The notes beneath the pieces are model-generated. The model did not search any database and had not been told where the DNA came from. It saw only the letters and a program-made list of their open reading frames with translations. A stretch of 64,000 nt of DNA, taken from assembly GCA_025929535.1 (NCBI GenBank), contig JAICLZ010000004.1, positions 1 to 64,000 of the forward strand, read 5' to 3'. The number at the start of each line of letters is the position of its first letter. Positions within the stretch are counted from its first letter, which is position 1. Origin of the DNA: Gemmatimonadaceae bacterium. Its GTDB lineage: Bacteria > Gemmatimonadota > Gemmatimonadetes > Gemmatimonadales > Gemmatimonadaceae. This document shows, one piece after another, positions 1 to 64,000 of this stretch. Made by a program: the position numbers and the translations under genes.

Positions 1-1102
1 AGATGAAGTAGTCGTCCGATAGCGCGATGCGCTCGAGCTCGAGCGCGATCTCGAGATCCTTGTCCACGCCCACTTCCGCGAACACCTCGTCCGCCAGCGA
101 TTTCACGATGCGCGCCCGCGGATCGTAGCTCTTGTAGACGCGATGGCCGAAGCCCATCAGGCGGCTGCTTCCCTTTCCGCTCTTCACCTCTTCGATGAAC
201 GCGGGCACGTTCTTCACGTGGCCGATGTCCTGGATCATCCGCAGCACCGCCTCGTTCGCACCCCCGTGCAGCGGGCCGTAGAGCGCCGCGATGCCGGCCG
301 CGACGGCCGAGAAGGGGTCGACGTGCGAGGAGCCCACGGCGCGTACGGCGTTGGTCGAGCAGTTCTGCTCGTGGTCCGCGTGCAGAATGAAGAGGATCTC
401 CGTGGCGCGCGTGAACACGGGGCGCGCCTCGTACTGCGGCTCGCTCATCCGCGCGACCATGCTCAGGAAGTTCTCGACGTAGGAGAGGTCGTTGTCGGGA
501 TAGACGAACGGCAGGCCCTTGATGTGCCGGTACGCGAACGCCGCGAGCGTCGGGAGCTTCGCGATCAGCCGGATGATCGCGAGGTTGCGCTCCTCGGGAT
601 CGTAGATGTTCTTCGCGCTCGGATAGAAGGAGGAGAGCGCCGCGACGGCGCTGCACAGCATCGACATCGGATGCGCGTCGTAGCGGAAGCCCTGCAGAAA
701 GGTCTTCACGTTCTCGTGCACATACGTGTGGAACGTGATGTCGTGCACCCACGAGTCGTACTCGCTCTGCGAGGGCAGCTCGCCGTGACGAAGCAGCCAC
801 GCGACCTCGAGGAACGACGCCTTGCCGGCGAGCTGCTCGATCGGGTACCCGCGGTAGCGGAGAATTCCGGCGTCGCCATCGATGTACGTGATCGAGCTCT
901 TGCACGATGCCGTGTTGAGGAACGCGGGGTCGTAGCTCATCAACCCGCCCTCGTCGGTCGGGATCTTCCGGAGATCGGTGGCGCGGATCGCACCCTGATT
1001 CACGGGAAGGTCGACGCTCAGATCGGAGCCTGGCGCTGAAACGTGCAGGCTCGCGGGCGTGGTGGAGGTGTCGGGTGCGGGTGCTGTCGTCGCGTTGCTC
1101 AT
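1..1102 (-). CDS. gltA: Citrate synthase (3' end cut by window edge)
   Basis: Condenses acetyl-CoA and oxaloacetate to citrate, the entry step of the TCA cycle, in the cytoplasm. My reverse-strand translation from the ATG at 1102 gives about 367 codons that run off the window. After a roughly 40-residue Ala/Pro/Thr-rich lead, the typical type II citrate synthase start appears: GLMSYDPAFLNTASCKSSIT, then ITYIDGDAGILRYRGYPIEQ, then DAHPMSML. The family is usually about 430 residues, so the last 60 or so lie outside. It is divergent from the M1 peptidase across a 160-bp intergenic region. The ORF track misses it because no stop falls inside the window. Identification is secure; only the exact start is uncertain. 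Confidence 0.95.
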   Translation of the reverse strand, partial: MSNATTAPAPDTSTTPASLHVSAPGSDLSVDLPVNQGAIRATDLRKIPTDEGGLMSYDPAFLNTASCKSSITYIDGDAGILRYRGYPIEQLAGKASFLEVAWLLRHGELPSQSEYDSWVHDITFHTYVHENVKTFLQGFRYDAHPMSMLCSAVAALSSFYPSAKNIYDPEERNLAIIRLIAKLPTLAAFAYRHIKGLPFVYPDNDLSYVENFLSMVARMSEPQYEARPVFTRATEILFILHADHEQNCSTNAVRAVGSSHVDPFSAVAAGIAALYGPLHGGANEAVLRMIQDIGHVKNVPAFIEEVKSGKGSSRLMGFGHRVYKSYDPRARIVKSLADEVFAEVGVDKDLEIALELERIALSDDYFI

Positions 1103-1262
1103 GCTGACTCACCTGTGCCGGAGGCGCGCTGGCCGCCGGGAAAATGCATTGTCGAGTGCGAAGAAATGCGCAGAGTGCGCACGTGGAAAGCTACGAAAGA
1201 ATCGAGGGAACGGGATGGCTGCGATTGCGCGGCGTCGAGCACGAGCGAAGATTCCGACCATC

Positions 1263-3692
1263 ATGCGCTTCACCGCACTCTCCCTTCTGCTCCTCGGCTC
1301 GGCCCTCCCGCTTCGCGCGCAAGTGCCCGCAACATGGGTGCCGGGCAACGCGGAAACCCGGTCGCACGACTACGATCTCGTGCATCAGCGGATCGAGCTC
1401 CGGGACATCAGCTGGGACTCGGCCTCTCTCGACGGGCGGGTGGTGACCACCCTCGCAGCCAGGCGGCCGGCGCTCGATTCCGTGATGCTCGATGCGGCCG
1501 CGGGCATCACGATACGCGGTGCAACCGATGCCGCGGGACGCGCGCTCCGCACCGCGCACATGGGCGACACGCTCGTCGTGCATCTGGCGAAGCCACTGCG
1601 CTTCGGCGACACCACGCGCTTCACGCTCGACTACCACGCGAAGATCGACAACGGTCACGGGCTCACCTTCATCGACGCCGACGGGCGGCCCCACAGGCCG
1701 CAGCAGCTCTGGAGCATGGGCGAGACCACCGGGAACAGCGCGTGGTTTCCCACCTACGACTATCCGAACGACAAGGAGAGCTGGGAGCTGATCGCGACCG
1801 TGCCCGCGCACATGACGGTCGTGTCGAACGGCAGGCTCGTGAGCGACGTGAAGCGCAAGCACGGCACACACACGACGCACTGGCGCCAGGACCAACCCGC
1901 GTCCACGTATCTCATCTCGATGACCGTCGCGCCCTACGCGCGCATTCGCGACAAATGGCGCGGAATGCCCGTCGACTACTATGTGTACCACGAGGACAGC
2001 GCCCTGGCGCGTCCGCTCTTCGGCTACACACCGGACATCATCGAGACCTACACGAAGCTCACGGGCGTGCGCTATCCGTGGGCGAAGTACGCGCAGGCGA
2101 CGGTCGCCGACTTCTTCGGCGGCGAGGAGATGGTGAGCGCGACCGAGCTCGTGGATTGGCTGCCCGATATACGCGCGTACGCCGACCGGCCGTGGTATCG
2201 CTGGCTGCTCATCCCGCACGAGCTCGCGCACCAGTGGTTCGGCGATGATGAAACGACGGAGAGCTGGTCGCACCTCTGGCTCAACGAGGGATTCGCCGAG
2301 TTCATGAACGGGGCCTACTGGGAGGCGAAGCTCGGACGGCATGCGAGCGACGACTTCTACTTCGACGAGTACCTGCACTTCACCGCCATCGACGCCGAGC
2401 GCTCGATGCCGCTGGTGGCGGAGGGCTCGAACAACATCTATCCCAAGGGCGCGCTCGTGCTGCGCATGCTGCGGCGCAGGCTGGGCGACGAGCGCTTCTG
2501 GGCCTCGATGCATCTCTTTCTCACACGCCATCAGCTGGGGAGTGCCGTCACGGAAGACTTCCGCCGCGCGGTGCTCGATGCGACCGGTGAGAACCTCGCG
2601 CAGTTCTGGAGCGACTGGATGTACCGGCCCGGCTATCCGCGCATCGCGGTGCGCGCGACATACGACTCGACGAAGCACGCGCTCTCGCTCGACGTTCGGC
2701 AGACGCAGCGCGATACCGCCGGTGCTGACTCCGCATGGCCGCCCACGCCCGCGGTCTATCACGCACCGGTGACGGTGCTGGTTGGCACGGCGCGCGGCAA
2801 CATCGAGAAGCACGCGGAGCTCGATGCGCGCGAGCAGACGATCGTGATCGACTCGCTCCCGGCTGCGCCTACCATGATTGTGTTCGACGAAGGAAACACG
2901 ATCGTCAAGGCGCTGGACTTTCCGCAGCCAACCGAATGGCTTGCCACGCAGCTCGCTCGCGATCCCGACCTGTGGAACCGGTGGTGGGCGATCCGGGAGC
3001 TGAGCCGCCGCGCCACCGACTCCCTCGCGGGACGCGCGCTCGCCACCGCGGCCACGAGCGCGGACTACGCGCTCACGCGCGCGCAGGCGGCGACGGCGCT
3101 CGCGCGTTTCCCCGCCTCGCTCGCCACCGCGGCGCTCGAGGCCGCGCGCCGCGACAGCTCGGCCCACGTGCGCGAGGCGGCGGTGGTGTCGCTGGGATTT
3201 CTTGGGGGCGCGGATGCACTGGCGGCAGCGAGGGACGCGATGCGCGATTCGAGCTACGCCGTCCAGGCGGCGGCCACCGCCGTGCTGATTCGGCTCGATC
3301 CGGCGAATCGCCGCTCGTTGATCGCGCGCGGGCTCGCAACCGACTCGTATCGCGACGTGATTCGCAACGCGGCGCTCGACGCGATCGCGCGACTCGGCGA
3401 TCCGGCGTACACCGCGCGCGTCGATTCCCTGCGCGGCGTGAGCCCGCGCGTGGCGAGCACGCTGGCGGTGCTCGCGGTCCGCGGAGACAGCGCGGCGCTG
3501 ACCGCTCTGGTCAGCTCGCTCGACGATGCGCGGCCCTACGTGCGCGAGTGGGCCGTGCGCGCGATCGCGCAGCTTCCCCCGGAGATGCGCGACCCATCGC
3601 TTCGCGCCATCGCGAGCTCGCTTCGCGACTCGAAGACGAAGAGCGCGGTGGACGCACTGCTCAACCCGAAGCCGCTGCCCGGAAAGCGCTAG
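1263..3692 (+). CDS. Secreted M1 family aminopeptidase with C-terminal HEAT-like repeats
   Basis: Zinc aminopeptidase that removes N-terminal residues from peptides, probably in the periplasm. The ATG at 1263 begins a clean signal peptide (MRFTALSLLLLGSALPLRAQ); the track start at 1059 lies inside the gltA region and is rejected. The zinc site HELAHQ and the third ligand in WLNEGFAEF are intact. The substrate-anchoring GXMEN motif, normally GGMEN, reads GGEEM here, so Met and Asn are replaced while the Glu is kept. The last 200 or so residues are Ala/Arg-rich helical repeats of HEAT type, as in several M1 proteins of this bacterial group. The protein is 809 residues. M1 assignment is firm; substrate is unknown. 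Confidence 0.92.
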   Translation: MRFTALSLLLLGSALPLRAQVPATWVPGNAETRSHDYDLVHQRIELRDISWDSASLDGRVVTTLAARRPALDSVMLDAAAGITIRGATDAAGRALRTAHMGDTLVVHLAKPLRFGDTTRFTLDYHAKIDNGHGLTFIDADGRPHRPQQLWSMGETTGNSAWFPTYDYPNDKESWELIATVPAHMTVVSNGRLVSDVKRKHGTHTTHWRQDQPASTYLISMTVAPYARIRDKWRGMPVDYYVYHEDSALARPLFGYTPDIIETYTKLTGVRYPWAKYAQATVADFFGGEEMVSATELVDWLPDIRAYADRPWYRWLLIPHELAHQWFGDDETTESWSHLWLNEGFAEFMNGAYWEAKLGRHASDDFYFDEYLHFTAIDAERSMPLVAEGSNNIYPKGALVLRMLRRRLGDERFWASMHLFLTRHQLGSAVTEDFRRAVLDATGENLAQFWSDWMYRPGYPRIAVRATYDSTKHALSLDVRQTQRDTAGADSAWPPTPAVYHAPVTVLVGTARGNIEKHAELDAREQTIVIDSLPAAPTMIVFDEGNTIVKALDFPQPTEWLATQLARDPDLWNRWWAIRELSRRATDSLAGRALATAATSADYALTRAQAATALARFPASLATAALEAARRDSSAHVREAAVVSLGFLGGADALAAARDAMRDSSYAVQAAATAVLIRLDPANRRSLIARGLATDSYRDVIRNAALDAIARLGDPAYTARVDSLRGVSPRVASTLAVLAVRGDSAALTALVSSLDDARPYVREWAVRAIAQLPPEMRDPSLRAIASSLRDSKTKSAVDALLNPKPLPGKR

Positions 3693-3705
3693 GCGACGCG
3701 CCCGC

Positions 3706-4851
3706 TCACGTTGCCGGCGCCTGAAAGCGTGAGATCGCGAACGGGCCGAGATCGAAGCTCGTCTCGCCAGTCGTCGCCAGGTCCGCGAGGATCTCGCCGA
3801 TCGCGCTCGCGAACTTGAAGCCGTGGCCCGAACACGGGCTCGCGATGATCACGTTCGGATGCGCCGGGTGGCGGTCGAGAAGAAAATCGTGGTCCGGAGT
3901 GTTGGTGTAGACGCAGGTCGCGCGATCGACAATGCGCCCCGCAGCCTGCGGCAGATAGCGCGCGAGCAGCGCCTGCATCTCCACTCCCTCGGCCGCGGAT
4001 GCCGGCGCGCGCGGCGCGTCGATGTCGATCACTGCCCCCTCGTGATGGATGCCCGCCTTCACGCCGTGGCCGACATCCGGGAACGTCGCGAAGAAGCGCG
4101 CATCCGCGTACTCGATGAGCGAGATGGGCGAGTGCGCCGCGTCGTACCACTCCGGATGCGATGCGGGCTCGAACCAGTGAAAGAGCTGGCGCTCCACGTT
4201 GAGGGGAAGGTCGAGATCGGGCACGAGCGCCGGAAGCCAGGGGCCCGCCGCAAGGATGAGCGTGCGCGCGCGGAGCTCGCCCGCATCCGTCGCGATGCGC
4301 ACGCCGTCATCCGCGGTCCAGCCGGTCACCGTGATCCCCGTGCGGATCGTCGCGCCGGCGCGCCGGGCGAGGGCGAGATGCGCCTCGACGCACCGCTCGG
4401 GCAGGAGCAGCCCCGCGCGGGGCTCGTGGAGCGCCAGCGACCCCCGAGGCACGCGAAAGCCGGGGAAGCGCGCCTGCACTTCGGCCGGCTCGAGGATCGT
4501 GTGCGCGAGCCCGTGCTCCGTCGCGCTGCGCAGCGCGCCCGCGAAGAGCTCCCCTTCGGGCGGTCCGATCATCAGACCGCCCGTTTGCACGAACAGCCGC
4601 TCCCCAATCTCCTTCTCGAGCGCGGCCCACAGCTCGTACGCGCGCTGCACGATGGGCACGTAGCACGGATGCTCGTAATACGCCTCGCGGATGATGCGCG
4701 TGCGCCCGTGCGTGGAGCCGTGAATGTGCGGTGTGACGAAGCGATCGACGCCGAGCACCTTCACGCCGCGCGAGGCGAGATGATGGAGCGCCGCGCTGCC
4801 CATCGCGCCGAGCCCCACGATCATCGTGTCGCATTCGTCCGGATTCGCCAC
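3706..4851 (-). CDS. solA: FAD-dependent sarcosine / N-methyl-L-tryptophan oxidase family protein
   Basis: Flavoenzyme that oxidatively demethylates an N-methyl amino acid, giving the amino acid, formaldehyde and H2O2. Near the N-terminus is the dinucleotide-binding motif [18 protein letters not shown] followed by GVDRF. Near the C-terminus [14 protein letters not shown] matches the segment that carries the covalent FAD cysteine of monomeric sarcosine oxidase. I chose a GTG start at 4851, giving 381 residues, the family's usual length; the track start adds about 90 residues lying over aceK. The GTG shares one base with the aceK stop (TAGTG), so the two are probably translationally coupled. 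Sarcosine versus N-methyltryptophan cannot be decided from sequence, so the symbol is tentative. Confidence 0.85.
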
Positions 4852-6608
4852 TATTTGCGCTCCAGCCGGCGGCCGGCCTTGTACGGAAACACGTCCACCA
4901 CTTCCCCCTCGCGCTGCCGCTGCTGCATGCCGCGCCAGTAGTCCACCGTGAGCAGATCGGCGTGCGCGCTCAGGAAGCCGTCGCGCAACGGTCCGGACGG
5001 AACGAGGAATGCCGCGAACTCTTCCGGGAAGACATCGAGCTCGCCCACGTAATACCAGGGCTCCGCCGCCATCTCCTCCTCGTCCGTGCGAGGCTGGGGG
5101 AGCGAGCGAATGTTGCACTCCGTGAGCAGGCAGAGCTCATCGTAGTCGTAGAAGATGACGCGGCCGTGCCGGCTCACGCCGAAGTTCTTGAGCAGCATGT
5201 CGCCCGTGAAGATGTTGGCGGCGGCGAGATCCTTGATCGCGGCGCCGTAGTCGAGAATCGCATCGGCCGCTGCCTCGGGCGATGCATCGCGGAGAAAGAC
5301 GTTGAGCGGCGTGACGCGTCGCTCGGTGTAGAGGTGCGCGATGATGACGTGCGCGCCTTCCACGCGCACGATCGACGGCGCGACTTCGAGCAGGTGCTCG
5401 AGAAGCTCGTCCGGAAAGAGACGCCGCGGAAAGGCGAGATGCTCGAACTCCTGCGCATCGGCCAGGCGCCCCACGCGGTCGCGCACGAACACCAGATGAT
5501 ATTTCCCGAGCACGCCGGTGCGGGTGATGCGCTTGGGATGCCCGAAGCGATCCTTGATGATCTTGAACACGACGTTGAGCGATGGAAGCGTGAACACGCT
5601 CATGACGAGCCCTTCGTCGCCCTCCGCGAAGTCGAAGCGTGCATCCGGCCGCGCCATGTGCGCGACCAGGCTGCGGTAGAGCTCCGTCTTGCCGTGCTTG
5701 TTGAAGCCGATCGCGTTGTACAGCTCGTCGATGCGCTTGAGCGGCATGATCGAGGCGAGAAACTCCACCACCGCACTCGGCCGCTCGGTCTCCACGAAGA
5801 AGTACGACCAGCTGAAGCCGAAGACGATGCTGACCTCGTCCGACGTGGTGAGCACGGCGTCCACGACAATGCCGTCCCGGCCGTGCAGCAGGGGGAGCAC
5901 CAGGGGAATCCATGCGTCGCCGTTCCTCACGCGCGCGATGACGTACGCGCCCTTGTTGCGGAAGAAGACCGGGACGAGCACTTCGAGCTCGCCGCCCGAT
6001 GCGGGGATGGCGGCGGCGCGCATTGCGAGCTCCACGCGCTCCGCAGCGAGCTCCACATCGCGCTCGACGTGCGCGTAGGGCACGCTCCACGCGAGGTCAG
6101 CGAGCAGCCTGTCGAGCGCCGCCGACACGCCCCCGTCGAGCGAGTAGCAGCGCGTGATCGGCTGCTCGTCGCCGCGAGGCTCGGGAGTCGTCTCGGAGAG
6201 CACGTACTCGACGTGCGTGTTCACACCCACCGTCGTGAACACGCGGCGCGTGACCGAGCTGAAGAACGTCTCCGCGATCTCGCAGTCGTCGCGGTCGACG
6301 ATCAGCGCGCCGTGCAGCCACTTCACTTCCTCCCAGGTCGCGACATCCGTGGCGAGCGGACCGAGCTCGTGGCGCACGTCCTCGAGCGCCTGCAGCACGT
6401 GCGTGCGGTAGAGCGCGAGACGCGCGGCCGCATCGTCCTGGGTGCCGAGCCAGTCGCGACGCTCGAAGCGATCGCGCACGCCGCGGGTGATCGCGGCGAA
6501 GCGGGCGACGAACGAGTCGAACGCGCTCGCGATCGCCAGCGCCGCGCGTGCCGTCGCCTCGTTGCCGTTCACGTGCTCCGTCAGCACATTTCGCGCATTG
6601 GCACTCAT
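4851..6608 (-). CDS. aceK: Isocitrate dehydrogenase kinase/phosphatase
   Basis: Bifunctional enzyme that phosphorylates and dephosphorylates Icd, throttling the TCA cycle so isocitrate can enter the glyoxylate bypass. Recognised from strongly conserved family blocks: [59 protein letters not shown], and a C-terminal block with [10 protein letters not shown] and [17 protein letters not shown]. From the ATG at 6608 the protein is 585 residues, close to the 578 of E. coli AceK. No good Shine-Dalgarno site precedes this ATG. In enterobacteria aceK closes the aceBAK operon; here no aceA or aceB is in view and the gene instead sits head to head with icd. Confidence 0.95.
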
Positions 6609-6629
6609 CGACGCAGGAGCCGAGATCTC

Positions 6630-7886
6630 ATGACGACGTCCACCGCACCCGAATACAAGACATTGAAGCCACCCGCCCAGGGTGAAACGATCACAATGCG
6701 GGGCGGGGTGCTGCAAGTCCCCTCCCAGCCGATCATTCCGTTCATCGAGGGAGATGGAACGGGACCCGACATCTGGCACGCCTCGCGGATGGTGTTCGAT
6801 GGCGCCGTGAAGGCCGCCTACGGAAATTCGCGAAAGATCGAGTGGTTCGAAGTGCTCGCCGGAGAGAAGGCGAAGAATGCCGTTAACAACTGGCTGCCGG
6901 ATGATACGCTGGCGGCACTCGATCACCACCTCGTGTCGATCAAGGGGCCGCTCACGACTCCGGTAGGCGGCGGCTTCCGATCACTGAACGTCGCCCTCCG
7001 GCAGAAGCTGGATCTGTACGCGTGCGTGCGCCCGGTGCGGTGGTTCACGGGCGTTCCCTCGCCCGTGAAGGCGCCGGAAGACGTGAACATGATCATCTTC
7101 CGCGAGAATACGGAAGACATCTACGCGGGAATCGAATGGAGGGCCCAAAGTGCCGAGGCGAAGCAGGTGATCGACTTCCTGCGAGGCGAGATGGGCGTGC
7201 AGACGATCCGTTTTCCGGACACGAGCGCGATCGGGATCAAGCCGATCTCCGAGGAAGGAAGCAAGCGCCTGATCCGCGCCGCGATCGACTACGCGATCAC
7301 GCATTCGATGCCGAGCGTGACGCTGGTCCACAAGGGCAACATCATGAAGTACACGGAGGGCGGCTTCCGTGACTGGGGCTACGAGCTCGCAAGGAAGGAG
7401 TACGGCGCAACGGAGCTCGACGGTGGTCCGTGGCTCACGCTTCCGAACGGCGTGGTGATCAAGGACGTCATCGCCGATGCGTTCCTGCAGCAGATTCTCA
7501 CACGCCCGCGCGAGTACAGCGTGATCGCGACGATGAACCTGAACGGCGACTACATCTCGGATGCGCTGGCGGCGCAGGTGGGAGGCATCGGGATCGCGCC
7601 GGGCGCGAACATCAACTACCAGACCGGCCACGCCGTGTTCGAGGCGACGCACGGCACCGCGCCCAAGTACGCCGGACAGGACAAGGTGAATCCGGGCTCC
7701 GTGATCCTGAGCGGCGAGATGATGTTCCGCCACCTGGGCTGGCCCGAAGCTGCGGACCGCATCCTCTCGTCGCTCGAGAAGACGATCGGACAGAAGCGCG
7801 TGACGTACGATTTCGAGCGGCAGATGAAGGGTGCGACGCTGCTCAAGACGAGCGAGTTCGCCAAGGCGATGATCGAGAACATGTAG
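6630..7886 (+). CDS. icd: NADP-dependent isocitrate dehydrogenase
   Basis: Oxidises isocitrate to 2-oxoglutarate with NADP in the TCA cycle. From the ATG at 6630 (AGGAG about 10 nt upstream) it encodes 418 residues, matching the 416 of E. coli Icd. Visible signatures are [13 protein letters not shown], the regulated loop [13 protein letters not shown], which contains the serine equivalent to the AceK-phosphorylated Ser113 of E. coli, and [13 protein letters not shown]. The C-terminal part has [20 protein letters not shown] and the [12 protein letters not shown] motif. The long upstream extension in the track (from 4962) is antisense to aceK and is rejected. A strong hairpin follows the stop. 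Confidence 0.97.
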
Positions 7887-7911
7887 CGGGCGTGGCGCGA
7901 TGTTCGGGTGC

Positions 7912-7946
7912 GAAACGGGGAGGCGCAGATCGCGCCTCCCCGTTTC
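7912..7946. terminator. Bidirectional intrinsic terminator between icd and susD
   Basis: A perfect 15-bp inverted repeat (GAAACGGGGAGGCGC and its complement) with a 5-nt loop lies 26 nt after the icd stop and 30 nt before the end of the convergent susD-like gene. The outer AAAC/GTTT pairs put short A and T runs on both flanks, so it could stop transcription from either side. Confidence 0.85.
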
Positions 7947-7975
7947 TCGTTGGTGCGGCGAAGGAACCTCGAGAA

Positions 7976-9286
7976 TCAGCCCCCGCCACGTGCATTGGGA
8001 TTGTTGTTCGTCTCCACCGCGGGAAGCGGCATGCAGGTTTCCGATCCGTACGTGCCACCCTTGCTGTACGTGATGGAGTACGGCAGTCCTGCCGCCGGAA
8101 CGAGCGGAAGATCCAGGCGGCGAACATCATAGAGGTGTGTTCCCTGCAGCCACAGCCACCGGGCACGCTCCTGCGCGATGTCGGCCTTGATCACCGCCGG
8201 ATCGGACGACGACGGAAGTGCCGAGAGTCCGGCGCCTGCACGAAGCGTATTCAGAATCGTGATTGCACCGGGGCCACCAGTGGCTTCAGCCAGAATCAGC
8301 TGCGCTTCGGTGTAGCTCCCAACGGGAATCGGCGCGGAGCCATCCGCATACTTCCCCTGCAGGAAAAGTGGCGTCTGCTCGTCCGCTGCGAGGCGGCCGG
8401 CATCGGTCACCGGAACGCGTGGATCGTTGAGCCCGCGATACTCCGGCGCGACGGTGACGGCGTGCCCGTTGTTCTGGGAAAAGACACGATTGGTGCGATA
8501 ATCCGTCGCGGCATCGTAGGTTGCATCGTACTCGAAGTCGGGCGGTATGAGCGCCGCGTCCGTTGCTGCGGCCGCGGTATTCCCGACGTCGAGCTCTGCG
8601 CGAGCTCGACCGAGAATCGCCAGATTCAGGATGTCGCCATCGCCAACCGGATTCGTCGGATCCGCCTGTGCTGCGGCGACGGCGGTATCGAACTTGGCAA
8701 TCGCGAGATTGAACAGGTCGTTCGACGTGAGCTGCGGTCCAAGATCGATCGCGGCCGCGCAGAACGCCTCACCCAGCAAAATCCGGTCGTAGCCGCCGTA
8801 GGTTGCGGCATGCGCGATCAGATTCTGGCGGTTCGGTACCTGATCGTCCGTCCACCCGTCCAGCAGCGTCAGGGCATGATCCGCGGTGAAGCGCGCCGTC
8901 GAAAGAGGCGTGTAGGTGCCGAGGGACGTGCAATCGTTCGTCGAATACGCCGTCTCGTTCGGATCGATGTCGCGGCGGTCGTACGACCACCGCGACGCCG
9001 TGAGCGTCGTCTCCTGGAGCTCGCCGCTCATCAAACCCGTCGCAACGACGTACGCGCCGAGCGCGCAGTCGAAGTCGCCGATCGTGCTCTGCACGAGCAA
9101 CAGAGCGCTTCCGGGGTTTTCGATCGTCGTGGTGCCGATCGCATCCGGAGCCTGTACATCGAGCAGGTTGTTGCACGCGAGTGCCGTACACAGCACCGCG
9201 ATCGACAAGAATGCCCATGCCTTCGTGCGCGTACGGCGCGCTGAGTTTCTCTGCATGTGTGTTGGCCTGTGAATGTCGGGTGACAT
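7976..9286 (-). CDS. SusD/RagB-like outer-membrane lipoprotein
   Basis: Surface lipoprotein thought to act as the lid and substrate-binding partner of a SusC-type TonB-dependent transporter. An N-terminal hydrophobic stretch ends in a lipobox (SIAVLCTALAC) and is followed by NLLDVQAPDAIG, typical of SusD-family mature starts. The C-terminal block ERARWLWLQGTHLYDVRRLD is also typical. At 436 residues it is shorter than most Bacteroidetes SusD proteins. The ATG at 9286 has AGGAG 9 nt upstream, overlapping the susC stop; an internal ATG at 9256 gives a more compact signal peptide and is a credible alternative. It follows susC by 12 nt, so the pair is one transcript. Substrate is not predictable. 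Confidence 0.88.
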   Translation of the reverse strand: MSPDIHRPTHMQRNSARRTRTKAWAFLSIAVLCTALACNNLLDVQAPDAIGTTTIENPGSALLLVQSTIGDFDCALGAYVVATGLMSGELQETTLTASRWSYDRRDIDPNETAYSTNDCTSLGTYTPLSTARFTADHALTLLDGWTDDQVPNRQNLIAHAATYGGYDRILLGEAFCAAAIDLGPQLTSNDLFNLAIAKFDTAVAAAQADPTNPVGDGDILNLAILGRARAELDVGNTAAAATDAALIPPDFEYDATYDAATDYRTNRVFSQNNGHAVTVAPEYRGLNDPRVPVTDAGRLAADEQTPLFLQGKYADGSAPIPVGSYTEAQLILAEATGGPGAITILNTLRAGAGLSALPSSSDPAVIKADIAQERARWLWLQGTHLYDVRRLDLPLVPAAGLPYSITYSKGGTYGSETCMPLPAVETNNNPNARGGG

Positions 9287-9298
9287 TGTGGGATGCTC

Positions 9299-12200
9299 CT
9301 AGAAGGAGAGATGAATGGTCGTGACGAACTGCATCAGCTGCGGAGTCACGTCCTGCTCCCACTGTCCAAATCCGCGCGAGCCGCCCTGGAACGACCCTTC
9401 CGGATCGAGGCCGGGGTACTTCGTCCACGTGTGCAGATTGCGGCCGGCAATCGAGATCGTCGCGCCGCTCGCGCGGAACGTCGAGGCCCAGCTCTCCGGC
9501 AACGTGTAGGAAAGAGAAACTTCGCGAAGCTTCACGAAGCTGGCGTCGTTGATGATGTCGCTGTAGTACGTGCTCCTCGTCTGCGCACCCAGCGTCGCGA
9601 GATCGAAGCCCTCCGGATACCAGTTCGACTCGCACTCGTCGAAGATGTGACAACGGACGCGCGCGTTTCCGTCCAGCTTCTTGTAGCCACGCTTGCTGTC
9701 CACCATCACGAAGAACTGGAAGTTCTTGAGAAAACGGAGTGTGGACGTCGCCGACCCTTCGAAGTTCGGCAGCGTACGCCCCAGATAGACCACGGGGGCA
9801 TCGGCGCAAGCAACATTGCCGCCGTTGCCATCGTCGCACATCACGTCGGTGATACTTCCATCGCTGTTGAGCGTGGAGCCCGTGACCCGCTTTTCCCACC
9901 AGGAGCCCACCGGGAACCCGACCACGTGACGCACGTTCGTCGAGGCCTGCAGGTAGGCGGCTCCGTTGAGATCGGTCACCTTGTTGTCGGCCGTCGACAG
10001 GTTCAGCCCCAGCGTCCACTCGGTGTTCTTCGTCTGATACGGTGTGCCGTGCAGCGCGACCTCGAAGCCATGCTTGGTGAGCGCGCCCGCGTTCACGAAG
10101 CGCGTGCCCGGGTATCCCTCCGACGGCGCGACCTGCTGCTGCAGGATCGCGTCCTTCGTTCCGCCGAAGTAGTACGTGAACTCGGCGCCCGCCCGATCGT
10201 GGAACAGTCCCACGTCGAAACCGAGCTCCGTCTCGTAGCCGCGCTCCGGTCCGAGATCGGGATTGCCGATGTTGAACGGCGTCACCGAGGCGCCAAAGGG
10301 GCCTGGCACTCCAGTGAAGGTCGCATTCGAGGAATAGGGGAGCGGCGCCTGTCCCGATTCGCCGTACGCCGCGCGCAGCTTGAGCGTGGTGACGCTCGGA
10401 AGATGGAAGAACGGCTCCTCGCTGATCACCCAGGATCCGCTGACCTTCGGATAGTAGACGTTCCGAAACTTGCTGCCGAACGCGCTGTTGTTGTCGAGTC
10501 GCACGCCGCCAGTGATGAACACGCGGTCGCGCCACGCCAGCTCTTCCTGCGCGAAAACGCCGACCGTGTTGTCGAGCGTATCCGTCTCCTGCGTGACCTG
10601 ACGCGCAGTCGTCGACGACAGTGAGGTGAGCCCAGGCGCGGCGAAGTCGGCGCCAAAGCCGTTCACGTACTTGCCGGCGCGCTTGATGATGTCGCCGCCC
10701 AGCGAGGTCGTCGATCTCAGCGTCGATGACACGGGTAGCACCAGGTTGCCGACGTAGCTCGACGTGAAGACCCGGTTGTCACGCGTGAGGACGTTCTTGA
10801 ACCCGGAGTCCGCGTCCGTGTCGAAGAAGAAGGAGAGATCGTGATGGATCGCGCTCAACTCCTCGCTGTCCTCGTATCCGTTGTCGATGCCGAGCACGAG
10901 GCGCTGGTTGAACCAGGACACGGGGCGGTGGTTCACCGCGACGCTGCCGGTAAAGCGATTGATCGCCTGAAAGAGCTGATACTGCTCGTGGTAGGAGATC
11001 GGCAGACCGGAAAGGAATCCGAGATGCTGGTCGTCGATGTTCGCCGGATCCGCGAAGTACGTCGTCCACGTCGTGCCACCGTAGCCGGCTTCCGCGGCAA
11101 GATTCGTCTTGTTTACCGTGTAGCCCGCGTCGACCGCAATGTCGAGCTTGTCCGTCGGGAACACACCGAGGCTCGCGCGCGCGGTGTACAGGTTGTCGTT
11201 GTTCGAGGACTCGACGCCATTGTTCTTCTCGTATCCGCCGGAGACGTGATAGCGCAGCAGCGGAGACCCGCCGCCGAGTCCGAGGTTGTAGCTCTGCCGA
11301 TAGCCCGTCGTGAAGATCTTGCCCAGTCCGGAATCCGCCAGCGTTCTCTCGAGATCGGAGTACGTCTCGCTGATCGTGTCGCCCGCGGCATTGACGTCGA
11401 AGTTCCGCCAGAGCCGTCCTTGCGGATTGTGGAACCAGTTCGCGCCCTGGCGCGTGCTGAAGTCCCACGCGGTCTTTCCGATCGCACCCTTCTTGGTGAT
11501 GATCTGGATCACGCCGTTGGCCGCCTCGGTTCCGTAGAGCGTCGTCGCGGCGGGGCCCTTCACGATCTCGATGCTCTCGATGTCATCAGGATTGAAGTCG
11601 TTCCAGCGCGTCGTGGTCGCGGCACCGAAGCTCTGGTTCTGCACACCGGTGGACTGCGAGTTGTCGACGCGAACGCCATCGACGTAAATGAGCGGCTGGT
11701 TCGTGAGCGAGAAGCTCGAGACGCCGCGGATGCGGACCGTCGAGCCTGCACCGACGACGCCCGAGTTGTTGAGCAGCGTCACACCGGGTGTGCGCCCATT
11801 GAGCAGCGACTGCACGTCGTTGATCGGCGCCTTCTTCACGAGCGTCGACGCGTCGATCTGCGCGACATCCACGCCCAGCGCCCGCCGCTCCGTGCTGCCC
11901 GGGGTGCCGGTGACGACGACTTCGTTCAGCGCGACCGCCGCCTGCGTGAGCTTGATGGTGACGTTCTCGTCTCCGACGTGCACCTGCACGGTCGACGACG
12001 AGTAGCCGATGCGGCGGGCGACTAGCGTGACCGCCGTTCCGACCGGGTCGGTGAGGCCGGTAAGGTGAAAGCGGCCGTTTGCATCCGTGGCCGTGGCCAA
12101 CCGGGTGCCGGGGATCGAGACCTGGGCCGCAACGATCGGCGCGCTCGTCGGATCGGTGACGGTGCCGGAGATCGAGGCGGTCTGGGCAAGCGCGGTACTC

Positions 12201-12322
12201 GAGATGGCGGAGCAGAGCGCCGCAGCCACCGCGAGCGACGAGAACCACCGACGCCCTGATGGTTGGCGTGCGCGCGTGCTCGATGCTGACTGGTGGCGCA
12301 ATGCACACCGGGGGAGTGTCAT
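9299..12322 (-). CDS. SusC/RagA-family TonB-dependent outer-membrane receptor
   Basis: Outer-membrane beta-barrel that imports a bound nutrient using TonB energy, paired with the downstream SusD-like lipoprotein. From the ATG at 12322 (GGAGG 7 nt upstream) the protein is 1007 residues. Order: signal peptide ending TALAQ; a carboxypeptidase-regulatory-like domain (SISGTVTDPTSAPIVAAQV); the plug domain with LLNGRTPGVTLLNNSGVVG and RIRGVSSFSLTNQPLIYVDG; then the barrel. The terminal residues MQFVTTIHLSF end in Phe, as expected for an outer-membrane barrel. The 50 residues upstream of this Met in the track have no support. No sugar-processing enzymes are adjacent, so a peptide or other ligand is as likely as a glycan. 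Confidence 0.93.
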   Translation of the reverse strand: MTLPRCALRHQSASSTRARQPSGRRWFSSLAVAAALCSAISSTALAQTASISGTVTDPTSAPIVAAQVSIPGTRLATATDANGRFHLTGLTDPVGTAVTLVARRIGYSSSTVQVHVGDENVTIKLTQAAVALNEVVVTGTPGSTERRALGVDVAQIDASTLVKKAPINDVQSLLNGRTPGVTLLNNSGVVGAGSTVRIRGVSSFSLTNQPLIYVDGVRVDNSQSTGVQNQSFGAATTTRWNDFNPDDIESIEIVKGPAATTLYGTEAANGVIQIITKKGAIGKTAWDFSTRQGANWFHNPQGRLWRNFDVNAAGDTISETYSDLERTLADSGLGKIFTTGYRQSYNLGLGGGSPLLRYHVSGGYEKNNGVESSNNDNLYTARASLGVFPTDKLDIAVDAGYTVNKTNLAAEAGYGGTTWTTYFADPANIDDQHLGFLSGLPISYHEQYQLFQAINRFTGSVAVNHRPVSWFNQRLVLGIDNGYEDSEELSAIHHDLSFFFDTDADSGFKNVLTRDNRVFTSSYVGNLVLPVSSTLRSTTSLGGDIIKRAGKYVNGFGADFAAPGLTSLSSTTARQVTQETDTLDNTVGVFAQEELAWRDRVFITGGVRLDNNSAFGSKFRNVYYPKVSGSWVISEEPFFHLPSVTTLKLRAAYGESGQAPLPYSSNATFTGVPGPFGASVTPFNIGNPDLGPERGYETELGFDVGLFHDRAGAEFTYYFGGTKDAILQQQVAPSEGYPGTRFVNAGALTKHGFEVALHGTPYQTKNTEWTLGLNLSTADNKVTDLNGAAYLQASTNVRHVVGFPVGSWWEKRVTGSTLNSDGSITDVMCDDGNGGNVACADAPVVYLGRTLPNFEGSATSTLRFLKNFQFFVMVDSKRGYKKLDGNARVRCHIFDECESNWYPEGFDLATLGAQTRSTYYSDIINDASFVKLREVSLSYTLPESWASTFRASGATISIAGRNLHTWTKYPGLDPEGSFQGGSRGFGQWEQDVTPQLMQFVTTIHLSF

Positions 12323-12470
12323 GAGCCGTCCTCCGAGGGGGGAAGATGATGCGGATCTTCGTCGTGAAGATCGTTGCCGCGGGTGAAACATCACTGCGGG
12401 AGCAGGAACATATCGCGCGTTCCGCCACTCGCAATGGTCTGTTGACACTGTTTTACAATCTGTTGGCCGC

Positions 12471-12499
12471 AAAAAGGCCCGGCATCCGAGCCGGGCCTT
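12471..12499 (-). terminator. Intrinsic terminator of the M13 peptidase gene
   Basis: On the minus strand AAGGCCCGGC, a 6-nt loop and GCCGGGCCTT form a perfect 10-bp stem that runs straight into TTTTT. It lies 25 nt beyond the stop of the M13 gene and separates it from susC downstream. Confidence 0.88.
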
Positions 12500-12523
12500 G
12501 TTGTCGCCAGTGTGCGATCCGGG

Positions 12524-14557
12524 CTACCAGATTTGCGGCCGCAGCGAATCCGGTCGCACCATCGCCTCGCCGGCCTTGCAGCCGAAAGCCTTCGCGAACT
12601 CGGGCATGTTCGCCAGCGGACCGTTCACGCGCCAGTGCGCCGGCGCATGTTGATCGGTGAGCACCTGCTGCCGCTCGGCTTCGGGACGCGCCTTGGTACG
12701 CCAGACGTGCGCCCACGAGAGAAAGAACCGCTGCTCGGGCGTGAAGCCATCGATTGGCGGAGGCCGCTTTCCCGAAAACGAACGCTCGAGCGCCTCGTAG
12801 GCGATCTTGAGTCCACCGAGATCGGCGATGTCCTCACCGAGCGTCAGCTTGCCGTTCACATGAAGCGAATCAAGCACGACATAACTGTCGAACTGTCGCT
12901 GCACGAGGAGCGCACGCTGGTCGAACGCCTTCGAGTCCGCCGGCGTCCACCAGTCCCTGAGATTGCCCTGCGCGTCGAACTGGCGCCCCTGGTCGTCGAA
13001 GCCGTGCGTCATCTCGTGGCCAATGGCCGCGCCCATGCCGCCGTAATTCACCGCATCGTCCGCGTTGGGATCGAAGAAGGGCGGCTGCAGAATCGCCGCG
13101 GGGAACGTCACGTCGTTCGAGAGCGGATTGTACTGCGCGTTGACCATTGCCGGCGTCATCCCCCACTCCGTGCGGTCGGTGAGCTTCCCCACCTTGGCGA
13201 GATCGCGCTTGCTCTCGAAGTCGAACACGGCCGTCCGGTTGTCCACGAACGGCTTCTGTTTCGAGAGCTCGAGCTTCGAGTAGTCGCGCCACTTGTCGGG
13301 GTAGCCGATCTTGTTCACGAACGCATCGAGCTTGGCGAGGGCGAACTTGCGTGTGGAGTCGCTCATCCAGGAGAGCGTGGACAGCCGCTCGCGCAGCACC
13401 GCCTCCATGTTGCGCACCATCGCGAGCGCGCGCGCCTTCGCCTCCGGCGTGAACGTCCGCGCGACGTACGCCTTGCCCACCGCCTCGCCCAGGTTGCCCG
13501 CGGTGGAGTTCAGGCACTCCTTCCAGCGCGGCAGCTGCTCCTTTGCGCCCGTCATCGCCTGCTGCATCCGGAAGGCCTCGTCCGCGAATGGCTTGCTCAG
13601 CCACGGCGATGCGTCGCTCAACGTGTGGAACCGGAGATAGGCCTTCCAGTCGGTGAGCGGAACGGAGACGAGCATCGAGTCGAGCGTGCGCAGAAACTCC
13701 GGATGTCCCACGCGAATGATCGAAGACGCGGGCGCGTGCACGTCGCGAAGAATGGTCGAGAAATCGAGATGCGGCGCGAGCGAATCGACCTGGGCCAGCG
13801 ACATCGGATTGTAGAGCTTCTTCGGATTGCGGCGCTCGACGCTCGTGAGCGATGCCTTCGCCAGCTGCATCTCGATCGCGAGCACGCGATCGGCATCGTG
13901 CTCGGCCTGCGCCGTGGACTCGCCCGCGAGGGCCAGCAGTCTGGAGACGTGATCGCGATACATGTTGCGAAGCTTCGTCGAGACGGAATCCGTTCGCGTG
14001 TAGTAGTCGCGATCGGGCAGTCCGAGTCCGCCCTGATCGAGCGCGAGAATGACGCGTGCGCTGTTCCTGAAGTCGGGCTCCGAACCGGTGCTGAACATGA
14101 CGGGCACGCCCACGAGCTGCAGCTGCGCCACCTCCGCACGCAGCGCGGGAAGCGACGAGATGGCATCGATGCTCGCGAGACGCGGCTCGAGCGGCGACAC
14201 GCCCTGCCTTTCTATCGCGGCCGTGTCCATGCACGTCGCGTAATAGATGCCGGCCTCGTTCGTCGCGTGGTCGCTCGAGCCCTTCGCCGCATCCTCGAGC
14301 ACGCTGCGCAGCACCACGTCGCCCCGATCGGCGACTTCGCGGAAGGTGCCGTACGAGGAGTACGCGGCGGGGATCTCGGTGCGTTTGAGCCACCCGCCGT
14401 TCGCGTACTCGTAAAAGTCGGCGCAGGCCGCGCAGGTGCTGTCGATGTTCGCACGGTCGAGCCCGTGCGTGGGCGTGGAGCCCTGTGCGCGCAGGTCGCC
14501 GCGCGCGAAGATGAGAAGCGTCGCCACGAGTGCAGCGCGCCTGAGAACCGAGATCAT
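12524..14557 (-). CDS. M13 family (neprilysin/PepO-like) zinc metallopeptidase
   Basis: Endopeptidase that cuts small peptides, exported to the periplasm or outer face. A signal peptide ends near DLRAQ, and the mature protein starts with ADFYEYANGGWLKRTEIP, the usual M13 N-terminal signature. The zinc motif HEMTHGFDDQGRQFD and the third-ligand block GEDIADLGGLKIAYEA are intact, and VNAQYNPLSNDVTFPAAIL corresponds to the NAYY-type substrate-binding block. The protein ends in RPQIW, a typical M13 C-terminus. Length 677 residues is normal for the family. It has its own terminator; upstream is a divergent-free gap of 128 nt holding a GC-rich hairpin. Confidence 0.94.
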   Translation of the reverse strand: MISVLRRAALVATLLIFARGDLRAQGSTPTHGLDRANIDSTCAACADFYEYANGGWLKRTEIPAAYSSYGTFREVADRGDVVLRSVLEDAAKGSSDHATNEAGIYYATCMDTAAIERQGVSPLEPRLASIDAISSLPALRAEVAQLQLVGVPVMFSTGSEPDFRNSARVILALDQGGLGLPDRDYYTRTDSVSTKLRNMYRDHVSRLLALAGESTAQAEHDADRVLAIEMQLAKASLTSVERRNPKKLYNPMSLAQVDSLAPHLDFSTILRDVHAPASSIIRVGHPEFLRTLDSMLVSVPLTDWKAYLRFHTLSDASPWLSKPFADEAFRMQQAMTGAKEQLPRWKECLNSTAGNLGEAVGKAYVARTFTPEAKARALAMVRNMEAVLRERLSTLSWMSDSTRKFALAKLDAFVNKIGYPDKWRDYSKLELSKQKPFVDNRTAVFDFESKRDLAKVGKLTDRTEWGMTPAMVNAQYNPLSNDVTFPAAILQPPFFDPNADDAVNYGGMGAAIGHEMTHGFDDQGRQFDAQGNLRDWWTPADSKAFDQRALLVQRQFDSYVVLDSLHVNGKLTLGEDIADLGGLKIAYEALERSFSGKRPPPIDGFTPEQRFFLSWAHVWRTKARPEAERQQVLTDQHAPAHWRVNGPLANMPEFAKAFGCKAGEAMVRPDSLRPQIW

Positions 14558-14685
14558 TTCCGCAGGTAGATGAGGGTTCGAGGCCCGCGCCGTCTGCGCG
14601 CGGGCTCCGGGGTCGTCAAGCTTCTCCGGTGTAACCTCCGCCAGTTAAGCTCGGGCGCGCTCTCACGCGCTTCCGAGTGCCGCGC

Positions 14686-14976
14686 CTACTTCGGGAGGTA
14701 GAGCTCCGATCCGCCGCGCTTGATGTCGCGGACGCCGTGTGCCACGGCGGTACCGACACTGGTGCCGAGCACGAGCGCGGTTCCGAGTCCCACGAACGGA
14801 AGAAAGGCCGCGATCGGCAACGCGATGAGCGCGACCGCGAGGCCGGCGACCCACGGCGCGATCGGCGTTTGAACCTTGTCGACGTAGCGAAGGCGACGGC
14901 GCACGAAGTCGCGCGTCTGCACGTAGGCGATCACGGAGACCGCGATCGAGATTCCGATTCCGATGAGACTCAACAT
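14686..14976 (-). CDS. Small membrane protein, unknown function
   Basis: A 96-residue protein with GGAG 6 nt before the ATG at 14976. It starts with one transmembrane helix (MLSLIGIGISIAVSVIAYV), followed by a basic segment (RDFVRRRLRYVDK) and a long hydrophobic stretch that could be one or two more helices, ending in KRGGSELYLPK. I recognise no family. It lies between the M13 gene and the TonB-C-like gene, on the same strand but well separated from both, so it is probably transcribed alone. Confidence 0.65.
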   Translation of the reverse strand: MLSLIGIGISIAVSVIAYVQTRDFVRRRLRYVDKVQTPIAPWVAGLAVALIALPIAAFLPFVGLGTALVLGTSVGTAVAHGVRDIKRGGSELYLPK

Positions 14977-15060
14977 GCGCGCTCCCAGGTGAAGGCGGGT
15001 ACGGAATGCCTTACGGCAGGAGCGACCGTTGTGTTTCGCGTCCGGGTGGACGCGCGCGCG

Positions 15061-16155
15061 TCAGGGCGCGAAGCTGAACGTCAGGCTTTTGGCACCATCG
15101 GCGACGGACGGATCGTTCGACGCGAACGTCCAGTCGTGTGCGAGCGCGCGCACGCACGACTCGACCTCACCCGCGCTGATCCCCTGCCAGCTGCGCTTGA
15201 CCACCACTGCGTCCTCCACCGCGCCATCGGTGCGCAGCGAGAGCTTGACCGTGATCTCACCCTTGAGGTCCGGATTGTACTTGAGCCCCAGCTGCGTGTA
15301 GCAGTACTGCGCCTCCTTGTCGCGGTCGCTGAGCAGCGCGCCGGGAATCGTGAACGGTCCGAGCGGCGTGCGGATGAGCTTGTCCGATGGCACCTCGACG
15401 TGTGGGGGCACCGCGGTGTCGACGACAGCGGTGACCACCGGCGGCGCCGCGATCGATGGCGCGGGCAGCGCGGAGAGCGCGGGAGCGGCACCCATCGGCG
15501 CGACACGCTCGCTCGGCGTGGGCAGCACGAGCTCCGGCGCAGGCGCCGACGCGGTCACCGGAGGCACTGGTGCCGGAGGCACTGGTGCCGGAGGCACTGG
15601 TGCCGGAGGCACTGGTGCCGGAGACGCTGGTGCGGGAGACACCACGTCCCGCATCGGCATGCTCGCCATGATCGTTGGCGCCGGTACCGACAGCTCGCGA
15701 GTCACCCGGGTTGCCGAGTCGAGCATCGCGATGAAATCGCGCGCGGTGGGCTCCGCCATCCTGATCGGCTCCTCACCGCTCACCAGCACGCGCAGTCCCG
15801 AGTACGATCCGCCCACGCGACGCATCATCGTCACGTCCGCACCCAGCGCCGTACCTCTGAGCTGTGCGTCCGACGAGCTCGAATCATCCGCTGGAACAGG
15901 TTGGACCGCTCGCACGCTGTCGATCCACTGTTGCAGCCTCGCCTCATCCATGTCGTGCGCCTTCGCGAAGGCGTCGCGAAATCCGTGTGCGACGAAGAGC
16001 TGGACGACGTTGGCATTCGTGCCGCGCACCCACACGAGGTAGCCGCCGACAGTCAGGGAGCCGGTCTCGCGAAATGCGGTTTGCGCGCGCGCGCTCGCCG
16101 CTGCCACGAGCAGCAGCCCCGTACACGCCATCGCCGTGCGAATTCGTCCACTCAT
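15061..16155 (-). CDS. Exported protein with Pro-rich linker and TonB/AgmX-like C-terminal domain
   Basis: A 364-residue protein with a signal peptide (MSGRIRTAMACTGLLLVAAASARAQ). The first 190 residues contain an unrecognised domain with Asp-box-free helices (AHGFRDAFAKAHDMDEARL). A low-complexity linker follows with repeated PAPVP units. The last 100 residues (KGEITVKLSLRTDGAVEDAV, then ESCVRALAHDWTFASN) look like the TonB/AgmX-PglI C-terminal fold, in which one conserved Cys precedes a W-F motif. It has no N-terminal membrane anchor of TonB type, so it is probably not a canonical energy transducer. The linker is encoded by a tandem DNA repeat. Confidence 0.7.
   Translation of the reverse strand: MSGRIRTAMACTGLLLVAAASARAQTAFRETGSLTVGGYLVWVRGTNANVVQLFVAHGFRDAFAKAHDMDEARLQQWIDSVRAVQPVPADDSSSSDAQLRGTALGADVTMMRRVGGSYSGLRVLVSGEEPIRMAEPTARDFIAMLDSATRVTRELSVPAPTIMASMPMRDVVSPAPASPAPVPPAPVPPAPVPPAPVPPVTASAPAPELVLPTPSERVAPMGAAPALSALPAPSIAAPPVVTAVVDTAVPPHVEVPSDKLIRTPLGPFTIPGALLSDRDKEAQYCYTQLGLKYNPDLKGEITVKLSLRTDGAVEDAVVVKRSWQGISAGEVESCVRALAHDWTFASNDPSVADGAKSLTFSFAP
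15560..15634. repeat. 15-bp coding minisatellite (about 5 units)
   Basis: Four perfect copies and one degenerate copy of GGAGGCACTGGTGCC in tandem. On the minus strand each unit encodes APVPP-type residues of the linker in the TonB-C-like protein. Because the unit is a multiple of three, slippage would change linker length without a frameshift. Confidence 0.95.
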
Positions 16156-16340
16156 TGCTGCTCCTCTCGGCTCTCACGGGCACACGCGTGCCATCCATGG
16201 AAGGACAATCCGCGCGACGCGCGCGCAACAGCAGTCACGATGCATTACATGGCTCATCTCGTTACACGAGCCGCCAAAAAGATTTGCACAGGGCTTGCGA
16301 TAGCCCCATAATCGGTGCCTCTCTCGAACTCGGAGCGTGG

Positions 16341-17687
16341 GTGCAAATCGGAAATTTCCTCGTATCCTGGATCTCGCTGATCGCGGCGGGAATCGGGGCG
16401 CTCGTGGGCGCCGCGATTGCCTCGTTCGTGTGGGCGCGTCGTGCCCGTCAGACGCGTCAGGATTTTTCGTACTCGATGCGCAAGCGCGCAGTGCAGTCCG
16501 AGAAGCTCCGCGATCAATTCGGCGAGCTGCAGGAACGGCTGCGCCACTTCGACGAGCAGGCGATCGAGCTGACGAACGCGCGCCGCGATCTTGCCGCCCT
16601 GCGCGTCGAGCTCGAGCACGCGCGCGCGACGCTCGACGACACACAGCGTGCGCTCGAGGCGGCGCGCTCGGATGTCAGCGAAGTCGAGTCGCGGCTCGGC
16701 GCACAGCTCGAGTCCGAGCGACTGGAGAGCGCCGAGCGCCGGCACCATGTCGAGTCCGAGCTCGCCAGCGCCCGCGACGCCATGCTCACGCTGCAGGACG
16801 AGCTCACTGTCGCGCGCACGAATGCCCAGCGCACGACCGATCGTCTCGAGACGGATCTCGATGCGACGCGCATGATGCTCAACCAGTCGGCGGAGGCGCT
16901 GCGCAGCGAGCGCGAGAGCGCGGCTTCGTTGCGCGACGAGCTCCGCACGCAGATCGCGGCCGTGGACTGGGATCGCCAGCGGGCGGAGCTCGAGCTGCAG
17001 GAGGTGCGGCGCGAGATGACCGAGAAGCTGGCGGCAACGCAGCCCTTCGTGGCGACGATGCGCGAACAATATCTGCTCGCGGCTGCCGAGCGCGACGCGA
17101 TGCTGAAGGAGCTCACGATGCAACGCGAGCGCGCCGAGCAGAACGCGCGCGCGCTGGAGCAGGCGCGCACCGACTTTGCGCAGGCGCTCGAGGAAGAGCA
17201 TCGCACCGCAATGGAGCTGCTCAATCGCGCATGGAGCTACGCGCAGACCTTCCCGCGCATTCCGGACTCCTGGACGCGCACCGAGCGCCCGCCGCTCGCG
17301 GACAACGTGCCGCAACCACGAAGCGAACCACAACCAGAACCACAACCGCCACCGCGGCGCGCTTCGGAATCGGCGACTCGCATCGAGGTCGAGCCGCAGG
17401 CGGATCGTGTCCCATCGGCAGCGTCCACGCCGGCCGACGAGCAATCGGAGTACGACATCGAGGCCGAGCTCGCGGACGCGATCGCCGATGATCTCGACAC
17501 ACGCAGCTTCACGCGCACCCGCAAGCCGCGAAAGCCCGTCGGCACGGTCAAGCTCGGCGACGAGACGGTGGTCGTCTGCGACGATGGCTCGACGTGGCGC
17601 AGAACCGAACGGGGGTGGCGGCAGGTGACTCCCCTGCCCGGCACCCCCGCGCAGGCGCGCGAGTCCAGAATCGAGCGCGCCGGCTAG
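16341..17687 (+). CDS. Membrane-anchored long coiled-coil protein, unknown function
   Basis: From the GTG at 16341 (CGGAG 5 nt upstream) the protein is 448 residues. It begins with one transmembrane helix (SLIAAGIGALVGAAIASFVW) and a basic stop-transfer segment. About 260 residues of uninterrupted heptad-like Glu/Arg/Ala-rich coiled coil follow (ELQERLRHFDEQ, EVESRLGAQLESE). After this come a Pro/Gln/Glu-rich stretch (QPEPQPQPPP), an acidic segment, and a compact C-terminal motif TVKLGDETVVVCDDGSTWRR. The layout resembles a structural or scaffold protein of the inner membrane, somewhat like the N-terminal half of RmuC, but no nuclease domain is present. The upstream 159 residues in the track have no start signal and overlap the divergent gene. 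Confidence 0.7.
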   Translation: MQIGNFLVSWISLIAAGIGALVGAAIASFVWARRARQTRQDFSYSMRKRAVQSEKLRDQFGELQERLRHFDEQAIELTNARRDLAALRVELEHARATLDDTQRALEAARSDVSEVESRLGAQLESERLESAERRHHVESELASARDAMLTLQDELTVARTNAQRTTDRLETDLDATRMMLNQSAEALRSERESAASLRDELRTQIAAVDWDRQRAELELQEVRREMTEKLAATQPFVATMREQYLLAAAERDAMLKELTMQRERAEQNARALEQARTDFAQALEEEHRTAMELLNRAWSYAQTFPRIPDSWTRTERPPLADNVPQPRSEPQPEPQPPPRRASESATRIEVEPQADRVPSAASTPADEQSEYDIEAELADAIADDLDTRSFTRTRKPRKPVGTVKLGDETVVVCDDGSTWRRTERGWRQVTPLPGTPAQARESRIERAG

Positions 17688-17731
17688 CCGCTCGGATCTC
17701 CTGCGAGCCCGCTGTTACTACGGCGCCGCTG

Positions 17732-18187
17732 CTACACCGCTGCGAGCTGCGACGTGCACTGTGGACAGCGCGTGGCCGCGATCGGAATGTCCATCGCACA
17801 ATACGGACAGGGCTTCACCTTCGGCGACGCAGTCTCGCCGAGCGGATGCATCAGCCGGTTCACGGCGCGCACGAGCAGGAATGCGCAGAAGCCAATGATC
17901 AGAAACGAGACTACGTTGTTGACGAAGATGCCGTAGTTGAGCGTCGTTGCGCCGGCCGCCTTCGCTGCCGCGACGGATGCATAGGGGCCTGCAGCCGCCG
18001 CGCCGTCCTTCAGCACGATGAACTTGTTCGAGAAATCAATGCCGCCCGTCGCCAGGCCGATGGGCGGCATGATCACATCGTCGACCAGCGATTTGACCAC
18101 CGCGCCGAACGCGATACCGATGATCACGCCGATGGCGAGATCGATGACGTTGCCCCGCATGATGAACGCGCGAAAATCCTTCCACAT
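17732..18187 (-). CDS. mscL: Large-conductance mechanosensitive channel with C-terminal zinc ribbon
   Basis: Stretch-activated inner-membrane channel that releases solutes on osmotic downshock. The start (strong SD AAGGAG) reads MWKDFRAFIMRGNVIDLAIGV, the classic MscL N-terminus, followed by pore helix 1 (GVIIGIAFGAVVKSLVDDVI) and helix 2 (NNVVSFLIIGFCAFLLVRAV). Instead of the usual acidic helical C-terminus it ends with CPYCAMDIPIAATRCPQC, a four-cysteine zinc ribbon. Length is 151 residues against about 136 for E. coli. Function as MscL is secure; the role of the ribbon is unknown. Confidence 0.95.
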   Translation of the reverse strand: MWKDFRAFIMRGNVIDLAIGVIIGIAFGAVVKSLVDDVIMPPIGLATGGIDFSNKFIVLKDGAAAAGPYASVAAAKAAGATTLNYGIFVNNVVSFLIIGFCAFLLVRAVNRLMHPLGETASPKVKPCPYCAMDIPIAATRCPQCTSQLAAV

Positions 18188-18364
18188 GGGCAGCTCCTTG
18201 CGAGATGGCAGGCTCGCTGGCGAGCGAGCGTCGTGTTGCTGCCGACCAATGTACGCGATTAGAAATTTGCCGCAGAAGCGAGCTTAGCTATGTGAATCGC
18301 GCCCCTGACTACGTTCTGCACGCAGGCCATTTCGGAGACATCTGTTTCCCCTCCGAGGTTTCTC

Positions 18365-18814
18365 ATGTCGTTTGCAGGTCGCTCCTCCGCGTTCACGCTG
18401 GTCGCGACCGCGCTCATCATCGCGGCGCCGCGCGCGCAGCAGCCGGGCACCTTCGACGACCTTGCCTCGTGCTCGAACTACGGATATCCGGGTGTGGACG
18501 TGTTCGCGCCAGGCGGGGATTTCGCTGCGGGAAATGTCCTCGCGGATCTGGTGATCGGTGCCTGCCGCAGCTTCTCCAATCCCGATTGCGCCGATGGACG
18601 GTCGTACGCGCTCGGTGACGGAACGAGCTTCGCAGCGCCGCTCGCCGCCGGCGAAGCCGCCGTGATCCAGTCCGACACGCCGGACCGCAAGACCAAGCTG
18701 GACCAGTGCATCATCCAGACGGGGGATCCATTGAGCGGTCGCGTGCCCGACCGCGTCTTCGGCTTCGGCCGCATCGACGTGCTCGCAGGCATTCACTGCA
18801 AGCGAATCAACTGA
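18365..18814 (+). CDS. Truncated subtilisin-like (S8) protease remnant with its own signal peptide
   Basis: The 149-residue product starts with a signal-like segment (SAFTLVATALIIAAPRAQQ) that joins straight to the last third of an S8 catalytic domain. SCSNYGYPGVDVFAPGGDF matches the strand before the serine motif, and GDGTSFAAPLAAGEAAVI is the catalytic-serine motif. The catalytic Asp, His and oxyanion Asn regions are absent, and the 177 bp upstream cannot hold them. It can therefore not be an active protease by itself. The ATG has a weak GAGG upstream. It is either a decayed gene with an internal deletion or a short secreted protein derived from one. Confidence 0.65.
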   Translation: MSFAGRSSAFTLVATALIIAAPRAQQPGTFDDLASCSNYGYPGVDVFAPGGDFAAGNVLADLVIGACRSFSNPDCADGRSYALGDGTSFAAPLAAGEAAVIQSDTPDRKTKLDQCIIQTGDPLSGRVPDRVFGFGRIDVLAGIHCKRIN

Positions 18815-18989
18815 GCGTGCATCCGAGCGCGCATCGGGCGCGGACGCGATTACCGGGCTCGTCCGCGCTCGATCTCGCTCGGGGCATGGAGCGTGCACCC
18901 GCTGGTACGACTGTTCACTAGCGGACGCAGAGCATCAAGGGCCAGCATTGCGCCCCGCACGCTGATTCATCTGGCCACGGAGCACTCCT

Positions 18990-19508
18990 ATGACAATGAA
19001 AAACGACGACGTCGTCTCGGTACTCGAGGATCTGATCGAGACGTGCCAGGACGGAATTGAGGGGTTCAAGACCGCGAGCGAATCCGTCGAGAATCCAGCT
19101 GCGAAGACGTTGTTCCTGAGCAGGCTTCCCAACATCCAGCGCGGCATGGCCGAGCTGAAGGCGGAAGTGCGCCGGCTCGGGGGCGATCCGAACAAGTCGG
19201 GCACGGTAGGTGGCGCCATTCATCGTGGATGGATCAACCTGAAGTCGGCGGTCACCGGGAAGAATGAAGAGGCGATCATCAACGAGTGCGAGCGCGGCGA
19301 AGAGCACGCGGCGCACGTGTACGAAGACGCGCTGAAGAAGGATCTTCCCATGGACACGCGCTCGATCGTCGAGCGCCAGTATCGGGGCGTGGTCGAGAAT
19401 CTCGAGCGCGTCCGCGCCCTGAGCCACGATCGATCGAAGTCCACTACCGGCACCACGGGTTCCTCCACCACTCGCACGAGCGAAGGAGACATTCGTCCTT
19501 CCGCCTGA
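18990..19508 (+). CDS. PA2169 family four-helix-bundle protein (DUF2383)
   Basis: Cytoplasmic 172-residue protein of the DUF2383 family, a ferritin-like four-helix bundle often linked to stress responses; no biochemical role is established. The helices show as DDVVSVLEDLIETCQDGIEG, KTLFLSRLPNIQRGMAELK, and ECERGEEHAAHVYEDALKK. The tail after about residue 148 is Thr/Ser-rich (STTGTTGSSTT) and probably disordered. GGAG sits 7 nt before the ATG at 18990. A hairpin follows the gene, so it is probably monocistronic. Confidence 0.85.
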   Translation: MTMKNDDVVSVLEDLIETCQDGIEGFKTASESVENPAAKTLFLSRLPNIQRGMAELKAEVRRLGGDPNKSGTVGGAIHRGWINLKSAVTGKNEEAIINECERGEEHAAHVYEDALKKDLPMDTRSIVERQYRGVVENLERVRALSHDRSKSTTGTTGSSTTRTSEGDIRPSA

Positions 19509-19533
19509 TCGCATGAGCAGGCGTCCGTAGGCA

Positions 19534-19571
19534 CGTGCCCGCATCGCGAGCGACTTCGCGGTGCGGGCACG
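19534..19571. terminator. Hairpin after the DUF2383 gene
   Basis: CGTGCCCGCA pairs with TGCGGGCACG, with further imperfect pairing inside (about 15 bp in all). It lies 25 nt after the stop. There is no long T run (GCTCGTTCCC), so it is a probable rather than a certain terminator. It spans the track start at 19561, which is one reason to place the next gene's start further down. Confidence 0.55.
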
Positions 19572-19641
19572 CTCGTTCCCCCCACTTGCCACGTCGCGTG
19601 ACGGGAGGTATCTCGAAGGCTCCCCCGTCGCCGAGGCTCAG

Positions 19642-22600
19642 TTGTCGCTCCGTCCGATTCGTCGTCAGCTCCAACGCGTGACGACGTCATTTGTGTGCGT
19701 CGCCCTCCTCTCGTTTCTCTCCGCCGGCACACTCGCCGCGCAGAAGATCAAATACCCGGGCTCGATCAGCGAAGACACGGTTTCCTGGCGCGGGCTGCGC
19801 TGGCGCGACATCGGGATCTTTCGCGGCGGCCGGAGCATCGCGGTCGCCGGCTCGGCGAAACGTCCCTTCGAGTACTGGATGGGAACGACCGGCGGCGGTG
19901 TGTTCAAGACCACCGATGGCGGCAACAGCTGGTCGCCCGCGAGCGATGGCTACTTCGGCGGCACCATCGGATCGATCGCGGTGAGCGAGTCCGATCCCGA
20001 TGTCGTGTACGTCGGCACGGGCGAGCACGCGATCCGCGGCAACGTCTCGCACGGCGATGGCGTGTTCAAATCCACTGATGACGGAAAGACGTGGAGCTAC
20101 GTCGGACTCGCGGCCACGCAGCAGATCTCGCGCGTGCGCATTCATCCCACGAATCCCGACATCGTGTGGGTGGCGGCGTTCGGCCACGTGTACGGCCCGA
20201 ATGCAGATCGCGGCGTGTTCAAGACGACGGACGGCGGCAAGACGTGGCGGAAGGTGCTCTTCCGCAACGATTCGACCGGCGCGGCCGATCTGGTGGTCGA
20301 CCCGTCCAATCCCGACATCCTCTACGCGTCGTTCTGGCAGGCGTATCGCAGGCCGTGGATTCTTTCTTCGGGCGGCGCGGGCTCGAGCATCTACAAGAGC
20401 ACGGATGGCGGTGAGCACTGGACGGAGCTCACGCACAACACTGGGCTCCCTCCGGGAGTGCTCGGGCGCATTGGCCTCGAGGTGTCGCGCGCCAAGCCGT
20501 CGCTGGTGTGGGCGCTGATCGAGGCGGACTCCGGCGGCCTCTATCGCTCGGATGATGCCGGTGCCACGTGGCGATTCGTGAACGGCGATCACCGCATTCG
20601 CGAGCGCGCGTGGTACTACATGCGCATCATGGCGGATCCCGTCGACACGAACCTGATCTACGCGCCGAACGTGTCGCTCATGAAGAGCACCGATGGCGGC
20701 AAGCATTTCGTCAGGCTCGCTGAACCGCACGGCGACAACCACGATCTGTGGATCGCGTCGAACGACGGCAAGCGCATGATCCAGTCGAGCGATGGCGGCG
20801 CGAGCGTGTCGTACACGCGCGGCGAGACGTGGACGGACCAGGACTATTCGACGGCGCAGTTCTACCACGTCGAGACGACGAACCATTTTCCCTATCGCGT
20901 CTGCGGCGCGCAGCAGGACAACTCGGGCGTGTGCGGACCGAGTCGCTTTCCCGGCGGCATTCCGCGCAGCGAATGGTACGACGTGAGCGGCGAGGCGGGC
21001 TTCGTGCAGGCGCGCGCCGATGATCCGGACATCACGTACGGTGGCGACAACAGCGGTTTCATCGGCCGCCTCGATCATCGCACCGGGTTCTTGCGGCTCA
21101 TCGACGTGTGGCCCGAAAGTCCCGACGGACATCCGGCGAGCGAAGCGAAGTACCGTTTCCAGTGGACGGCTCCGCTCCTGCTCTCGCCCCACGATCCGCA
21201 CACGCTCTATGCGGGCGGCAATCGACTGTTCCGCACGCTCACCGAGGGACAGAGCTGGACCGCGGTCTCACCCGACCTCACGCGCCACGATCCGGCGACG
21301 CTCGGCATCTCGGGCGGCCCGATTACCTCTGACCAGACCACGGCCGAGTACTATGCGACGATCTTCGCGCTCGCGGAATCGCCGCTCGCGAAGGGTGAGC
21401 TGTGGGCAGGATCGGATGATGGGCTGCTGCACCTCTCGCGCGATGCCGGCGCGACGTGGAGCGACATCACGCCCAAGCAGTTCGGCGACTTCACGCGCGT
21501 CTCGAGCATCGAGCCGAGCCACTTCGCGCGCGGTACGGCGTACGTCGCGGTGAATCGGTATCAGCTCGAAGACATGAAGCCGTACATCTGGAAGACCACC
21601 GATTTCGGCAAGAGCTGGTCGCGCCTCGATGGCGGACTTCCGCCCACCGAGTTCGTGCGCGTCGTACGCGAAGATCCCGTGCGCAAGGGGCTGCTGTTCG
21701 CGGGCACGGAGCGCGGCGTGTGGGTGAGCTTCGACGACGGCGCGACGTGGAAATCCCTGCGCCGCAATCTGCCGATCGTTCCCGTGCACGACCTCGCGAT
21801 CAAGGACGGCGATCTCGTCGCCGCGACGCACGGCCGCGGATTCTGGATTCTCGATGACATCTCGCCGCTCCGGCAGATGACCGAGCAGACGGCGAGCGCT
21901 CCCGCACATCTCTACAAGGCGAAGGATGCGTGGCGCGTGATCTGGGGAAATCCCGAGGAGCCCGACCCCGCTCGCCCCGTGGGAATGAACCCGCCCGACG
22001 GCGCGCTGATCTACTACTCGCTCGCCGAGCCGCGCCAGCTCGTGACTGTCGACATCCTCGATGCGCGGCATCATCTCATCAAGTCGTTCTCCAGTGTGCA
22101 GGATTCGCTCTCCCGCGTGGATAGCGTGCACGCGGACAGCGTGCATCACGTCGAGGTGGACAGCGCGCGACGTGTGCGCAACGACTCGCTCGCGAAGGCG
22201 GGCAAGCAGCCCGACACATCGAAGGTCGTGTACGGCGGCGAAGAGTCCGGACTCGGCGAGGAAGAAAAGCCGTGGCCGCAGCGCGTGCCGCCTCAGCCGC
22301 GCGCACCCGACAAGCGGGGGCTCAACCGCTTTGCATGGAATCTCCGCTATCCGGAAGTACAGGGCTTCGCCGGAATGGTGGACATTCTCACGAGCGGGCC
22401 CATCGCGCTTCCGGGCCGCTATTGGGTGCGGCTGCACGTGGGCAGCTACGTGGACTCGGCGAGCTTTCTGCTCAAGGAAGATCCGCGCGTGAAGGCGACA
22501 CCCGCGGAGGTTGCGGCGCAGTTCGCGTTCCTCGAACGAGTTCGCGATACGGTGAACGCGGGCACCACCGCGATCATCACGATTCGCAACGTGCGCGAGC

Positions 22601-23010
22601 AGCTGGACGACCGGCTCGCTTCCGTGCACGGCGCCGACAGCATCGCGCTCGCGCCGGCGGCCACCGAGCTGCGGGATTCACTCCTGGCGGCCGAGAAGCG
22701 GTTGTATCAGGTGCATCTGCGCGCGGATGAGGATGCGCTGAATTATCCCGCCGCCGTGGTCGAGCGCATCAGCGCGCTCACGGCGCAGGTGTCCGCGGTG
22801 ACCGCTCGTCCCACAGACCAGCAGGTTGGCGTCTTCCGCCAGTTCGCACCGGTCTTGCAAAAGAATCTCGTGGCGTACAAGCGCGTCCTCGCCGTCGAGC
22901 TTCCGAAGATCAACGACAAGCTTCAGAAGCTGGGCAAGCCGCCGATCCAGCCGCAGGCGAAGGAGATTCGTCCGCCCAGGACGGTGGCATCGATTCGGCA
23001 AGCGAGATAA
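19642..23010 (+). CDS. Exported BNR/Asp-box (sortilin VPS10-like) propeller protein
   Basis: Large secreted beta-propeller of the glycosyl-hydrolase-like/VPS10 group that is very common in Gemmatimonadota and Bacteroidota; catalytic activity is unproven. At least nine Asp-box turns are visible, e.g. KTTDGGNSWS, KSTDDGKTWS, KTTDGGKTWR, KSTDGGEHWT, RSDDAGATWR and SFDDGATWKS, followed by THGRGFWILDDISPL. The C-terminal 350 residues hold a charged linker and a domain containing GLNRFAWNLRYPEVQGF. I prefer a TTG start at 19642 (GAGG 5 nt upstream; basic N-region, signal peptide ending AGTLAAQ), giving 1122 residues. GTG 19678 and ATG 19561 are alternatives. Confidence 0.88.
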   Translation: MSLRPIRRQLQRVTTSFVCVALLSFLSAGTLAAQKIKYPGSISEDTVSWRGLRWRDIGIFRGGRSIAVAGSAKRPFEYWMGTTGGGVFKTTDGGNSWSPASDGYFGGTIGSIAVSESDPDVVYVGTGEHAIRGNVSHGDGVFKSTDDGKTWSYVGLAATQQISRVRIHPTNPDIVWVAAFGHVYGPNADRGVFKTTDGGKTWRKVLFRNDSTGAADLVVDPSNPDILYASFWQAYRRPWILSSGGAGSSIYKSTDGGEHWTELTHNTGLPPGVLGRIGLEVSRAKPSLVWALIEADSGGLYRSDDAGATWRFVNGDHRIRERAWYYMRIMADPVDTNLIYAPNVSLMKSTDGGKHFVRLAEPHGDNHDLWIASNDGKRMIQSSDGGASVSYTRGETWTDQDYSTAQFYHVETTNHFPYRVCGAQQDNSGVCGPSRFPGGIPRSEWYDVSGEAGFVQARADDPDITYGGDNSGFIGRLDHRTGFLRLIDVWPESPDGHPASEAKYRFQWTAPLLLSPHDPHTLYAGGNRLFRTLTEGQSWTAVSPDLTRHDPATLGISGGPITSDQTTAEYYATIFALAESPLAKGELWAGSDDGLLHLSRDAGATWSDITPKQFGDFTRVSSIEPSHFARGTAYVAVNRYQLEDMKPYIWKTTDFGKSWSRLDGGLPPTEFVRVVREDPVRKGLLFAGTERGVWVSFDDGATWKSLRRNLPIVPVHDLAIKDGDLVAATHGRGFWILDDISPLRQMTEQTASAPAHLYKAKDAWRVIWGNPEEPDPARPVGMNPPDGALIYYSLAEPRQLVTVDILDARHHLIKSFSSVQDSLSRVDSVHADSVHHVEVDSARRVRNDSLAKAGKQPDTSKVVYGGEESGLGEEEKPWPQRVPPQPRAPDKRGLNRFAWNLRYPEVQGFAGMVDILTSGPIALPGRYWVRLHVGSYVDSASFLLKEDPRVKATPAEVAAQFAFLERVRDTVNAGTTAIITIRNVREQLDDRLASVHGADSIALAPAATELRDSLLAAEKRLYQVHLRADEDALNYPAAVVERISALTAQVSAVTARPTDQQVGVFRQFAPVLQKNLVAYKRVLAVELPKINDKLQKLGKPPIQPQAKEIRPPRTVASIRQAR

Positions 23011-23032
23011 ATCGCCGGCCGATGGCGGGCCT

Positions 23033-24250
23033 CTATCTGGGCTGCACGTCCGGGAAGAGGCTCGTCATCACTGCGTCGGCAACGACCGCGCGAAGCATTC
23101 CGAATTTCGGCGTGTCGCGGGTGGGGTTCACGCGGTTGGTCAGCAGCACGACCACGATGTCGCGCGTGGGGTCGATCCAGATCGAGGTGCCGGTGTAGCC
23201 CGTGTGCCCGAAGCTCAGCCCGGACATGTAGTGCCCGGCCGATGAATTCTCGGAGGGCGTGTCCCAGCCCAGCGCACGTGATGAGCCCGCGGGTTGATTC
23301 TGGCGCAGCGTCCACGTCACGAGCTCGCTCGGAGGCTGCAGCGGGCCGGCGTAGCTGCGCCCCGTGGCGCCCGCGAGCACCCATTCCCCGAACCGCAGCA
23401 GATCGTCCGCATCGCTGAAGAGTCCCGCGTGGCCGGAGACACCACCGAGGCGCCACGCGTTCTCGTCGTGCACCTCACCGCGCAGCGCTGTCGTGGGTCG
23501 GCCGGGCACCGCCTCGATCTCGGTTGAGGCGATCTCGTCGCGCCACTCGCGGGGAGGGAGGAAGCGCATGCGCGTGAACCCAAGCGGCCGCGCCACGCGC
23601 TCGGCGAAGAGTGCGTCGAGCCGCTCGTGATACTGCTTTTCGAGGATCGCGCCGAGCGTGATGGCGCTCAAGTCCGAGTAGACGAAGACCGCGCCCGGAA
23701 CGGTGTCGAGGCTCGCGCCGAGCGCCTCCTCGAGCCCGGCACTCCTGCTTCCGGGATGCATCCAGAGCGGTGGCACCGGATCGGGCGGCAGTCCGCTGTC
23801 GTGCAGCAGGAGGTCGCGCACGACCACGCGTGATTTTTCGCCGCTTCCGCGCCCGAACTCGGGGAGGTAGTGCACCACGGGCGAGTCGAGCTCGATGCGA
23901 TGCTCGTGCGCCGCCATCATCGCCAGGGTGGTGAGCGCGACCACCTTCGTGAGCGATGCCATGTCGTAGATGGTGCGTCCATCCGGCGGACGTGGATCAT
24001 CGACCGCGAGCTGGCCGATCGAGTGCTCGAAGTGCCGTCCGCCCAGCGATACCGCGAGCACGGCGCCGGGAGCGGCGCCAGCGGCGATCGCGGAATCGAG
24101 CGTGCGCGCGGCGGGCTCCAGCCGCATCGAGAGCGCGGCGTCGACTGGTATGGGATCGGTGCGGGGGAGCGCGACGTGCGCGCACGCGGTGACCGCGGCG
24201 AGCACACACGCGCCCGCGATCGGCGCGACACCCACGTGATGATTTCGCAT
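23033..24250 (-). CDS. Class C beta-lactamase-like serine hydrolase, lipoprotein
   Basis: Periplasmic serine hydrolase of the beta-lactamase class C/esterase/D-aminopeptidase superfamily. The N-terminus is a signal peptide with lipobox AAVTAC. The catalytic SxxK motif is ASLTKV, the second motif is YSD within FVYSDLSAITLGAIL, and the third is HTG within GHTGYTGTSIWIDP. The C-terminus reads DIVVVLLTNRVNPTRD, usual for this family. Length is 405 residues. Convergent with the BNR propeller with 22 bp between them. Whether it acts on beta-lactams, peptidoglycan or esters cannot be told from sequence. Confidence 0.9.
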   Translation of the reverse strand: MRNHHVGVAPIAGACVLAAVTACAHVALPRTDPIPVDAALSMRLEPAARTLDSAIAAGAAPGAVLAVSLGGRHFEHSIGQLAVDDPRPPDGRTIYDMASLTKVVALTTLAMMAAHEHRIELDSPVVHYLPEFGRGSGEKSRVVVRDLLLHDSGLPPDPVPPLWMHPGSRSAGLEEALGASLDTVPGAVFVYSDLSAITLGAILEKQYHERLDALFAERVARPLGFTRMRFLPPREWRDEIASTEIEAVPGRPTTALRGEVHDENAWRLGGVSGHAGLFSDADDLLRFGEWVLAGATGRSYAGPLQPPSELVTWTLRQNQPAGSSRALGWDTPSENSSAGHYMSGLSFGHTGYTGTSIWIDPTRDIVVVLLTNRVNPTRDTPKFGMLRAVVADAVMTSLFPDVQPR

Positions 24251-24406
24251 CCGAGCAAACTAATGGGCGGCGATGTCCGCTTCCGGAGCGCTTTCACGTT
24301 CTACAAGGAAGCACGAGTGCGGGCCTGGCATCCGGGCACGGGTCTGCGCAGTATCGCTCGCGCGGACTTCCGCGCGCCCACTATCCCACGTCCCCCAGGA
24401 GGACGT

Positions 24407-25231
24407 ATGACTCGCATCATCTCAACCCGCGGTACCACCCGAGGACCCGCTCTCACCCGTCGCACCACCCTTGCCCTTGGTGCACTCCTGGCTGTCATGG
24501 CGTGCTCCAGCGACTCGAGCATCACCGCGAACACCAACCGCCAGCGGTCGGACGCGCGCCTGCCGACGCACGACGAGCTCCAGGCGGCGCTCGAGTTCGC
24601 GCGCGGTACCCCGAATGGTGGATTCAATCTCGACATGTGGGCCACCGTGGTCGATCGCAGCGGCAAGGTCGTCGCCGTTGCGTACACCGGCGAAAAGGAA
24701 GGCGATCAGTGGCAGGGAAGCCGCGTCATCTCGGCCCAGAAGGCGAATACCGGCAACGCGTTCAGCCTTCCGGGGCTCGCGCTCTCGAGCGCGAATCTCT
24801 ACGCGGCGGCGCAGCCGGGCGGCACGCTCTTCGGGCTCCAGGAATCGAACCCGGTGGACCCGGACGTGGCCTACCGCGGGAACGTGGCCGACTTCGGAAC
24901 CGATCACGATCCGATGATCGGCGGCCGAATCGGGGGGATCAACGTGTTCGGTGGCGGATTCCCGCTCTACGCGAGCGACGGGACGCTGATCGGCGGCCTC
25001 GGAGTGAGCGGCGACGCCTCGTGCGCGGATCACAACATCGGATGGAAGACGCGCGACCGGCTCAACCTGGACTTCGTGCCGGCAGGCGTCAGCCCCACGA
25101 ATGACGACAACATCATCTACGACCTCGACGCGAACGACCACAGCGCCAGCGGCTTCGGACATCCCGAGTGTTTCGCCGCGTCGACGGCGATCAGCAACGC
25201 GCTTCCGCACGACTACCCGATCGGCCACTGA
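24407..25231 (+). CDS. GlcG/HbpS-like heme-binding family lipoprotein
   Basis: A 274-residue lipoprotein (lipobox LLAVMAC, then SSDSS) whose body is a GlcG/HbpS domain: HDELQAALEFARGTPNGG, RVISAQKANTGNAFSLPG, and the hallmark GGFPLYASDGTLIGGLGVSG near the C-terminus. Members bind or degrade heme, or have unknown roles beside glycolate genes. The ATG at 24407 is preceded by AGGAGG. The long upstream extension in the track lies over the divergent hydrolase. It is followed at 206 nt by the DUF305 gene on the same strand. The final residues ECFAASTAISNALPHDYPIG look like an extension not found in the core domain. Confidence 0.8.
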   Translation: MTRIISTRGTTRGPALTRRTTLALGALLAVMACSSDSSITANTNRQRSDARLPTHDELQAALEFARGTPNGGFNLDMWATVVDRSGKVVAVAYTGEKEGDQWQGSRVISAQKANTGNAFSLPGLALSSANLYAAAQPGGTLFGLQESNPVDPDVAYRGNVADFGTDHDPMIGGRIGGINVFGGGFPLYASDGTLIGGLGVSGDASCADHNIGWKTRDRLNLDFVPAGVSPTNDDNIIYDLDANDHSASGFGHPECFAASTAISNALPHDYPIGH

Positions 25232-25437
25232 GATCGAGCAGTCCAAACAGGACTTCTCACGGGGCCGGCCAACTGCCGGCTCCGGGAGAGGGGTAGACGC
25301 GGGGCTGACCCCGGCTTCAATTTGCTGTTCGCCCCGCGCGGGCGAGGCACGGGGTCCAATCACAACGGGGCAAGCGAGTCGTGCGTACGCTGTCGGGAAT
25401 CGCTGACCGACCGCTCGCTTCCGGGAACGTCATCATC

Positions 25438-26121
25438 ATGAGCTCAGTCACTCGTACGATATCGGCGCTGCTCGGGGCCTGCGCGCTCGCGGCCTGCGGC
25501 GGCCACACCGGCGCGAACGAGGGCGCCGCGGCGCCCACGCCCGCGAGCGCGCAGGGCGAAGCAGCCGCGATCGCGAAGGCGCGGGCGGACAGCATCCGCT
25601 ATCCCTATACCGCGGCGGATGTGCACTTCATGCAGGGCATGATCGGCCACCATTCGCAGGCCATCGCGATGGCGTCGTGGGCACCGTCGCATGGCGCCAG
25701 CGCGTCCGTGCAGCGTCTGGCGGAGCGCATCATCAACGCCCAGCAGGACGAGATCGCGACGATGCAGCAGTGGCTCACGGACCGGCGCCAGACGGTGCCG
25801 GAGGCCAAGGCCGGCCCGATGAAGATGATGATGAACGGGAAGGAGCAGGAGATGCTCATGCCCGGCATGCTCACGGCGGAGCAAATGCACGAGCTCGACC
25901 TCGCGAGAGGGCCCGGCTTCGACCGGCTCTTTCTCGCCGACATGATCCAGCACCACAAGGGCGCCGTCTCCATGGTGCAGGATCTCTTCGGCACGTACGG
26001 CGCCGCGCAGGACGAGCTCACGTTCAAGTTCGCCTCCGATGTGAACGTCGATCAGACCACCGAGATCGCGCGCATGGAGAGGATGCTCACCGCCTTCTCG
26101 CTCGAGCATCGCGCGCAGTAG
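25438..26121 (+). CDS. DUF305 family lipoprotein
   Basis: A 227-residue lipoprotein (MSSVTRTISALLGACALAAC). Two copies of the DUF305 signature are clear: HFMQGMIGHHSQAIAMA and LFLADMIQHHKGAVSM, a repeated helical hairpin of ferritin-like type. A Met-rich insert between them (KMMMNGKEQEMLMPGM) and the paired HH/M residues suggest metal binding, possibly copper; that is inference, as DUF305 biochemistry is poorly defined. The ATG at 25438 gives the proper lipoprotein start; the track start adds 19 unlikely residues. The LVIVD propeller starts 48 nt after its stop, so the two are very likely co-transcribed. Confidence 0.88.
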   Translation: MSSVTRTISALLGACALAACGGHTGANEGAAAPTPASAQGEAAAIAKARADSIRYPYTAADVHFMQGMIGHHSQAIAMASWAPSHGASASVQRLAERIINAQQDEIATMQQWLTDRRQTVPEAKAGPMKMMMNGKEQEMLMPGMLTAEQMHELDLARGPGFDRLFLADMIQHHKGAVSMVQDLFGTYGAAQDELTFKFASDVNVDQTTEIARMERMLTAFSLEHRAQ

Positions 26122-26169
26122 TCGCGCTGTCATTCACCGGTACACACCGCACTTCTGGAGGTATTCGCA

Positions 26170-28200
26170 ATGGCATCCGTTTTTCGTGCTCGCCGGCAGG
26201 TAGTGCGCGCGACCGTCGTCCGTCGATCTGCGCTGCCGATCGCCGTCGGGCTTCTGCTCACGGGCGCCTGCGCGCACTCCACACCATCGGCGATGGCGGG
26301 CGACGGTGCGTCGCCCAAGGTCAGCATGTCGGCCACGGCGCCCAATCCCGATCCTCGCGTCGGACTGAAGGCCGGTCTCATGGACGCGCAAGAGGCGGTA
26401 TGGAATCTCCACGTCCTCTCGCGCACGCAGCCGTCGCCCAAGTTCATGGGGATCACGAACTCCGACCTCGCCTTCACGGGACCGTACGCGATCCAGGGGA
26501 GCTACGCCGGCTATCAGGTGTGGGACATCTCGAACCCGAGCCATCCCGCCCTCAAGACGGCGTACTACTGCCCCGCCTCGCAGAGCGACGTGTCCGTGTA
26601 CAAGAATCTGCTCTTCGTTTCCGGTGAAGGACTCACCGGCCGCATCGACTGCGGCGGCGAGGGCGTGAAGGACACCGTGAGCAAGGAGCGCCTGCGCGGA
26701 CTCCGCATCTTCGACATCTCGGACATCTCGAATCCGAAGAACGTCGGCAACGTCCAGACGTGCCGCGGCTCGCACACCCACACCGCGCTGGTCGATCCCA
26801 AGGATCCGGACAACGTCTACATCTACATCTCGGGCTCCTCGCGCGTGCGCTCGCCGAACGAGCTTCCCGGCTGCTCGAGCGCCGATCCGAACGAGGATCC
26901 CAACTCGGCGCTCTTCCGCATCGAGGTCATCAAGGTGCCGCTCGCGCATCCCGAGCAGGCCGCGATCGTGAGCTCGCCGCGCATCTTCAACGATCTCACG
27001 AAGCCCGCTCGGCACGGCGAGTCCGAAGTGGACAAGGCGGAGAGCGCCAAGGAGGTTGCGGAGGCGAAGGCGAAGGGTGGATTCACCGCGACGATCTTCG
27101 GTGAGGAGCAGGTGCTGCCGTCGCGCTTCGTCAAGCCGATGCTCGACAGCGCCGTGAAGGCGCGCGGCGGAACAGGAGAGCCTACGGCTGCCGACAGCGC
27201 GGCCGTGCGAGCCGCCATTCCAGGGATGATCGCGAAGATGATCGGACCGCCGCCGGCGAATCCGAACGCGGGTCCAACGCAGTGCCACGACATCACGGTG
27301 TATCCGGAGATCGGGCTCGCGGGCGGCGCGTGCGAGGGCTACGGGCTGCTGCTCGACATCAGCGATCCCGCCCATCCCAAGCGTCTCGATGCCGCGTCCG
27401 ATTCGAACTTCTCGTACTGGCATTCGGCGACGTTCAACAACGATGGCACCAAGGTTCTGTTCAGCGATGAATGGGGCGGCGGTGGCCAGACCAAGTGCCG
27501 CGCCACGGACAAGCACGAGTGGGGCGCAGACGCGCTCTTCACGATCGACAACGACAAGCTCAAGTTCCAGAGCTACTACAAGATGCCGGCGCCGCAGACC
27601 AAGTTCGAGAATTGCGTGGCGCACAACGGCTCGCTCGTGCCGATCCCCGGCCGCGACGTGATGATTCAATCGTGGTATCAGGGCGGCCTTTCGGTCTTCG
27701 ACTGGACGGATGTCGCGCATCCGAAGGAGATCGCGTTCTTCGATCGCGGACCGGTGGACTCGACGCGCATGGCGAGCGGCGGATCGTGGTCGGTGTACTG
27801 GTACAACGGTGTGATGGTGAGCTCCGAGATCTCGCGCGGACTCGACGTCGTGGAGCTGACGCCGAGCGCGTTCATCTCGCAGAACGAGATCGATGCGGCG
27901 AAGTCGGTGAAGTGGGACTATCTCAACGTGCAGGGCCAGCGGAAGATCGTGTGGCCGCCGAGCTTTGCGCTCTCGGGCGCGTACCTCGACCAGCTCGAGC
28001 GCTCGCACGGGCTCGCGGCAGACAAGATCGCGGCAGCCCGGGCCGCACTGAAGAGCGCGGAAAAGGCATCGGGCTCCGCGCGGAGCACGGCGCTCACCCA
28101 GCTGGCGTCGCAGATCGATGCGGACGCGAGTGGGTCGAGCGATGGTGCGAAGGTGCAGAAGCTCTCCGAGTCGGTGAAGGCGCTGGCCGCTGGAGAGTAA
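26170..28200 (+). CDS. LVIVD-repeat beta-propeller lipoprotein
   Basis: A 676-residue exported protein with a lipobox (VGLLLTGAC) and GGAGG 8 nt before the ATG. The blades carry the LVIVD-type pattern: YQVWDISNPSHPALK, LRIFDISDISNPKNV, GLLLDISDPAHPKRLD and LSVFDWTDVAHPKEIAFF. Between the third and fourth visible blades is an Ala/Lys-rich insert of about 90 residues that includes KAESAKEVAEAKAKG. The C-terminal 70 residues are helical and Ala/Ser-rich. Such propellers are often found next to DUF305 proteins in this group, and here the two form an apparent operon. Ligand or partner unknown. Confidence 0.85.
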   Translation: MASVFRARRQVVRATVVRRSALPIAVGLLLTGACAHSTPSAMAGDGASPKVSMSATAPNPDPRVGLKAGLMDAQEAVWNLHVLSRTQPSPKFMGITNSDLAFTGPYAIQGSYAGYQVWDISNPSHPALKTAYYCPASQSDVSVYKNLLFVSGEGLTGRIDCGGEGVKDTVSKERLRGLRIFDISDISNPKNVGNVQTCRGSHTHTALVDPKDPDNVYIYISGSSRVRSPNELPGCSSADPNEDPNSALFRIEVIKVPLAHPEQAAIVSSPRIFNDLTKPARHGESEVDKAESAKEVAEAKAKGGFTATIFGEEQVLPSRFVKPMLDSAVKARGGTGEPTAADSAAVRAAIPGMIAKMIGPPPANPNAGPTQCHDITVYPEIGLAGGACEGYGLLLDISDPAHPKRLDAASDSNFSYWHSATFNNDGTKVLFSDEWGGGGQTKCRATDKHEWGADALFTIDNDKLKFQSYYKMPAPQTKFENCVAHNGSLVPIPGRDVMIQSWYQGGLSVFDWTDVAHPKEIAFFDRGPVDSTRMASGGSWSVYWYNGVMVSSEISRGLDVVELTPSAFISQNEIDAAKSVKWDYLNVQGQRKIVWPPSFALSGAYLDQLERSHGLAADKIAAARAALKSAEKASGSARSTALTQLASQIDADASGSSDGAKVQKLSESVKALAAGE

Positions 28201-28210
28201 GCGGGAAGGC

Positions 28211-28240
28211 GAGAGCGCTTCGTTCAGGCGAAGCGCTTTC
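28211..28240. terminator. Bidirectional hairpin between the LVIVD gene and the DUF2277 gene
   Basis: GAGAGCGCTTCG, a 6-nt loop and CGAAGCGCTTTC form a 12-bp stem with one G-T pair. It lies 10 nt after the LVIVD stop, and the stop codon of the convergent DUF2277 gene falls in the loop and 3' arm. Confidence 0.65.
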
Positions 28241-28490
28241 GCGACCGCTCCTGTGCCTTCCGTGCCTCTTCGGCGCGGTCGCGCGGAGCGGCGTTGGTCT
28301 GAAGCGATGCAAGCAGCGAACGGGCGGCGGCGGTGACTTCGTCGACCGCCCGTTCGAACACCTGCTCGTTGACCCGCGAGGGACGCGTCGTCCCACTCAG
28401 CTTGCGCACGAACTGCAGCGCGGAAGCGCGCACCTCATCATCGGTGGCGGGTGGCTCGAAATTCGCCAGCGTCTTGATGTTTCGGCACAT
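28224..28490 (-). CDS. DUF2277 family protein
   Basis: An 88-residue cytoplasmic protein. The start MCRNIKTLANFEPPATDDEV and the following ASALQFVRKLSGTTRPS are the defining DUF2277 sequence, normally found in stand-alone proteins of this size. Function is unknown. It is downstream of, and on the same strand as, the VOC gene, 30 nt after that gene's stop, so the two may share a transcript. Its own end overlaps a hairpin. Confidence 0.88.
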   Translation of the reverse strand: MCRNIKTLANFEPPATDDEVRASALQFVRKLSGTTRPSRVNEQVFERAVDEVTAAARSLLASLQTNAAPRDRAEEARKAQERSRKRFA

Positions 28491-28520
28491 GGGCTGTGCT
28501 CCTCTCTGCGAAAGATCGGC

Positions 28521-28898
28521 TCAAATGCGTTGGCTCACGGCAAGAATGTTTCCCTCGCTGTCCTTGAACCACGCGGTCCTCGCACCGCCTCCGGTCGCGA
28601 TGCCGTTCACCGTCTTGAAGCCTGGCGAATCGTAGTCCTCGAACACGACGCCGTGCTTTCTCAGGTCGGCCATCTCCGCATCCAGATCGGACACGTCCCA
28701 GAATGCGGTGCTCGCCTTGTTCGTGCCTGCGCCGCCGGACGTGTACGCGAAGAAGCGTGAGCCCTTCCCCGATTCGTACATGACGCCGGCGTCGTTGGTA
28801 CCGATGGGACGGAAACCCAACTTCCCCTCGTAGAACTCGCGCGCACGCGCCAGATCCGAGACCGGAACATACGCGATGATCTGCGATGCGCTCAACAT
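28521..28898 (-). CDS. VOC (glyoxalase/bleomycin-resistance fold) family protein
   Basis: A single-domain 125-residue vicinal-oxygen-chelate protein: IIAYVPVSDLARAREFYEGK opens the first beta-alpha-beta-beta-beta unit, and the second ends with TAWFKDSEGNILAVSQ. Members include glyoxalases, dioxygenases and drug-binding proteins; the substrate here cannot be assigned. I chose the ATG at 28898, preceded by AGGAGG at good spacing; the track start 56 codons upstream has no support. Confidence 0.88.
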   Translation of the reverse strand: MLSASQIIAYVPVSDLARAREFYEGKLGFRPIGTNDAGVMYESGKGSRFFAYTSGGAGTNKASTAFWDVSDLDAEMADLRKHGVVFEDYDSPGFKTVNGIATGGGARTAWFKDSEGNILAVSQRI

Positions 28899-29088
28899 GA
28901 TGGTGCCTCCTGAAATGGTCGCGAAACGAGCGTGCGAATGCGAATTACGGAATTTCCATCGGGAATCGGGACAGTGGCAGTGCGCATCCGCCGGTCCTGC
29001 GATTTGCTTGCCGGAGCGTTGCGCTCGAGCGCTGGAATCGGCATCCTCGATCAGTACGCTTCGCACGCCACGTCCGGGGCAACCTCAT

Positions 29089-29544
29089 ATGAAGCAACTC
29101 ATTCGTTCGGCCGTCGTTCTCGCCTGCGCCGCGGGCCTCGTCGCCGCGCACACACCCGCGGCTGCAAACCCGTGGACGATACTCGTCAGTGGCGGACCAT
29201 ATGCGGGCACGTACCACGCAAAAGCCGATGAGGTCATCTGCTTCTACGCAAAGGATCACGACACGTATGCGGCGACGTTCAGGGACTTCAAGGCGAATAC
29301 CCCCCGCAGTTTGGCCGAGGGCGGGATCATGGTCGATAAACCCTACGTCGCGGGAGCGAAGAAGGGCGATCTTCAAGTGGCGTTCGGCACCGACGACAAG
29401 CGCTCGATCTCCTACGATGTCCACGCCGTCCCCGTCACACTGACGCTGAAAGGCAAAGGCGCCGATCTCGCGGGCGTCGCGAAGACGAAGGACGGCGTAT
29501 CGCTGCAGATCACCGCGAGCTGCGCAGAGACGGACAAGGTCTAA
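29089..29544 (+). CDS. Small secreted protein, unknown function
   Basis: A 151-residue protein with a clear signal peptide (MKQLIRSAVVLACAAGLVAAHTPAAA). The mature part starts NPWTILVSGGPYAGTYHAKA and looks beta-rich, with a Cys near each end (VICFYAKD and TASCAET) that could form a disulfide. I recognise no family. It is divergent from the VOC gene and convergent with the ABC-F gene. Confidence 0.65.
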   Translation: MKQLIRSAVVLACAAGLVAAHTPAAANPWTILVSGGPYAGTYHAKADEVICFYAKDHDTYAATFRDFKANTPRSLAEGGIMVDKPYVAGAKKGDLQVAFGTDDKRSISYDVHAVPVTLTLKGKGADLAGVAKTKDGVSLQITASCAETDKV

Positions 29545-29576
29545 CCGCCTTCGACTGGCGCACACGAATCGCGCGA

Positions 29577-31478
29577 TCAACCCGCGGCGATCGTCTCGAG
29601 CTCTTCCCAACGCGAGATACGCAATTCGATCTCGCTCTCGATTGCTGCGAGTCGCGTCTTTGCCGCCACCGTCGCAGCGCCGTTACGCAGTAGTGTCGGA
29701 TCGGCGAGCGATGCGTACACGTCCTCGCGCTCGCGCTCGAGTGCATCGATGGAGTCCGGAAGCGACGCGAGCTCGCTCGTCTCCCTGAACGTGAGCTTGC
29801 GCTTCCGCTCGGGAGCTGCGGATGGGGCGCGCGCGGTGCGCACCGCAGGCGACGCCTTCACCGCCTGTCGCGATTCGCTCGAGCGCGCGCGCTGCCGAAC
29901 CCAGTCCGAGTAGCCGCCCACGAACTCGCCCACCTTTCCTTTTCCCTCGAGCACGAGCGTGCTCGTCACCACGTGGTCGAGAAACTCGCGATCGTGGCTC
30001 ACCACCAGCAGCGTCCCCGAAAACTCGAGCAGCAGGTCCTCCAGCAGATCGAGTGTCTCGATGTCGAGATCGTTCGTGGGCTCATCGAGCACGAGCACGT
30101 TGAAGCGTCGCGTGAACAGCCGCGCGAGCAGCAGCCGGTTTCGCTCGCCTCCGCTCAGCGCGCGCACCGGCGTGCGCGCGCGATCGGGCGCGAAGAGAAA
30201 GTCCTGCAGGTAGCCCAGCACGTGCTTGCGGTTGTCGCCGATCTCCACGAACTCCGCGCCCGCTGCGATGCTGCCGAACACGGTCTCATCCGGATCGAGC
30301 GTCTCGCGCAGCTGATCGAAGTACGCGATCTCGAGATTCGTGCCGAGCCGCACGGTGCCGCTGTCGGGCGCGAGCTCGCCGAGCAGGAGCCGCAGCAACG
30401 TCGTCTTCCCCGATCCGTTCGGGCCGATCACACCAACGCGATCGCCGCGCGTGATCGTCGTCGAGAAATCGGCGATGATCGTGCGGTTCCCGCGCGCGAA
30501 GCTCACGCGCCTCGCCTCCGCGACGAGCCGTCCCGATCGCTCGGCCTCCTGCGCCTGGAGCTGCACCGTTCCCGTGCGCTCGCGCCGCCGGCCGCGCTCC
30601 ACACGCAGCGCCTCGAGCGAGCGCACGCGCCCCTCGTTGCGCGTGCGCCGCGCCTGGATCCCGGTGCGAATCCACACCTCCTCCTTCGCCAGCTTCCTGT
30701 CGAACTCCTCCCATGCACGCGCCTCGGCCTCGAGCGACGCCTCCTTTCGCTCGAGATACGCGTCGTAGTCGCTCCCCCAGTCCACGAGTCTTCCGCGATC
30801 GAGCTCGATGATGCGCGTGGCCACACGTCGCAGGAAGGCGCGATCGTGGGTGACGAAGAGAAGCGTCGTGCCGCGCTCGAGGAGAAACGCCTCGAGCCAC
30901 TCGATGGCGTCCACATCGAGATGGTTCGTGGGCTCATCGAGCAGCAAGACATCGGGCTCGCGCACGAGCGCGCGCGCGAGCAGAATCTGTCGCTTCGTGC
31001 CGCCCGACGCCCCGGCGAACGCTGCATCCGCATCGAGCCCGAGGTGGATGAGCACCGTCTCCACGCGCGTATTCACCTGCCAGGCGCTCGCGCCGTCCAG
31101 CGCGTGATGAAGGCGATCGAGCTCTCGCAGCGCAGCGGGCGTGGCGCTCTCGCTCACGCGATGGCTCGCCTGATGATAGCGCGCGAGGAGCAGCCCAACC
31201 TCGCCCAGCCCTTGGGCAACGACATCGAAGGTGGTCCCGGCGATATCTGCGGGCACCTCCTGCTCGAGCCGCGTCACGGTGATCCCCGTCTGTCGTATGA
31301 TCTCACCGCTGTCGGGCGCGATGGTGCCGTCGAGCAGCTTCATCACGGTGCTCTTGCCTGCACCATTGCGCCCGAGCAGAGACACGCGCTCGCCGCGCTC
31401 GATGGCGAAGCGCGCGTGGTCGAGCACCGCCGGCCCACCGAACGCGATCCCGACGTCCTGCATGACCAGCAAAGCCAT
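29577..31478 (-). CDS. ABC-F family ATPase (Uup-like)
   Basis: Soluble ATPase with two ABC domains and no membrane segments. ABC-F proteins act on ribosomes, or in Uup's case also on DNA-related processes. Walker A motifs are GRNGAGKST and GPNGSGKTT; ABC signatures are ASGGTKRQ and LSGGERNR; each domain has an LLDEPTNHLD or VLDEPTNDLD Walker B. The inter-domain linker is charged (EARAWEEFDRKLAKEEVW, then RRTRNEGRVRSLEALR), and a C-terminal helical extension (LPDSIDALEREREDVYASLA) matches Uup rather than EttA. Start at 31478, only 2 nt after the stop of the PLP decarboxylase, so expression is coupled. 633 residues. Confidence 0.92.
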   Translation of the reverse strand: MALLVMQDVGIAFGGPAVLDHARFAIERGERVSLLGRNGAGKSTVMKLLDGTIAPDSGEIIRQTGITVTRLEQEVPADIAGTTFDVVAQGLGEVGLLLARYHQASHRVSESATPAALRELDRLHHALDGASAWQVNTRVETVLIHLGLDADAAFAGASGGTKRQILLARALVREPDVLLLDEPTNHLDVDAIEWLEAFLLERGTTLLFVTHDRAFLRRVATRIIELDRGRLVDWGSDYDAYLERKEASLEAEARAWEEFDRKLAKEEVWIRTGIQARRTRNEGRVRSLEALRVERGRRRERTGTVQLQAQEAERSGRLVAEARRVSFARGNRTIIADFSTTITRGDRVGVIGPNGSGKTTLLRLLLGELAPDSGTVRLGTNLEIAYFDQLRETLDPDETVFGSIAAGAEFVEIGDNRKHVLGYLQDFLFAPDRARTPVRALSGGERNRLLLARLFTRRFNVLVLDEPTNDLDIETLDLLEDLLLEFSGTLLVVSHDREFLDHVVTSTLVLEGKGKVGEFVGGYSDWVRQRARSSESRQAVKASPAVRTARAPSAAPERKRKLTFRETSELASLPDSIDALEREREDVYASLADPTLLRNGAATVAAKTRLAAIESEIELRISRWEELETIAAG

Positions 31479-31480
31479 CG

Positions 31481-32947
31481 CTACCGCTCCGCCAGCACGA
31501 GTGCCTCGCGCGAGAGCTCTTCGAGCATCGCGCAGAGATGTCCGCGCTTGGTGCGCGAATTCATCACCGTGACGCGAAGCACGCGACGATCGCCCAGCAC
31601 GGTGGTCGTGATCCACCCGTGCCCCGCCCGATTGTAGCGCATGCGCAGATCGAGATTAACCGCGTCGAGCGCACCGTCACCGAGCGATCGGTCGCCCACC
31701 CAGCGAAAGCACAGGATGTTCGTTTCCGGCTCGTGCATCGCCACGAAATCGTCACGGGCTGCGATCAACTCGTGGAGCGCGCGCGCGGAATCGCAGAGCA
31801 CATCGTACAGCGCGGCCAGTCCCGACACGCCGTAGCGCTGAATCCCGACCCACACCTTGATTGCGTCCGCTCTCCGCGAGCACAGGAAGCTGCGCGTGCC
31901 CTGATCCCACACACGCTCGTCGCGCGCACCGTGGAAGAGGTAGGGCGCATGCTGCGAGAACGCCTGCGCGAGGTCGGCTTCGTCGCGCACGAGCAGCATC
32001 CCGGCGGCGAGCGGCATGAGCATCATCTTGTGCGCATCCCAGGCGAGCGAGCGCGCGTACGCGAGCCCGCGCACGCGGTGCCGGTGTGCCGGCGAGAGCA
32101 GCGCGGAGGCGCCGTGCGCGCCGTCCACGTGCAGCCAGATGCCGCGCGCCTCGCACAGCTCGCCGATGGCTGCGAGATCGTCGAACGACCCGGTGGCCGT
32201 CGAGCCGGCCGTTGCCACCACGGCCATCACGTTCGTGCCCGCTCCTGCGAGCGAATCGAGCATTTCTCTCAGTGCCGAAATATCCATCTTCCAGTTGCGC
32301 GACGGCACCGCCAGAGCGCTGCGTCCCCCGAGCCCGAGCTGCGCCACCGCGCGCGTGACGCAGTAGTGCGCGTGCTCGCCGCACAGCACCACAGGCGGCT
32401 CGTCGCCAACTCCCTTCTCCCACGCAGCCGGCATCGCATACGCGCGCGCCGCCAGCAACGCCGAGAACGTCGCCTCCGTTCCGCCGGACGTGAATGTCCC
32501 GCCAGCCTCGTCCCCCCATCCGATCAGCCGTGTGAGCGCGCGCACGAGCTGCGCCTCTATGACCGTCGCGGTCGGCGACATCTCCCAGATCGCCGTCGAC
32601 TGATTGAGTGCACCGATCAGCGACTCGCTCCACACCGCCGCCGGAAGCGGCGCGGCCACCTGATGGCCGAGCGACATCGGATGCATGAGCTGATTGGCGT
32701 CGGCAATGACATCGGTGGCCAGCCGTCGAACGATGTCCGCCAGCGGCTTTCCCTCCCCTGGAAGCGCATCGGCGAACCGCGCGGCCAGCTCCCCGGCGGT
32801 CCTGGGCGTCGACACCTGCCCGTCGCCGTCGCGAGTGGCGGAAAAGTATCCCGCGATCAGATCGACGAAGAGCGCCCCGGACGCGGAGCTCATGTCTTCC
32901 TCGAGGGCCTCGAGGGCGGCGGCGGACCGATCCAGCTGTGCGGACAC
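31481..32947 (-). CDS. PLP-dependent group II amino-acid decarboxylase
   Basis: Fold-type I enzyme that decarboxylates an amino acid to an amine; homologues act on aspartate, glutamate, 2,4-diaminobutyrate or aromatic residues. Visible are [17 protein letters not shown] (phosphate-binding), [12 protein letters not shown] (the Asp that contacts the PLP ring nitrogen), and [13 protein letters not shown], containing the PLP lysine. About 488 residues from a GTG at 32947; an internal ATG at 32893 has a better Shine-Dalgarno (GAGGA) and may be the true start (470 residues). The downstream ABC-F gene is coupled to it. Substrate specificity is not decidable here. Confidence 0.9.
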
Positions 32948-33092
32948 GCGAGGGCTCGTACGTTGAGGGTGATGTGCGCGGTGACTCGCAGGGAAATCTA
33001 CTCGCGAGGCGGCGTTGACAATCGCAGTCGCCCCACTCTTGCATTACGACCACGTGGATGCCCGGCCCACGCCCAGCTCGAGGAGACGGACA

Positions 33093-33479
33093 ATGCAGAT
33101 CGCTCACATCATCATTGCTCCGCTGGGAGCTGCCGCACGGTGCCTCGTGCTCGCACTCGCGGTCGCATCGCTCGGATGCCGAAGCGGGCGTGCGGCGCGC
33201 AACGCGAACGATGGCCCGGTGCGCACGACGATCGACGTGCAGAACGAGGACTTCAACGACATGACGGTGTACGTGCTCGTGAACGGCTCGCGCACCAGGC
33301 TCGGCATCGCGAACGGCAACAAGACCACCGTGTTGACGATTCCGGAATACCTCCTCAGCGGCACCACGTTCCTGCGCTTCGTCGCGAGCCCGATCGGCGG
33401 CAATCGCACGCCGGTGAGCGAGGAGGTGGACGTCAGTCCCGGCGATCAGCTCGTAATGGTGATTCGCCCCGGTGGCTGA
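33093..33479 (+). CDS. Small lipoprotein, unknown function
   Basis: A 128-residue lipoprotein with AGGAG 7 nt before the ATG. The signal ends in lipobox VASLGC. The mature part has a basic stretch ([10 protein letters not shown]) and then a compact beta-sandwich-like domain ([35 protein letters not shown]). I recognise no named family. Its stop overlaps the preferred GTG start of the UvrA gene by 8 nt, so the two probably share a message. Confidence 0.68.
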
Positions 33480-36033
33480 TCCGCGCATGGCAAGACCGAA
33501 TCCGTACTCGCGTACCGCGCCGGTGAAGGATTCCACCGGCTTCGTGCACGTGCGCGGCGCCCGCGAACACAATCTCAAGAACATCGACGTGGAGATTCCG
33601 CGCGACGCGCTCGTGGTGTTCACGGGCGTCTCGGGCTCCGGAAAATCGTCGCTCGCCTTCGGAACGCTCTACGCGGAGGCGCAGCGCCGGTATCTCGAAT
33701 CGGTGTCGCCGTACGCACGCCGGCTCTTCCACCAGATGGCCGTGCCCGAGGTGGACGAGGTGGACGGGCTGCCTCCGGCCGTCGCGCTCCAGCAGCAACG
33801 CGGCTCGCCCACCACGCGCTCCTCGGTGGGCAGCGTCACGACGCTCTCGAATCTCCTGCGCATGCTCTATTCGCGCGCCGGACACTACCCGCCGAAGCAG
33901 GAGCATCTCGAGGCGGAGGCATTCTCGCCCAACACGCCCGCGGGTGCGTGCCCGCGCTGCCACGGGCTCGGACGCGTGTACGAGGTGACCGAACGATCGA
34001 TGGTGCCCGACGACTCGCTCACCATTCGCCAGCGCGCGATCGCCGCGTGGCCCACGGCGTGGCAGGGGCAGAATCTGCGAGACATCCTCGTCACGATGGG
34101 CTACGATGTGGACAAACCGTGGCGCGAGCTTCCGAAAAAGGAGCGCGACTGGCTGCTCTTCACCGATGAGCAGCCCACCGTGCCCGTGTACGCGGGGTAC
34201 ACGCCAGCCGAGGTGCGTCGAGCGCTCAAGCGGAAGGAAGAGCCGAGCTACATGGGCACCTTCACCGGCGCGCGCCGGTACGTGCTGCAGACCTTCGCCA
34301 ACACCGAGAGCGCGTCGATGAAGCGGCGCGTTTCCCAGTACATGGAGAGCACCGAATGCCCGCTCTGCCACGGCAAGCGGCTGCGCCTCGAATCGCTCTC
34401 CGTCACCTTCGCGGGCTACGACATTTCCGACATTTCTGCGCTGCCACTCAAGAAGCTCGCGCAGATCATGCAGCCCTATGCGAATGGCACGGCCGCGGGC
34501 CACGAGAAGCTCGAGGCGCAGCATCCCGAGAGGGCGCTGGTCACGCTCCGCATTGCGCAGGACCTGTGTGCACGGCTTTCCGTGCTTCTGGATCTCGGCC
34601 TCTCGTATGTCTCGCTCGGACGCAGCACACCCACACTGTCGCCGGGCGAGCTCCAGCGGCTTCGCCTCGCCACGCAGGTGCGCTCGAATCTGTTCGGCGT
34701 CGTCTACGTGCTCGACGAGCCCTCCGCCGGGCTGCACCCCGCGGATACCGAGGCGCTGCTGGTTGCGCTCGAGCGGCTCAAGGGATCGGGCAACTCGCTG
34801 TTCGTCGTCGAGCACGATCTCGATGTCATTCGCCGCGCGGACTGGATCGTGGACGTGGGCCCCGCAGCCGGTGAGAACGGCGGCCACGTGCTGTACAGCG
34901 GCCCGCCCGCAGGGCTCGCGGCCATCGAGGCCTCGCAAACGCGCCGGCATCTCTTCGGCAACTACGTGCTGCCGCCGCGCACGCCGCGCGCGCCCGCGGC
35001 ATGGCTCGAGCTCGAGAACGTCACGCGCAACAATCTCGACAGGCTCGATGTGCGCTTCCCGATCGGCGTGCTCACGACGGTCACCGGCGTCTCGGGCTCC
35101 GGCAAATCGAGCCTCGTGAGCCAGGCGCTCGTGGAGCTGGTTGCCGCGCAGCTCGGACACGAGCTTCCGGAGGAGTCGGACGAAGCCGAGGAGCTCGAGC
35201 GCTCGGCGCCGGTCACACTCGATGGATGCATCAAGTCGGGAATGGAGCACATCAAGCGGCTCGTGCGCGTGGATCAGAAGCCGATCGGCCGCACGCCGCG
35301 CTCGAATCTGGCCACCTACACGGGTCTTTTCGACCACGTGCGCAAACTCTTCGCGGCAACGAAAGCCGCGAAGGCGCGGCACTACGACGCGGGACGCTTC
35401 TCCTTCAACGTTGCCAAGGGCCGCTGCGATACCTGCGACGGTGAAGGCTTCGTGATGGTCGAGCTGTTGTTCCTGCCGAGCGTGTACGCGCCCTGCCCCA
35501 CCTGTCATGGTGCGCGGTACAACGCGAAGACGCTCGAGATCCAGTATCGCGGAAGGAACATTGCCGAAGTGCTCGGAATGACGGTTGACGATGCCTGGTC
35601 CTTCTTCGAGGGCGAAACGGCGCTCGTGCGCTCGCTCGGCGTCGTCCGCGAGGTCGGGCTGGGCTATCTGCGATTGGGGCAGCCCGCCACGGAGCTCTCG
35701 GGCGGCGAGGCACAGCGCATCAAGCTCGCGACCGAGCTGCAGCGGCAGCAGCGTGGCCACACGTTATATGTTCTCGATGAGCCGACCACCGGATTGCACC
35801 CGTCGGATGTGGAGAAGCTGATGCTGCAGCTCGACGGACTCGTCGAATCCGGCAACACGGTGATCGTGGTGGAGCACGACATGCGCGTGGTCGCCGGAAG
35901 CGATTGGGTCATCGACATGGGCCCCGGCGCCGGCGACGAGGGCGGGCGCATCGTTGCGGAGGGTACGCCCGCCGCGGTTGCGCGCGCGAGCGGAAGCCGC
36001 ACGGCACCGTTTCTCGCGCGCTTTCTCGGCTGA
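33472..36033 (+). CDS. UvrA-like excinuclease ATPase, class II (UvrA2)
   Basis: Dimeric ABC-type ATPase of the UvrA family. [20 protein letters not shown] and [16 protein letters not shown] give the N-terminal Walker [12 protein letters not shown] the first Walker B, and [16 protein letters not shown] plus [17 protein letters not shown] the second half. Zinc-module cysteines are present: [16 protein letters not shown], and CDTCDGEG with CPTCHG. The 853 residues are about 90 shorter than canonical UvrA, consistent with class II proteins that lack the UvrB-binding domain. Such paralogues are linked to drug self-resistance or DNA-damage tolerance. GTG 33472 and ATG 33487 are both possible starts. 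Confidence 0.88.
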
Positions 36034-36053
36034 GCCGCCGTGGGCACCATCGC

Positions 36054-37397
36054 GTGAGCGAGCGGGCATTGCATCGCGAGCTCGGTCTGCTCTCCGCGAC
36101 CATGATCGTGGTGGGCGGCATCATCGGCGGCGGCATCTTCTTCACACCGGCGCAGGTGGCGCGCACGCTGCCCGGCGGCGGATGGGTGCTCGCGATCTGG
36201 ATGTTCGGCGGCTTCGTCGCGCTCGCGGGGGCGCTGACCTTCGCGGAGCTCGGCGCAATGCTGCCCGACGCGGGAGGCCCGTTCGTGTACATTCGCCGTG
36301 CGTTCGGCGAACGAGCGGCGTTCGTGTACGGGTGGATGATCCTCACCACGATCGCGAGCGGGGCCGCGGCCGCGGTGGCGCTGGCGTTCGCCAACTACGT
36401 GGGGCGGTTCTTCGATCTCGCGCCGCTGGGTGGCGTCACGGGCGTTGCCGTGGCGGTGCTGCTCGTTCTCACCGCCACGAATTATCGCGGGCTTCGACTC
36501 GGAGCCGCGGTCCAGAACACGCTCGTGCTGAGCAAGCTCGCGGCGCTCGGCGCGCTGGTGCTCGGCGTGATTCTCCTCTGGAACCACACTCCGGCGCCGT
36601 TGCCGGTCGCATCGGCGCCGCTGCCACCGCTGGCAACAGGACTCGCGGCGGCGTTCGTGCCGGTGCTGTTCTCGGTGGGCGGATGGGAGAATCTCAACAT
36701 GGTGGCCGGCGAGGTGCGCGATCCGGCGAGGCTGATTCCGCGCGCGCTCGCACTCGGCATCGCGATCATCATGCTCTGTTATCTCGGCGTGAACGTGGCG
36801 TATCTGCACGTGCTCGGCCGTGACGGAATGGCCGCGAGCACGAGCGTTGCCGCCGATACGGCGATCGGCCTGGTGGGGTCGCTTGGCGGAACGCTGATCA
36901 CGATCGCGGCCATGGTCTCGATACTGGGGCTCGTGAACGTGGTGCTGCTCGCCACGCCGCGCATTTTTTACGCGATGGCGCGCGAGGGACTCTTCTATCC
37001 GGCGGCGGCACGCATCCATCCGCGCTTCGGTACACCGCATGTCAGCATCGCGATGCTGGGACTCTGGTCGATCGCGCTGCTGCTGCTCGCGCGCTCGCGA
37101 CTGGACTGGCTGCTCAACGGCGAGGTGTTCGCGGACTGGATTTTCTTCGGGCTGAGCGCGGCGAGCGTATTCGTATTTCGGCGAACGATGCCGCGGCAGC
37201 CGCGTCCGTACCGCGCCTGGGGGTATCCGCTCGTGCCGCTCTTCTTCGTCGCGGCATCGGTTGCCGCGGTGGGGAGCGCCGTGGTGAGCGCGCCAATCCC
37301 CTCTGCCTTTGGTGCGTTCAGCGGTGTGGTGGGCGTGATCGTTTACGCGTTGTTTGCGCGCAGATGGAAGGCCACGGAGGTCGCGGCGCCAAGCTAG
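36054..37397 (+). CDS. APC family amino-acid permease
   Basis: Inner-membrane transporter of the amino acid-polyamine-organocation superfamily, about 447 residues with 12 predicted helices. The first helix carries the family's unwound glycine motif (GGIIGGGIFFTPAQVARTLP), and ELGAMLPDAGGPFVYIRRAF is the usual TM3 region. The C-terminus (FRRTMPRQPRPYRAWGYPLV) is typical of the LAT/SteT-like branch. It follows uvrA2 by 20 nt on the same strand. GTG at 36054 fits the family N-terminus; no clear Shine-Dalgarno. Substrate unknown. Confidence 0.88.
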   Translation: MSERALHRELGLLSATMIVVGGIIGGGIFFTPAQVARTLPGGGWVLAIWMFGGFVALAGALTFAELGAMLPDAGGPFVYIRRAFGERAAFVYGWMILTTIASGAAAAVALAFANYVGRFFDLAPLGGVTGVAVAVLLVLTATNYRGLRLGAAVQNTLVLSKLAALGALVLGVILLWNHTPAPLPVASAPLPPLATGLAAAFVPVLFSVGGWENLNMVAGEVRDPARLIPRALALGIAIIMLCYLGVNVAYLHVLGRDGMAASTSVAADTAIGLVGSLGGTLITIAAMVSILGLVNVVLLATPRIFYAMAREGLFYPAAARIHPRFGTPHVSIAMLGLWSIALLLLARSRLDWLLNGEVFADWIFFGLSAASVFVFRRTMPRQPRPYRAWGYPLVPLFFVAASVAAVGSAVVSAPIPSAFGAFSGVVGVIVYALFARRWKATEVAAPS

Positions 37398-37502
37398 CGG
37401 CGCGAGGGCGGTTGCCATGAAATCGAACGCATCGTCGTTGGAGGGATGGACTGCCGGCTCGCGCGCTGCTCGCGCCGGGCCCTCACACATCGGCGCCCAC
37501 TC

Positions 37503-38771
37503 ATGCACTTACCGAGACTCATGCGCGACCTCCTGCTGATCATCACCGGCCTTGCGTGCGCGGCGGCAACACCGACCACGCCCGGTCCCGACACGAGCGG
37601 AAGCACCGGACCTCGTGCCACCGTGATCGCAAAGAGCAGCGGCGACGCACAGCACGGGACGATGTCGTCCGTGCTCGCTGCACCGCTCGTCGTCACGGTC
37701 ACCAACTCGGCCGGCGCACCAGTGAGCGGTGCGACGGTCACGTGGACGACGGCTCCCGGCAACGGCACGGTGAGCGCGAGCGCCAGCAGCACGGATGGGA
37801 GCGGCCATGCGAGCGCTCGCTGGACACTCGATGGCACGTTCATGCTCACCTCGGTGACTGCCTCGATCACAGGATCCTCCGTCACCTTCACGGCGCTCGG
37901 CAACGGCAGTGGAGATCTCGGCGGCAGGGCGATCTTCCCCGCGACGGACGCGTGGCGCACCGACATTTCCGCTGCTCCGCGCGATGCGAACTCCGACAGC
38001 CTGATCGCATCGTGCGGCGCGACGACCGGAATGCATCCGGACTTCGGAACGGTGTACGCGGGAGCCCCAAACGGCCTTTCCTACGTTGTCGTGCACGGAA
38101 CGCAGCCGCGGGTACCGGTCAGCTTTTACTACGGCAACGAGAGCGATCCGGGACCCTACCCGGTGCCGCCGTACGCACCGGTCGAGGGTGGCTCATCGAG
38201 CACGGGCGACCGGCACGTGCTCGTGATCGACGCGGACAACTGGAAGCTGTACGAGATGTTCGATGCGCATGCGGTGAATAATGGCGCGAGCTGGACCGGC
38301 GGCTCGGGTGCGATCTTCGACATGACCACGGGCACCGTGCGCCCCGCGGGATGGACGTCCGCCGATGCTGCGGGTATGCCGATTTTTCCCGGGCTCGTAC
38401 GCTACGACGAGGTGGGCATCCGTCATGCGATCGAGCATGCGCTTCGCTACAGCTGCGCGCGCACACGCAAGGCGTACATTCCGCCCGCGCGGCACTCGGC
38501 CGGCTCGCAGACGAGCGCGAACTTTCCGCCCATGGGCATGCGCGTGCGCCTCAAGGCGAGCTTCGACATCTCGGGATACTCGCCCACGAATCAGGTGATC
38601 CTGAAGGCGCTCAAGAAGTACGGAATGTTCGTGGCCGACAACGGAACGGACTTGTATCTGAGCGGGTCACCCGATCCTCGTTGGAACGACGACGACCTGC
38701 ACAACCTCACGCACGTGCACGGGAGCGACTTCGAGGTCGTGCAGATGTCGGGAATGGTCGTGCAGCCGTAG
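37503..38771 (+). CDS. Exported protein: Ig-like domain plus conserved C-terminal domain of unknown function
   Basis: A 422-residue exported protein (start at 37503, hydrophobic LLLIITGLACAAA; lipobox-like). Residues 30-140 form a bacterial Ig-like (Big_1-type) domain: PLVVTVTNSAGAPVSGATV, then DGSGHASARWTLDG. The remaining 270 residues are a conserved domain seen in many soil bacteria but with no established role: IFPATDAWRTDISAAPRD, GDRHVLVIDADNWKLYEMFD, WTSADAAGMPIFPGLVRYDE and PPMGMRVRLKASFDISGYSP. A second ATG at 37521 is an alternative start. It stands alone downstream of the permease. Confidence 0.75.
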   Translation: MHLPRLMRDLLLIITGLACAAATPTTPGPDTSGSTGPRATVIAKSSGDAQHGTMSSVLAAPLVVTVTNSAGAPVSGATVTWTTAPGNGTVSASASSTDGSGHASARWTLDGTFMLTSVTASITGSSVTFTALGNGSGDLGGRAIFPATDAWRTDISAAPRDANSDSLIASCGATTGMHPDFGTVYAGAPNGLSYVVVHGTQPRVPVSFYYGNESDPGPYPVPPYAPVEGGSSSTGDRHVLVIDADNWKLYEMFDAHAVNNGASWTGGSGAIFDMTTGTVRPAGWTSADAAGMPIFPGLVRYDEVGIRHAIEHALRYSCARTRKAYIPPARHSAGSQTSANFPPMGMRVRLKASFDISGYSPTNQVILKALKKYGMFVADNGTDLYLSGSPDPRWNDDDLHNLTHVHGSDFEVVQMSGMVVQP

Positions 38772-38903
38772 CGCCACGGGAAGCCGCCCTCAGCGATGTC
38801 GATTTTCCGATCGCTCGTTCGACGACTGTATGGAGCGGCGATTCGAGCCCGGGCAACGTGCCCTGGCGCCCCGCTCCCGACCAGACGAGCGAGGAGACAC
38901 GAC

Positions 38904-39401
38904 ATGCCGACCACATCCTTGGGAGCAAGCTCCCCCGCCTTCTCGACCGCGAAAAATCGCACCGGGGCGAAGCGCATCAACATCGCGATTTGGACGTTGC
39001 AGGTGCTGCTCGCGTGCCTGTTCCTGTTCGCGGGCGGTGCGAAGCTCGTGCTGCCCATCGCCGAGATGACCAAGCAGTTCCCGTTGCCAGGACTCTTCCT
39101 GCGCTTCCTCGGTGTGGTGGAGCTCGCGGGCGCCGTGGGGCTGATTCTACCTTCGCTGCTCAGGATCCGCCCTTACCTCACGCCGCTCGCGGCCGGCGGA
39201 CTCGTGATCGTGATGAGCGGGGCGACCGCGATCTCGATGGCTGGAGGCAAGGTGGCGCCGGCGATCCCTCCGTTCGTGGTGGGGTGCCTCGCGGGACTCA
39301 TCATCCATGCACGCACGCGCGTGGTGCCGATCCGCGAGAGGAGTCGCGGATCGGTGCGTCGTGCGATTGGCGGCGCGACGTGGGTACGGAAGACGGCCTG
39401 A
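38904..39401 (+). CDS. DoxX family membrane protein
   Basis: A 165-residue four-helix membrane protein. IAIWTLQVLLACLFLFAGGA, followed by KLVLPIAEMTKQFPLPGLFL and LGVVELAGAVGLILPSLL, is the DoxX/DoxD signature. Members are associated with quinol oxidation or redox stress, but most are uncharacterised. GAGGAG lies 8 nt upstream of the ATG at 38904. The basic C-terminal tail is antisense to an odd exported ORF on the other strand. Confidence 0.85.
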   Translation: MPTTSLGASSPAFSTAKNRTGAKRINIAIWTLQVLLACLFLFAGGAKLVLPIAEMTKQFPLPGLFLRFLGVVELAGAVGLILPSLLRIRPYLTPLAAGGLVIVMSGATAISMAGGKVAPAIPPFVVGCLAGLIIHARTRVVPIRERSRGSVRRAIGGATWVRKTA

Positions 39402-39580
39402 ACGGTGCTCAGCGAGTGGGTGCGCATCGCGCTCTGGATCCTGATGCGCGATCCAGCGGTGAGTGCACCGTCCTGCGCTGCGGCGATGCTCGACCAAGAC
39501 ATGATCGCGACAAGAGCGATCGACACTGCCCGCGCAACGCCGCGGAAGCGGATGCTATCCGAGATGTGAATCGCTCGCAT
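39402..39580 (-). pseudogene. Probable remnant of a secreted protein gene (signal peptide only)
   Basis: The minus-strand ORF from 39580 begins MRAIHISDSIRFRGVARAVS and has a convincing signal peptide ending SIAAAQ, then GALTAGSRIRIQSAMRTHSL. After that the reading frame continues only as antisense of the doxX 3' end, so the coding body seems lost. The start has CGGAGG upstream and overlaps the end of the previous small membrane gene by 26 nt. A truncated gene is the simplest reading; a real short secreted peptide is possible. Confidence 0.35.
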
Positions 39581-39881
39581 TCATCAGCCCCTCCGAGGTG
39601 GGCTCCGGCAGCTCCGGTGGCGAGATGCGATCGATCACCCGTTCGACGGCAGTCGTGAGCCCATCGGCGCACAGGACGATCACGCCAAGAACCATGAAGC
39701 TCCCGAGGAAGCTGCCGTCGAAGCTCGCGTCGTGCACATCCGCCAGCTTCGCGAGCATCGCCTCGCGGCTCAGCGATCTGTAGGTGCGCATCTCGTCCTT
39801 GTCGATCGCGACCAATGCGAGCGCGGTCACGTAGGCGAGAAGCACGAGCGCGATCCCTCGTGCGATGGTGCGACGCTTCAT
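39555..39881 (-). CDS. Small two-helix membrane protein, unknown function
   Basis: A 108-residue protein from the ATG at 39881 (CGGAG about 9 nt upstream). The first transmembrane helix is near the N-terminus (ARGIALVLLAYVTALALVAI), then a charged 40-residue segment (REAMLAKLADVHDASFDGSF), and a second helix (LGSFMVLGVIVLCADGL). The C-terminal tail is acidic and Pro-rich. I recognise no family. The longer track ORF covers the lipoprotein upstream in another frame and is rejected. Confidence 0.55.
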   Translation of the reverse strand: MKRRTIARGIALVLLAYVTALALVAIDKDEMRTYRSLSREAMLAKLADVHDASFDGSFLGSFMVLGVIVLCADGLTTAVERVIDRISPPELPEPTSEGLMNASDSHLG

Positions 39882-39966
39882 TCGCTCGGAACTCCGGAAA
39901 TGACGTGCGGAACGCATTCGTGGAGACAATGCTGCGGCGACCCGCTCGACGCAAGCGCCGCTCGCG

Positions 39967-41025
39967 CTAATGCGGGAGCGCGGGCTTCGCCGCGACCGCC
40001 GCGCCGCTTGACAACTTGTCGACGTCGCGCATCCACACCTCGAGTCCCCCGTCCGCGAGCGTGCGCTCGTAGCCCGCGACGAGCTGCGCGTTGTAGCGCG
40101 AGAGATCGAAGCGGAACACTTCCTCCGGATCGAGATCGGTGATCTGCATTTCCGCGTCGAGCATGAGCAGGCGCCCAAAGCGTAGCGTGCCGCCCTTGTA
40201 GTACATGTAGTTCTTCACCGTGGTATCGGGCGGAACCAGCGCCTGCACGGGCGCATGCGGTTCCGTCTTGCCGAACGCCTGCACCACCTCATTGCCGTCC
40301 ACGCGCACGGACACCACGCGTCCCTCGATCGTCGGTGGCGGCAGAATCTTCGCCGGATCGAGAAGAATGTCGTTGCCGTGCACGCTGGCGCCCGTCGCGC
40401 CCTTCAGGTCGAGCAGCTTCTCGAGCGTGAGCCCCAGAAATTTCATGAGCTTCGCCCCGTTGACCCCCATGATCTTGGTCTTTGTTGGATGTATGCGAAT
40501 GAGACCTTCCGGCGTGACATCCATGGTAGCGGTGATCTCGAACGGGATCGTCGCGAGCTTGTGCATGCGCCCCGTCTGCACGACGTGATCCCCTTCCGTT
40601 CGCAGATGCAAATGCGAGAGCGGCGATCCCTCGTAGCCGAACACGTACTTGTTGAGGAGCGCCGAGAGATCGGCACCCGTCATTCCGACCTCCGCGGTAT
40701 CGATCGTGATGATGAAGGAGCTCTTGTCGTCGAAGATGATCGGGCCGCCCTCCTTGCTTCGCATCGTGCCATCGAGATGATGAATGTGAAGCACGACTTC
40801 GCTGTCGACGTAGAAGTTCACCCGCCGCATCGAGACGCCGGTGCGCACGTGTGCGGAGTCGGCGCGCGGAGCCGGCGCGGCCGCGGGAACGGCCGCGGGA
40901 GCGGCGGCCGGAGGGGTTTCGGACCGCGCCGCTGCGCATCCGTGCGAGAGGAGCGCCAGAGCGCTGAGCACTCCCACGCTACCCAAGGCGCGGATCAGGC
41001 CGCGAGTACGCACGCGCTGCACCAT
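39967..41025 (-). CDS. Lipoprotein of unknown function, beta-rich
   Basis: A 352-residue lipoprotein (lipobox LALLSHGC) with an Ala/Pro-rich linker (PAAAPAAVPAAAPAPRADSA). The body is beta-rich with ADLSALLNKYVFGYEGSPLS, IPFEITATMDVTPEGLIRIH and GATGASVHGNDILLDPAKIL. This pattern, a long curved sheet with a dG-x-lxi repeat, is faintly reminiscent of LmeA/DUF2993 lipid-binding proteins, but I would not assign it on that alone. Divergent from the antiporter gene with about 200 bp between starts. Confidence 0.68.
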   Translation of the reverse strand: MVQRVRTRGLIRALGSVGVLSALALLSHGCAAARSETPPAAAPAAVPAAAPAPRADSAHVRTGVSMRRVNFYVDSEVVLHIHHLDGTMRSKEGGPIIFDDKSSFIITIDTAEVGMTGADLSALLNKYVFGYEGSPLSHLHLRTEGDHVVQTGRMHKLATIPFEITATMDVTPEGLIRIHPTKTKIMGVNGAKLMKFLGLTLEKLLDLKGATGASVHGNDILLDPAKILPPPTIEGRVVSVRVDGNEVVQAFGKTEPHAPVQALVPPDTTVKNYMYYKGGTLRFGRLLMLDAEMQITDLDPEEVFRFDLSRYNAQLVAGYERTLADGGLEVWMRDVDKLSSGAAVAAKPALPH

Positions 41026-41222
41026 GCCATAAGCCTTATCACGGCTGCGCCCGCGACGTACCCGATCGGGGGTGAAGCGCGAATTTCGCGCGGCGAAGGC
41101 ATGGTTTCGCGCACTCATCGCCTCGCCCATCGCCGCCAAGGACGCGCGCCACCGTTGCCATGCGCCCCGAGCCTCCGGAGATTCATCGGGTCTCGCTCCT
41201 GCCCTTCCCCCTTCCACTCGCA

Positions 41223-42791
41223 ATGCACTTCGAGCCGGTCGTCTTCGCGGTCGTGATCGCGGTACTGGTTGTCTCGCTCACCGCGCTCGCGCGGCGCCTG
41301 CCCGTGCCGACGCCGATTCTCCAGGTGATCGCCGGCTTCGCGGTGGCGATGATCCCGGGCGTGACGATTCCGCAGCTCGATCCCAATCTCGTGTTCTTCG
41401 TGTTTCTTCCGCCCATTCTGTGGGGGGCGGCGATGTTCACGTCCGTGCGCGAGTTCAAGCGCAACATCGACAAGATCGGCACGCTTGCGGTTGGACTCGT
41501 GATCGTGACCACGGCGGTCATCGCGGTTGTCGCACGCATGATGTTCCCGGACCTCCCATGGCCCGTTGCCGTCGCACTCGGTGCAATCATCTCGCCACCC
41601 GACGCCGTGGCCGCCACCGCCATCGTCTCGAGGCTGCGCGTGCCTCCTCGCGTCATCACCGTACTCGAGGGCGAAAGTCTCGTCAACGATGCGTCGGCGC
41701 TCGTGCTCTATCGCACCGCCGTGGCGGCAGCCGTGACGGGCGTCTTCAGCTGGGGCGAGTCCATCGTGCGCTTCTTCATCGATGCGGGCATCGGAAGCCT
41801 GATCGGCTTGCTCGTCGCGTGGCTGATCGTACGCGCGCTCCGATTGACCAGGGATCCTCTGGCCGAAGCGCTGCTGACGCTCGCCGGTCCCTACGTCGCC
41901 TGGACGGCCGCGGAATCGCTCCACGTCTCCGCGGTGCTCGCCTGCGTGGCCGGTGGCGTGTACCTCCAGCAGGGGCTCTCCACGGCCGTCGGCCCCACGT
42001 CACGCCTGCAGTCGCGCACGGTGTGGGAGCTCGTCGCCTTTCTCGTGAACGCGCTCATCTTCCTCCTCCTCGGCGCACAGTTCGGCAGCCTGATCAGGAT
42101 CGTCCCGCGCGGCGACCTCGGCGCCGTTTTTCGCGGCGGCGTGATCATCACGGTCGTCGCGATGCTCGTGCGACTGATCTGGGTGCCGGTGATCACCCTG
42201 CTCCCGCGACTCAGTGCGAACGTGCGGCGCAGAACGCCCAAACCGAACTGGAAATCGCTCACCCTCGTGTCCTGGACGAGCATGAGAGGCGTGGTCTCGC
42301 TCGCGACCGCACTGGCTCTTCCGCTCGTCATCGCGAGCGGCCAACCGTTTCCGCACCGCACCGAGATCATTCTCATCACGATGTGCGTGATCGTGCTGAC
42401 GCTGGTCGTGCAGGGGCTCTCCCTCTCGACGATCGTGCGCGTGCTGCGCTTCGAGCCCGAGGAGACGCGCCACATCGAGGAGCGGCTCGCGCGGCGCGAG
42501 GCGACGAGGCGCGGTGCGGAAGCGCTCGAGGATCTCTCGCACGAGCCGTGGGTCGATGCGCGCGATGTGGAGGCGCTCCGCGCCGAGCTCCGCGAGCGGC
42601 TCCGCAGCGATGAGCAGGAGGGCGGCCGCTTCGAGGGGCGCCGCCGGCTGCGGCTCGCAATGATCGACGCCGAGCGGCGCATGCTCATCCGACTGCGCAA
42701 TGAAGACACGATCTCGGATGAGGTGCTCCGCTCGCTCGAGCAGGAGCTCGATCTCGAGGCAGTACGGGCCGGCGGAGGAAACGCCGCCTAG
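41223..42791 (+). CDS. CPA1 family Na+/H+ antiporter
   Basis: Inner-membrane monovalent cation/proton antiporter, 522 residues. About 12 transmembrane helices; GAIISPPDAVAATAIVSRL contains the ion-binding PPDA/D motif and VLEGESLVNDASALVLYRTA the second conserved CPA1 block. The last 120 residues are a cytoplasmic, charged helical tail (RHIEERLARREATRRG-like) of the NhaP type. ATG 41223 fits the family; ATG 41160 would add 21 residues. The gene converges on, and overlaps by 4 nt, the inward-rectifier-type channel gene, giving an ion-transport pair on opposite strands. Confidence 0.9.
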   Translation: MHFEPVVFAVVIAVLVVSLTALARRLPVPTPILQVIAGFAVAMIPGVTIPQLDPNLVFFVFLPPILWGAAMFTSVREFKRNIDKIGTLAVGLVIVTTAVIAVVARMMFPDLPWPVAVALGAIISPPDAVAATAIVSRLRVPPRVITVLEGESLVNDASALVLYRTAVAAAVTGVFSWGESIVRFFIDAGIGSLIGLLVAWLIVRALRLTRDPLAEALLTLAGPYVAWTAAESLHVSAVLACVAGGVYLQQGLSTAVGPTSRLQSRTVWELVAFLVNALIFLLLGAQFGSLIRIVPRGDLGAVFRGGVIITVVAMLVRLIWVPVITLLPRLSANVRRRTPKPNWKSLTLVSWTSMRGVVSLATALALPLVIASGQPFPHRTEIILITMCVIVLTLVVQGLSLSTIVRVLRFEPEETRHIEERLARREATRRGAEALEDLSHEPWVDARDVEALRAELRERLRSDEQEGGRFEGRRRLRLAMIDAERRMLIRLRNEDTISDEVLRSLEQELDLEAVRAGGGNAA

Positions 42792-43807
42792 CGCGACGGC
42801 GCGACGCCGCGCTCGAGTGGTGCAGGCGTGCGCGTCGCCCCATCCTCGAGCCGCTCGGTGCGACTCAGGCGCTCGACGTCGATCGCGATCACGCCATCCG
42901 GACCGTTCGCGAAGATGCTCGCGAACTTCACGTCCCAGCGTATTTCGTCCCAGAGGTACGACGCGCGAGTCGAGACGCGCGTGGAGAACGTCTCCTCCAG
43001 CGCGTTGATGAAGATCAGGAACTCCGCCTGTGAATCCGCGAGGCTCTCGGGCGTGACGCCCGCGAGCGGACTGTCGGCGGTGATCGGATGCACGACGGTC
43101 CAGTGGAGGGTGAAGAACTCCACGGAGTTTCGCTCGAGCGCGAGCGCGTGAAAGTTGCGCTCGCGCGAGCCGCCGAAGTCCTCGTAGCGCACGAGATTCA
43201 CGCGCGCCTGCACGTCACTCAGCTCGCCGGGCTGGAGATTCACGATCCGGAACATGAGCGCCCGTCCACCCTCGTACGGCGCGATGATCGCCGAATCGCT
43301 AAAGCCGATGCGCATGCGCGGGCGCGTGAGCCGCGCGATGAGCAGCCCGAACGCGATGACGAGCGTGATCGGTCCGACGAACGACTCGAGGTTCACGAGC
43401 CAGTTCGCATCGGCACCGAAGGCGTGCATCATCCCGGTACCCGTGGTGGTGAACACCCCGATGCTGAACGTGAAGGCCTGCAGAAACGGGTCGACGATAC
43501 CCATGTCCTCCACGCCGCGAAGCGCGCCGTTGCCGAGGGCCAGATAGGCGAGCGCGAAGCACCCGTTCATGAGCAGCAGCACGCCCGTCATCCAGAGGAA
43601 GAACGCCGTCCAGCTCGCATCGAGTGAGGCGAGATAGAAGCGCGCGAGCCGCTGTGCGCCAAGCCCGTACTTCTTGCTGTTGGGCCTTCCGTCGCGGTTG
43701 AGAAAGCGCCCCCGCACCGCCTGCGCAACGACGCTCCCGAACCCGAGGTCGGTGGGCTGACTGAGCGGCGGTGGATCGTCGTCGAGAGTGGAGTTCGGTG
43801 CCGTCAC
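42788..43807 (-). CDS. Inward-rectifier (KirBac-type) channel with a non-canonical selectivity filter
   Basis: A 339-residue two-helix channel with the Kir cytoplasmic beta-domain. The slide helix and TM1 are WTAFFLWMTGVLLLMNGCFA, TM2 runs through the LVIAFGLLIARLTRPR region, and the intracellular domain shows FSDSAIIAPYEGGRALMFRI and the ligand-domain block SPLAGVTPESLADSQAEFLI. These align well with KirBac1.1. The filter, however, reads FTTTGTGMMH where KirBac has LATVGYGDMH, and the pore-helix Glu is Gly. K+ selectivity is therefore doubtful. GTG start at 43807. Confidence 0.88.
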   Translation of the reverse strand: MTAPNSTLDDDPPPLSQPTDLGFGSVVAQAVRGRFLNRDGRPNSKKYGLGAQRLARFYLASLDASWTAFFLWMTGVLLLMNGCFALAYLALGNGALRGVEDMGIVDPFLQAFTFSIGVFTTTGTGMMHAFGADANWLVNLESFVGPITLVIAFGLLIARLTRPRMRIGFSDSAIIAPYEGGRALMFRIVNLQPGELSDVQARVNLVRYEDFGGSRERNFHALALERNSVEFFTLHWTVVHPITADSPLAGVTPESLADSQAEFLIFINALEETFSTRVSTRASYLWDEIRWDVKFASIFANGPDGVIAIDVERLSRTERLEDGATRTPAPLERGVAPSR

Positions 43808-43912
43808 GCGTACCGTTGCAAAGTGTTCATCGTTGATGCCGTTAGCGGAACATTCGCTTGCCCGGTGAAAGATGCAACGAGCTCGAGCATTCGAGCATTG
43901 GAAACGCGAGCG

Positions 43913-44572
43913 TCAACCGGCGCGAAACTCCGGCCGTCGCTCCGGGGTGGCCTTCGCGAGGTCGTCGCGAACGCCCTTCACGTCGTGATCGGTTCCGTAC
44001 ACGGGCGTCCCCGGCTGCTGGCGCCACGATTCGTCCAGCGTGCCCGCATCCACTCCATCGAATCCGAGCTCATCGAGCAGACGGATCACGATCGCTTTCG
44101 CCTTCGCATCATCGCCGGCGACGGGGAGCGCGATCCGGCCCGGCGCGCCGGCGGGCCTCCTGCGGTCGAGCAGGTGTTGCGCATAGATGTTGTTGAACGC
44201 CTTGACCACCGGACGCCCGAGCCGATTCGATACCCACCGGCTCTCCGTTGTGCCGCGCTCGATCTCCTCGATGCGTCCGTCGCGCCCGGGATAATAATTC
44301 CCCGTGTCGATGACCACGGTGTCCGGGCGCGCCGCACCGAAGAGATCCTTCGGCAACTTCCCAACGCTCTTTTCGGGGATCGTGACTACCACGAGATCCT
44401 TGTCGCGTACCGCCTCCTGCGCGGTAACGGCCTCTGCTCCCGTTTCACGGGCCAGTGCGCGCAGTGTGTCCGGACCGCGCGAGTTCGCGACGGACACCTC
44501 GTGTCCGAGCTTCGTGAGCCGGCGAACGAGCGCGCCTCCGATGTGACCGGCGCCGATGATTCCTATCCGCAT
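43913..44572 (-). CDS. NADPH-dependent F420 reductase-like NAD(P)-binding protein
   Basis: A 219-residue Rossmann protein. MRIGIIGAGHIGGALVRRLT gives the GxGxxG nucleotide site; SVANSRGPDT after it suits NADP(H), and VVVTIPEKSVGKLPKDLF and NNIYAQHLLDR follow the F420:NADPH oxidoreductase (NpdG-like) pattern. Whether this host makes F420 cannot be seen here, so the family name is structural. ATG at 44572 has GGAG 8 nt upstream. Stands between two divergent/convergent neighbours without operon partners. Confidence 0.85.
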   Translation of the reverse strand: MRIGIIGAGHIGGALVRRLTKLGHEVSVANSRGPDTLRALARETGAEAVTAQEAVRDKDLVVVTIPEKSVGKLPKDLFGAARPDTVVIDTGNYYPGRDGRIEEIERGTTESRWVSNRLGRPVVKAFNNIYAQHLLDRRRPAGAPGRIALPVAGDDAKAKAIVIRLLDELGFDGVDAGTLDESWRQQPGTPVYGTDHDVKGVRDDLAKATPERRPEFRAG

Positions 44573-44689
44573 TGCAAGCATCTCCGCGATGAACGACGCC
44601 GTGAGCGACGAGCCGCTCACTTCCTTTAGCTGAACCGCGGAGGCGCGTGAGCGGTTCCGGGCGAGCCAGGCTCGGCCGGCGTCGAATCA

Positions 44690-46309
44690 TCAGTCCATCA
44701 CCACGTGCGCACCTCCGGTGCTCCTCGTCTTCCCGACGAGCAGCAGCATGGGAATGAGCAGGAGGATGCTCAGCATCGTGATGATGTAGATGTGCGAGTA
44801 GGCGATGACGCTCGCCTGGCCATACAGCTGCTGGTCGAGAATGCCGAGCGCCCGCTGGTGCGCGGTCCACCGATCGACTCCGTGCGTCATCATGCCGCGC
44901 GTGAGCATCTCGATGCGCTGAAGCGCGAGCGGGTTCGTCGTCGTCACGTGCTCGCCGAGCACTTCGCGAAATTGTGTGGTGTAGCGCGTGACGAGCGTGG
45001 CGATCACCGCGATGCCGAACGATCCGCCCAGCTGCCGGAAGAAGTTGTAGAGTCCCGACCCCTGCGACAGCTCGTGCGACGAAAGCCCGGCGAGCGTGAG
45101 CGTGGTGAGCGGCACGAACATCATGCCGAGCCCGATGCCGCGCAGAATCAACGGCCAGAAGAAGTCGATCTCCCCGCTCTGGCTCGTGATGAGCGAGAGC
45201 TTCCACGCGGCGAGCGCGAAGATGAGCGCACCTCCGGTGACCAGGAGTCGCGAGTCGACGCGCGCCGTGAGGCGGCCCACGATCGCCATGGAGACGGCGG
45301 TGGCCATCGCGCCCGGCAGCAGCACCAGCCCGGTCTGCTCGGCTGTCATGCGCAGATCGTTCTGCATGAACACCGGGAGTGTGAACGACATGGCGTAGAG
45401 TCCGACGCCCATGACGACGCCGAGCAGTGTGCCCACCCACACCTGGCGATGCTTGAGCACACGGAAGTCGATCGCCGGCTGATCCGTCGTGAGCTCGCGC
45501 CAGACGAGCCCGATCCCCGACACGACGGCGAGCGAGGTGAGAAAGATGATCTGCCGCGACTCGAACCAGTCCTCGCGCTGCCCGTGCTCGAGCACGTACT
45601 GCGTCGCGAAGACGCAGATCGCGAGAAGCGAGATACCCTGATAATCGATGCTGGACGGCTTCTGCTGGTGCTCGGGATCGTGGACGTACGCCGCGATCAT
45701 GGTGGCGGCGACGATGCCAATGGGCAGGTTGATGTAGAAGATCCACGGCCAGCCGGCGTTGTCCACGAGATAGCCGCCCAGCGTGGGCCCGATGGTGGGG
45801 CCCACCATGACGCCGAGCCCGAAGAGCGCCATCGCCATTCCGGCCTCTTCGGGCGGAAACGACTCGAAGAGCACGGCTTGCGAGACGGTCATGAGGGCGC
45901 CCCCGCCAACGCCTTGCAGGAGACGCCAGAGCACGAGCGTCGCCAGCGAATGCGAGGCGCCGCAGAAGAAGCTCGACATGGTGAAGAGAATGATCGAGCC
46001 CACGAAGTAGCGCTTGCGCCCGAACAGATCGCCGAGAAACCCGGTGAGGGGCATGACGATCACGCTGGCGATGATGTAGCCGGTCGAGACCCAGGCGATC
46101 TCGTCCAGATTGGCGCCGAGATTTCCCATCATGTCGGGGAGCGCCACGTTGACGATCGACGAGTCGATCACCTGCATGAGCGCAGCGACGACGACGGCGA
46201 GCGCGATGAGGTACTTGTGCTCGGCGCCTCGCCGCACTTCGGGTGGGGCTTCGAACCCGGCCCGGCTCGGGGGGCGCTCGGTTGCACTGCTCACTACGGA
46301 AGTGGCCAT
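44690..46309 (-). CDS. DHA2 family (EmrB/QacA-type) multidrug MFS transporter
   Basis: Fourteen-helix proton-coupled drug exporter, 539 residues. The first helices contain ALMQVIDSSIVNVALPDMMG (motif D1), and GFLGDLFGRKRYFVGSIILF and LWRLLQGVGGGALMTVSQAV are the loop 2-3 and motif B/C regions. MALFGLGVMVGPTIGPTLGG is antiporter motif C. No adjacent EmrA-type adaptor or outer-membrane channel is present. The gene is divergent from a TetR regulator and starts next to a palindromic operator that overlaps its predicted promoter, so it is probably repressed by that TetR. Confidence 0.93.
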   Translation of the reverse strand: MATSVVSSATERPPSRAGFEAPPEVRRGAEHKYLIALAVVVAALMQVIDSSIVNVALPDMMGNLGANLDEIAWVSTGYIIASVIVMPLTGFLGDLFGRKRYFVGSIILFTMSSFFCGASHSLATLVLWRLLQGVGGGALMTVSQAVLFESFPPEEAGMAMALFGLGVMVGPTIGPTLGGYLVDNAGWPWIFYINLPIGIVAATMIAAYVHDPEHQQKPSSIDYQGISLLAICVFATQYVLEHGQREDWFESRQIIFLTSLAVVSGIGLVWRELTTDQPAIDFRVLKHRQVWVGTLLGVVMGVGLYAMSFTLPVFMQNDLRMTAEQTGLVLLPGAMATAVSMAIVGRLTARVDSRLLVTGGALIFALAAWKLSLITSQSGEIDFFWPLILRGIGLGMMFVPLTTLTLAGLSSHELSQGSGLYNFFRQLGGSFGIAVIATLVTRYTTQFREVLGEHVTTTNPLALQRIEMLTRGMMTHGVDRWTAHQRALGILDQQLYGQASVIAYSHIYIITMLSILLLIPMLLLVGKTRSTGGAHVVMD

Positions 46310-46337
46310 CGCTTGACCGGAAGTCGGGAGCTGGAGT

Positions 46338-46366
46338 AATATACCCGTGAGTATGATACTCCGCAA
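46338..46366 (-). promoter_or_regulatory. Predicted promoter of the MFS gene with TetR-type operator
   Basis: On the minus strand TTGCGG (46366-46361), a 17-nt spacer and TATATT (46343-46338) make a good sigma-70-like promoter. It lies about 29 nt upstream of the MFS start. The palindrome ATACCCGTGAGTAT (46341-46354) overlaps the -10 and the spacer, and GAGTATGATACTC (46349-46361) is a second, overlapping perfect palindrome. Binding by the adjacent TetR protein is inference. Confidence 0.6.
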
Positions 46367-46396
46367 ACCGTCTTACCCGACTGCGAGGAGCGTGCG

Positions 46397-47071
46397 ATGC
46401 ACTCGCTGAAGCAGCTGAAATGGGAGCGCCGGCCGCAGGAGCGGCCGCAGGAGCTGCTCAAGGCGGCGCTCGAGGTGTTCGCGCGCAACGGCTATCGCAA
46501 CACCACGCTGGAGGAGATCGGCGAGGCCGCCGGCGTGACCAAAGGGGCGATTTACCACTACTTCGCCAACAAGGAGCGCCTGCTTCTCGCGGTGATCGAG
46601 CACTATCAGACGCTGACGTTCACCCGCGCCGAGCAGGAGATCCGGAACCGGCGGCTGCCGGCGTCGACTCGCATTCGGCTGCTGATCCGCAAGGTCTTCT
46701 CCGACACGGAGGGCCGGCGCGATCTGCTGGCGCTCCTCGTGCGCGGGGTGACCCAGGAGATTCCCCACGTGCACGAGCGCTGGATGCGAGGGCCGGTCCA
46801 CCTCTGGACCCTCGTGGCCAATCTCGTGGAAGAGGGAAAAGCGCGCGGAGAGTTTCGCCTGGATGCCGATGGGGACGTGGGCGCGCGCGTGCTCGTGTCG
46901 GGACTCATGCTGCAGCTGATGTGGCAGCTGCACGTGGAGACGATGCCGGCGATCGCGATGGATGCGGACCGCCTGATCGATTCGAGTGTGGAGATGTTTC
47001 TGGCATCGCTGCGCATCACGACCCCGCGCGCGAAGCGGAAGAACCGGGCTCGGCGCGCGAAAGCGATTTAG
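46397..47071 (+). CDS. TetR/AcrR family transcriptional regulator
   Basis: A 224-residue DNA-binding repressor. The N-terminal HTH reads AALEVFARNGYRNTTLEEIG and AAGVTKGAIYHYFANKERLL, standard for TetR; the C-terminal ligand domain is helical (RLLIRKVFSDTEGRRDLLAL). GAGGAG precedes the ATG. It is divergent from the MFS pump with 87 bp between start codons, which is the classic arrangement for a local drug-efflux repressor. A close copy of the intergenic palindrome lies directly after its stop codon. Confidence 0.93.
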   Translation: MHSLKQLKWERRPQERPQELLKAALEVFARNGYRNTTLEEIGEAAGVTKGAIYHYFANKERLLLAVIEHYQTLTFTRAEQEIRNRRLPASTRIRLLIRKVFSDTEGRRDLLALLVRGVTQEIPHVHERWMRGPVHLWTLVANLVEEGKARGEFRLDADGDVGARVLVSGLMLQLMWQLHVETMPAIAMDADRLIDSSVEMFLASLRITTPRAKRKNRARRAKAI

Positions 47072-47085
47072 ATACGCGTGCGTAT
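47072..47085. promoter_or_regulatory. Second copy of the TetR-type palindrome, after the tetR stop
   Basis: ATACGCGTGCGTAT begins on the first base after the TAG of tetR. It shares 12 of 14 bases with ATACCCGTGAGTAT in the tetR/MFS intergenic region, including both ATAC/GTAT arms and the central CGTG. Both agree with ATACNCGTGNGTAT. It may be an auxiliary operator, or a site that blocks elongation when bound. Confidence 0.5.
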
Positions 47086-47140
47086 GTCGTTGCGCTCGCA
47101 CGCCTGGCGGCGCGCCACAACTCGCACGTTCTCCGTCGGG

Positions 47141-47629
47141 CTAGCTGTCGTTCGCGAACGCCGCTTTCGATGCTTCGAGTCGCAGGATCTCCAGCAGCGC
47201 CTCCTGCGCCTCGGCCTGTTTGATGAGCGGTGCGTACGCCACCGTCGCGAGCTCGGGAACCTGTCCCGCGTTCGCTTCCAGCGCCTTCCAGAGTCCGCGC
47301 TTTCCGTGTACGCCGAGCTCGACGGCCTCCACGGCTTCGAAGAGCCGCAGGGCGCCGTTGCCTGGATCGTCGGCGATGAGCTTGAGCGCCAGCGCCTTCT
47401 CGGACATCCATCCAGCCACGCGCCTCGGCGTGCTGCTGGATTCATCCAGCCGATCGAGTAGCTGGGCGAGCACTGTGCGCTCGCCCTCGATCTCGCGTCG
47501 GATGCGCGCGGTGATGTCCGCGATGCGGCCAACGCCGTGCGCGGCTTCGATGTGCTCGAGGATCGCCAGCCCCGCTTCCGAGCCCGCGAAATGATCCTTG
47601 AGATAGATGGCGAGATGCTTCTTGGACAC
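47141..47629 (-). CDS. Helical cytoplasmic protein, unknown function
   Basis: A 162-residue protein from a GTG at 47629 (GGAG 7 nt upstream). It is almost wholly alpha-helical: KKHLAIYLKDHFAGSEAGLA, ITARIRREIEGERTVLAQLL, and a C-terminal segment PLIKQAEAQEALLEILRLEA. The pattern of two long helix pairs suggests a ferritin-like or four-helix bundle, but metal-binding residues are not obvious. The 110 codons upstream in the track are antisense to the oxidoreductase and unsupported. It lies 74 nt downstream of the PYROXD2-like gene on the same strand. Confidence 0.65.
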   Translation of the reverse strand: MSKKHLAIYLKDHFAGSEAGLAILEHIEAAHGVGRIADITARIRREIEGERTVLAQLLDRLDESSSTPRRVAGWMSEKALALKLIADDPGNGALRLFEAVEAVELGVHGKRGLWKALEANAGQVPELATVAYAPLIKQAEAQEALLEILRLEASKAAFANDS

Positions 47630-47703
47630 TGCCCCGCTCCGCGTATGTGACCTCGCCCATGCTAGGCGTTTTCCGTGCCGTGACTTCCCCGGCGCGATCG
47701 ATG

Positions 47704-49134
47704 TCAGCCGCCGAGCTCCGAGAGCGCGGCGCGCGCAGCGTACATGCCACAGAGGCCATGCACCCCGCCGCCGGGAGGCGTGGACGCGGAGCACAGGTAA
47801 ACACCCTCGATCGACGTCGCATACGGCACGCGGCGCACGACCGGCCGAAAGAACAGCTGTCGAAGCGTGTTCGCTCCGCCGACGATGTCTCCGCCGTGCA
47901 GATTCGCGTTGTGCTGCGCGAGCTCCGACGCGCGCGTCACGCGCCGCTCGAGAATGCAATCACGAAATCCGGGCGCGAAGCGCTCGATCTGTCGCTCGAT
48001 GCGATCGCTCATGTCGACACTCGAGCCGTACGGCACGTGGCAATACGCCCACAGCGTGTGCTTGCCAGCGGGCGCGCGCGTCGCGTCGAAGAGACTCGGC
48101 TGGGCGGCCAGCACGAACGGCTGCTCCGCGTGCTCTCCCCGGTGCGGCGCGGCCTCCGACGCAACGATTTCCGCGAGCGTGCCGCCCAGGTGCAGCGTGC
48201 CCGCCGTCGCGCACTCCGCGTTGCGCCACGGCACAGGCTCGCTCAGCGCCCAGTCGACCTTGCACACGCCCGATCCATGCTCGTAGCGCTCGAGCGCACG
48301 TCGGTAGCTGCTCGAGAATCGATCGCCGGCAATCGCGAGCGCTCCGCGCGGCGACAGATCGAGAAAGATGGTTTTCGCATTCGGCAGGTCGCCGAGCGAT
48401 GCAACGGGAGAATCGGTCACGATCTCGCCACCCAGCGATCGGAGATAGGAGGCGAGCGCATTGGCCACGCTCTGCGCGCCGCCCGCGGGAATCGGCCAGC
48501 CGGCGAAATGGCCCACGACACCGAGCACCAGCCCGATCGATGCCGTGGCGACATCGGTGAGCGGCATGACCGAGTGCGTGGCGAGCCCTGCGAAGAATCC
48601 GCGCGCGCGCTCACCGCGAAATTTCCCGCGCGCGAGCGAGCGCGCACTGCGCAGGGCGTCGAGGCCGAAGTGCGCCACGAGAAGTGGATGGCGCGGGAGG
48701 TGCAGCGGCGCGATCGCATCGACCGAGAGCACATCCCACCGCTTCACGAATGGCCGAACGAGCTCGGCGTATGCATGTGCATCGCTGCCGAGGGTGGCGC
48801 CGGTGCGCTCGATCGACGTGCTCAGGATCGCCGGCGGTCCATCGTCGAACGGATGCGCCATCGCTGCCGGCGGCTCGATCCAGCGAAGCCCGTGCTGCTC
48901 GAGCGGCAGCGACGGCAGGAACTCCGTGCCCACCGCCATCGGATACACGGCGGAGCAGATGTCGTGCGTACACCCGGGAAGCGTGAGCTCGGCAGAGCGC
49001 GCTCCACCTCCGAACGTGGGCTGTGCTTCGAGCACGAGCACGGAGCGCCCGGTCCGCGCGAGCACGATGGCCGCCGCGAGACCGTTGGGTCCGGATCCGA
49101 CGACGACCGCGTCATAAGAGTGACGAGGAGACAT
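47704..49134 (-). CDS. PYROXD2/phytoene-dehydrogenase-like FAD oxidoreductase
   Basis: A 476-residue flavoprotein. The N-terminus YDAVVVGSGPNGLAAAIVLA followed by LVLEAQPTFGGGARS is the FAD-binding site with the PNGL variant typical of PYROXD2-type proteins in the CrtI superfamily. The C-terminus (VYLCSASTPPGGGVHGLCGM) closes the FAD fold. No carotenoid genes are adjacent, so carotene desaturation is not indicated; substrate unknown. ATG at 49134. Confidence 0.88.
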   Translation of the reverse strand: MSPRHSYDAVVVGSGPNGLAAAIVLARTGRSVLVLEAQPTFGGGARSAELTLPGCTHDICSAVYPMAVGTEFLPSLPLEQHGLRWIEPPAAMAHPFDDGPPAILSTSIERTGATLGSDAHAYAELVRPFVKRWDVLSVDAIAPLHLPRHPLLVAHFGLDALRSARSLARGKFRGERARGFFAGLATHSVMPLTDVATASIGLVLGVVGHFAGWPIPAGGAQSVANALASYLRSLGGEIVTDSPVASLGDLPNAKTIFLDLSPRGALAIAGDRFSSSYRRALERYEHGSGVCKVDWALSEPVPWRNAECATAGTLHLGGTLAEIVASEAAPHRGEHAEQPFVLAAQPSLFDATRAPAGKHTLWAYCHVPYGSSVDMSDRIERQIERFAPGFRDCILERRVTRASELAQHNANLHGGDIVGGANTLRQLFFRPVVRRVPYATSIEGVYLCSASTPPGGGVHGLCGMYAARAALSELGG

Positions 49135-49550
49135 GGGTGCGCGCTCGTCACGGTGACGGAATGAAGCTCAGCTTGGAACGACGGACGAGCGGATGAAAAT
49201 GGCAAGGCGCGGACCACCGCTCCTTCCGAAGGCGTCGTTGAACTCTGCGACCGCGGCCGGCACGGCGAGTGGGACGCGTTGCCTCTTCCACCTGCGATAT
49301 CGGTCGAGCGCCATGGCCGCTCCCAGAGGAATCGAGAACGAGAAGAAATAGGGTGCGTACGGCCCCGCCCGAGTATACTCGGCACCGAGAAGCTGAGCCG
49401 TGAGCAGATTGTACGACCAATCGCCCGTCGACCAGGTGCTTGATGTCTCACTTCATATACAGTGTCGCAGACTTCTATCGAATAATGGCTTAGCTTCACT
49501 TTTTGAAACTTCCACCGCGCGAGCCAACCCGTTCACGGGAATGAGCTCCC
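49135..49550. other. Intergenic region without convincing gene; contains a 14-bp palindrome
   Basis: About 540 nt separate the divergent oxidoreductase and M20 genes. Track ORFs here (49148-49420, minus) look like noise: Arg-rich with no start signal. One perfect palindrome, CCGAGTATACTCGG, sits at 49369-49382. The stretch 49430-49520 is clearly AT-richer than its surroundings and probably holds the M20 promoter, but I could not find a properly spaced -35/-10 pair. Confidence 0.6.
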
Positions 49551-49679
49551 ATGAACGAAGCGTCCGTCAGCTATTTTCCACACCATCTCCCCGCTCGGAA
49601 CGCGTTCGCCGCCAAGGGCCTGACTCTGGGCGAACGCACCGAGCTCGCATGCATGGCCACCCGCACCGAGACCCAGTGA
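49551..49679 (+). CDS. Possible 42-residue leader ORF of the M20 gene
   Basis: A short ORF (MNEASVSYFPHHLPARNAFA start) whose TGA overlaps the M20 ATG as ATGA. The M20 start has no Shine-Dalgarno of its own, which fits translational coupling. There is no recognisable domain, and the SD for this ORF is itself poor, so it may be chance. Confidence 0.25.
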   Translation: MNEASVSYFPHHLPARNAFAAKGLTLGERTELACMATRTETQ

Positions 49680-51106
49680 TGAAGATGTCGCTCCGCGCAT
49701 TGACCGCAGCTGCCCTCGCAATCTGCTCCGTTGCCTTCGCCGCGCCGCGGGCTCGCGCGCAGATGACGCTCAATCCGCACCAGCAGGCGCTCCACGACAT
49801 CTACAAGGAGCTGATCGAGACCAACACCGAGGACTCGGCCGGCGTGGGCAGCGTGACGAAGGCATCGGAGCAGATCGCGGCCCGCTTCCGCGCCGCGGGA
49901 TATCCGGAGTCCGACATCCATCTGCTCGGCCCCACGCCGGACAAGCACTCGATCGTCGTGCGGCTGCACGGCACCGGCGCGCGGAAGCCGCTGCTCCTGC
50001 TCGCGCATCTGGATGTGGTGATGGCGCTTCCCAGCGACTGGACGACGGACCCGTTCAAGCTCGTCGAGAAGGACGGCTACTACTACGCGCGCGGCTCGAT
50101 CGATGACAAGGCGATGGCGTCGATCTTCGTCGCCAACATGATTCGCTACAAGAAGGAAGGCTTCGTTCCCGATCGCGACATCATCCTGGCGCTGACGCCG
50201 GACGAGGAGAAGTCGGGACAGCTCGGCGCGAACTGGCTGGTGCAGAATCACAAGGATCTCATCGATGCGGCCTACGCGATCAACGAGGGCGGAGGCGGCT
50301 CGCTGAAGAATGGCAAGCCGTTTCTCCAGGCGGTGCAGGCGACGGAAAAGGCGTTCACGAACTTCACACTCACCGTCAGGAATCCCGGCGGTCACTCGTC
50401 CGTGCCGCGTCCCGACAACGCGATCTATCAGCTCGCCGAAGGGCTGGTGCGCTTCGAGCACTTCAAGTTTCCAGTACAGCTGAACGACGTGACGCGTGCG
50501 TTCTTTTCGGGCACCGCCGCCATCGAGACACCCGCGAACGCTGCGGCGATGCGTGCCCTGCTCAGGAATCCGAACGACGCAGCGGCGGCGGCCACGCTGT
50601 CGAAGGATGCGCGATACAACTCAATGCTGCGCACGACCTGCGTCGCGACGCGCCTCAGCGGGGGGCACGCGGATAACGCGCTGCCGCAGACCGCGACCGC
50701 GCTCGTGAACTGCCGCGTCTTCCCGAATGTGCCGATCGACTCGGTTCGCAACACGATCGTTCGCGTGCTCGCGGACACGGGCATCGCGGTGTCACCGTCG
50801 GAGAAGATGGATCCCACCTCGCCATCGCCGCTGACGCCGGAGCTGATGGAGCCGATCAAGACGCTCACCAGGCAGATGTTCAACGACGTGCCGGTGATTC
50901 CGTTCATGTCGACTGGCGCGACGGATGGACGCTACCTGCGCGCGGGCGGGATTCCGACGTACGGCGTGTCCGGACTCTTCCTCGATCCCGCCGACGTGCG
51001 CGCGCATGGGCGCGACGAGCGCGTGCCGCAGAAGTCGCTCTACGACTCGCAGGAGTTTCTGTATCAGCTCGTCAAGATGCTGTCGACCGAAAAGCCCAAG
51101 GTGTAG
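49679..51106 (+). CDS. Secreted M20 family metallopeptidase
   Basis: Zinc carboxypeptidase/dipeptidase of the M20/M25/M40 family, exported (signal peptide MKMSLRALTAAALAICSVAF, ending ARAQ). Metal ligands are visible in order: LLLAHLDVVM (His), GSIDDKAMAS (bridging Asp), TPDEEKSGQL (catalytic Glu and ligand), YAINEGGGG, and the late His in ADVRAHGRDERVP. The dimerisation domain is seen as NFTLTVRNPGGHSSVPRPDN. 475 residues. Start chosen at 49679; the 93 upstream codons lack homology. With the M1 and M13 proteins it makes a third exported peptidase in this window. Confidence 0.92.
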   Translation: MKMSLRALTAAALAICSVAFAAPRARAQMTLNPHQQALHDIYKELIETNTEDSAGVGSVTKASEQIAARFRAAGYPESDIHLLGPTPDKHSIVVRLHGTGARKPLLLLAHLDVVMALPSDWTTDPFKLVEKDGYYYARGSIDDKAMASIFVANMIRYKKEGFVPDRDIILALTPDEEKSGQLGANWLVQNHKDLIDAAYAINEGGGGSLKNGKPFLQAVQATEKAFTNFTLTVRNPGGHSSVPRPDNAIYQLAEGLVRFEHFKFPVQLNDVTRAFFSGTAAIETPANAAAMRALLRNPNDAAAAATLSKDARYNSMLRTTCVATRLSGGHADNALPQTATALVNCRVFPNVPIDSVRNTIVRVLADTGIAVSPSEKMDPTSPSPLTPELMEPIKTLTRQMFNDVPVIPFMSTGATDGRYLRAGGIPTYGVSGLFLDPADVRAHGRDERVPQKSLYDSQEFLYQLVKMLSTEKPKV

Positions 51107-51113
51107 CGAGCAT

Positions 51114-51146
51114 CGCGTGGTGACGGCGAATACCCGTCACCACGCG
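51114..51146. terminator. Bidirectional hairpin between the M20 and EXORDIUM-like genes
   Basis: CGCGTGGTGACGG pairs perfectly (13 bp) with CCGTCACCACGCG across a 7-nt loop, 7 nt after the M20 stop and 10 nt before the end of the convergent gene. There is no long T run, so efficiency is uncertain. Confidence 0.65.
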
Positions 51147-51155
51147 TGCGGCTCG

Positions 51156-52160
51156 TCAGTACGAGATCGCGCAGCCGCCCGATCCGGCGTTCACCCAATT
51201 GCGCTGGATGAGATAATAGTTGCCGTCCTTGAGCTGCATGTTGTACACGCCGCCGTTCGGAGCGGTGTGCGTCGTGCCCCACGTCCACGCGCACTTGTCG
51301 GCGTTCTCGTAGCCGCGCCGGTCGTACCAGGCGGTGCCCAGCTCGTCCGTGGTGGTCTCCTCGATCTCGTGCGCGAGCGTGTTCACCTCCGAGCTCGCGG
51401 CGACATCCGCGTTCGGCGATGCGAGCCCCGACGTGCAGCCACTCGGAAAATCCTGATTGTGCGGCATCGCCGCGTACAGCACGAGCTTGCCCGCGCTCGT
51501 GCTGCCGTGCGTGTGATACGCGCAGTACTGCGACCCGAAGCCGCCGCCGAGGTTGATGCCGCTGCCCGTGAAGATCGCGTACACGGTGTTGGCATCGTAG
51601 GCGATCTTGCCTTGCGAGATTCCCGCCGAGATCACGTTCACCATGTCGGCATCGGTTGGGCTGGATTTCGGACCGGCGACATCGGATCCCGTGCTCCAGT
51701 ATCCCGTGTAGGTGACCGCGTTGGTCACGTGCGCCCCCGCGCCGTTGTAGTACGTGGTGTTGATGTTGAAGTACGGCGATCCACCGAGGCTGCGGAGGAA
51801 CGAGCCGATGAGCGTCGCATCGTTGCTCCCTAACCCGATGCCCGTTTTCTGTCCGCTGTAGATCGTACCGGTTCCCCAATAGATCGCCACGACCTTCGTG
51901 ATGGCGGGATTCACGATGAGCGGTCCGCCATGGTAAAAGATGCCGCTGTTCGAGCTGGGCTTTGCCGAATTCGACTTTGCATAGAACTGCTTCGTGTGAA
52001 AGAGGTGCCTGCCGTTGAGCTCCTGCACGTGTGATGCGGAAGGCTGGGTCGCATCCGATGAAGGAGCCGTGATGCTTCCGGACTCCGTACATGCGTTGAT
52101 GAGGAGAACGGTGCAGGCGCCTGCAATGACCGTGCGTCGTGCAAAGAACGAACGTGACAT
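51156..52160 (-). CDS. EXORDIUM/PHI-1-like lipoprotein
   Basis: A 334-residue lipoprotein (lipobox LLINAC; GGAG 7 nt before the ATG). The body matches the EXORDIUM/phosphate-induced-protein-1 family, best known from plant cell walls: VVAIYWGTGTIYSGQ, and the signature VNTLAHEIEETTTDELGTAW, with YYLIQRNWVNAGSGGCA at the end. The HEIEE-TTD motif looks like a metal or catalytic site, but activity has not been established for the family. Bacterial members occur in soil groups; origin by transfer is possible, not shown. Confidence 0.8.
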   Translation of the reverse strand: MSRSFFARRTVIAGACTVLLINACTESGSITAPSSDATQPSASHVQELNGRHLFHTKQFYAKSNSAKPSSNSGIFYHGGPLIVNPAITKVVAIYWGTGTIYSGQKTGIGLGSNDATLIGSFLRSLGGSPYFNINTTYYNGAGAHVTNAVTYTGYWSTGSDVAGPKSSPTDADMVNVISAGISQGKIAYDANTVYAIFTGSGINLGGGFGSQYCAYHTHGSTSAGKLVLYAAMPHNQDFPSGCTSGLASPNADVAASSEVNTLAHEIEETTTDELGTAWYDRRGYENADKCAWTWGTTHTAPNGGVYNMQLKDGNYYLIQRNWVNAGSGGCAISY

Positions 52161-52290
52161 GGATGGTCTCCAGCGCGGTGAGAGTGTGCGCGATCGTGAG
52201 CAGGAAAGATGGTACCTCGCCGCCGCGTTGCGCGCCAGATGTTTCTATCGAGCGGAGCAGTAACGGGCGCCGTTCGGCCGTTGGCCCTGC

Positions 52291-53214
52291 TCAGCGCGCA
52301 ACCGCCACCGTGATTGCCTGATGCATCCCGCGCAGGAAGTGCGGCTGGCCGGCACTGTCCGGCACCCAGCAGAGAAAGAGATACTTGCCGGGGCGAAAGG
52401 TGGCGGAGACGACGGCCTGCTGGCCGGGATGGATAGCCACCACGCCGCCGATCGCTCGCGCCGCCGGCATTTCGCGCGCGGGATGCGCGAACCAGCGCAG
52501 CGCGTCCGCGGCCGAGTGCCCGGGGAGAATCTCGAGAATCTCGAGATCGTGCCCCTGTGAGGCGCCGTTCTGCACGTGCACCGTGCGATCGCCGGCCGTC
52601 AGCGTGCCGCGCACGGCAACGTGATAATCCGTGAGCGTCACGCTCGCATCCGCAGGCGGAGGCGCGTGCGCGGCGGTGGAGCTCGAGTCCGGCGTGCCCG
52701 TCACCGTCATGACCGCCATCATGCCGTGAAGCGCGTGCATCTTCCCGTCGGCGCTCTCGACCGCGCAGCTGATCGCGTACTCGCCGGCGGGAAAGAAGAG
52801 CGTGACCGTGGCGGTATCGCCGGGGCTCACCGCATTCGGACCGCCCCAACTGGATGTCTCGGGCACCGCGCGATCGTGCATGATCGCGTCGAGCACGGCG
52901 CGTGCGGAGTGGCCATAGGGCACGCGCTCGATGCCCAGCATGTGCACCTCGCTGCCGGCGTTCACGAGGCGCAAGGTCAGCCAGCCGGCGTGAACGCGGA
53001 CAGGCACACCGGTGAAGGCGTAGTCGTGCGCGGTGATGAGAACCGTGCGAGCGGTGCTCGCGCCGCTCGATAGTGAGCTGCGTGCCACGCTGGTATCCCC
53101 GAATGGCGCGCGTCGGCGCGTCGCGTCGTGGCCGGGGGATCTGCACCCTGCGCTCGAGCCGGCGGGCGCGATGAATAGCGCGACCAGCGCGAGCATCGAG
53201 CGGGCGGAAGCCAA
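52291..53214 (-). CDS. Tandem cupredoxin-domain lipoprotein
   Basis: About 307 residues from a TTG at 53214 (GGGAG 6 nt upstream; signal ending SSAGC); an ATG at 53196 is the alternative. Two cupredoxin-like domains follow. Each has a plausible type-1 copper ligand set: His in GSEVHMLGIE plus Cys-His-Met in EYAISCAVESADGKMHALHG; then His in SQGHDLEILE plus Cys-His-Met in LFLCWVPDSAGQPHFLRGM. That suggests an exported two-copper electron-transfer or copper-storage protein. The track's first 52 residues are out of the promoter region and unsupported. Confidence 0.72.
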   Translation of the reverse strand: MASARSMLALVALFIAPAGSSAGCRSPGHDATRRRAPFGDTSVARSSLSSGASTARTVLITAHDYAFTGVPVRVHAGWLTLRLVNAGSEVHMLGIERVPYGHSARAVLDAIMHDRAVPETSSWGGPNAVSPGDTATVTLFFPAGEYAISCAVESADGKMHALHGMMAVMTVTGTPDSSSTAAHAPPPADASVTLTDYHVAVRGTLTAGDRTVHVQNGASQGHDLEILEILPGHSAADALRWFAHPAREMPAARAIGGVVAIHPGQQAVVSATFRPGKYLFLCWVPDSAGQPHFLRGMHQAITVAVAR

Positions 53215-53339
53215 GCGAGTCTCCCTGCAGACGGTGGGGAGAAGATGCAGTGCGGTTCCGACTGGTGATAGTGCTCGAGGAGATCGATAAAGGTCGTGCG
53301 GGTGAAGCGATCCGCCGGCGAGCCAGGGCTGGAAAGAAA

Positions 53340-53370
53340 ATGAGGCAACCACAACAAGTAGTTGCCTCAT
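53340..53370 (-). terminator. Intrinsic terminator of the DUF5666-like gene
   Basis: ATGAGGCAAC and GTTGCCTCAT form a perfect 10-bp stem with an 11-nt loop. On the minus strand the stem is followed by TTTTCTTTCC. It lies 25 nt beyond the stop of the 53396-54172 gene. Confidence 0.8.
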
Positions 53371-53395
53371 TTGTACTTATGAAACACAGGTGAAG

Positions 53396-54172
53396 CTACT
53401 TCTTGCCTTTCGTCGAATCCGCCACCACCAGGTTCGACGCCTTCATCGTGCCATCCGGCTGCTTCAGCCCCAGCACCACCACTCTCGTTCCGCTCGCGAG
53501 CTTCGTGCTCACGGGAGCGAGCGTGGTGACGGATACGTTGGGTGGTACCGTGATCGTTTGCGATCCGCCACGATAGTTCACCGTGATCTTGCCCGTGTTC
53601 TGGCTGGCGATCGTGCCGTTGGTCATGCGCGGCGGCCCGCCCGTCTTCGGTGCGGCGGACACCGTACCATTCGTCATCGTGCTTTTCTGCTTGCTGCTGT
53701 CCGCGCCGCCTTTGGGCGTCATCAGGTAACTCCCTTCTCCCGTGCCTCGCAGCTCCTCGGGGAAAATGTGGATCTCGGTTGCGCGCTCGCTGCCGTCCGG
53801 CTGCGCAACGGAGGTCACGCCAACGAAGGAGCTCGGCTTCACGTCCGACAGCTTGGCAGACGCCCTGGAGAACACGTGCAGCGGCTGCTGCAGCACGATG
53901 CGCACATCGCCCGTCGACGTCTTCACGGTGATCGCGCTGTCGCTCACGCTGGCGAGGGAGCCACGCACCGGCGTGATGTCCGCAGGCGCCGCCGCGGACG
54001 TATCCGGAGCCGTCGTCGCGGCTGATGCGGAGGTGCTCGATGACGCGGTGGAGTCCTGCGTGGCTGCAGAGTTGTCGTGCTTCGCACATCCGGCGAGTGC
54101 CAGCAGCGCGGCGGAGAGCGTTGCAATCGAGGTGAATGCACCTCTCGGTATCGTGAGCGGTATCTGACGCAT
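53396..54172 (-). CDS. DUF5666-like lipoprotein
   Basis: A 258-residue lipoprotein (lipobox LLALAGC; AGGAG 8 nt before the ATG). A Ser/Thr/Ala-rich linker (STASSSTSASAATTAPDTSA) precedes two related beta-domains: SLASVSDSAITVKTSTGDVR and GTIASQNTGKITVNYRGGSQ. Each then has a Val-rich strand, reminiscent of DUF5666 repeats. No function known. Probably monocistronic, with its own terminator. Confidence 0.6.
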   Translation of the reverse strand: MRQIPLTIPRGAFTSIATLSAALLALAGCAKHDNSAATQDSTASSSTSASAATTAPDTSAAAPADITPVRGSLASVSDSAITVKTSTGDVRIVLQQPLHVFSRASAKLSDVKPSSFVGVTSVAQPDGSERATEIHIFPEELRGTGEGSYLMTPKGGADSSKQKSTMTNGTVSAAPKTGGPPRMTNGTIASQNTGKITVNYRGGSQTITVPPNVSVTTLAPVSTKLASGTRVVVLGLKQPDGTMKASNLVVADSTKGKK

Positions 54173-54304
54173 CGTGAAGCTCCTGTGGTGGCGGATTGGC
54201 GAAAAACGCGAGCGGCGTACGCGCGAAGAGCAGGCAACACCTCGTCGCGCTGCATATACGCACGATCGCGTTCCACCGCTGGAGCTCCGCTCACGATTTT
54301 GTGC

Positions 54305-54643
54305 TCACGAGGCGAGTGACGTGGCGGCGGGCTTGAGCGACGCGAGATAGTTGGCGTACGACGCCTCCACGAGCGCGACGTTCCTCTTCCCTTTCTGCCA
54401 GAGCCACCACCCGAAGATGGCGACCGGCACGCCGATGATGGCAAGTATGATCGTAAGTGAGCTGAGTGCACCGGTGATCAGAAATCCGAGCCCCTGAAAG
54501 CGCTGCGTGGCGAACGTCGATCCATACTCTTCCTTGGCAGCGTACAACACGTCGGGATCGCTCGAACCGGTCGCCTTCAACACGCCCACCACCTGCTGGG
54601 CGCTCGTATCGGCAAGGCTGAACTTGCTCAAGTTCACGTTCAT
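54305..54643 (-). CDS. Small membrane protein, unknown function
   Basis: A 112-residue protein from the ATG at 54643 (AAGG upstream); the GTG-initiated extension in the track is less likely. The first half is soluble (SLADTSAQQVVGVLKATG). A long hydrophobic stretch (FLITGALSSLTIILAIIGVP, then VAIFGWWLW) makes two short transmembrane helices, followed by a basic turn and an amphipathic tail. I recognise no family. Divergent from the ECF sigma gene. Confidence 0.55.
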   Translation of the reverse strand: MNVNLSKFSLADTSAQQVVGVLKATGSSDPDVLYAAKEEYGSTFATQRFQGLGFLITGALSSLTIILAIIGVPVAIFGWWLWQKGKRNVALVEASYANYLASLKPAATSLAS

Positions 54644-54857
54644 CTGCGTCACCTTGTTCGTTGTGGGAATCGTTTGTTTCGAGATCACGCATGGAGCTCA
54701 CGATCCGGACGGTCATCACCCCGTGGATCACGCCCTGTTGCACGGTCCGCCAGCGGGTATTAGCGTGGACTCCGGATCGGCGCTCCTGGAGCGCCCGATC
54801 CCGATCCGATGCTCGCAGTCCTGCATGACATTGCGCAAAGGCGCGGGGAAATCCGTC

Positions 54858-55442
54858 ATGGCAGAAGGCACGCAACAGGTACAGCCACTCGAAGCAGGCA
54901 TTCCGCAGGGGATCGCGGGAAAGCGCAGCGAGCTCGATCTGCTCTTCAGTGTCACGTATGAAGAGCTGCGTCGCCTTGCCGCGAGCGTTCGTCGCAGTGA
55001 TCCCGGCGCGACGCTCAGCCCGACCATGCTCGTCAACGAAGCCTGGCTCAAGCTCGCGAGCTCGCCGCCGGCCGCCGTCGCATCGCGACTGCACTTCAAG
55101 CGCATCGCCGCGCGTGCGATGCGCCAGGTGCTCGTCGAGGCGGCGCGGCGCCACTCCGCGGAAAAACGCGGCGCCGACGTGGCCTTCGTGACATTCGATG
55201 AGGCAGTCGCCGCGAGCACGCCCGCCACCACCCATGCCGACGAATTTCTCGCCCTCGATGCTGCACTCGAGGAGCTTCGCCTCGCGCATCCGCGGCAGGC
55301 ACTGATGGTGGAGAGCCGATTCTTCGGCGGTCTCGACATCACCGAGACCGCGGAGCTTCTCGAAGTCTCCGAGGCAACGATCGTCCGCGACTGGCGAGCA
55401 GCCAAGGCATGGCTCGCACACGAGCTACACAAGCCGCGCTGA
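54858..55442 (+). CDS. ECF-type RNA polymerase sigma factor (TIGR02999-like)
   Basis: A 194-residue alternative sigma factor. Region 2 is short (LLFSVTYEELRRLAASVRRS, SPTMLVNEAWLKLA), and region 4 ends with LDITETAELLEVSEATIVRD and WRAAKAWLAHEL. This is the ECF subgroup found with Ser/Thr kinases in Acidobacteriota, Planctomycetes and Gemmatimonadota. ATG 54858 has GGGGAA upstream; ATG 54825 is an alternative. The kinase gene starts 33 nt after its stop, so the two are co-expressed. No anti-sigma factor is adjacent. Confidence 0.9.
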   Translation: MAEGTQQVQPLEAGIPQGIAGKRSELDLLFSVTYEELRRLAASVRRSDPGATLSPTMLVNEAWLKLASSPPAAVASRLHFKRIAARAMRQVLVEAARRHSAEKRGADVAFVTFDEAVAASTPATTHADEFLALDAALEELRLAHPRQALMVESRFFGGLDITETAELLEVSEATIVRDWRAAKAWLAHELHKPR

Positions 55443-55475
55443 GCGCGCGCACCGGCTTCGCAGACATCAACGGAC

Positions 55476-58112
55476 ATGGACGCCACGCGCTGGGAGCGAA
55501 TGCAGTACGTGTTCCACGGTGCATGCGATCTCGATGAGCCTGCGCGACATGCGTTCGTGGAGCGCGAGTGCGGGATCGATGCGCAGCTCAAGGCCGACGT
55601 GCTCTCGATGCTCCAGGAAGATGCGCGGCAGCATCCTCTGCTCGACGGCGACGTCGCGAACGTTGCCGGACAGCTGCTCACCAAGGGCAAGCACGCCGCG
55701 CTTCCGCTCGGCGCGTTCGGCCGCTATCGGGTGAAGCACATGCTCGGCGAGGGCGGCATGGGAGTCGTGTATCTGGCCGAGCGGGATGATCTGGGGAGTC
55801 TGGCAGCGATAAAGATCCTGCGCGATGCCTGGCTTTCACCGGCGCGGCGCGAGCGCTTCGCGAACGAGCAGCGGACGCTGGCGCAGCTGAATCATCCGTC
55901 CATCGCCCGGCTCTACGATGCGGACGCCCTGCCGGACGGCACGCCGTGGTTCGTGATGGAGTACGTGGAGGGCGTCCCGATCACGGAGTACTGCGCCGCG
56001 CACGCGTGCACGATCGCGGAGCGGCTCACTCTCTTCCGCGCGGTGTGCGAAGCCGTTCAGCACGCGCATCGGCATCTCATCATCCACCGCGATCTCAAGC
56101 CTTCGAACATTCTCGTGAGCCGCGATGGAGACGTGAAGCTGCTGGATTTCGGAATCGCGAAGCAGCTGGATACGCTCGATCAGCCGGCGAATCCCACGCT
56201 CACCGGCCTGCGGCTCATGACGCCGGCCTATGCCGCGCCGGAGCAGATGCGTGGCGGCTTCGCAGGTGTCCTCAGCGATGTCTATTCGTTGGGCGTGGTG
56301 CTGTACGAGCTCCTCACCGGCCGGCTCCCGTTCGATCTCGCGAACCGGACGCCTGCCGAAGCGGAAGCAATGGTCATCGATCACGAGCCGGTACGGCCGT
56401 CGGCCGTGGCACGACGCATCGCATCGGTGTCCAGCGTGGAGACTCGCATTCCGTCCGTCAGCAGGACTGCGTGGGCCGATCTCGATGTGCTCTGCCTCCG
56501 CGCGATTCACAAGGATCCACAGCGCAGGTACCGATCGGTCGAGGCGCTCGCGCGAGACATCGATCACTATCTCGGAGGCGAGCCGCTCGAGGCGCGCCCC
56601 GACAGTGCCAGCTATCGACTCGGGAAGTTCGCGCGCCGGAACTCTCGCGCACTGTCCGCGGCGCTCGGCACGCTCATGATCGTCGTCGCACTCACCGTCT
56701 TCTACACCGTGCGCCTCGCCAGCGCGCGGAATGCCGCCATCGCGGAGGCCGCGCGCACGACGCGCATCCAGCGGTTCATGATGAATCTCTTCCAGGGCGG
56801 CGACGCGGACGCCGGACCCGCGGACAGTCTGCGGGTCGTGACACTCGTCGATCGCGGCATGCAGGAGGCGAAGAGTCTCGACAGCGATCCGGCGACGCAG
56901 TCCGAGCTCCTGGTCACACTCGGAAGCATTTACCAGAAGCTTGGAAACTTCGAGCGCGCGGATTCCCTGCTTCGATTCGCGCTCGATGAGCGGCGCCGTT
57001 TGCTCGGCCCCGAGCATCCCGATGTCGCGGCGAGCCTCGTAGCGCTCGGCTCTCTCCGCGACTCGGAGGCGAAGTATGCGGAAGCGGAGCGGCTGATTCG
57101 CGAAGGGCTCGCGATGAGCAGGCGGCGGCTCTCACCCCAGGATCCGATGGTGCTGACGGCGACTACGGCGCTGGGGCAGCTGCTCGAGGATCGGGGCTCA
57201 TACGACGAGGCGATCTCGGTGTTGCAGGATGCCGTGCGCCTGCAGTCCGTGAGCGGTGAGTCGCGCGATCTCGCGGGAAGCATGACCGAGCTCGCGAACA
57301 GTCACTTCTATGCGGGGCATTACGGCATCTCCGATTCGCTCAATCGCCGCGTGCTCGCCATGGATCGCCGCCTGTACGGCGAGCGCCACCCGCACGTGGC
57401 CGACGATCTGATCAATCTCGGCGCCATTCAGCTCGAGCTCGGACACTTTGCGGAGGCCGAGCGGTACGATCGCGAGGCCCTGGACATCACCGCACGGTGG
57501 TACGGTCCGAACCATCAGGAAACGGCATCGGCAATGACGATCCTCAGTCGCGCGCTCGTGTCCGAGAAGCGGTACGCCGATGCAGCGGGGATGCTGGAGC
57601 AGGCGCTCGTCATCCAGGAGCACGTCTACGGGCCTGTGCATCCTCGCGTCGCATCCACCCTCAACGAGCTCGGAAGAGCGGCCGTGTCGCTCGGCCAGCT
57701 GGACGAGGCGGAGGGGTATTTCCGGCGAGAGCTGAGCATCTATCGCTCCGTGTACGACGACAAGCACTATCTGATCGGTGTCGCGCTGTCCAATCTCTCC
57801 GGAGTGGCGCTCGAGAGAAAGGATTATTCCAGAGCGGAGGCGCTCCTTCGCGATGCGCTCGCGCGTTATGCCGCGACGCTGCCACCGGACCACCAGCTGA
57901 TTGGCATCGGGAGAGTGCGACTGGGGCACGTGCTCTTGCGCGAGAAGCGCTTCGCGGAGGCGCAGTCGGAGAGTCAGGCCGGGTACGACGTTCTCATGAA
58001 GAAGAGCGGCTCATCCGTCAGCTGGATTCAGACCGCTCGTGAAGATCTCGCGACCGAGCACGACTCGCTGCAACACCCGGTGCTCGCCGCGGGCGCTGGG
58101 TCGAAACAATGA
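55476..58112 (+). CDS. Transmembrane Ser/Thr protein kinase with C-terminal TPR repeats
   Basis: An 878-residue receptor-like kinase. Residues 1-75 are a short helical lead; the kinase domain spans roughly 84-370 with GEGGMG at 91-96, the ATP lysine in AAIKIL, HRDLKPSN near 204, DFG near 226 and APEQMRGG. A transmembrane helix (LGTLMIVVALTVFYTV) follows near residue 400. The rest is a string of TPR/NPHP3-like units (LLVTLGSIYQKLGNFERADS; HPDVAASLVALGSLRDSEA). All catalytic residues are present. Likely partners are the upstream ECF sigma factor, perhaps as its activator, and peptides bound by the TPRs; both are inference. Confidence 0.92.
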   Translation: MDATRWERMQYVFHGACDLDEPARHAFVERECGIDAQLKADVLSMLQEDARQHPLLDGDVANVAGQLLTKGKHAALPLGAFGRYRVKHMLGEGGMGVVYLAERDDLGSLAAIKILRDAWLSPARRERFANEQRTLAQLNHPSIARLYDADALPDGTPWFVMEYVEGVPITEYCAAHACTIAERLTLFRAVCEAVQHAHRHLIIHRDLKPSNILVSRDGDVKLLDFGIAKQLDTLDQPANPTLTGLRLMTPAYAAPEQMRGGFAGVLSDVYSLGVVLYELLTGRLPFDLANRTPAEAEAMVIDHEPVRPSAVARRIASVSSVETRIPSVSRTAWADLDVLCLRAIHKDPQRRYRSVEALARDIDHYLGGEPLEARPDSASYRLGKFARRNSRALSAALGTLMIVVALTVFYTVRLASARNAAIAEAARTTRIQRFMMNLFQGGDADAGPADSLRVVTLVDRGMQEAKSLDSDPATQSELLVTLGSIYQKLGNFERADSLLRFALDERRRLLGPEHPDVAASLVALGSLRDSEAKYAEAERLIREGLAMSRRRLSPQDPMVLTATTALGQLLEDRGSYDEAISVLQDAVRLQSVSGESRDLAGSMTELANSHFYAGHYGISDSLNRRVLAMDRRLYGERHPHVADDLINLGAIQLELGHFAEAERYDREALDITARWYGPNHQETASAMTILSRALVSEKRYADAAGMLEQALVIQEHVYGPVHPRVASTLNELGRAAVSLGQLDEAEGYFRRELSIYRSVYDDKHYLIGVALSNLSGVALERKDYSRAEALLRDALARYAATLPPDHQLIGIGRVRLGHVLLREKRFAEAQSESQAGYDVLMKKSGSSVSWIQTAREDLATEHDSLQHPVLAAGAGSKQ

Positions 58113-58145
58113 AGAGCTCTCGAGTCATGAACGGAGGGTGACGGC

Positions 58146-59261
58146 ATGCCGATGAGCTACAGAATCTACCTCGAGCGGCGCGCGGCACTCGACCAAGATT
58201 GCGCGTACACTGAGAAGCAGTTCGCGCAGGCGATCGCGCTTCGAGACCGCGCCGTGGGCGCCATGGACGCGGCCGAAGCAAATCTCGACAACGGCAACGA
58301 GGAGCTGCGAGCCGCGCGCGAACACGAGCTGCTCGAGAGCACCGCTCGCGCCGACGCCGCCATCAAGGAAGTGGACGTGGCCGCCGAAGAGCGCGATCGC
58401 GCATTGGCAGAGCGCAAGGATCTCGAGGGCGAGTACCCCGAGTTCGAGGAGGCCGCGAAGGAACGGATCTCTCCGACGGATGAGAATGCGCCCGCGGACA
58501 TCGCCAGTCCGCGGGAACGCATCAGCGACTTCATGGATCAGGCGAAAGGCGTCTTCGACACTGGTCTCATGACGGGTGGAATGATCGCGCAGATCGTCAC
58601 CGCCACTCCCGACGTCCACGAGCAAGCGACGCCCCCGGCGACGATCGAGCAGATGAAGCAGGAGGTGGCGAGAGAGGCCATCTCACTGGAGGAGCACACG
58701 ACGCAGGTGTACGAGGCTCGCGTGAGCGCGCCCGCGGGGGAGCTGCCGCCCGAGATCACCGAGCATCAGAGCCAGAAGGAGCGCGAGGAAGAACGCGAGA
58801 AGGAACGCCGGAAGGAGCTCCAGGAGGGCCGCGAGACAGAGGAGGAGAAGAAGTTCGTCGACTCGCAGATCGAAGCGGCCGGCGGTGAGGAGCACATGAC
58901 CAGCGCAGACGATTTGAAGGAGAAGAACAACGAGCTCCTCGAAAAGCTGGCAGAATCGAGCAGGCACCCGTCATTTCCCGACCCGGAGAAATCGGCCGAC
59001 CTGATCGCTTCGCGATCGCGCATGGTTGCCAACGACAACGACCCTGGGCACGATGGGCACGCGCCAGCGAATGACAACCAACCTGGGCACCGTGGCATCC
59101 CCGCTGCGGACAAGCCTGCGGAGATGCCGGCGCAAACGAACACCAAGGTCGGCGCGGGAATGCCCGATCCCGATCCGCCAGCAGCCACGCTCGCCGCGCG
59201 CGCGCCGGCGAACGACAGTCAGCCGCTCTCTCCCGCGAACGACAACGACCAGGACCTCTAG
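58146..59261 (+). CDS. Acidic coiled-coil protein with ANDN repeats, unknown function
   Basis: A 371-residue soluble, very acidic protein (GGAGGG 8 nt before the ATG). Residues 1-110 form a helical bundle or coiled coil (LDQDCAYTEKQFAQAIALRD, ADAAIKEVDVAAEERDRAL). Residues 200-260 are an extreme Glu/Arg/Lys helix (EREEEREKERRKELQEGRE). The tail is disordered with four spaced ANDN/ANDS motifs (VANDNDPGH, PANDNQPGH, PANDSQP, PANDNDQ). No signal peptide or membrane segment. It lies 33 nt after the kinase gene on the same strand and converges on the ATPase operon. No family recognised. Confidence 0.65.
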   Translation: MPMSYRIYLERRAALDQDCAYTEKQFAQAIALRDRAVGAMDAAEANLDNGNEELRAAREHELLESTARADAAIKEVDVAAEERDRALAERKDLEGEYPEFEEAAKERISPTDENAPADIASPRERISDFMDQAKGVFDTGLMTGGMIAQIVTATPDVHEQATPPATIEQMKQEVAREAISLEEHTTQVYEARVSAPAGELPPEITEHQSQKEREEEREKERRKELQEGRETEEEKKFVDSQIEAAGGEEHMTSADDLKEKNNELLEKLAESSRHPSFPDPEKSADLIASRSRMVANDNDPGHDGHAPANDNQPGHRGIPAADKPAEMPAQTNTKVGAGMPDPDPPAATLAARAPANDSQPLSPANDNDQDL

Positions 59262-59272
59262 CGCGCCCCGAT

Positions 59273-59995
59273 TCACGCGTGCCGCAGACGCACGATCTCG
59301 AGCGATCGTCGCCACGCGGCACGGATGCCGAGCAGATTCCCGAGCAGGAAGTGCATCAGCACGATGGCACCCACAATTGCCCCGACCTGTGCCGGACTTC
59401 GAAAGAGTCCGCGCAGGGGCTGCATCCACATGGGTGGCGCCGAATCGATGGGCATCGTGCTGGTGAGCCGGTAGGCGAGCACCGCAAGCAGCGCGAGCCG
59501 CACGATGTGCCGTGCGACTCTGTAGCCTCGATGATTGGCGAGCCGCTGCTCGAGGCGGCTCGCGGGCCACAGGAGAACGAGGCACGCAGCGGCCGTAATG
59601 GCGATGTGCGTGTTCGTCGGCGCACCCGGATCGAGCTTGCTCACCAGCGAAAACACCCCGCGTGCGGCGCCGAGCTCGATCGCAGCGGCGAGTGGATACA
59701 GAGCGCCGAGCAAGGGAAGCGCTCTCGGTACCTGTGCGAAAAAAATCACGAACGCCGCGAGAGCGACCGCGCCCGCGCACCCGGTGCCGCCGTACCCACC
59801 CGCGTACGCCCCGGCGTATCCGCCACCGTGCGGCACGCCGCCGGCGGTGGTGCCCCACCCGTCGGTGGCTGGCCCGCCCAGCGACATGGGCGGGTTCGTT
59901 ATTGGCGGTATCTCACCCGGTGCATGACCCGGGAGCTGCGCATCGTGCCCCGGCCAGGGAGATGTGTGCCTCCAGTAGTCATCCGAAGGCGTCAT
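59273..59995 (-). CDS. Polytopic membrane protein, probable partner of the VirD4-like ATPase
   Basis: A 240-residue protein with AGGGG 7 nt before the ATG. A Gly/Pro/Tyr-rich soluble N-terminus of about 70 residues (GGGYAGAYAGGYGGTGCAGA) precedes four or five transmembrane helices (LAAFVIFFAQVPRALPLLGA; IAITAAACLVLLWPA; VGAIVGAIVLMHFLLGNLLG). I recognise no family. It starts 30 nt after the ATPase stop on the same strand, so it is almost certainly in its operon; that location is the only clue to its role. Confidence 0.65.
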   Translation of the reverse strand: MTPSDDYWRHTSPWPGHDAQLPGHAPGEIPPITNPPMSLGGPATDGWGTTAGGVPHGGGYAGAYAGGYGGTGCAGAVALAAFVIFFAQVPRALPLLGALYPLAAAIELGAARGVFSLVSKLDPGAPTNTHIAITAAACLVLLWPASRLEQRLANHRGYRVARHIVRLALLAVLAYRLTSTMPIDSAPPMWMQPLRGLFRSPAQVGAIVGAIVLMHFLLGNLLGIRAAWRRSLEIVRLRHA

Positions 59996-60025
59996 CCGGA
60001 TCCCCTTCGATCGACGTCAAGACAC

Positions 60026-62536
60026 TCAGACTCGCGCAGCCACTGCACCCGTGGACGTGCGAAGCCGCGCGTCCGCCGCCCCGGCCTGCGCGTGCTCGAG
60101 CGCGCGTGCGACCTCCCGGCTGGAGCCGGGATACTCCGGATGCAACCGGACCACGTCGCGCCGCGGTACCCTACCCCGCGTCGCAAGCACGACGGCGGTA
60201 TCCGGCACGGCCGCAATGCTCGCGATCTCGCCGCCGACCACGAGTGGACGCGGACCGAGCATCATGCGAAGCGGCGACTGGTCCCTGGTTGGCACCGGAG
60301 CGCCGCGGAGCACGGACAGCGCCTGTGCAATGCGACTTGGTGCACTGAACCACGCCGCACCGCCCGCGAACATCTGCGCCATGTGCGGTTGCGTGCGAGT
60401 CACGGCAGTCGGCCCCGAGATCGCCTCCATCGCCAGGCTGCCCCGCACCGTATTGCCCTCGACATCACTCGGCGCGAGCTGCCAGGCCTGCCCCGCACGC
60501 TGGGAGATGAGCTCGTCCGTTGCTGGCGAACGCCCCGACAACGCGATGACACTTCCGAAAATCGACAGCCACTTGAGCGCGGTCGCCTCCCCGAGCTTCG
60601 CGTTGACTCCCTCGATTCCCTGCGTTGCCGCGACCATGGCCAGTCCAAGAGAGCGGCCGATCGGCAGCATCTGCGCGTCCTGCGTCGTCGCGACTTCCTG
60701 CGCTTCGTCGACGATGAACGCCACCGGTGTTTCCGACGTTCCGCTCCAATCGCGATCCGCACGCGACTTGAGTCCGCTGAAGAGCCGCGCCTTTATCAGC
60801 GCAGTGACCACCGACCCCGCAACACCGTAGCGATATTCGGGGATGAGCAGGCCGATTCTTCCTCCCGTGAGTGGAGCGAGGATGTCGATCGAGTCCTTGC
60901 CCGCGGGCGTCTTCGCCCATCGCAGAAGCTCCGGCGTGGCGGTGATCGTCGAGATCCACGAGCGAATGACCGCGAGAATGTTGCTGCGGGTCTTCTCCTC
61001 CATCGTGTCCCACTCGAAGCGGAAGTACGTGAATGCTTCCCGCAGCAGCGGGTCCTCGTCCGCCTTCGGAAGGAGCGCGTCGATGAGCTGATCGCGATCC
61101 TGTTTGTTGCTCACCACCTGCGCGGAGTGATAGAGCGACCACCATGCGCCGCCCGCGGCCTGCGCGATCACCGCGCCGCGCCTGAGCGCGCCCGCTGCGC
61201 TGTTGACCCAGAACATGTCCTGTCCCGCTCCGGCCGGCGCGAGGATCTCGCGTACGGTATCGATGATCACCGAGGGCTCCACTCCGGACACGAGCGAGAC
61301 CTCCACGCCGCGCGCCGGGTCCACGAGCTGCATGCCGGGCAGATCCGCCAGCTCACTCGGAAGCGCGCCCTTGCCGTCCATGATCACGAGCCCGATGTCT
61401 TCGTGCTCGCTGAGCTGCCGCGCGAGCGGACGCAGAATTCCCGACGTCTTCCCGGAGCCCGTGCCGCCAAGCACCAGCGCGTGCATCTGCAGATCCCGCA
61501 GCGAAAGTCGGAACGGCAGTCCCGCGCTCGGCGCGAAGACATCGCCACGGCCGGCGAACACGCCGGTGGTTTCGCCCAGCTCCACGGCGGCGCTCGTATC
61601 TCGCGTGGCCTCGAGGATCTGCCGCCTGCGCGCCGTCTCCGGAATCGCACCCCACGCCTGCCCGCCTGCCGCGACGAACGCAGAGCCTTCGACGCCTTCG
61701 GCAGCCTGGAGCTCCAGAGCGCGGTTCATCAGCGGGCGTCTGTCGCGAATCAGCTTGAGAAGGAGGATGAACAACACCATCCATGAGCCACCGTGCTTCG
61801 TGAAGCTGAACATGTCCGTCGCGAATCCGAATGGACTGCCACCCATTCCTGGTCCGCCGCCCAACCCGCCCGCCGAAGGATCGAATCCCTCGGCACCCTG
61901 CGGAACCGCCCCCGGCGCGGCCGTGGTGAACAGATACGCCACGGCCCATCCGACTGCGAACGCGGTCAGTATCCACCAGAGCGAGCGATTGGTCGCTTCG
62001 AGCGTGCGTCCATCTTCCGCGGAAATTTCGGACGAGAGCGGGCGCCCATCGATCGTGAGCCAGCTGTTCTGCACTTCGTCGCGCAGATCAGCGGGCGTGT
62101 CGGGCGGAAGGTCTCTCAGGAACGCGCGTTTGACGATCGACTGCGCTTCATGGCTCGCCGACGCCGGACACGCGAGGCGCATCAGCACCGGTACCGCGAA
62201 GAAGAGAAAGGCGCCGAAGGCCGCAAAGCCGAGGAGAATGCCGAAGCGGTCGCCTCCTCTGAAGGCGAACTTCTCGCCCAGGAACACCGTCGCCAGCCAG
62301 GCAGCGGCAATCACGGCGAGCTGCATCCCATGCGCGCTCTCGGAGACGATGCGGCCGAGCAGGCGATGGTAGACCTCCCGCGCAATCCTGACGATGCTCC
62401 CGTCGTGCGAGGGAGCGAAGAACACGAGTGGATCGACCGGGACGAACTTCCAGAACCAGTAGTTGACGATCGATGGATCCAGAGCGATCGGCTTTGGCCC
62501 GACTGCGGTGATCTCCTTCATTATCGACTCGCTCAT
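60026..62536 (-). CDS. VirD4/TraD-like (type IV coupling protein family) membrane ATPase
   Basis: An 836-residue hexameric-ATPase candidate. ATG 62536 has AGGAGG 7 nt upstream. Three or four transmembrane helices lie in the first 270 residues, broken by a Gly-rich loop (GGLGGGPGMGGSPFGFA). The motor domain has Walker A GGTGSGKTSG near residue 357, a DGKG strand (GLVIMDGKGALPSELA), and Walker B VAFIVDEAQEV near 610. This is the TraD/VirD4/TrwB fold, used to pump DNA or effectors in conjugation. No relaxase, T4SS channel, pilus or mobility gene is nearby, so conjugation is not supported. HerA/FtsK-like roles are alternatives. Confidence 0.82.
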   Translation of the reverse strand: MSESIMKEITAVGPKPIALDPSIVNYWFWKFVPVDPLVFFAPSHDGSIVRIAREVYHRLLGRIVSESAHGMQLAVIAAAWLATVFLGEKFAFRGGDRFGILLGFAAFGAFLFFAVPVLMRLACPASASHEAQSIVKRAFLRDLPPDTPADLRDEVQNSWLTIDGRPLSSEISAEDGRTLEATNRSLWWILTAFAVGWAVAYLFTTAAPGAVPQGAEGFDPSAGGLGGGPGMGGSPFGFATDMFSFTKHGGSWMVLFILLLKLIRDRRPLMNRALELQAAEGVEGSAFVAAGGQAWGAIPETARRRQILEATRDTSAAVELGETTGVFAGRGDVFAPSAGLPFRLSLRDLQMHALVLGGTGSGKTSGILRPLARQLSEHEDIGLVIMDGKGALPSELADLPGMQLVDPARGVEVSLVSGVEPSVIIDTVREILAPAGAGQDMFWVNSAAGALRRGAVIAQAAGGAWWSLYHSAQVVSNKQDRDQLIDALLPKADEDPLLREAFTYFRFEWDTMEEKTRSNILAVIRSWISTITATPELLRWAKTPAGKDSIDILAPLTGGRIGLLIPEYRYGVAGSVVTALIKARLFSGLKSRADRDWSGTSETPVAFIVDEAQEVATTQDAQMLPIGRSLGLAMVAATQGIEGVNAKLGEATALKWLSIFGSVIALSGRSPATDELISQRAGQAWQLAPSDVEGNTVRGSLAMEAISGPTAVTRTQPHMAQMFAGGAAWFSAPSRIAQALSVLRGAPVPTRDQSPLRMMLGPRPLVVGGEIASIAAVPDTAVVLATRGRVPRRDVVRLHPEYPGSSREVARALEHAQAGAADARLRTSTGAVAARV

Positions 62537-62960
62537 CGCATTCCTCCTCATTCCGTTCGACCGACGAGACACGCGCGCACCGATAGCGCATGCAGGCTGA
62601 CGCTGTGCATTGCGCAATCGCGCGGAGAAAGTCGTCAAAGGCGGATCGAGAGGGCTGCGGGAGCGGGATTCTGATACCCTCGAGCGCGCAGCTTTCTGAA
62701 CGGTGTGCCGCTGGCCCGTGACTCACTGCGATCTCGCCCCTGACAGCCAGGTCACGAGCCTGCTCGTGGTCCGGCGTCCTACACGGCCGTTCACGAGAGT
62801 TCCCCTCGATCTGCTCTTTCGTCCGATCCGATCAGCTTCACACGACTCGTAGCCTTCTCGAAACCGGAGGGCCGCTCGCGAGCGGCTCCCAATTCACGAG
62901 GCACGTGCTGCGAAAATGCGAGTGTGCTGATCGAGCGTGGCTCATACATCGGAGATCGAG
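62537..62960. other. Divergent intergenic region, no gene seen
   Basis: About 420 nt between the ATPase operon and the next lipoprotein gene, which point away from each other. Track ORFs crossing it (62148-62726, 62791-63000) are Arg-rich shadows. It presumably holds both promoters, but I see no convincing -35/-10 pair, repeat or RNA gene. Confidence 0.6.
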
Positions 62961-63728
62961 ATGCGCAGGAACATGCTTGTTTTAGTGGCGGTCGCTCCAC
63001 TGGTGATGGCGTGCAACGACACGGCTACCACCAGCTCCAGCGCCCCACCCTTTGGGCGAACGGTCGTGGCGGTAAGCGGAAACATCGCCGATCCCGTGGC
63101 CGCATTCAGGACCTTGCTCGGCGCGCCGAACGGCGTCGTGGCGGGGGAGCAGCCGGCGGGACGGCGCGAGATCAACTGGGACGGCGCAGCCGCCAACGTC
63201 TTTGACAACGCCAATGCTTTCCCTGCGGACTTCTTCAATACCGTTGCCAAGGTCGGCGCCGTCTTCACGACGGACGGCATCGGCTTCCGGAACGACTCGA
63301 CGCTGTTCGTCGACGTCAATCCGACGTACGCGAACGAGTTCCGGTCCTTCAGCCCGAACAAGATCTTCGCGCCGGTTGGCAGCAACCTGCTCGATGTGCT
63401 CTTCCAGGTTGCGGGGCAGCCTACTCCGGCCGTGAGCAATGGATTCGGCATCGTGCTCAGCGACGTGGACGTTGCCAACGCAACGACGATCGAGCTGTTC
63501 GCGCAGGACGGATCGAGCCTCGGCGTCGTCGCCGCACCCGTACGCACGGACTCGGCAGGCTTCTCGTTCGTCGGTGTGAGCTTCGATCAGCCGGTCATCG
63601 CGCGCGTGCGCATCACGCTCGGCACCGGCGCGCTCGCGGCTGACGCCAACGACATCAGTGCGGGCGGGCCGAAAGACCTGGTCGTGCTGGACAATCTGAT
63701 TTATGGTGAGCCGAAGAAGGCGTTTTGA
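62961..63728 (+). CDS. Lipoprotein of a conserved beta-rich family, unknown function
   Basis: A 255-residue lipoprotein (lipobox LVMAC; GGAG 6 nt before the ATG at 62961). The mature part contains VAAFRTLLGAPNGVVAGEQP and GRREINWDGAAANVFDNANA, then PADFFNTVAKVGAVFTTDGI. These blocks recur in many exported proteins from soil bacteria, usually annotated only as hypothetical. A jelly-roll-like fold is likely from the beta-rich C-terminal half. The track start at 62937 would add eight residues before the signal peptide and is less likely. Confidence 0.72.
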   Translation: MRRNMLVLVAVAPLVMACNDTATTSSSAPPFGRTVVAVSGNIADPVAAFRTLLGAPNGVVAGEQPAGRREINWDGAAANVFDNANAFPADFFNTVAKVGAVFTTDGIGFRNDSTLFVDVNPTYANEFRSFSPNKIFAPVGSNLLDVLFQVAGQPTPAVSNGFGIVLSDVDVANATTIELFAQDGSSLGVVAAPVRTDSAGFSFVGVSFDQPVIARVRITLGTGALAADANDISAGGPKDLVVLDNLIYGEPKKAF

Positions 63729-63829
63729 GCGTGGAGGACGGGCGGGCCGAGTCCAGTGGACGCGGACCGCGTGGCCTTCCGACCCCTGGAAGGGTACCTT
63801 ATCCGTCCCTCCCTTGGAGTGGCGACGAT

Positions 63830-64000
63830 ATGCCTGCTTCGGGCACTCTGGAGAACGAGCAGCTGCTCGAGTTCTTCTTCTCCCAATCCACGCACGGCTT
63901 CTTCTTCATGATGCTCGATGAGCCGGTGGAATGGGGCGAGCACGTGAACAAGGAGCACGTGCTCGACTACGTCTTCGACCACCAGCGCATGACGAAGCTG
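63830..64000 (+). CDS. PAS-domain protein, N-terminus only (cut by window edge)
   Basis: From the ATG at 63830 (GGAG about 10 nt upstream) 57 codons are visible before the window ends: LLEFFFSQSTHGFFFMMLDE, then WGEHVNKEHVLDYVFDHQR. This is the opening of a PAS domain as found at the N-terminus of sensor histidine kinases and diguanylate cyclases. The output domain is outside the window. Confidence 0.7.
   Translation, partial: MPASGTLENEQLLEFFFSQSTHGFFFMMLDEPVEWGEHVNKEHVLDYVFDHQRMTKL

Follow-up and report, generated by a model that had tools for sequence, protein, structure and literature searches.

NirBac2.1 from Gemmatimonas aurantiaca T-27 (YP_002762692), a Kir-type channel with the filter sequence TTGTD, was described in 2015 by Zubcevic et al. 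(PMC4607889). In the same study, NirBac1.1 and NirBac1.2 from Anaeromyxobacter were found by 22Na+ flux to be non-selective cation channels passing Na+, K+, Rb+ and others, while the expression of NirBac2.1 was not taken further and no neighbour of its gene was described, and the cellular role of bacterial Kir-type channels was posed as an open question (PMC4607889). TbIRK, a Kir relative, has no TxGYG signature, yet its preference for K+ over Na+ exceeds 7-fold (PMC5429665). NaK, with the filter TVGDGN, retains only the S3 and S4 sites and is non-selective (PMC9822992). In alkaliphilic Bacillus the cycling of Na+ between channels and antiporters is established, and one of the channels concerned is non-selective (PMC4225499).

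The locus analysed here lies in a 64,000-nucleotide stretch of a Gemmatimonadaceae genome (contig JAICLZ010000004.1, positions 1 to 64,000), referred to as the window. Its channel is like NirBac2.1 in being KirBac-like throughout and in having a filter without Tyr, but it reads TTGTG instead of TTGTD. It is about 58% identical to a channel of our sample (L041, filter TTTGTD), which is presumably NirBac2.1 itself. With NirBac1.1 and NirBac1.2 it shares a Kir domain and the lack of TxGYG; in those two proteins the entire P-loop is, by description, unrelated to KirBac, whereas in the window channel the pore helix and the inner filter are recognisable, which sets the two types apart. Slide helix, TM1, pore helix, TM2 and Kir domain are common to the window channel and the K+-selective KirBac3.1 and KirBac1.1. 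Unlike them, the window channel has no TxGYG and carries a Gly-Pro in TM2 and a non-aromatic gate residue. NaK resembles NirBac2 in its altered outer and retained inner filter half, but it has no Kir domain and belongs to another subfamily.

The channel gene and its predicted structure

The channel gene extends over positions 42788 to 43807 of the minus strand and encodes 339 amino acids, from a predicted GTG start at 43807 to a stop at 42788. A sequence-only reading of the window had proposed this open reading frame with the filter TTGTG, and both were recovered. The filter codons T120, T121, T122, G123, T124 and G125 (TTTGTG; 43433 to 43450, minus strand) replace (A/T)TIGYG and are directly followed by Met-Met-His. 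The pattern T(V/I)G(Y/F)G of K+-selective KirBacs is present in 75/75 canonical relatives and is absent from the window channel.

In other respects the architecture is that of a KirBac, with two transmembrane helices, a pore helix and an IRK_C domain. The cytoplasmic Kir domain (PF17655; 42845 to 43309, minus strand) was matched at 5e-20. KirBac3.1 structures matched the reading frame at 6e-49 and were aligned through the pore loop without any gap, which agrees with the gapless pore alignment claimed previously. The best PDB matches of the predicted fold were all KirBac3.1 (E 7.5e-30, about 36% identity). The predicted monomer consisted of a slide helix, TM1 (residues 66-90; 43538 to 43612), the pore helix (residues 107-120; 43448 to 43489), the filter, TM2 (residues 132-160; 43328 to 43414), all on the minus strand, and a beta-rich Kir domain. 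The mean pLDDT was 75, with values of about 80-93 in the stretch from TM1 to TM2. The TM-scores of the monomer against KirBac were about 0.5 and the rmsd 8-12 Å, as would be expected if a monomer model does not fix the orientation of the two domains. The window reading frame is a full-length KirBac homologue, with a similarity far above chance.

Three other features of the window were observed when its translations were read. A UvrA-like ABC protein of 853 aa (33472 to 36033, plus strand) looks like a short UvrA paralogue. The interval 54507 to 58112 (plus strand) appears to encode an ECF-type sigma factor and, after it, a Ser/Thr protein kinase that has tetratricopeptide-like repeats. A putative TraD/VirD4-like conjugation-type coupling ATPase (60026 to 62638, minus strand) may be the sign of a mobile element close to the window's right-hand end.

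A NirBac2 clade in Gemmatimonadota

A scan of species genomes for relatives of the channel returned 19 loci, and the search was extended to 395 genomes of Gemmatimonadota, 120 of which contained Kir homologues. Identity to the window channel was bimodal, 53-100% in one group and below about 47% in the other, and the filter type tracked this split exactly. All members of the upper group in which the pore was covered were devoid of the filter Tyr/Phe, and all those below displayed T(I/V)G(Y/F)G. For the comparison of the filter and of individual columns, 44 channels of the upper group were set against 75 canonical KirBacs, namely KirBac3.1 and 74 members found in the phylum.

In a tree calculated with the pore-loop columns removed, the channels with altered filters formed a single clade (SH-aLRT 100), which answers the question, raised in the sequence-only reading, of whether this filter type constitutes a clade. 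L041 falls inside it with the same support. By its placement in the tree, the window channel adds a member to the already named NirBac2 group, and with NirBac2.1 published in 2015 the altered filter can no longer be regarded as a novelty of this locus.

Filter Tyr/Phe was found in 0/44 clade members. Pairwise dN/dS values between close channels ranged from 0.04 to 0.21, which indicates that the genes are intact and working and are under purifying selection. A sequencing error that hides a TVGYG filter, an objection anticipated earlier, was thus excluded, as was a pseudogene, since 43 other non-identical sequences have no Tyr/Phe at this position and their genes show the same constraint. A peculiarity unique to the window genome was likewise rejected, given a clade of 44 members.

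A canonical KirBac was also present in 9/36 NirBac2 genomes, a share close to that of the remaining genomes; NirBac2 was therefore not seen to replace, or to depend on, a canonical KirBac. In the window genome (93% complete) no Ion_trans_2 (PF07885) channel and no other Kir was found; Ion_trans_2 was detected in 11/14 control genomes. The plasmid search returned only distant relatives (<60% identity). The sole locus labelled outside Gemmatimonadota (L012) comes from a 7.6 Mb genome labelled Planctomycetota MAG-27. Its channel nests within those of Gemmatimonadaceae, and the same genome has two fragments of the antiporter described below (71% and 55% identity). This makes a contaminated bin a likelier explanation than a transfer.

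Pairing with a CPA1 antiporter

The convergent neighbour of the channel gene is a CPA1 Na+/H+ antiporter of 543 aa (41160 to 42791, plus strand). It scored 341 bits against the TIGR00831 profile, above the curated cut-off of 279.6. The stop codons of both genes overlap tail to tail by 4 bp (42788 to 42791), as had been read from the sequence. The Asn-Asp (ND) motif is located in LEGESLVNDASAL, and N and D are found in 40/40 antiporter orthologues. The ND pair of CPA1 exchangers is associated with electroneutral exchange. The partner antiporter is accordingly expected to be electroneutral, and the ion specificity of a CPA1 protein is not readable from its sequence. A second CPA1 antiporter (38% identity) is located on contig C67 of the window genome.

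The antiporter had previously been mentioned only as a neighbour, and the link turned out to be much stronger than this. The NirBac2 channel and this antiporter subfamily were found in the same 36/395 genomes, and 359 genomes have neither of them. Antiporter identity was at least 56% in the 36 genomes, followed by a gap down to at most 42% outside the set. The raw chance of the coincidence is about 1e-51, a value which is overstated by shared ancestry and is not readable as a probability. The presence or absence of both genes co-varies within seven genera (g2, g4, g7, g10, g12, g16 and g18). Species with both genes stand beside species with neither in at least seven genera, suggesting that the pair was repeatedly gained or lost together.

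Wherever both genes lie on one stretch and are linked they are convergent, and the end-to-end gap ranges from a short overlap, 17 bp at L147, to about 0.9 kb. In one genome (L159; G331, contig C5:341585-364750) about 20 kb lies between the two genes, whose relative orientation is unchanged. The interval holds other genes, one of them resembling a Ser/Thr kinase, and no other clear separation was seen among the sampled genomes. A true absence of the antiporter at L051, L052, L055 and L148 was considered and rejected; a 20-kb separation accounts for one genome and contig ends for the others.

Two general causes of the adjacency could be discarded. The antiporter was near 0/74 canonical KirBac loci of the phylum (about 4 kb on each side where the contig allows), so it is not a general neighbour of Kir genes. 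The other window genes tested between 33 and 51 kb recur in only 0-5 of 49 NirBac2 loci, which rules out general synteny. No description of the pairing was found in the open-access literature, and the near-obligate association of the NirBac2 channel with one CPA1 subfamily is the new part of these results.

The antiporters form one clade (support 100), and their pairwise distances correlate with those of the channels (r 0.85). Such co-diversification, together with the restriction of both genes to the same lineages, would also be produced by two genes that are merely co-inherited through linked gain and loss, with no joint function. We consider this very unlikely, because the pair stays adjacent while all the other neighbours turn over, and both genes are retained even in the genome in which 20 kb separates them.

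Alternatively, channel and antiporter may be opposed in their use, the channel serving influx in one condition and the antiporter extrusion in another, with overlapping transcripts that would make them mutually exclusive in an excludon-like manner. The linked pairs do overlap tail to tail or sit at a short gap, and no clear terminator was seen between the two window genes, although in a GC-rich genome such a scan carries little weight. Regulation of convergent genes through overlapping 3' ends has a precedent (PMC7154746). However, the gap differs between loci, reaching about 0.9 kb in linked pairs and 20 kb in one genome, so the overlap is not strictly conserved, and we give opposed use a small, though not negligible, probability.

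The altered pore and the possible role of the pair

Across the clade the inner filter is near-fixed (T120 in 43/44, T121 in 41/44 and G123 in 40/44 members), whereas the outer positions vary like an average column or worse. Position 124, the canonical Tyr, is T in 34 members, S in 3, A in 3, V in 3 and I in 1. Position 125 is G in 21/44 members and D, A, S, T, E or P in the other 23. In the canonical relatives the filter T, G, Y/F and G are each found in 75/75. Altogether 23 distinct filter hexamers were counted among the 44 sequences. As judged from these columns, the inner half of the filter (Thr-Thr-x-Gly, S3/S4) is kept in the clade and the outer half (Tyr-Gly, S1/S2) is lost. The same combination is found in the non-selective NaK, an analogy that supports the reading of NirBac2 as likely non-selective.

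The surrounding pore is altered as well. G117 of the pore helix is representative of the clade, in which Gly, Ser or Ala occupies a position that is E, Q, H or D in canonical relatives. The loss of a pore-helix Glu pointed out in the sequence-only reading thus holds as the loss of a polar residue, but Glu itself is not invariant. The change from Asp to Met after the filter, also considered informative, is not, since the canonical KirBacs of the phylum vary there (N, H, A, S, Q, E). Conservation of TM2 had been claimed too. It holds only in part, as TM2 has acquired a clade-specific Gly-Pro (G145-P146 in the window channel; Pro in 40/44 members and not among the residues listed for the 75 canonical relatives) and has lost its aromatic gate. 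The residue at the bundle crossing (I157 in the window channel) is Ile, Val or Leu in 44/44 members; in canonical relatives it is Phe in 71, Ile in 3 and Tyr in 1.

The most extreme filters were those of L036 (TTSDTT) and L040 (TTSDAS), in which the central Gly is replaced by Asp, and of L028 (TTTSTG) and L030 (TTTSTA), in which it is replaced by Ser; these four are good candidates for functional study. The TM2 Gly-Pro, the lost aromatic gate and the absence of the filter Gly from four members could reflect altered gating or non-conduction. The latter would fit a Kir-like subunit that conducts no ions and binds to, or senses for, the antiporter, its pore loop drifting since nothing passes through it. 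The Pro in TM2, the missing aromatic gate and the variable outer filter columns agree with such a subunit. Drift, however, would not preserve the inner filter Thr/Thr/Gly, nor Ser115 and Gly131 in the loop, all of which are nearly or fully invariant even between proteins only 53-60% identical, and this makes a non-conducting subunit quite unlikely.

The changed pore, Na+-permeable or non-selective, that had been suggested for this gene is still the best reading of the filter, with NirBac1.1 and NirBac1.2 as precedents. It is weakened by TbIRK, which keeps its K+ preference without TxGYG. By the same token the NirBac2 channel might retain a preference for K+ through its non-canonical filter, the antiporter might be a K+/H+ exchanger and the pair might cycle K+. 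The more than 7-fold preference of TbIRK (PMC5429665) and the retained Thr-Thr-x-Gly favor this possibility. Nevertheless it appears unlikely, as the prokaryotic Kir relatives with an altered filter for which function has been tested, NirBac1.1 and NirBac1.2, are non-selective (PMC4607889), and the outer filter Gly, missing in about half of the clade, is hard to fit with a precise four-site K+ filter.

We regard it as an even call that the NirBac2 channel lets monovalent cations through, hardly or not at all favoring K+, and cycles them with the convergent CPA1 antiporter. NirBac2 would form a tetrameric, gated Kir-type pore with little or no preference for K+, through which the inside-negative membrane potential would draw Na+, or Na+ plus K+, inward. 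The electroneutral antiporter would then expel Na+ in exchange for H+, so that the cation is recycled. An ND-pair exchanger, if electroneutral as expected, would be unable to exploit the membrane potential on its own. The net result would be a gated, cation-dependent uptake of H+ driven by the membrane potential, serving cytoplasmic pH and Na+ homeostasis, and the cycle could be gated through the Kir domain. The convergent orientation counts against this scheme, as it implies that channel and antiporter have no shared transcript.

By analogy, the cycle would resemble that of the Nav-type channels which feed antiporters in alkaliphilic Bacillus. There, NavBp and NsvBa, the latter non-selective, contribute to pH homeostasis by providing cation/proton antiporters with cations (PMC4225499), as is proposed for the pair described here. 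Unlike NirBac2, both are voltage-gated 6-TM channels. To our knowledge, neither of their genes forms a conserved pair with that of one antiporter.

It is possible, and we propose it only tentatively, that NirBac2 and the antiporter are dedicated to each other as a two-protein unit and perhaps bind in a physical complex, the gated non-selective pore making a potential-driven proton importer of an electroneutral exchanger. If true, this would assign a NirBac channel its first physiological role. The filters of the clade provide a natural series on one scaffold for asking which residues set selectivity. The pairing with the antiporter gives a first lead on the cellular function of a NirBac channel, and the constancy of this partner makes the role of a Kir channel testable in the cultivable Gemmatimonas by means of single and double deletions.
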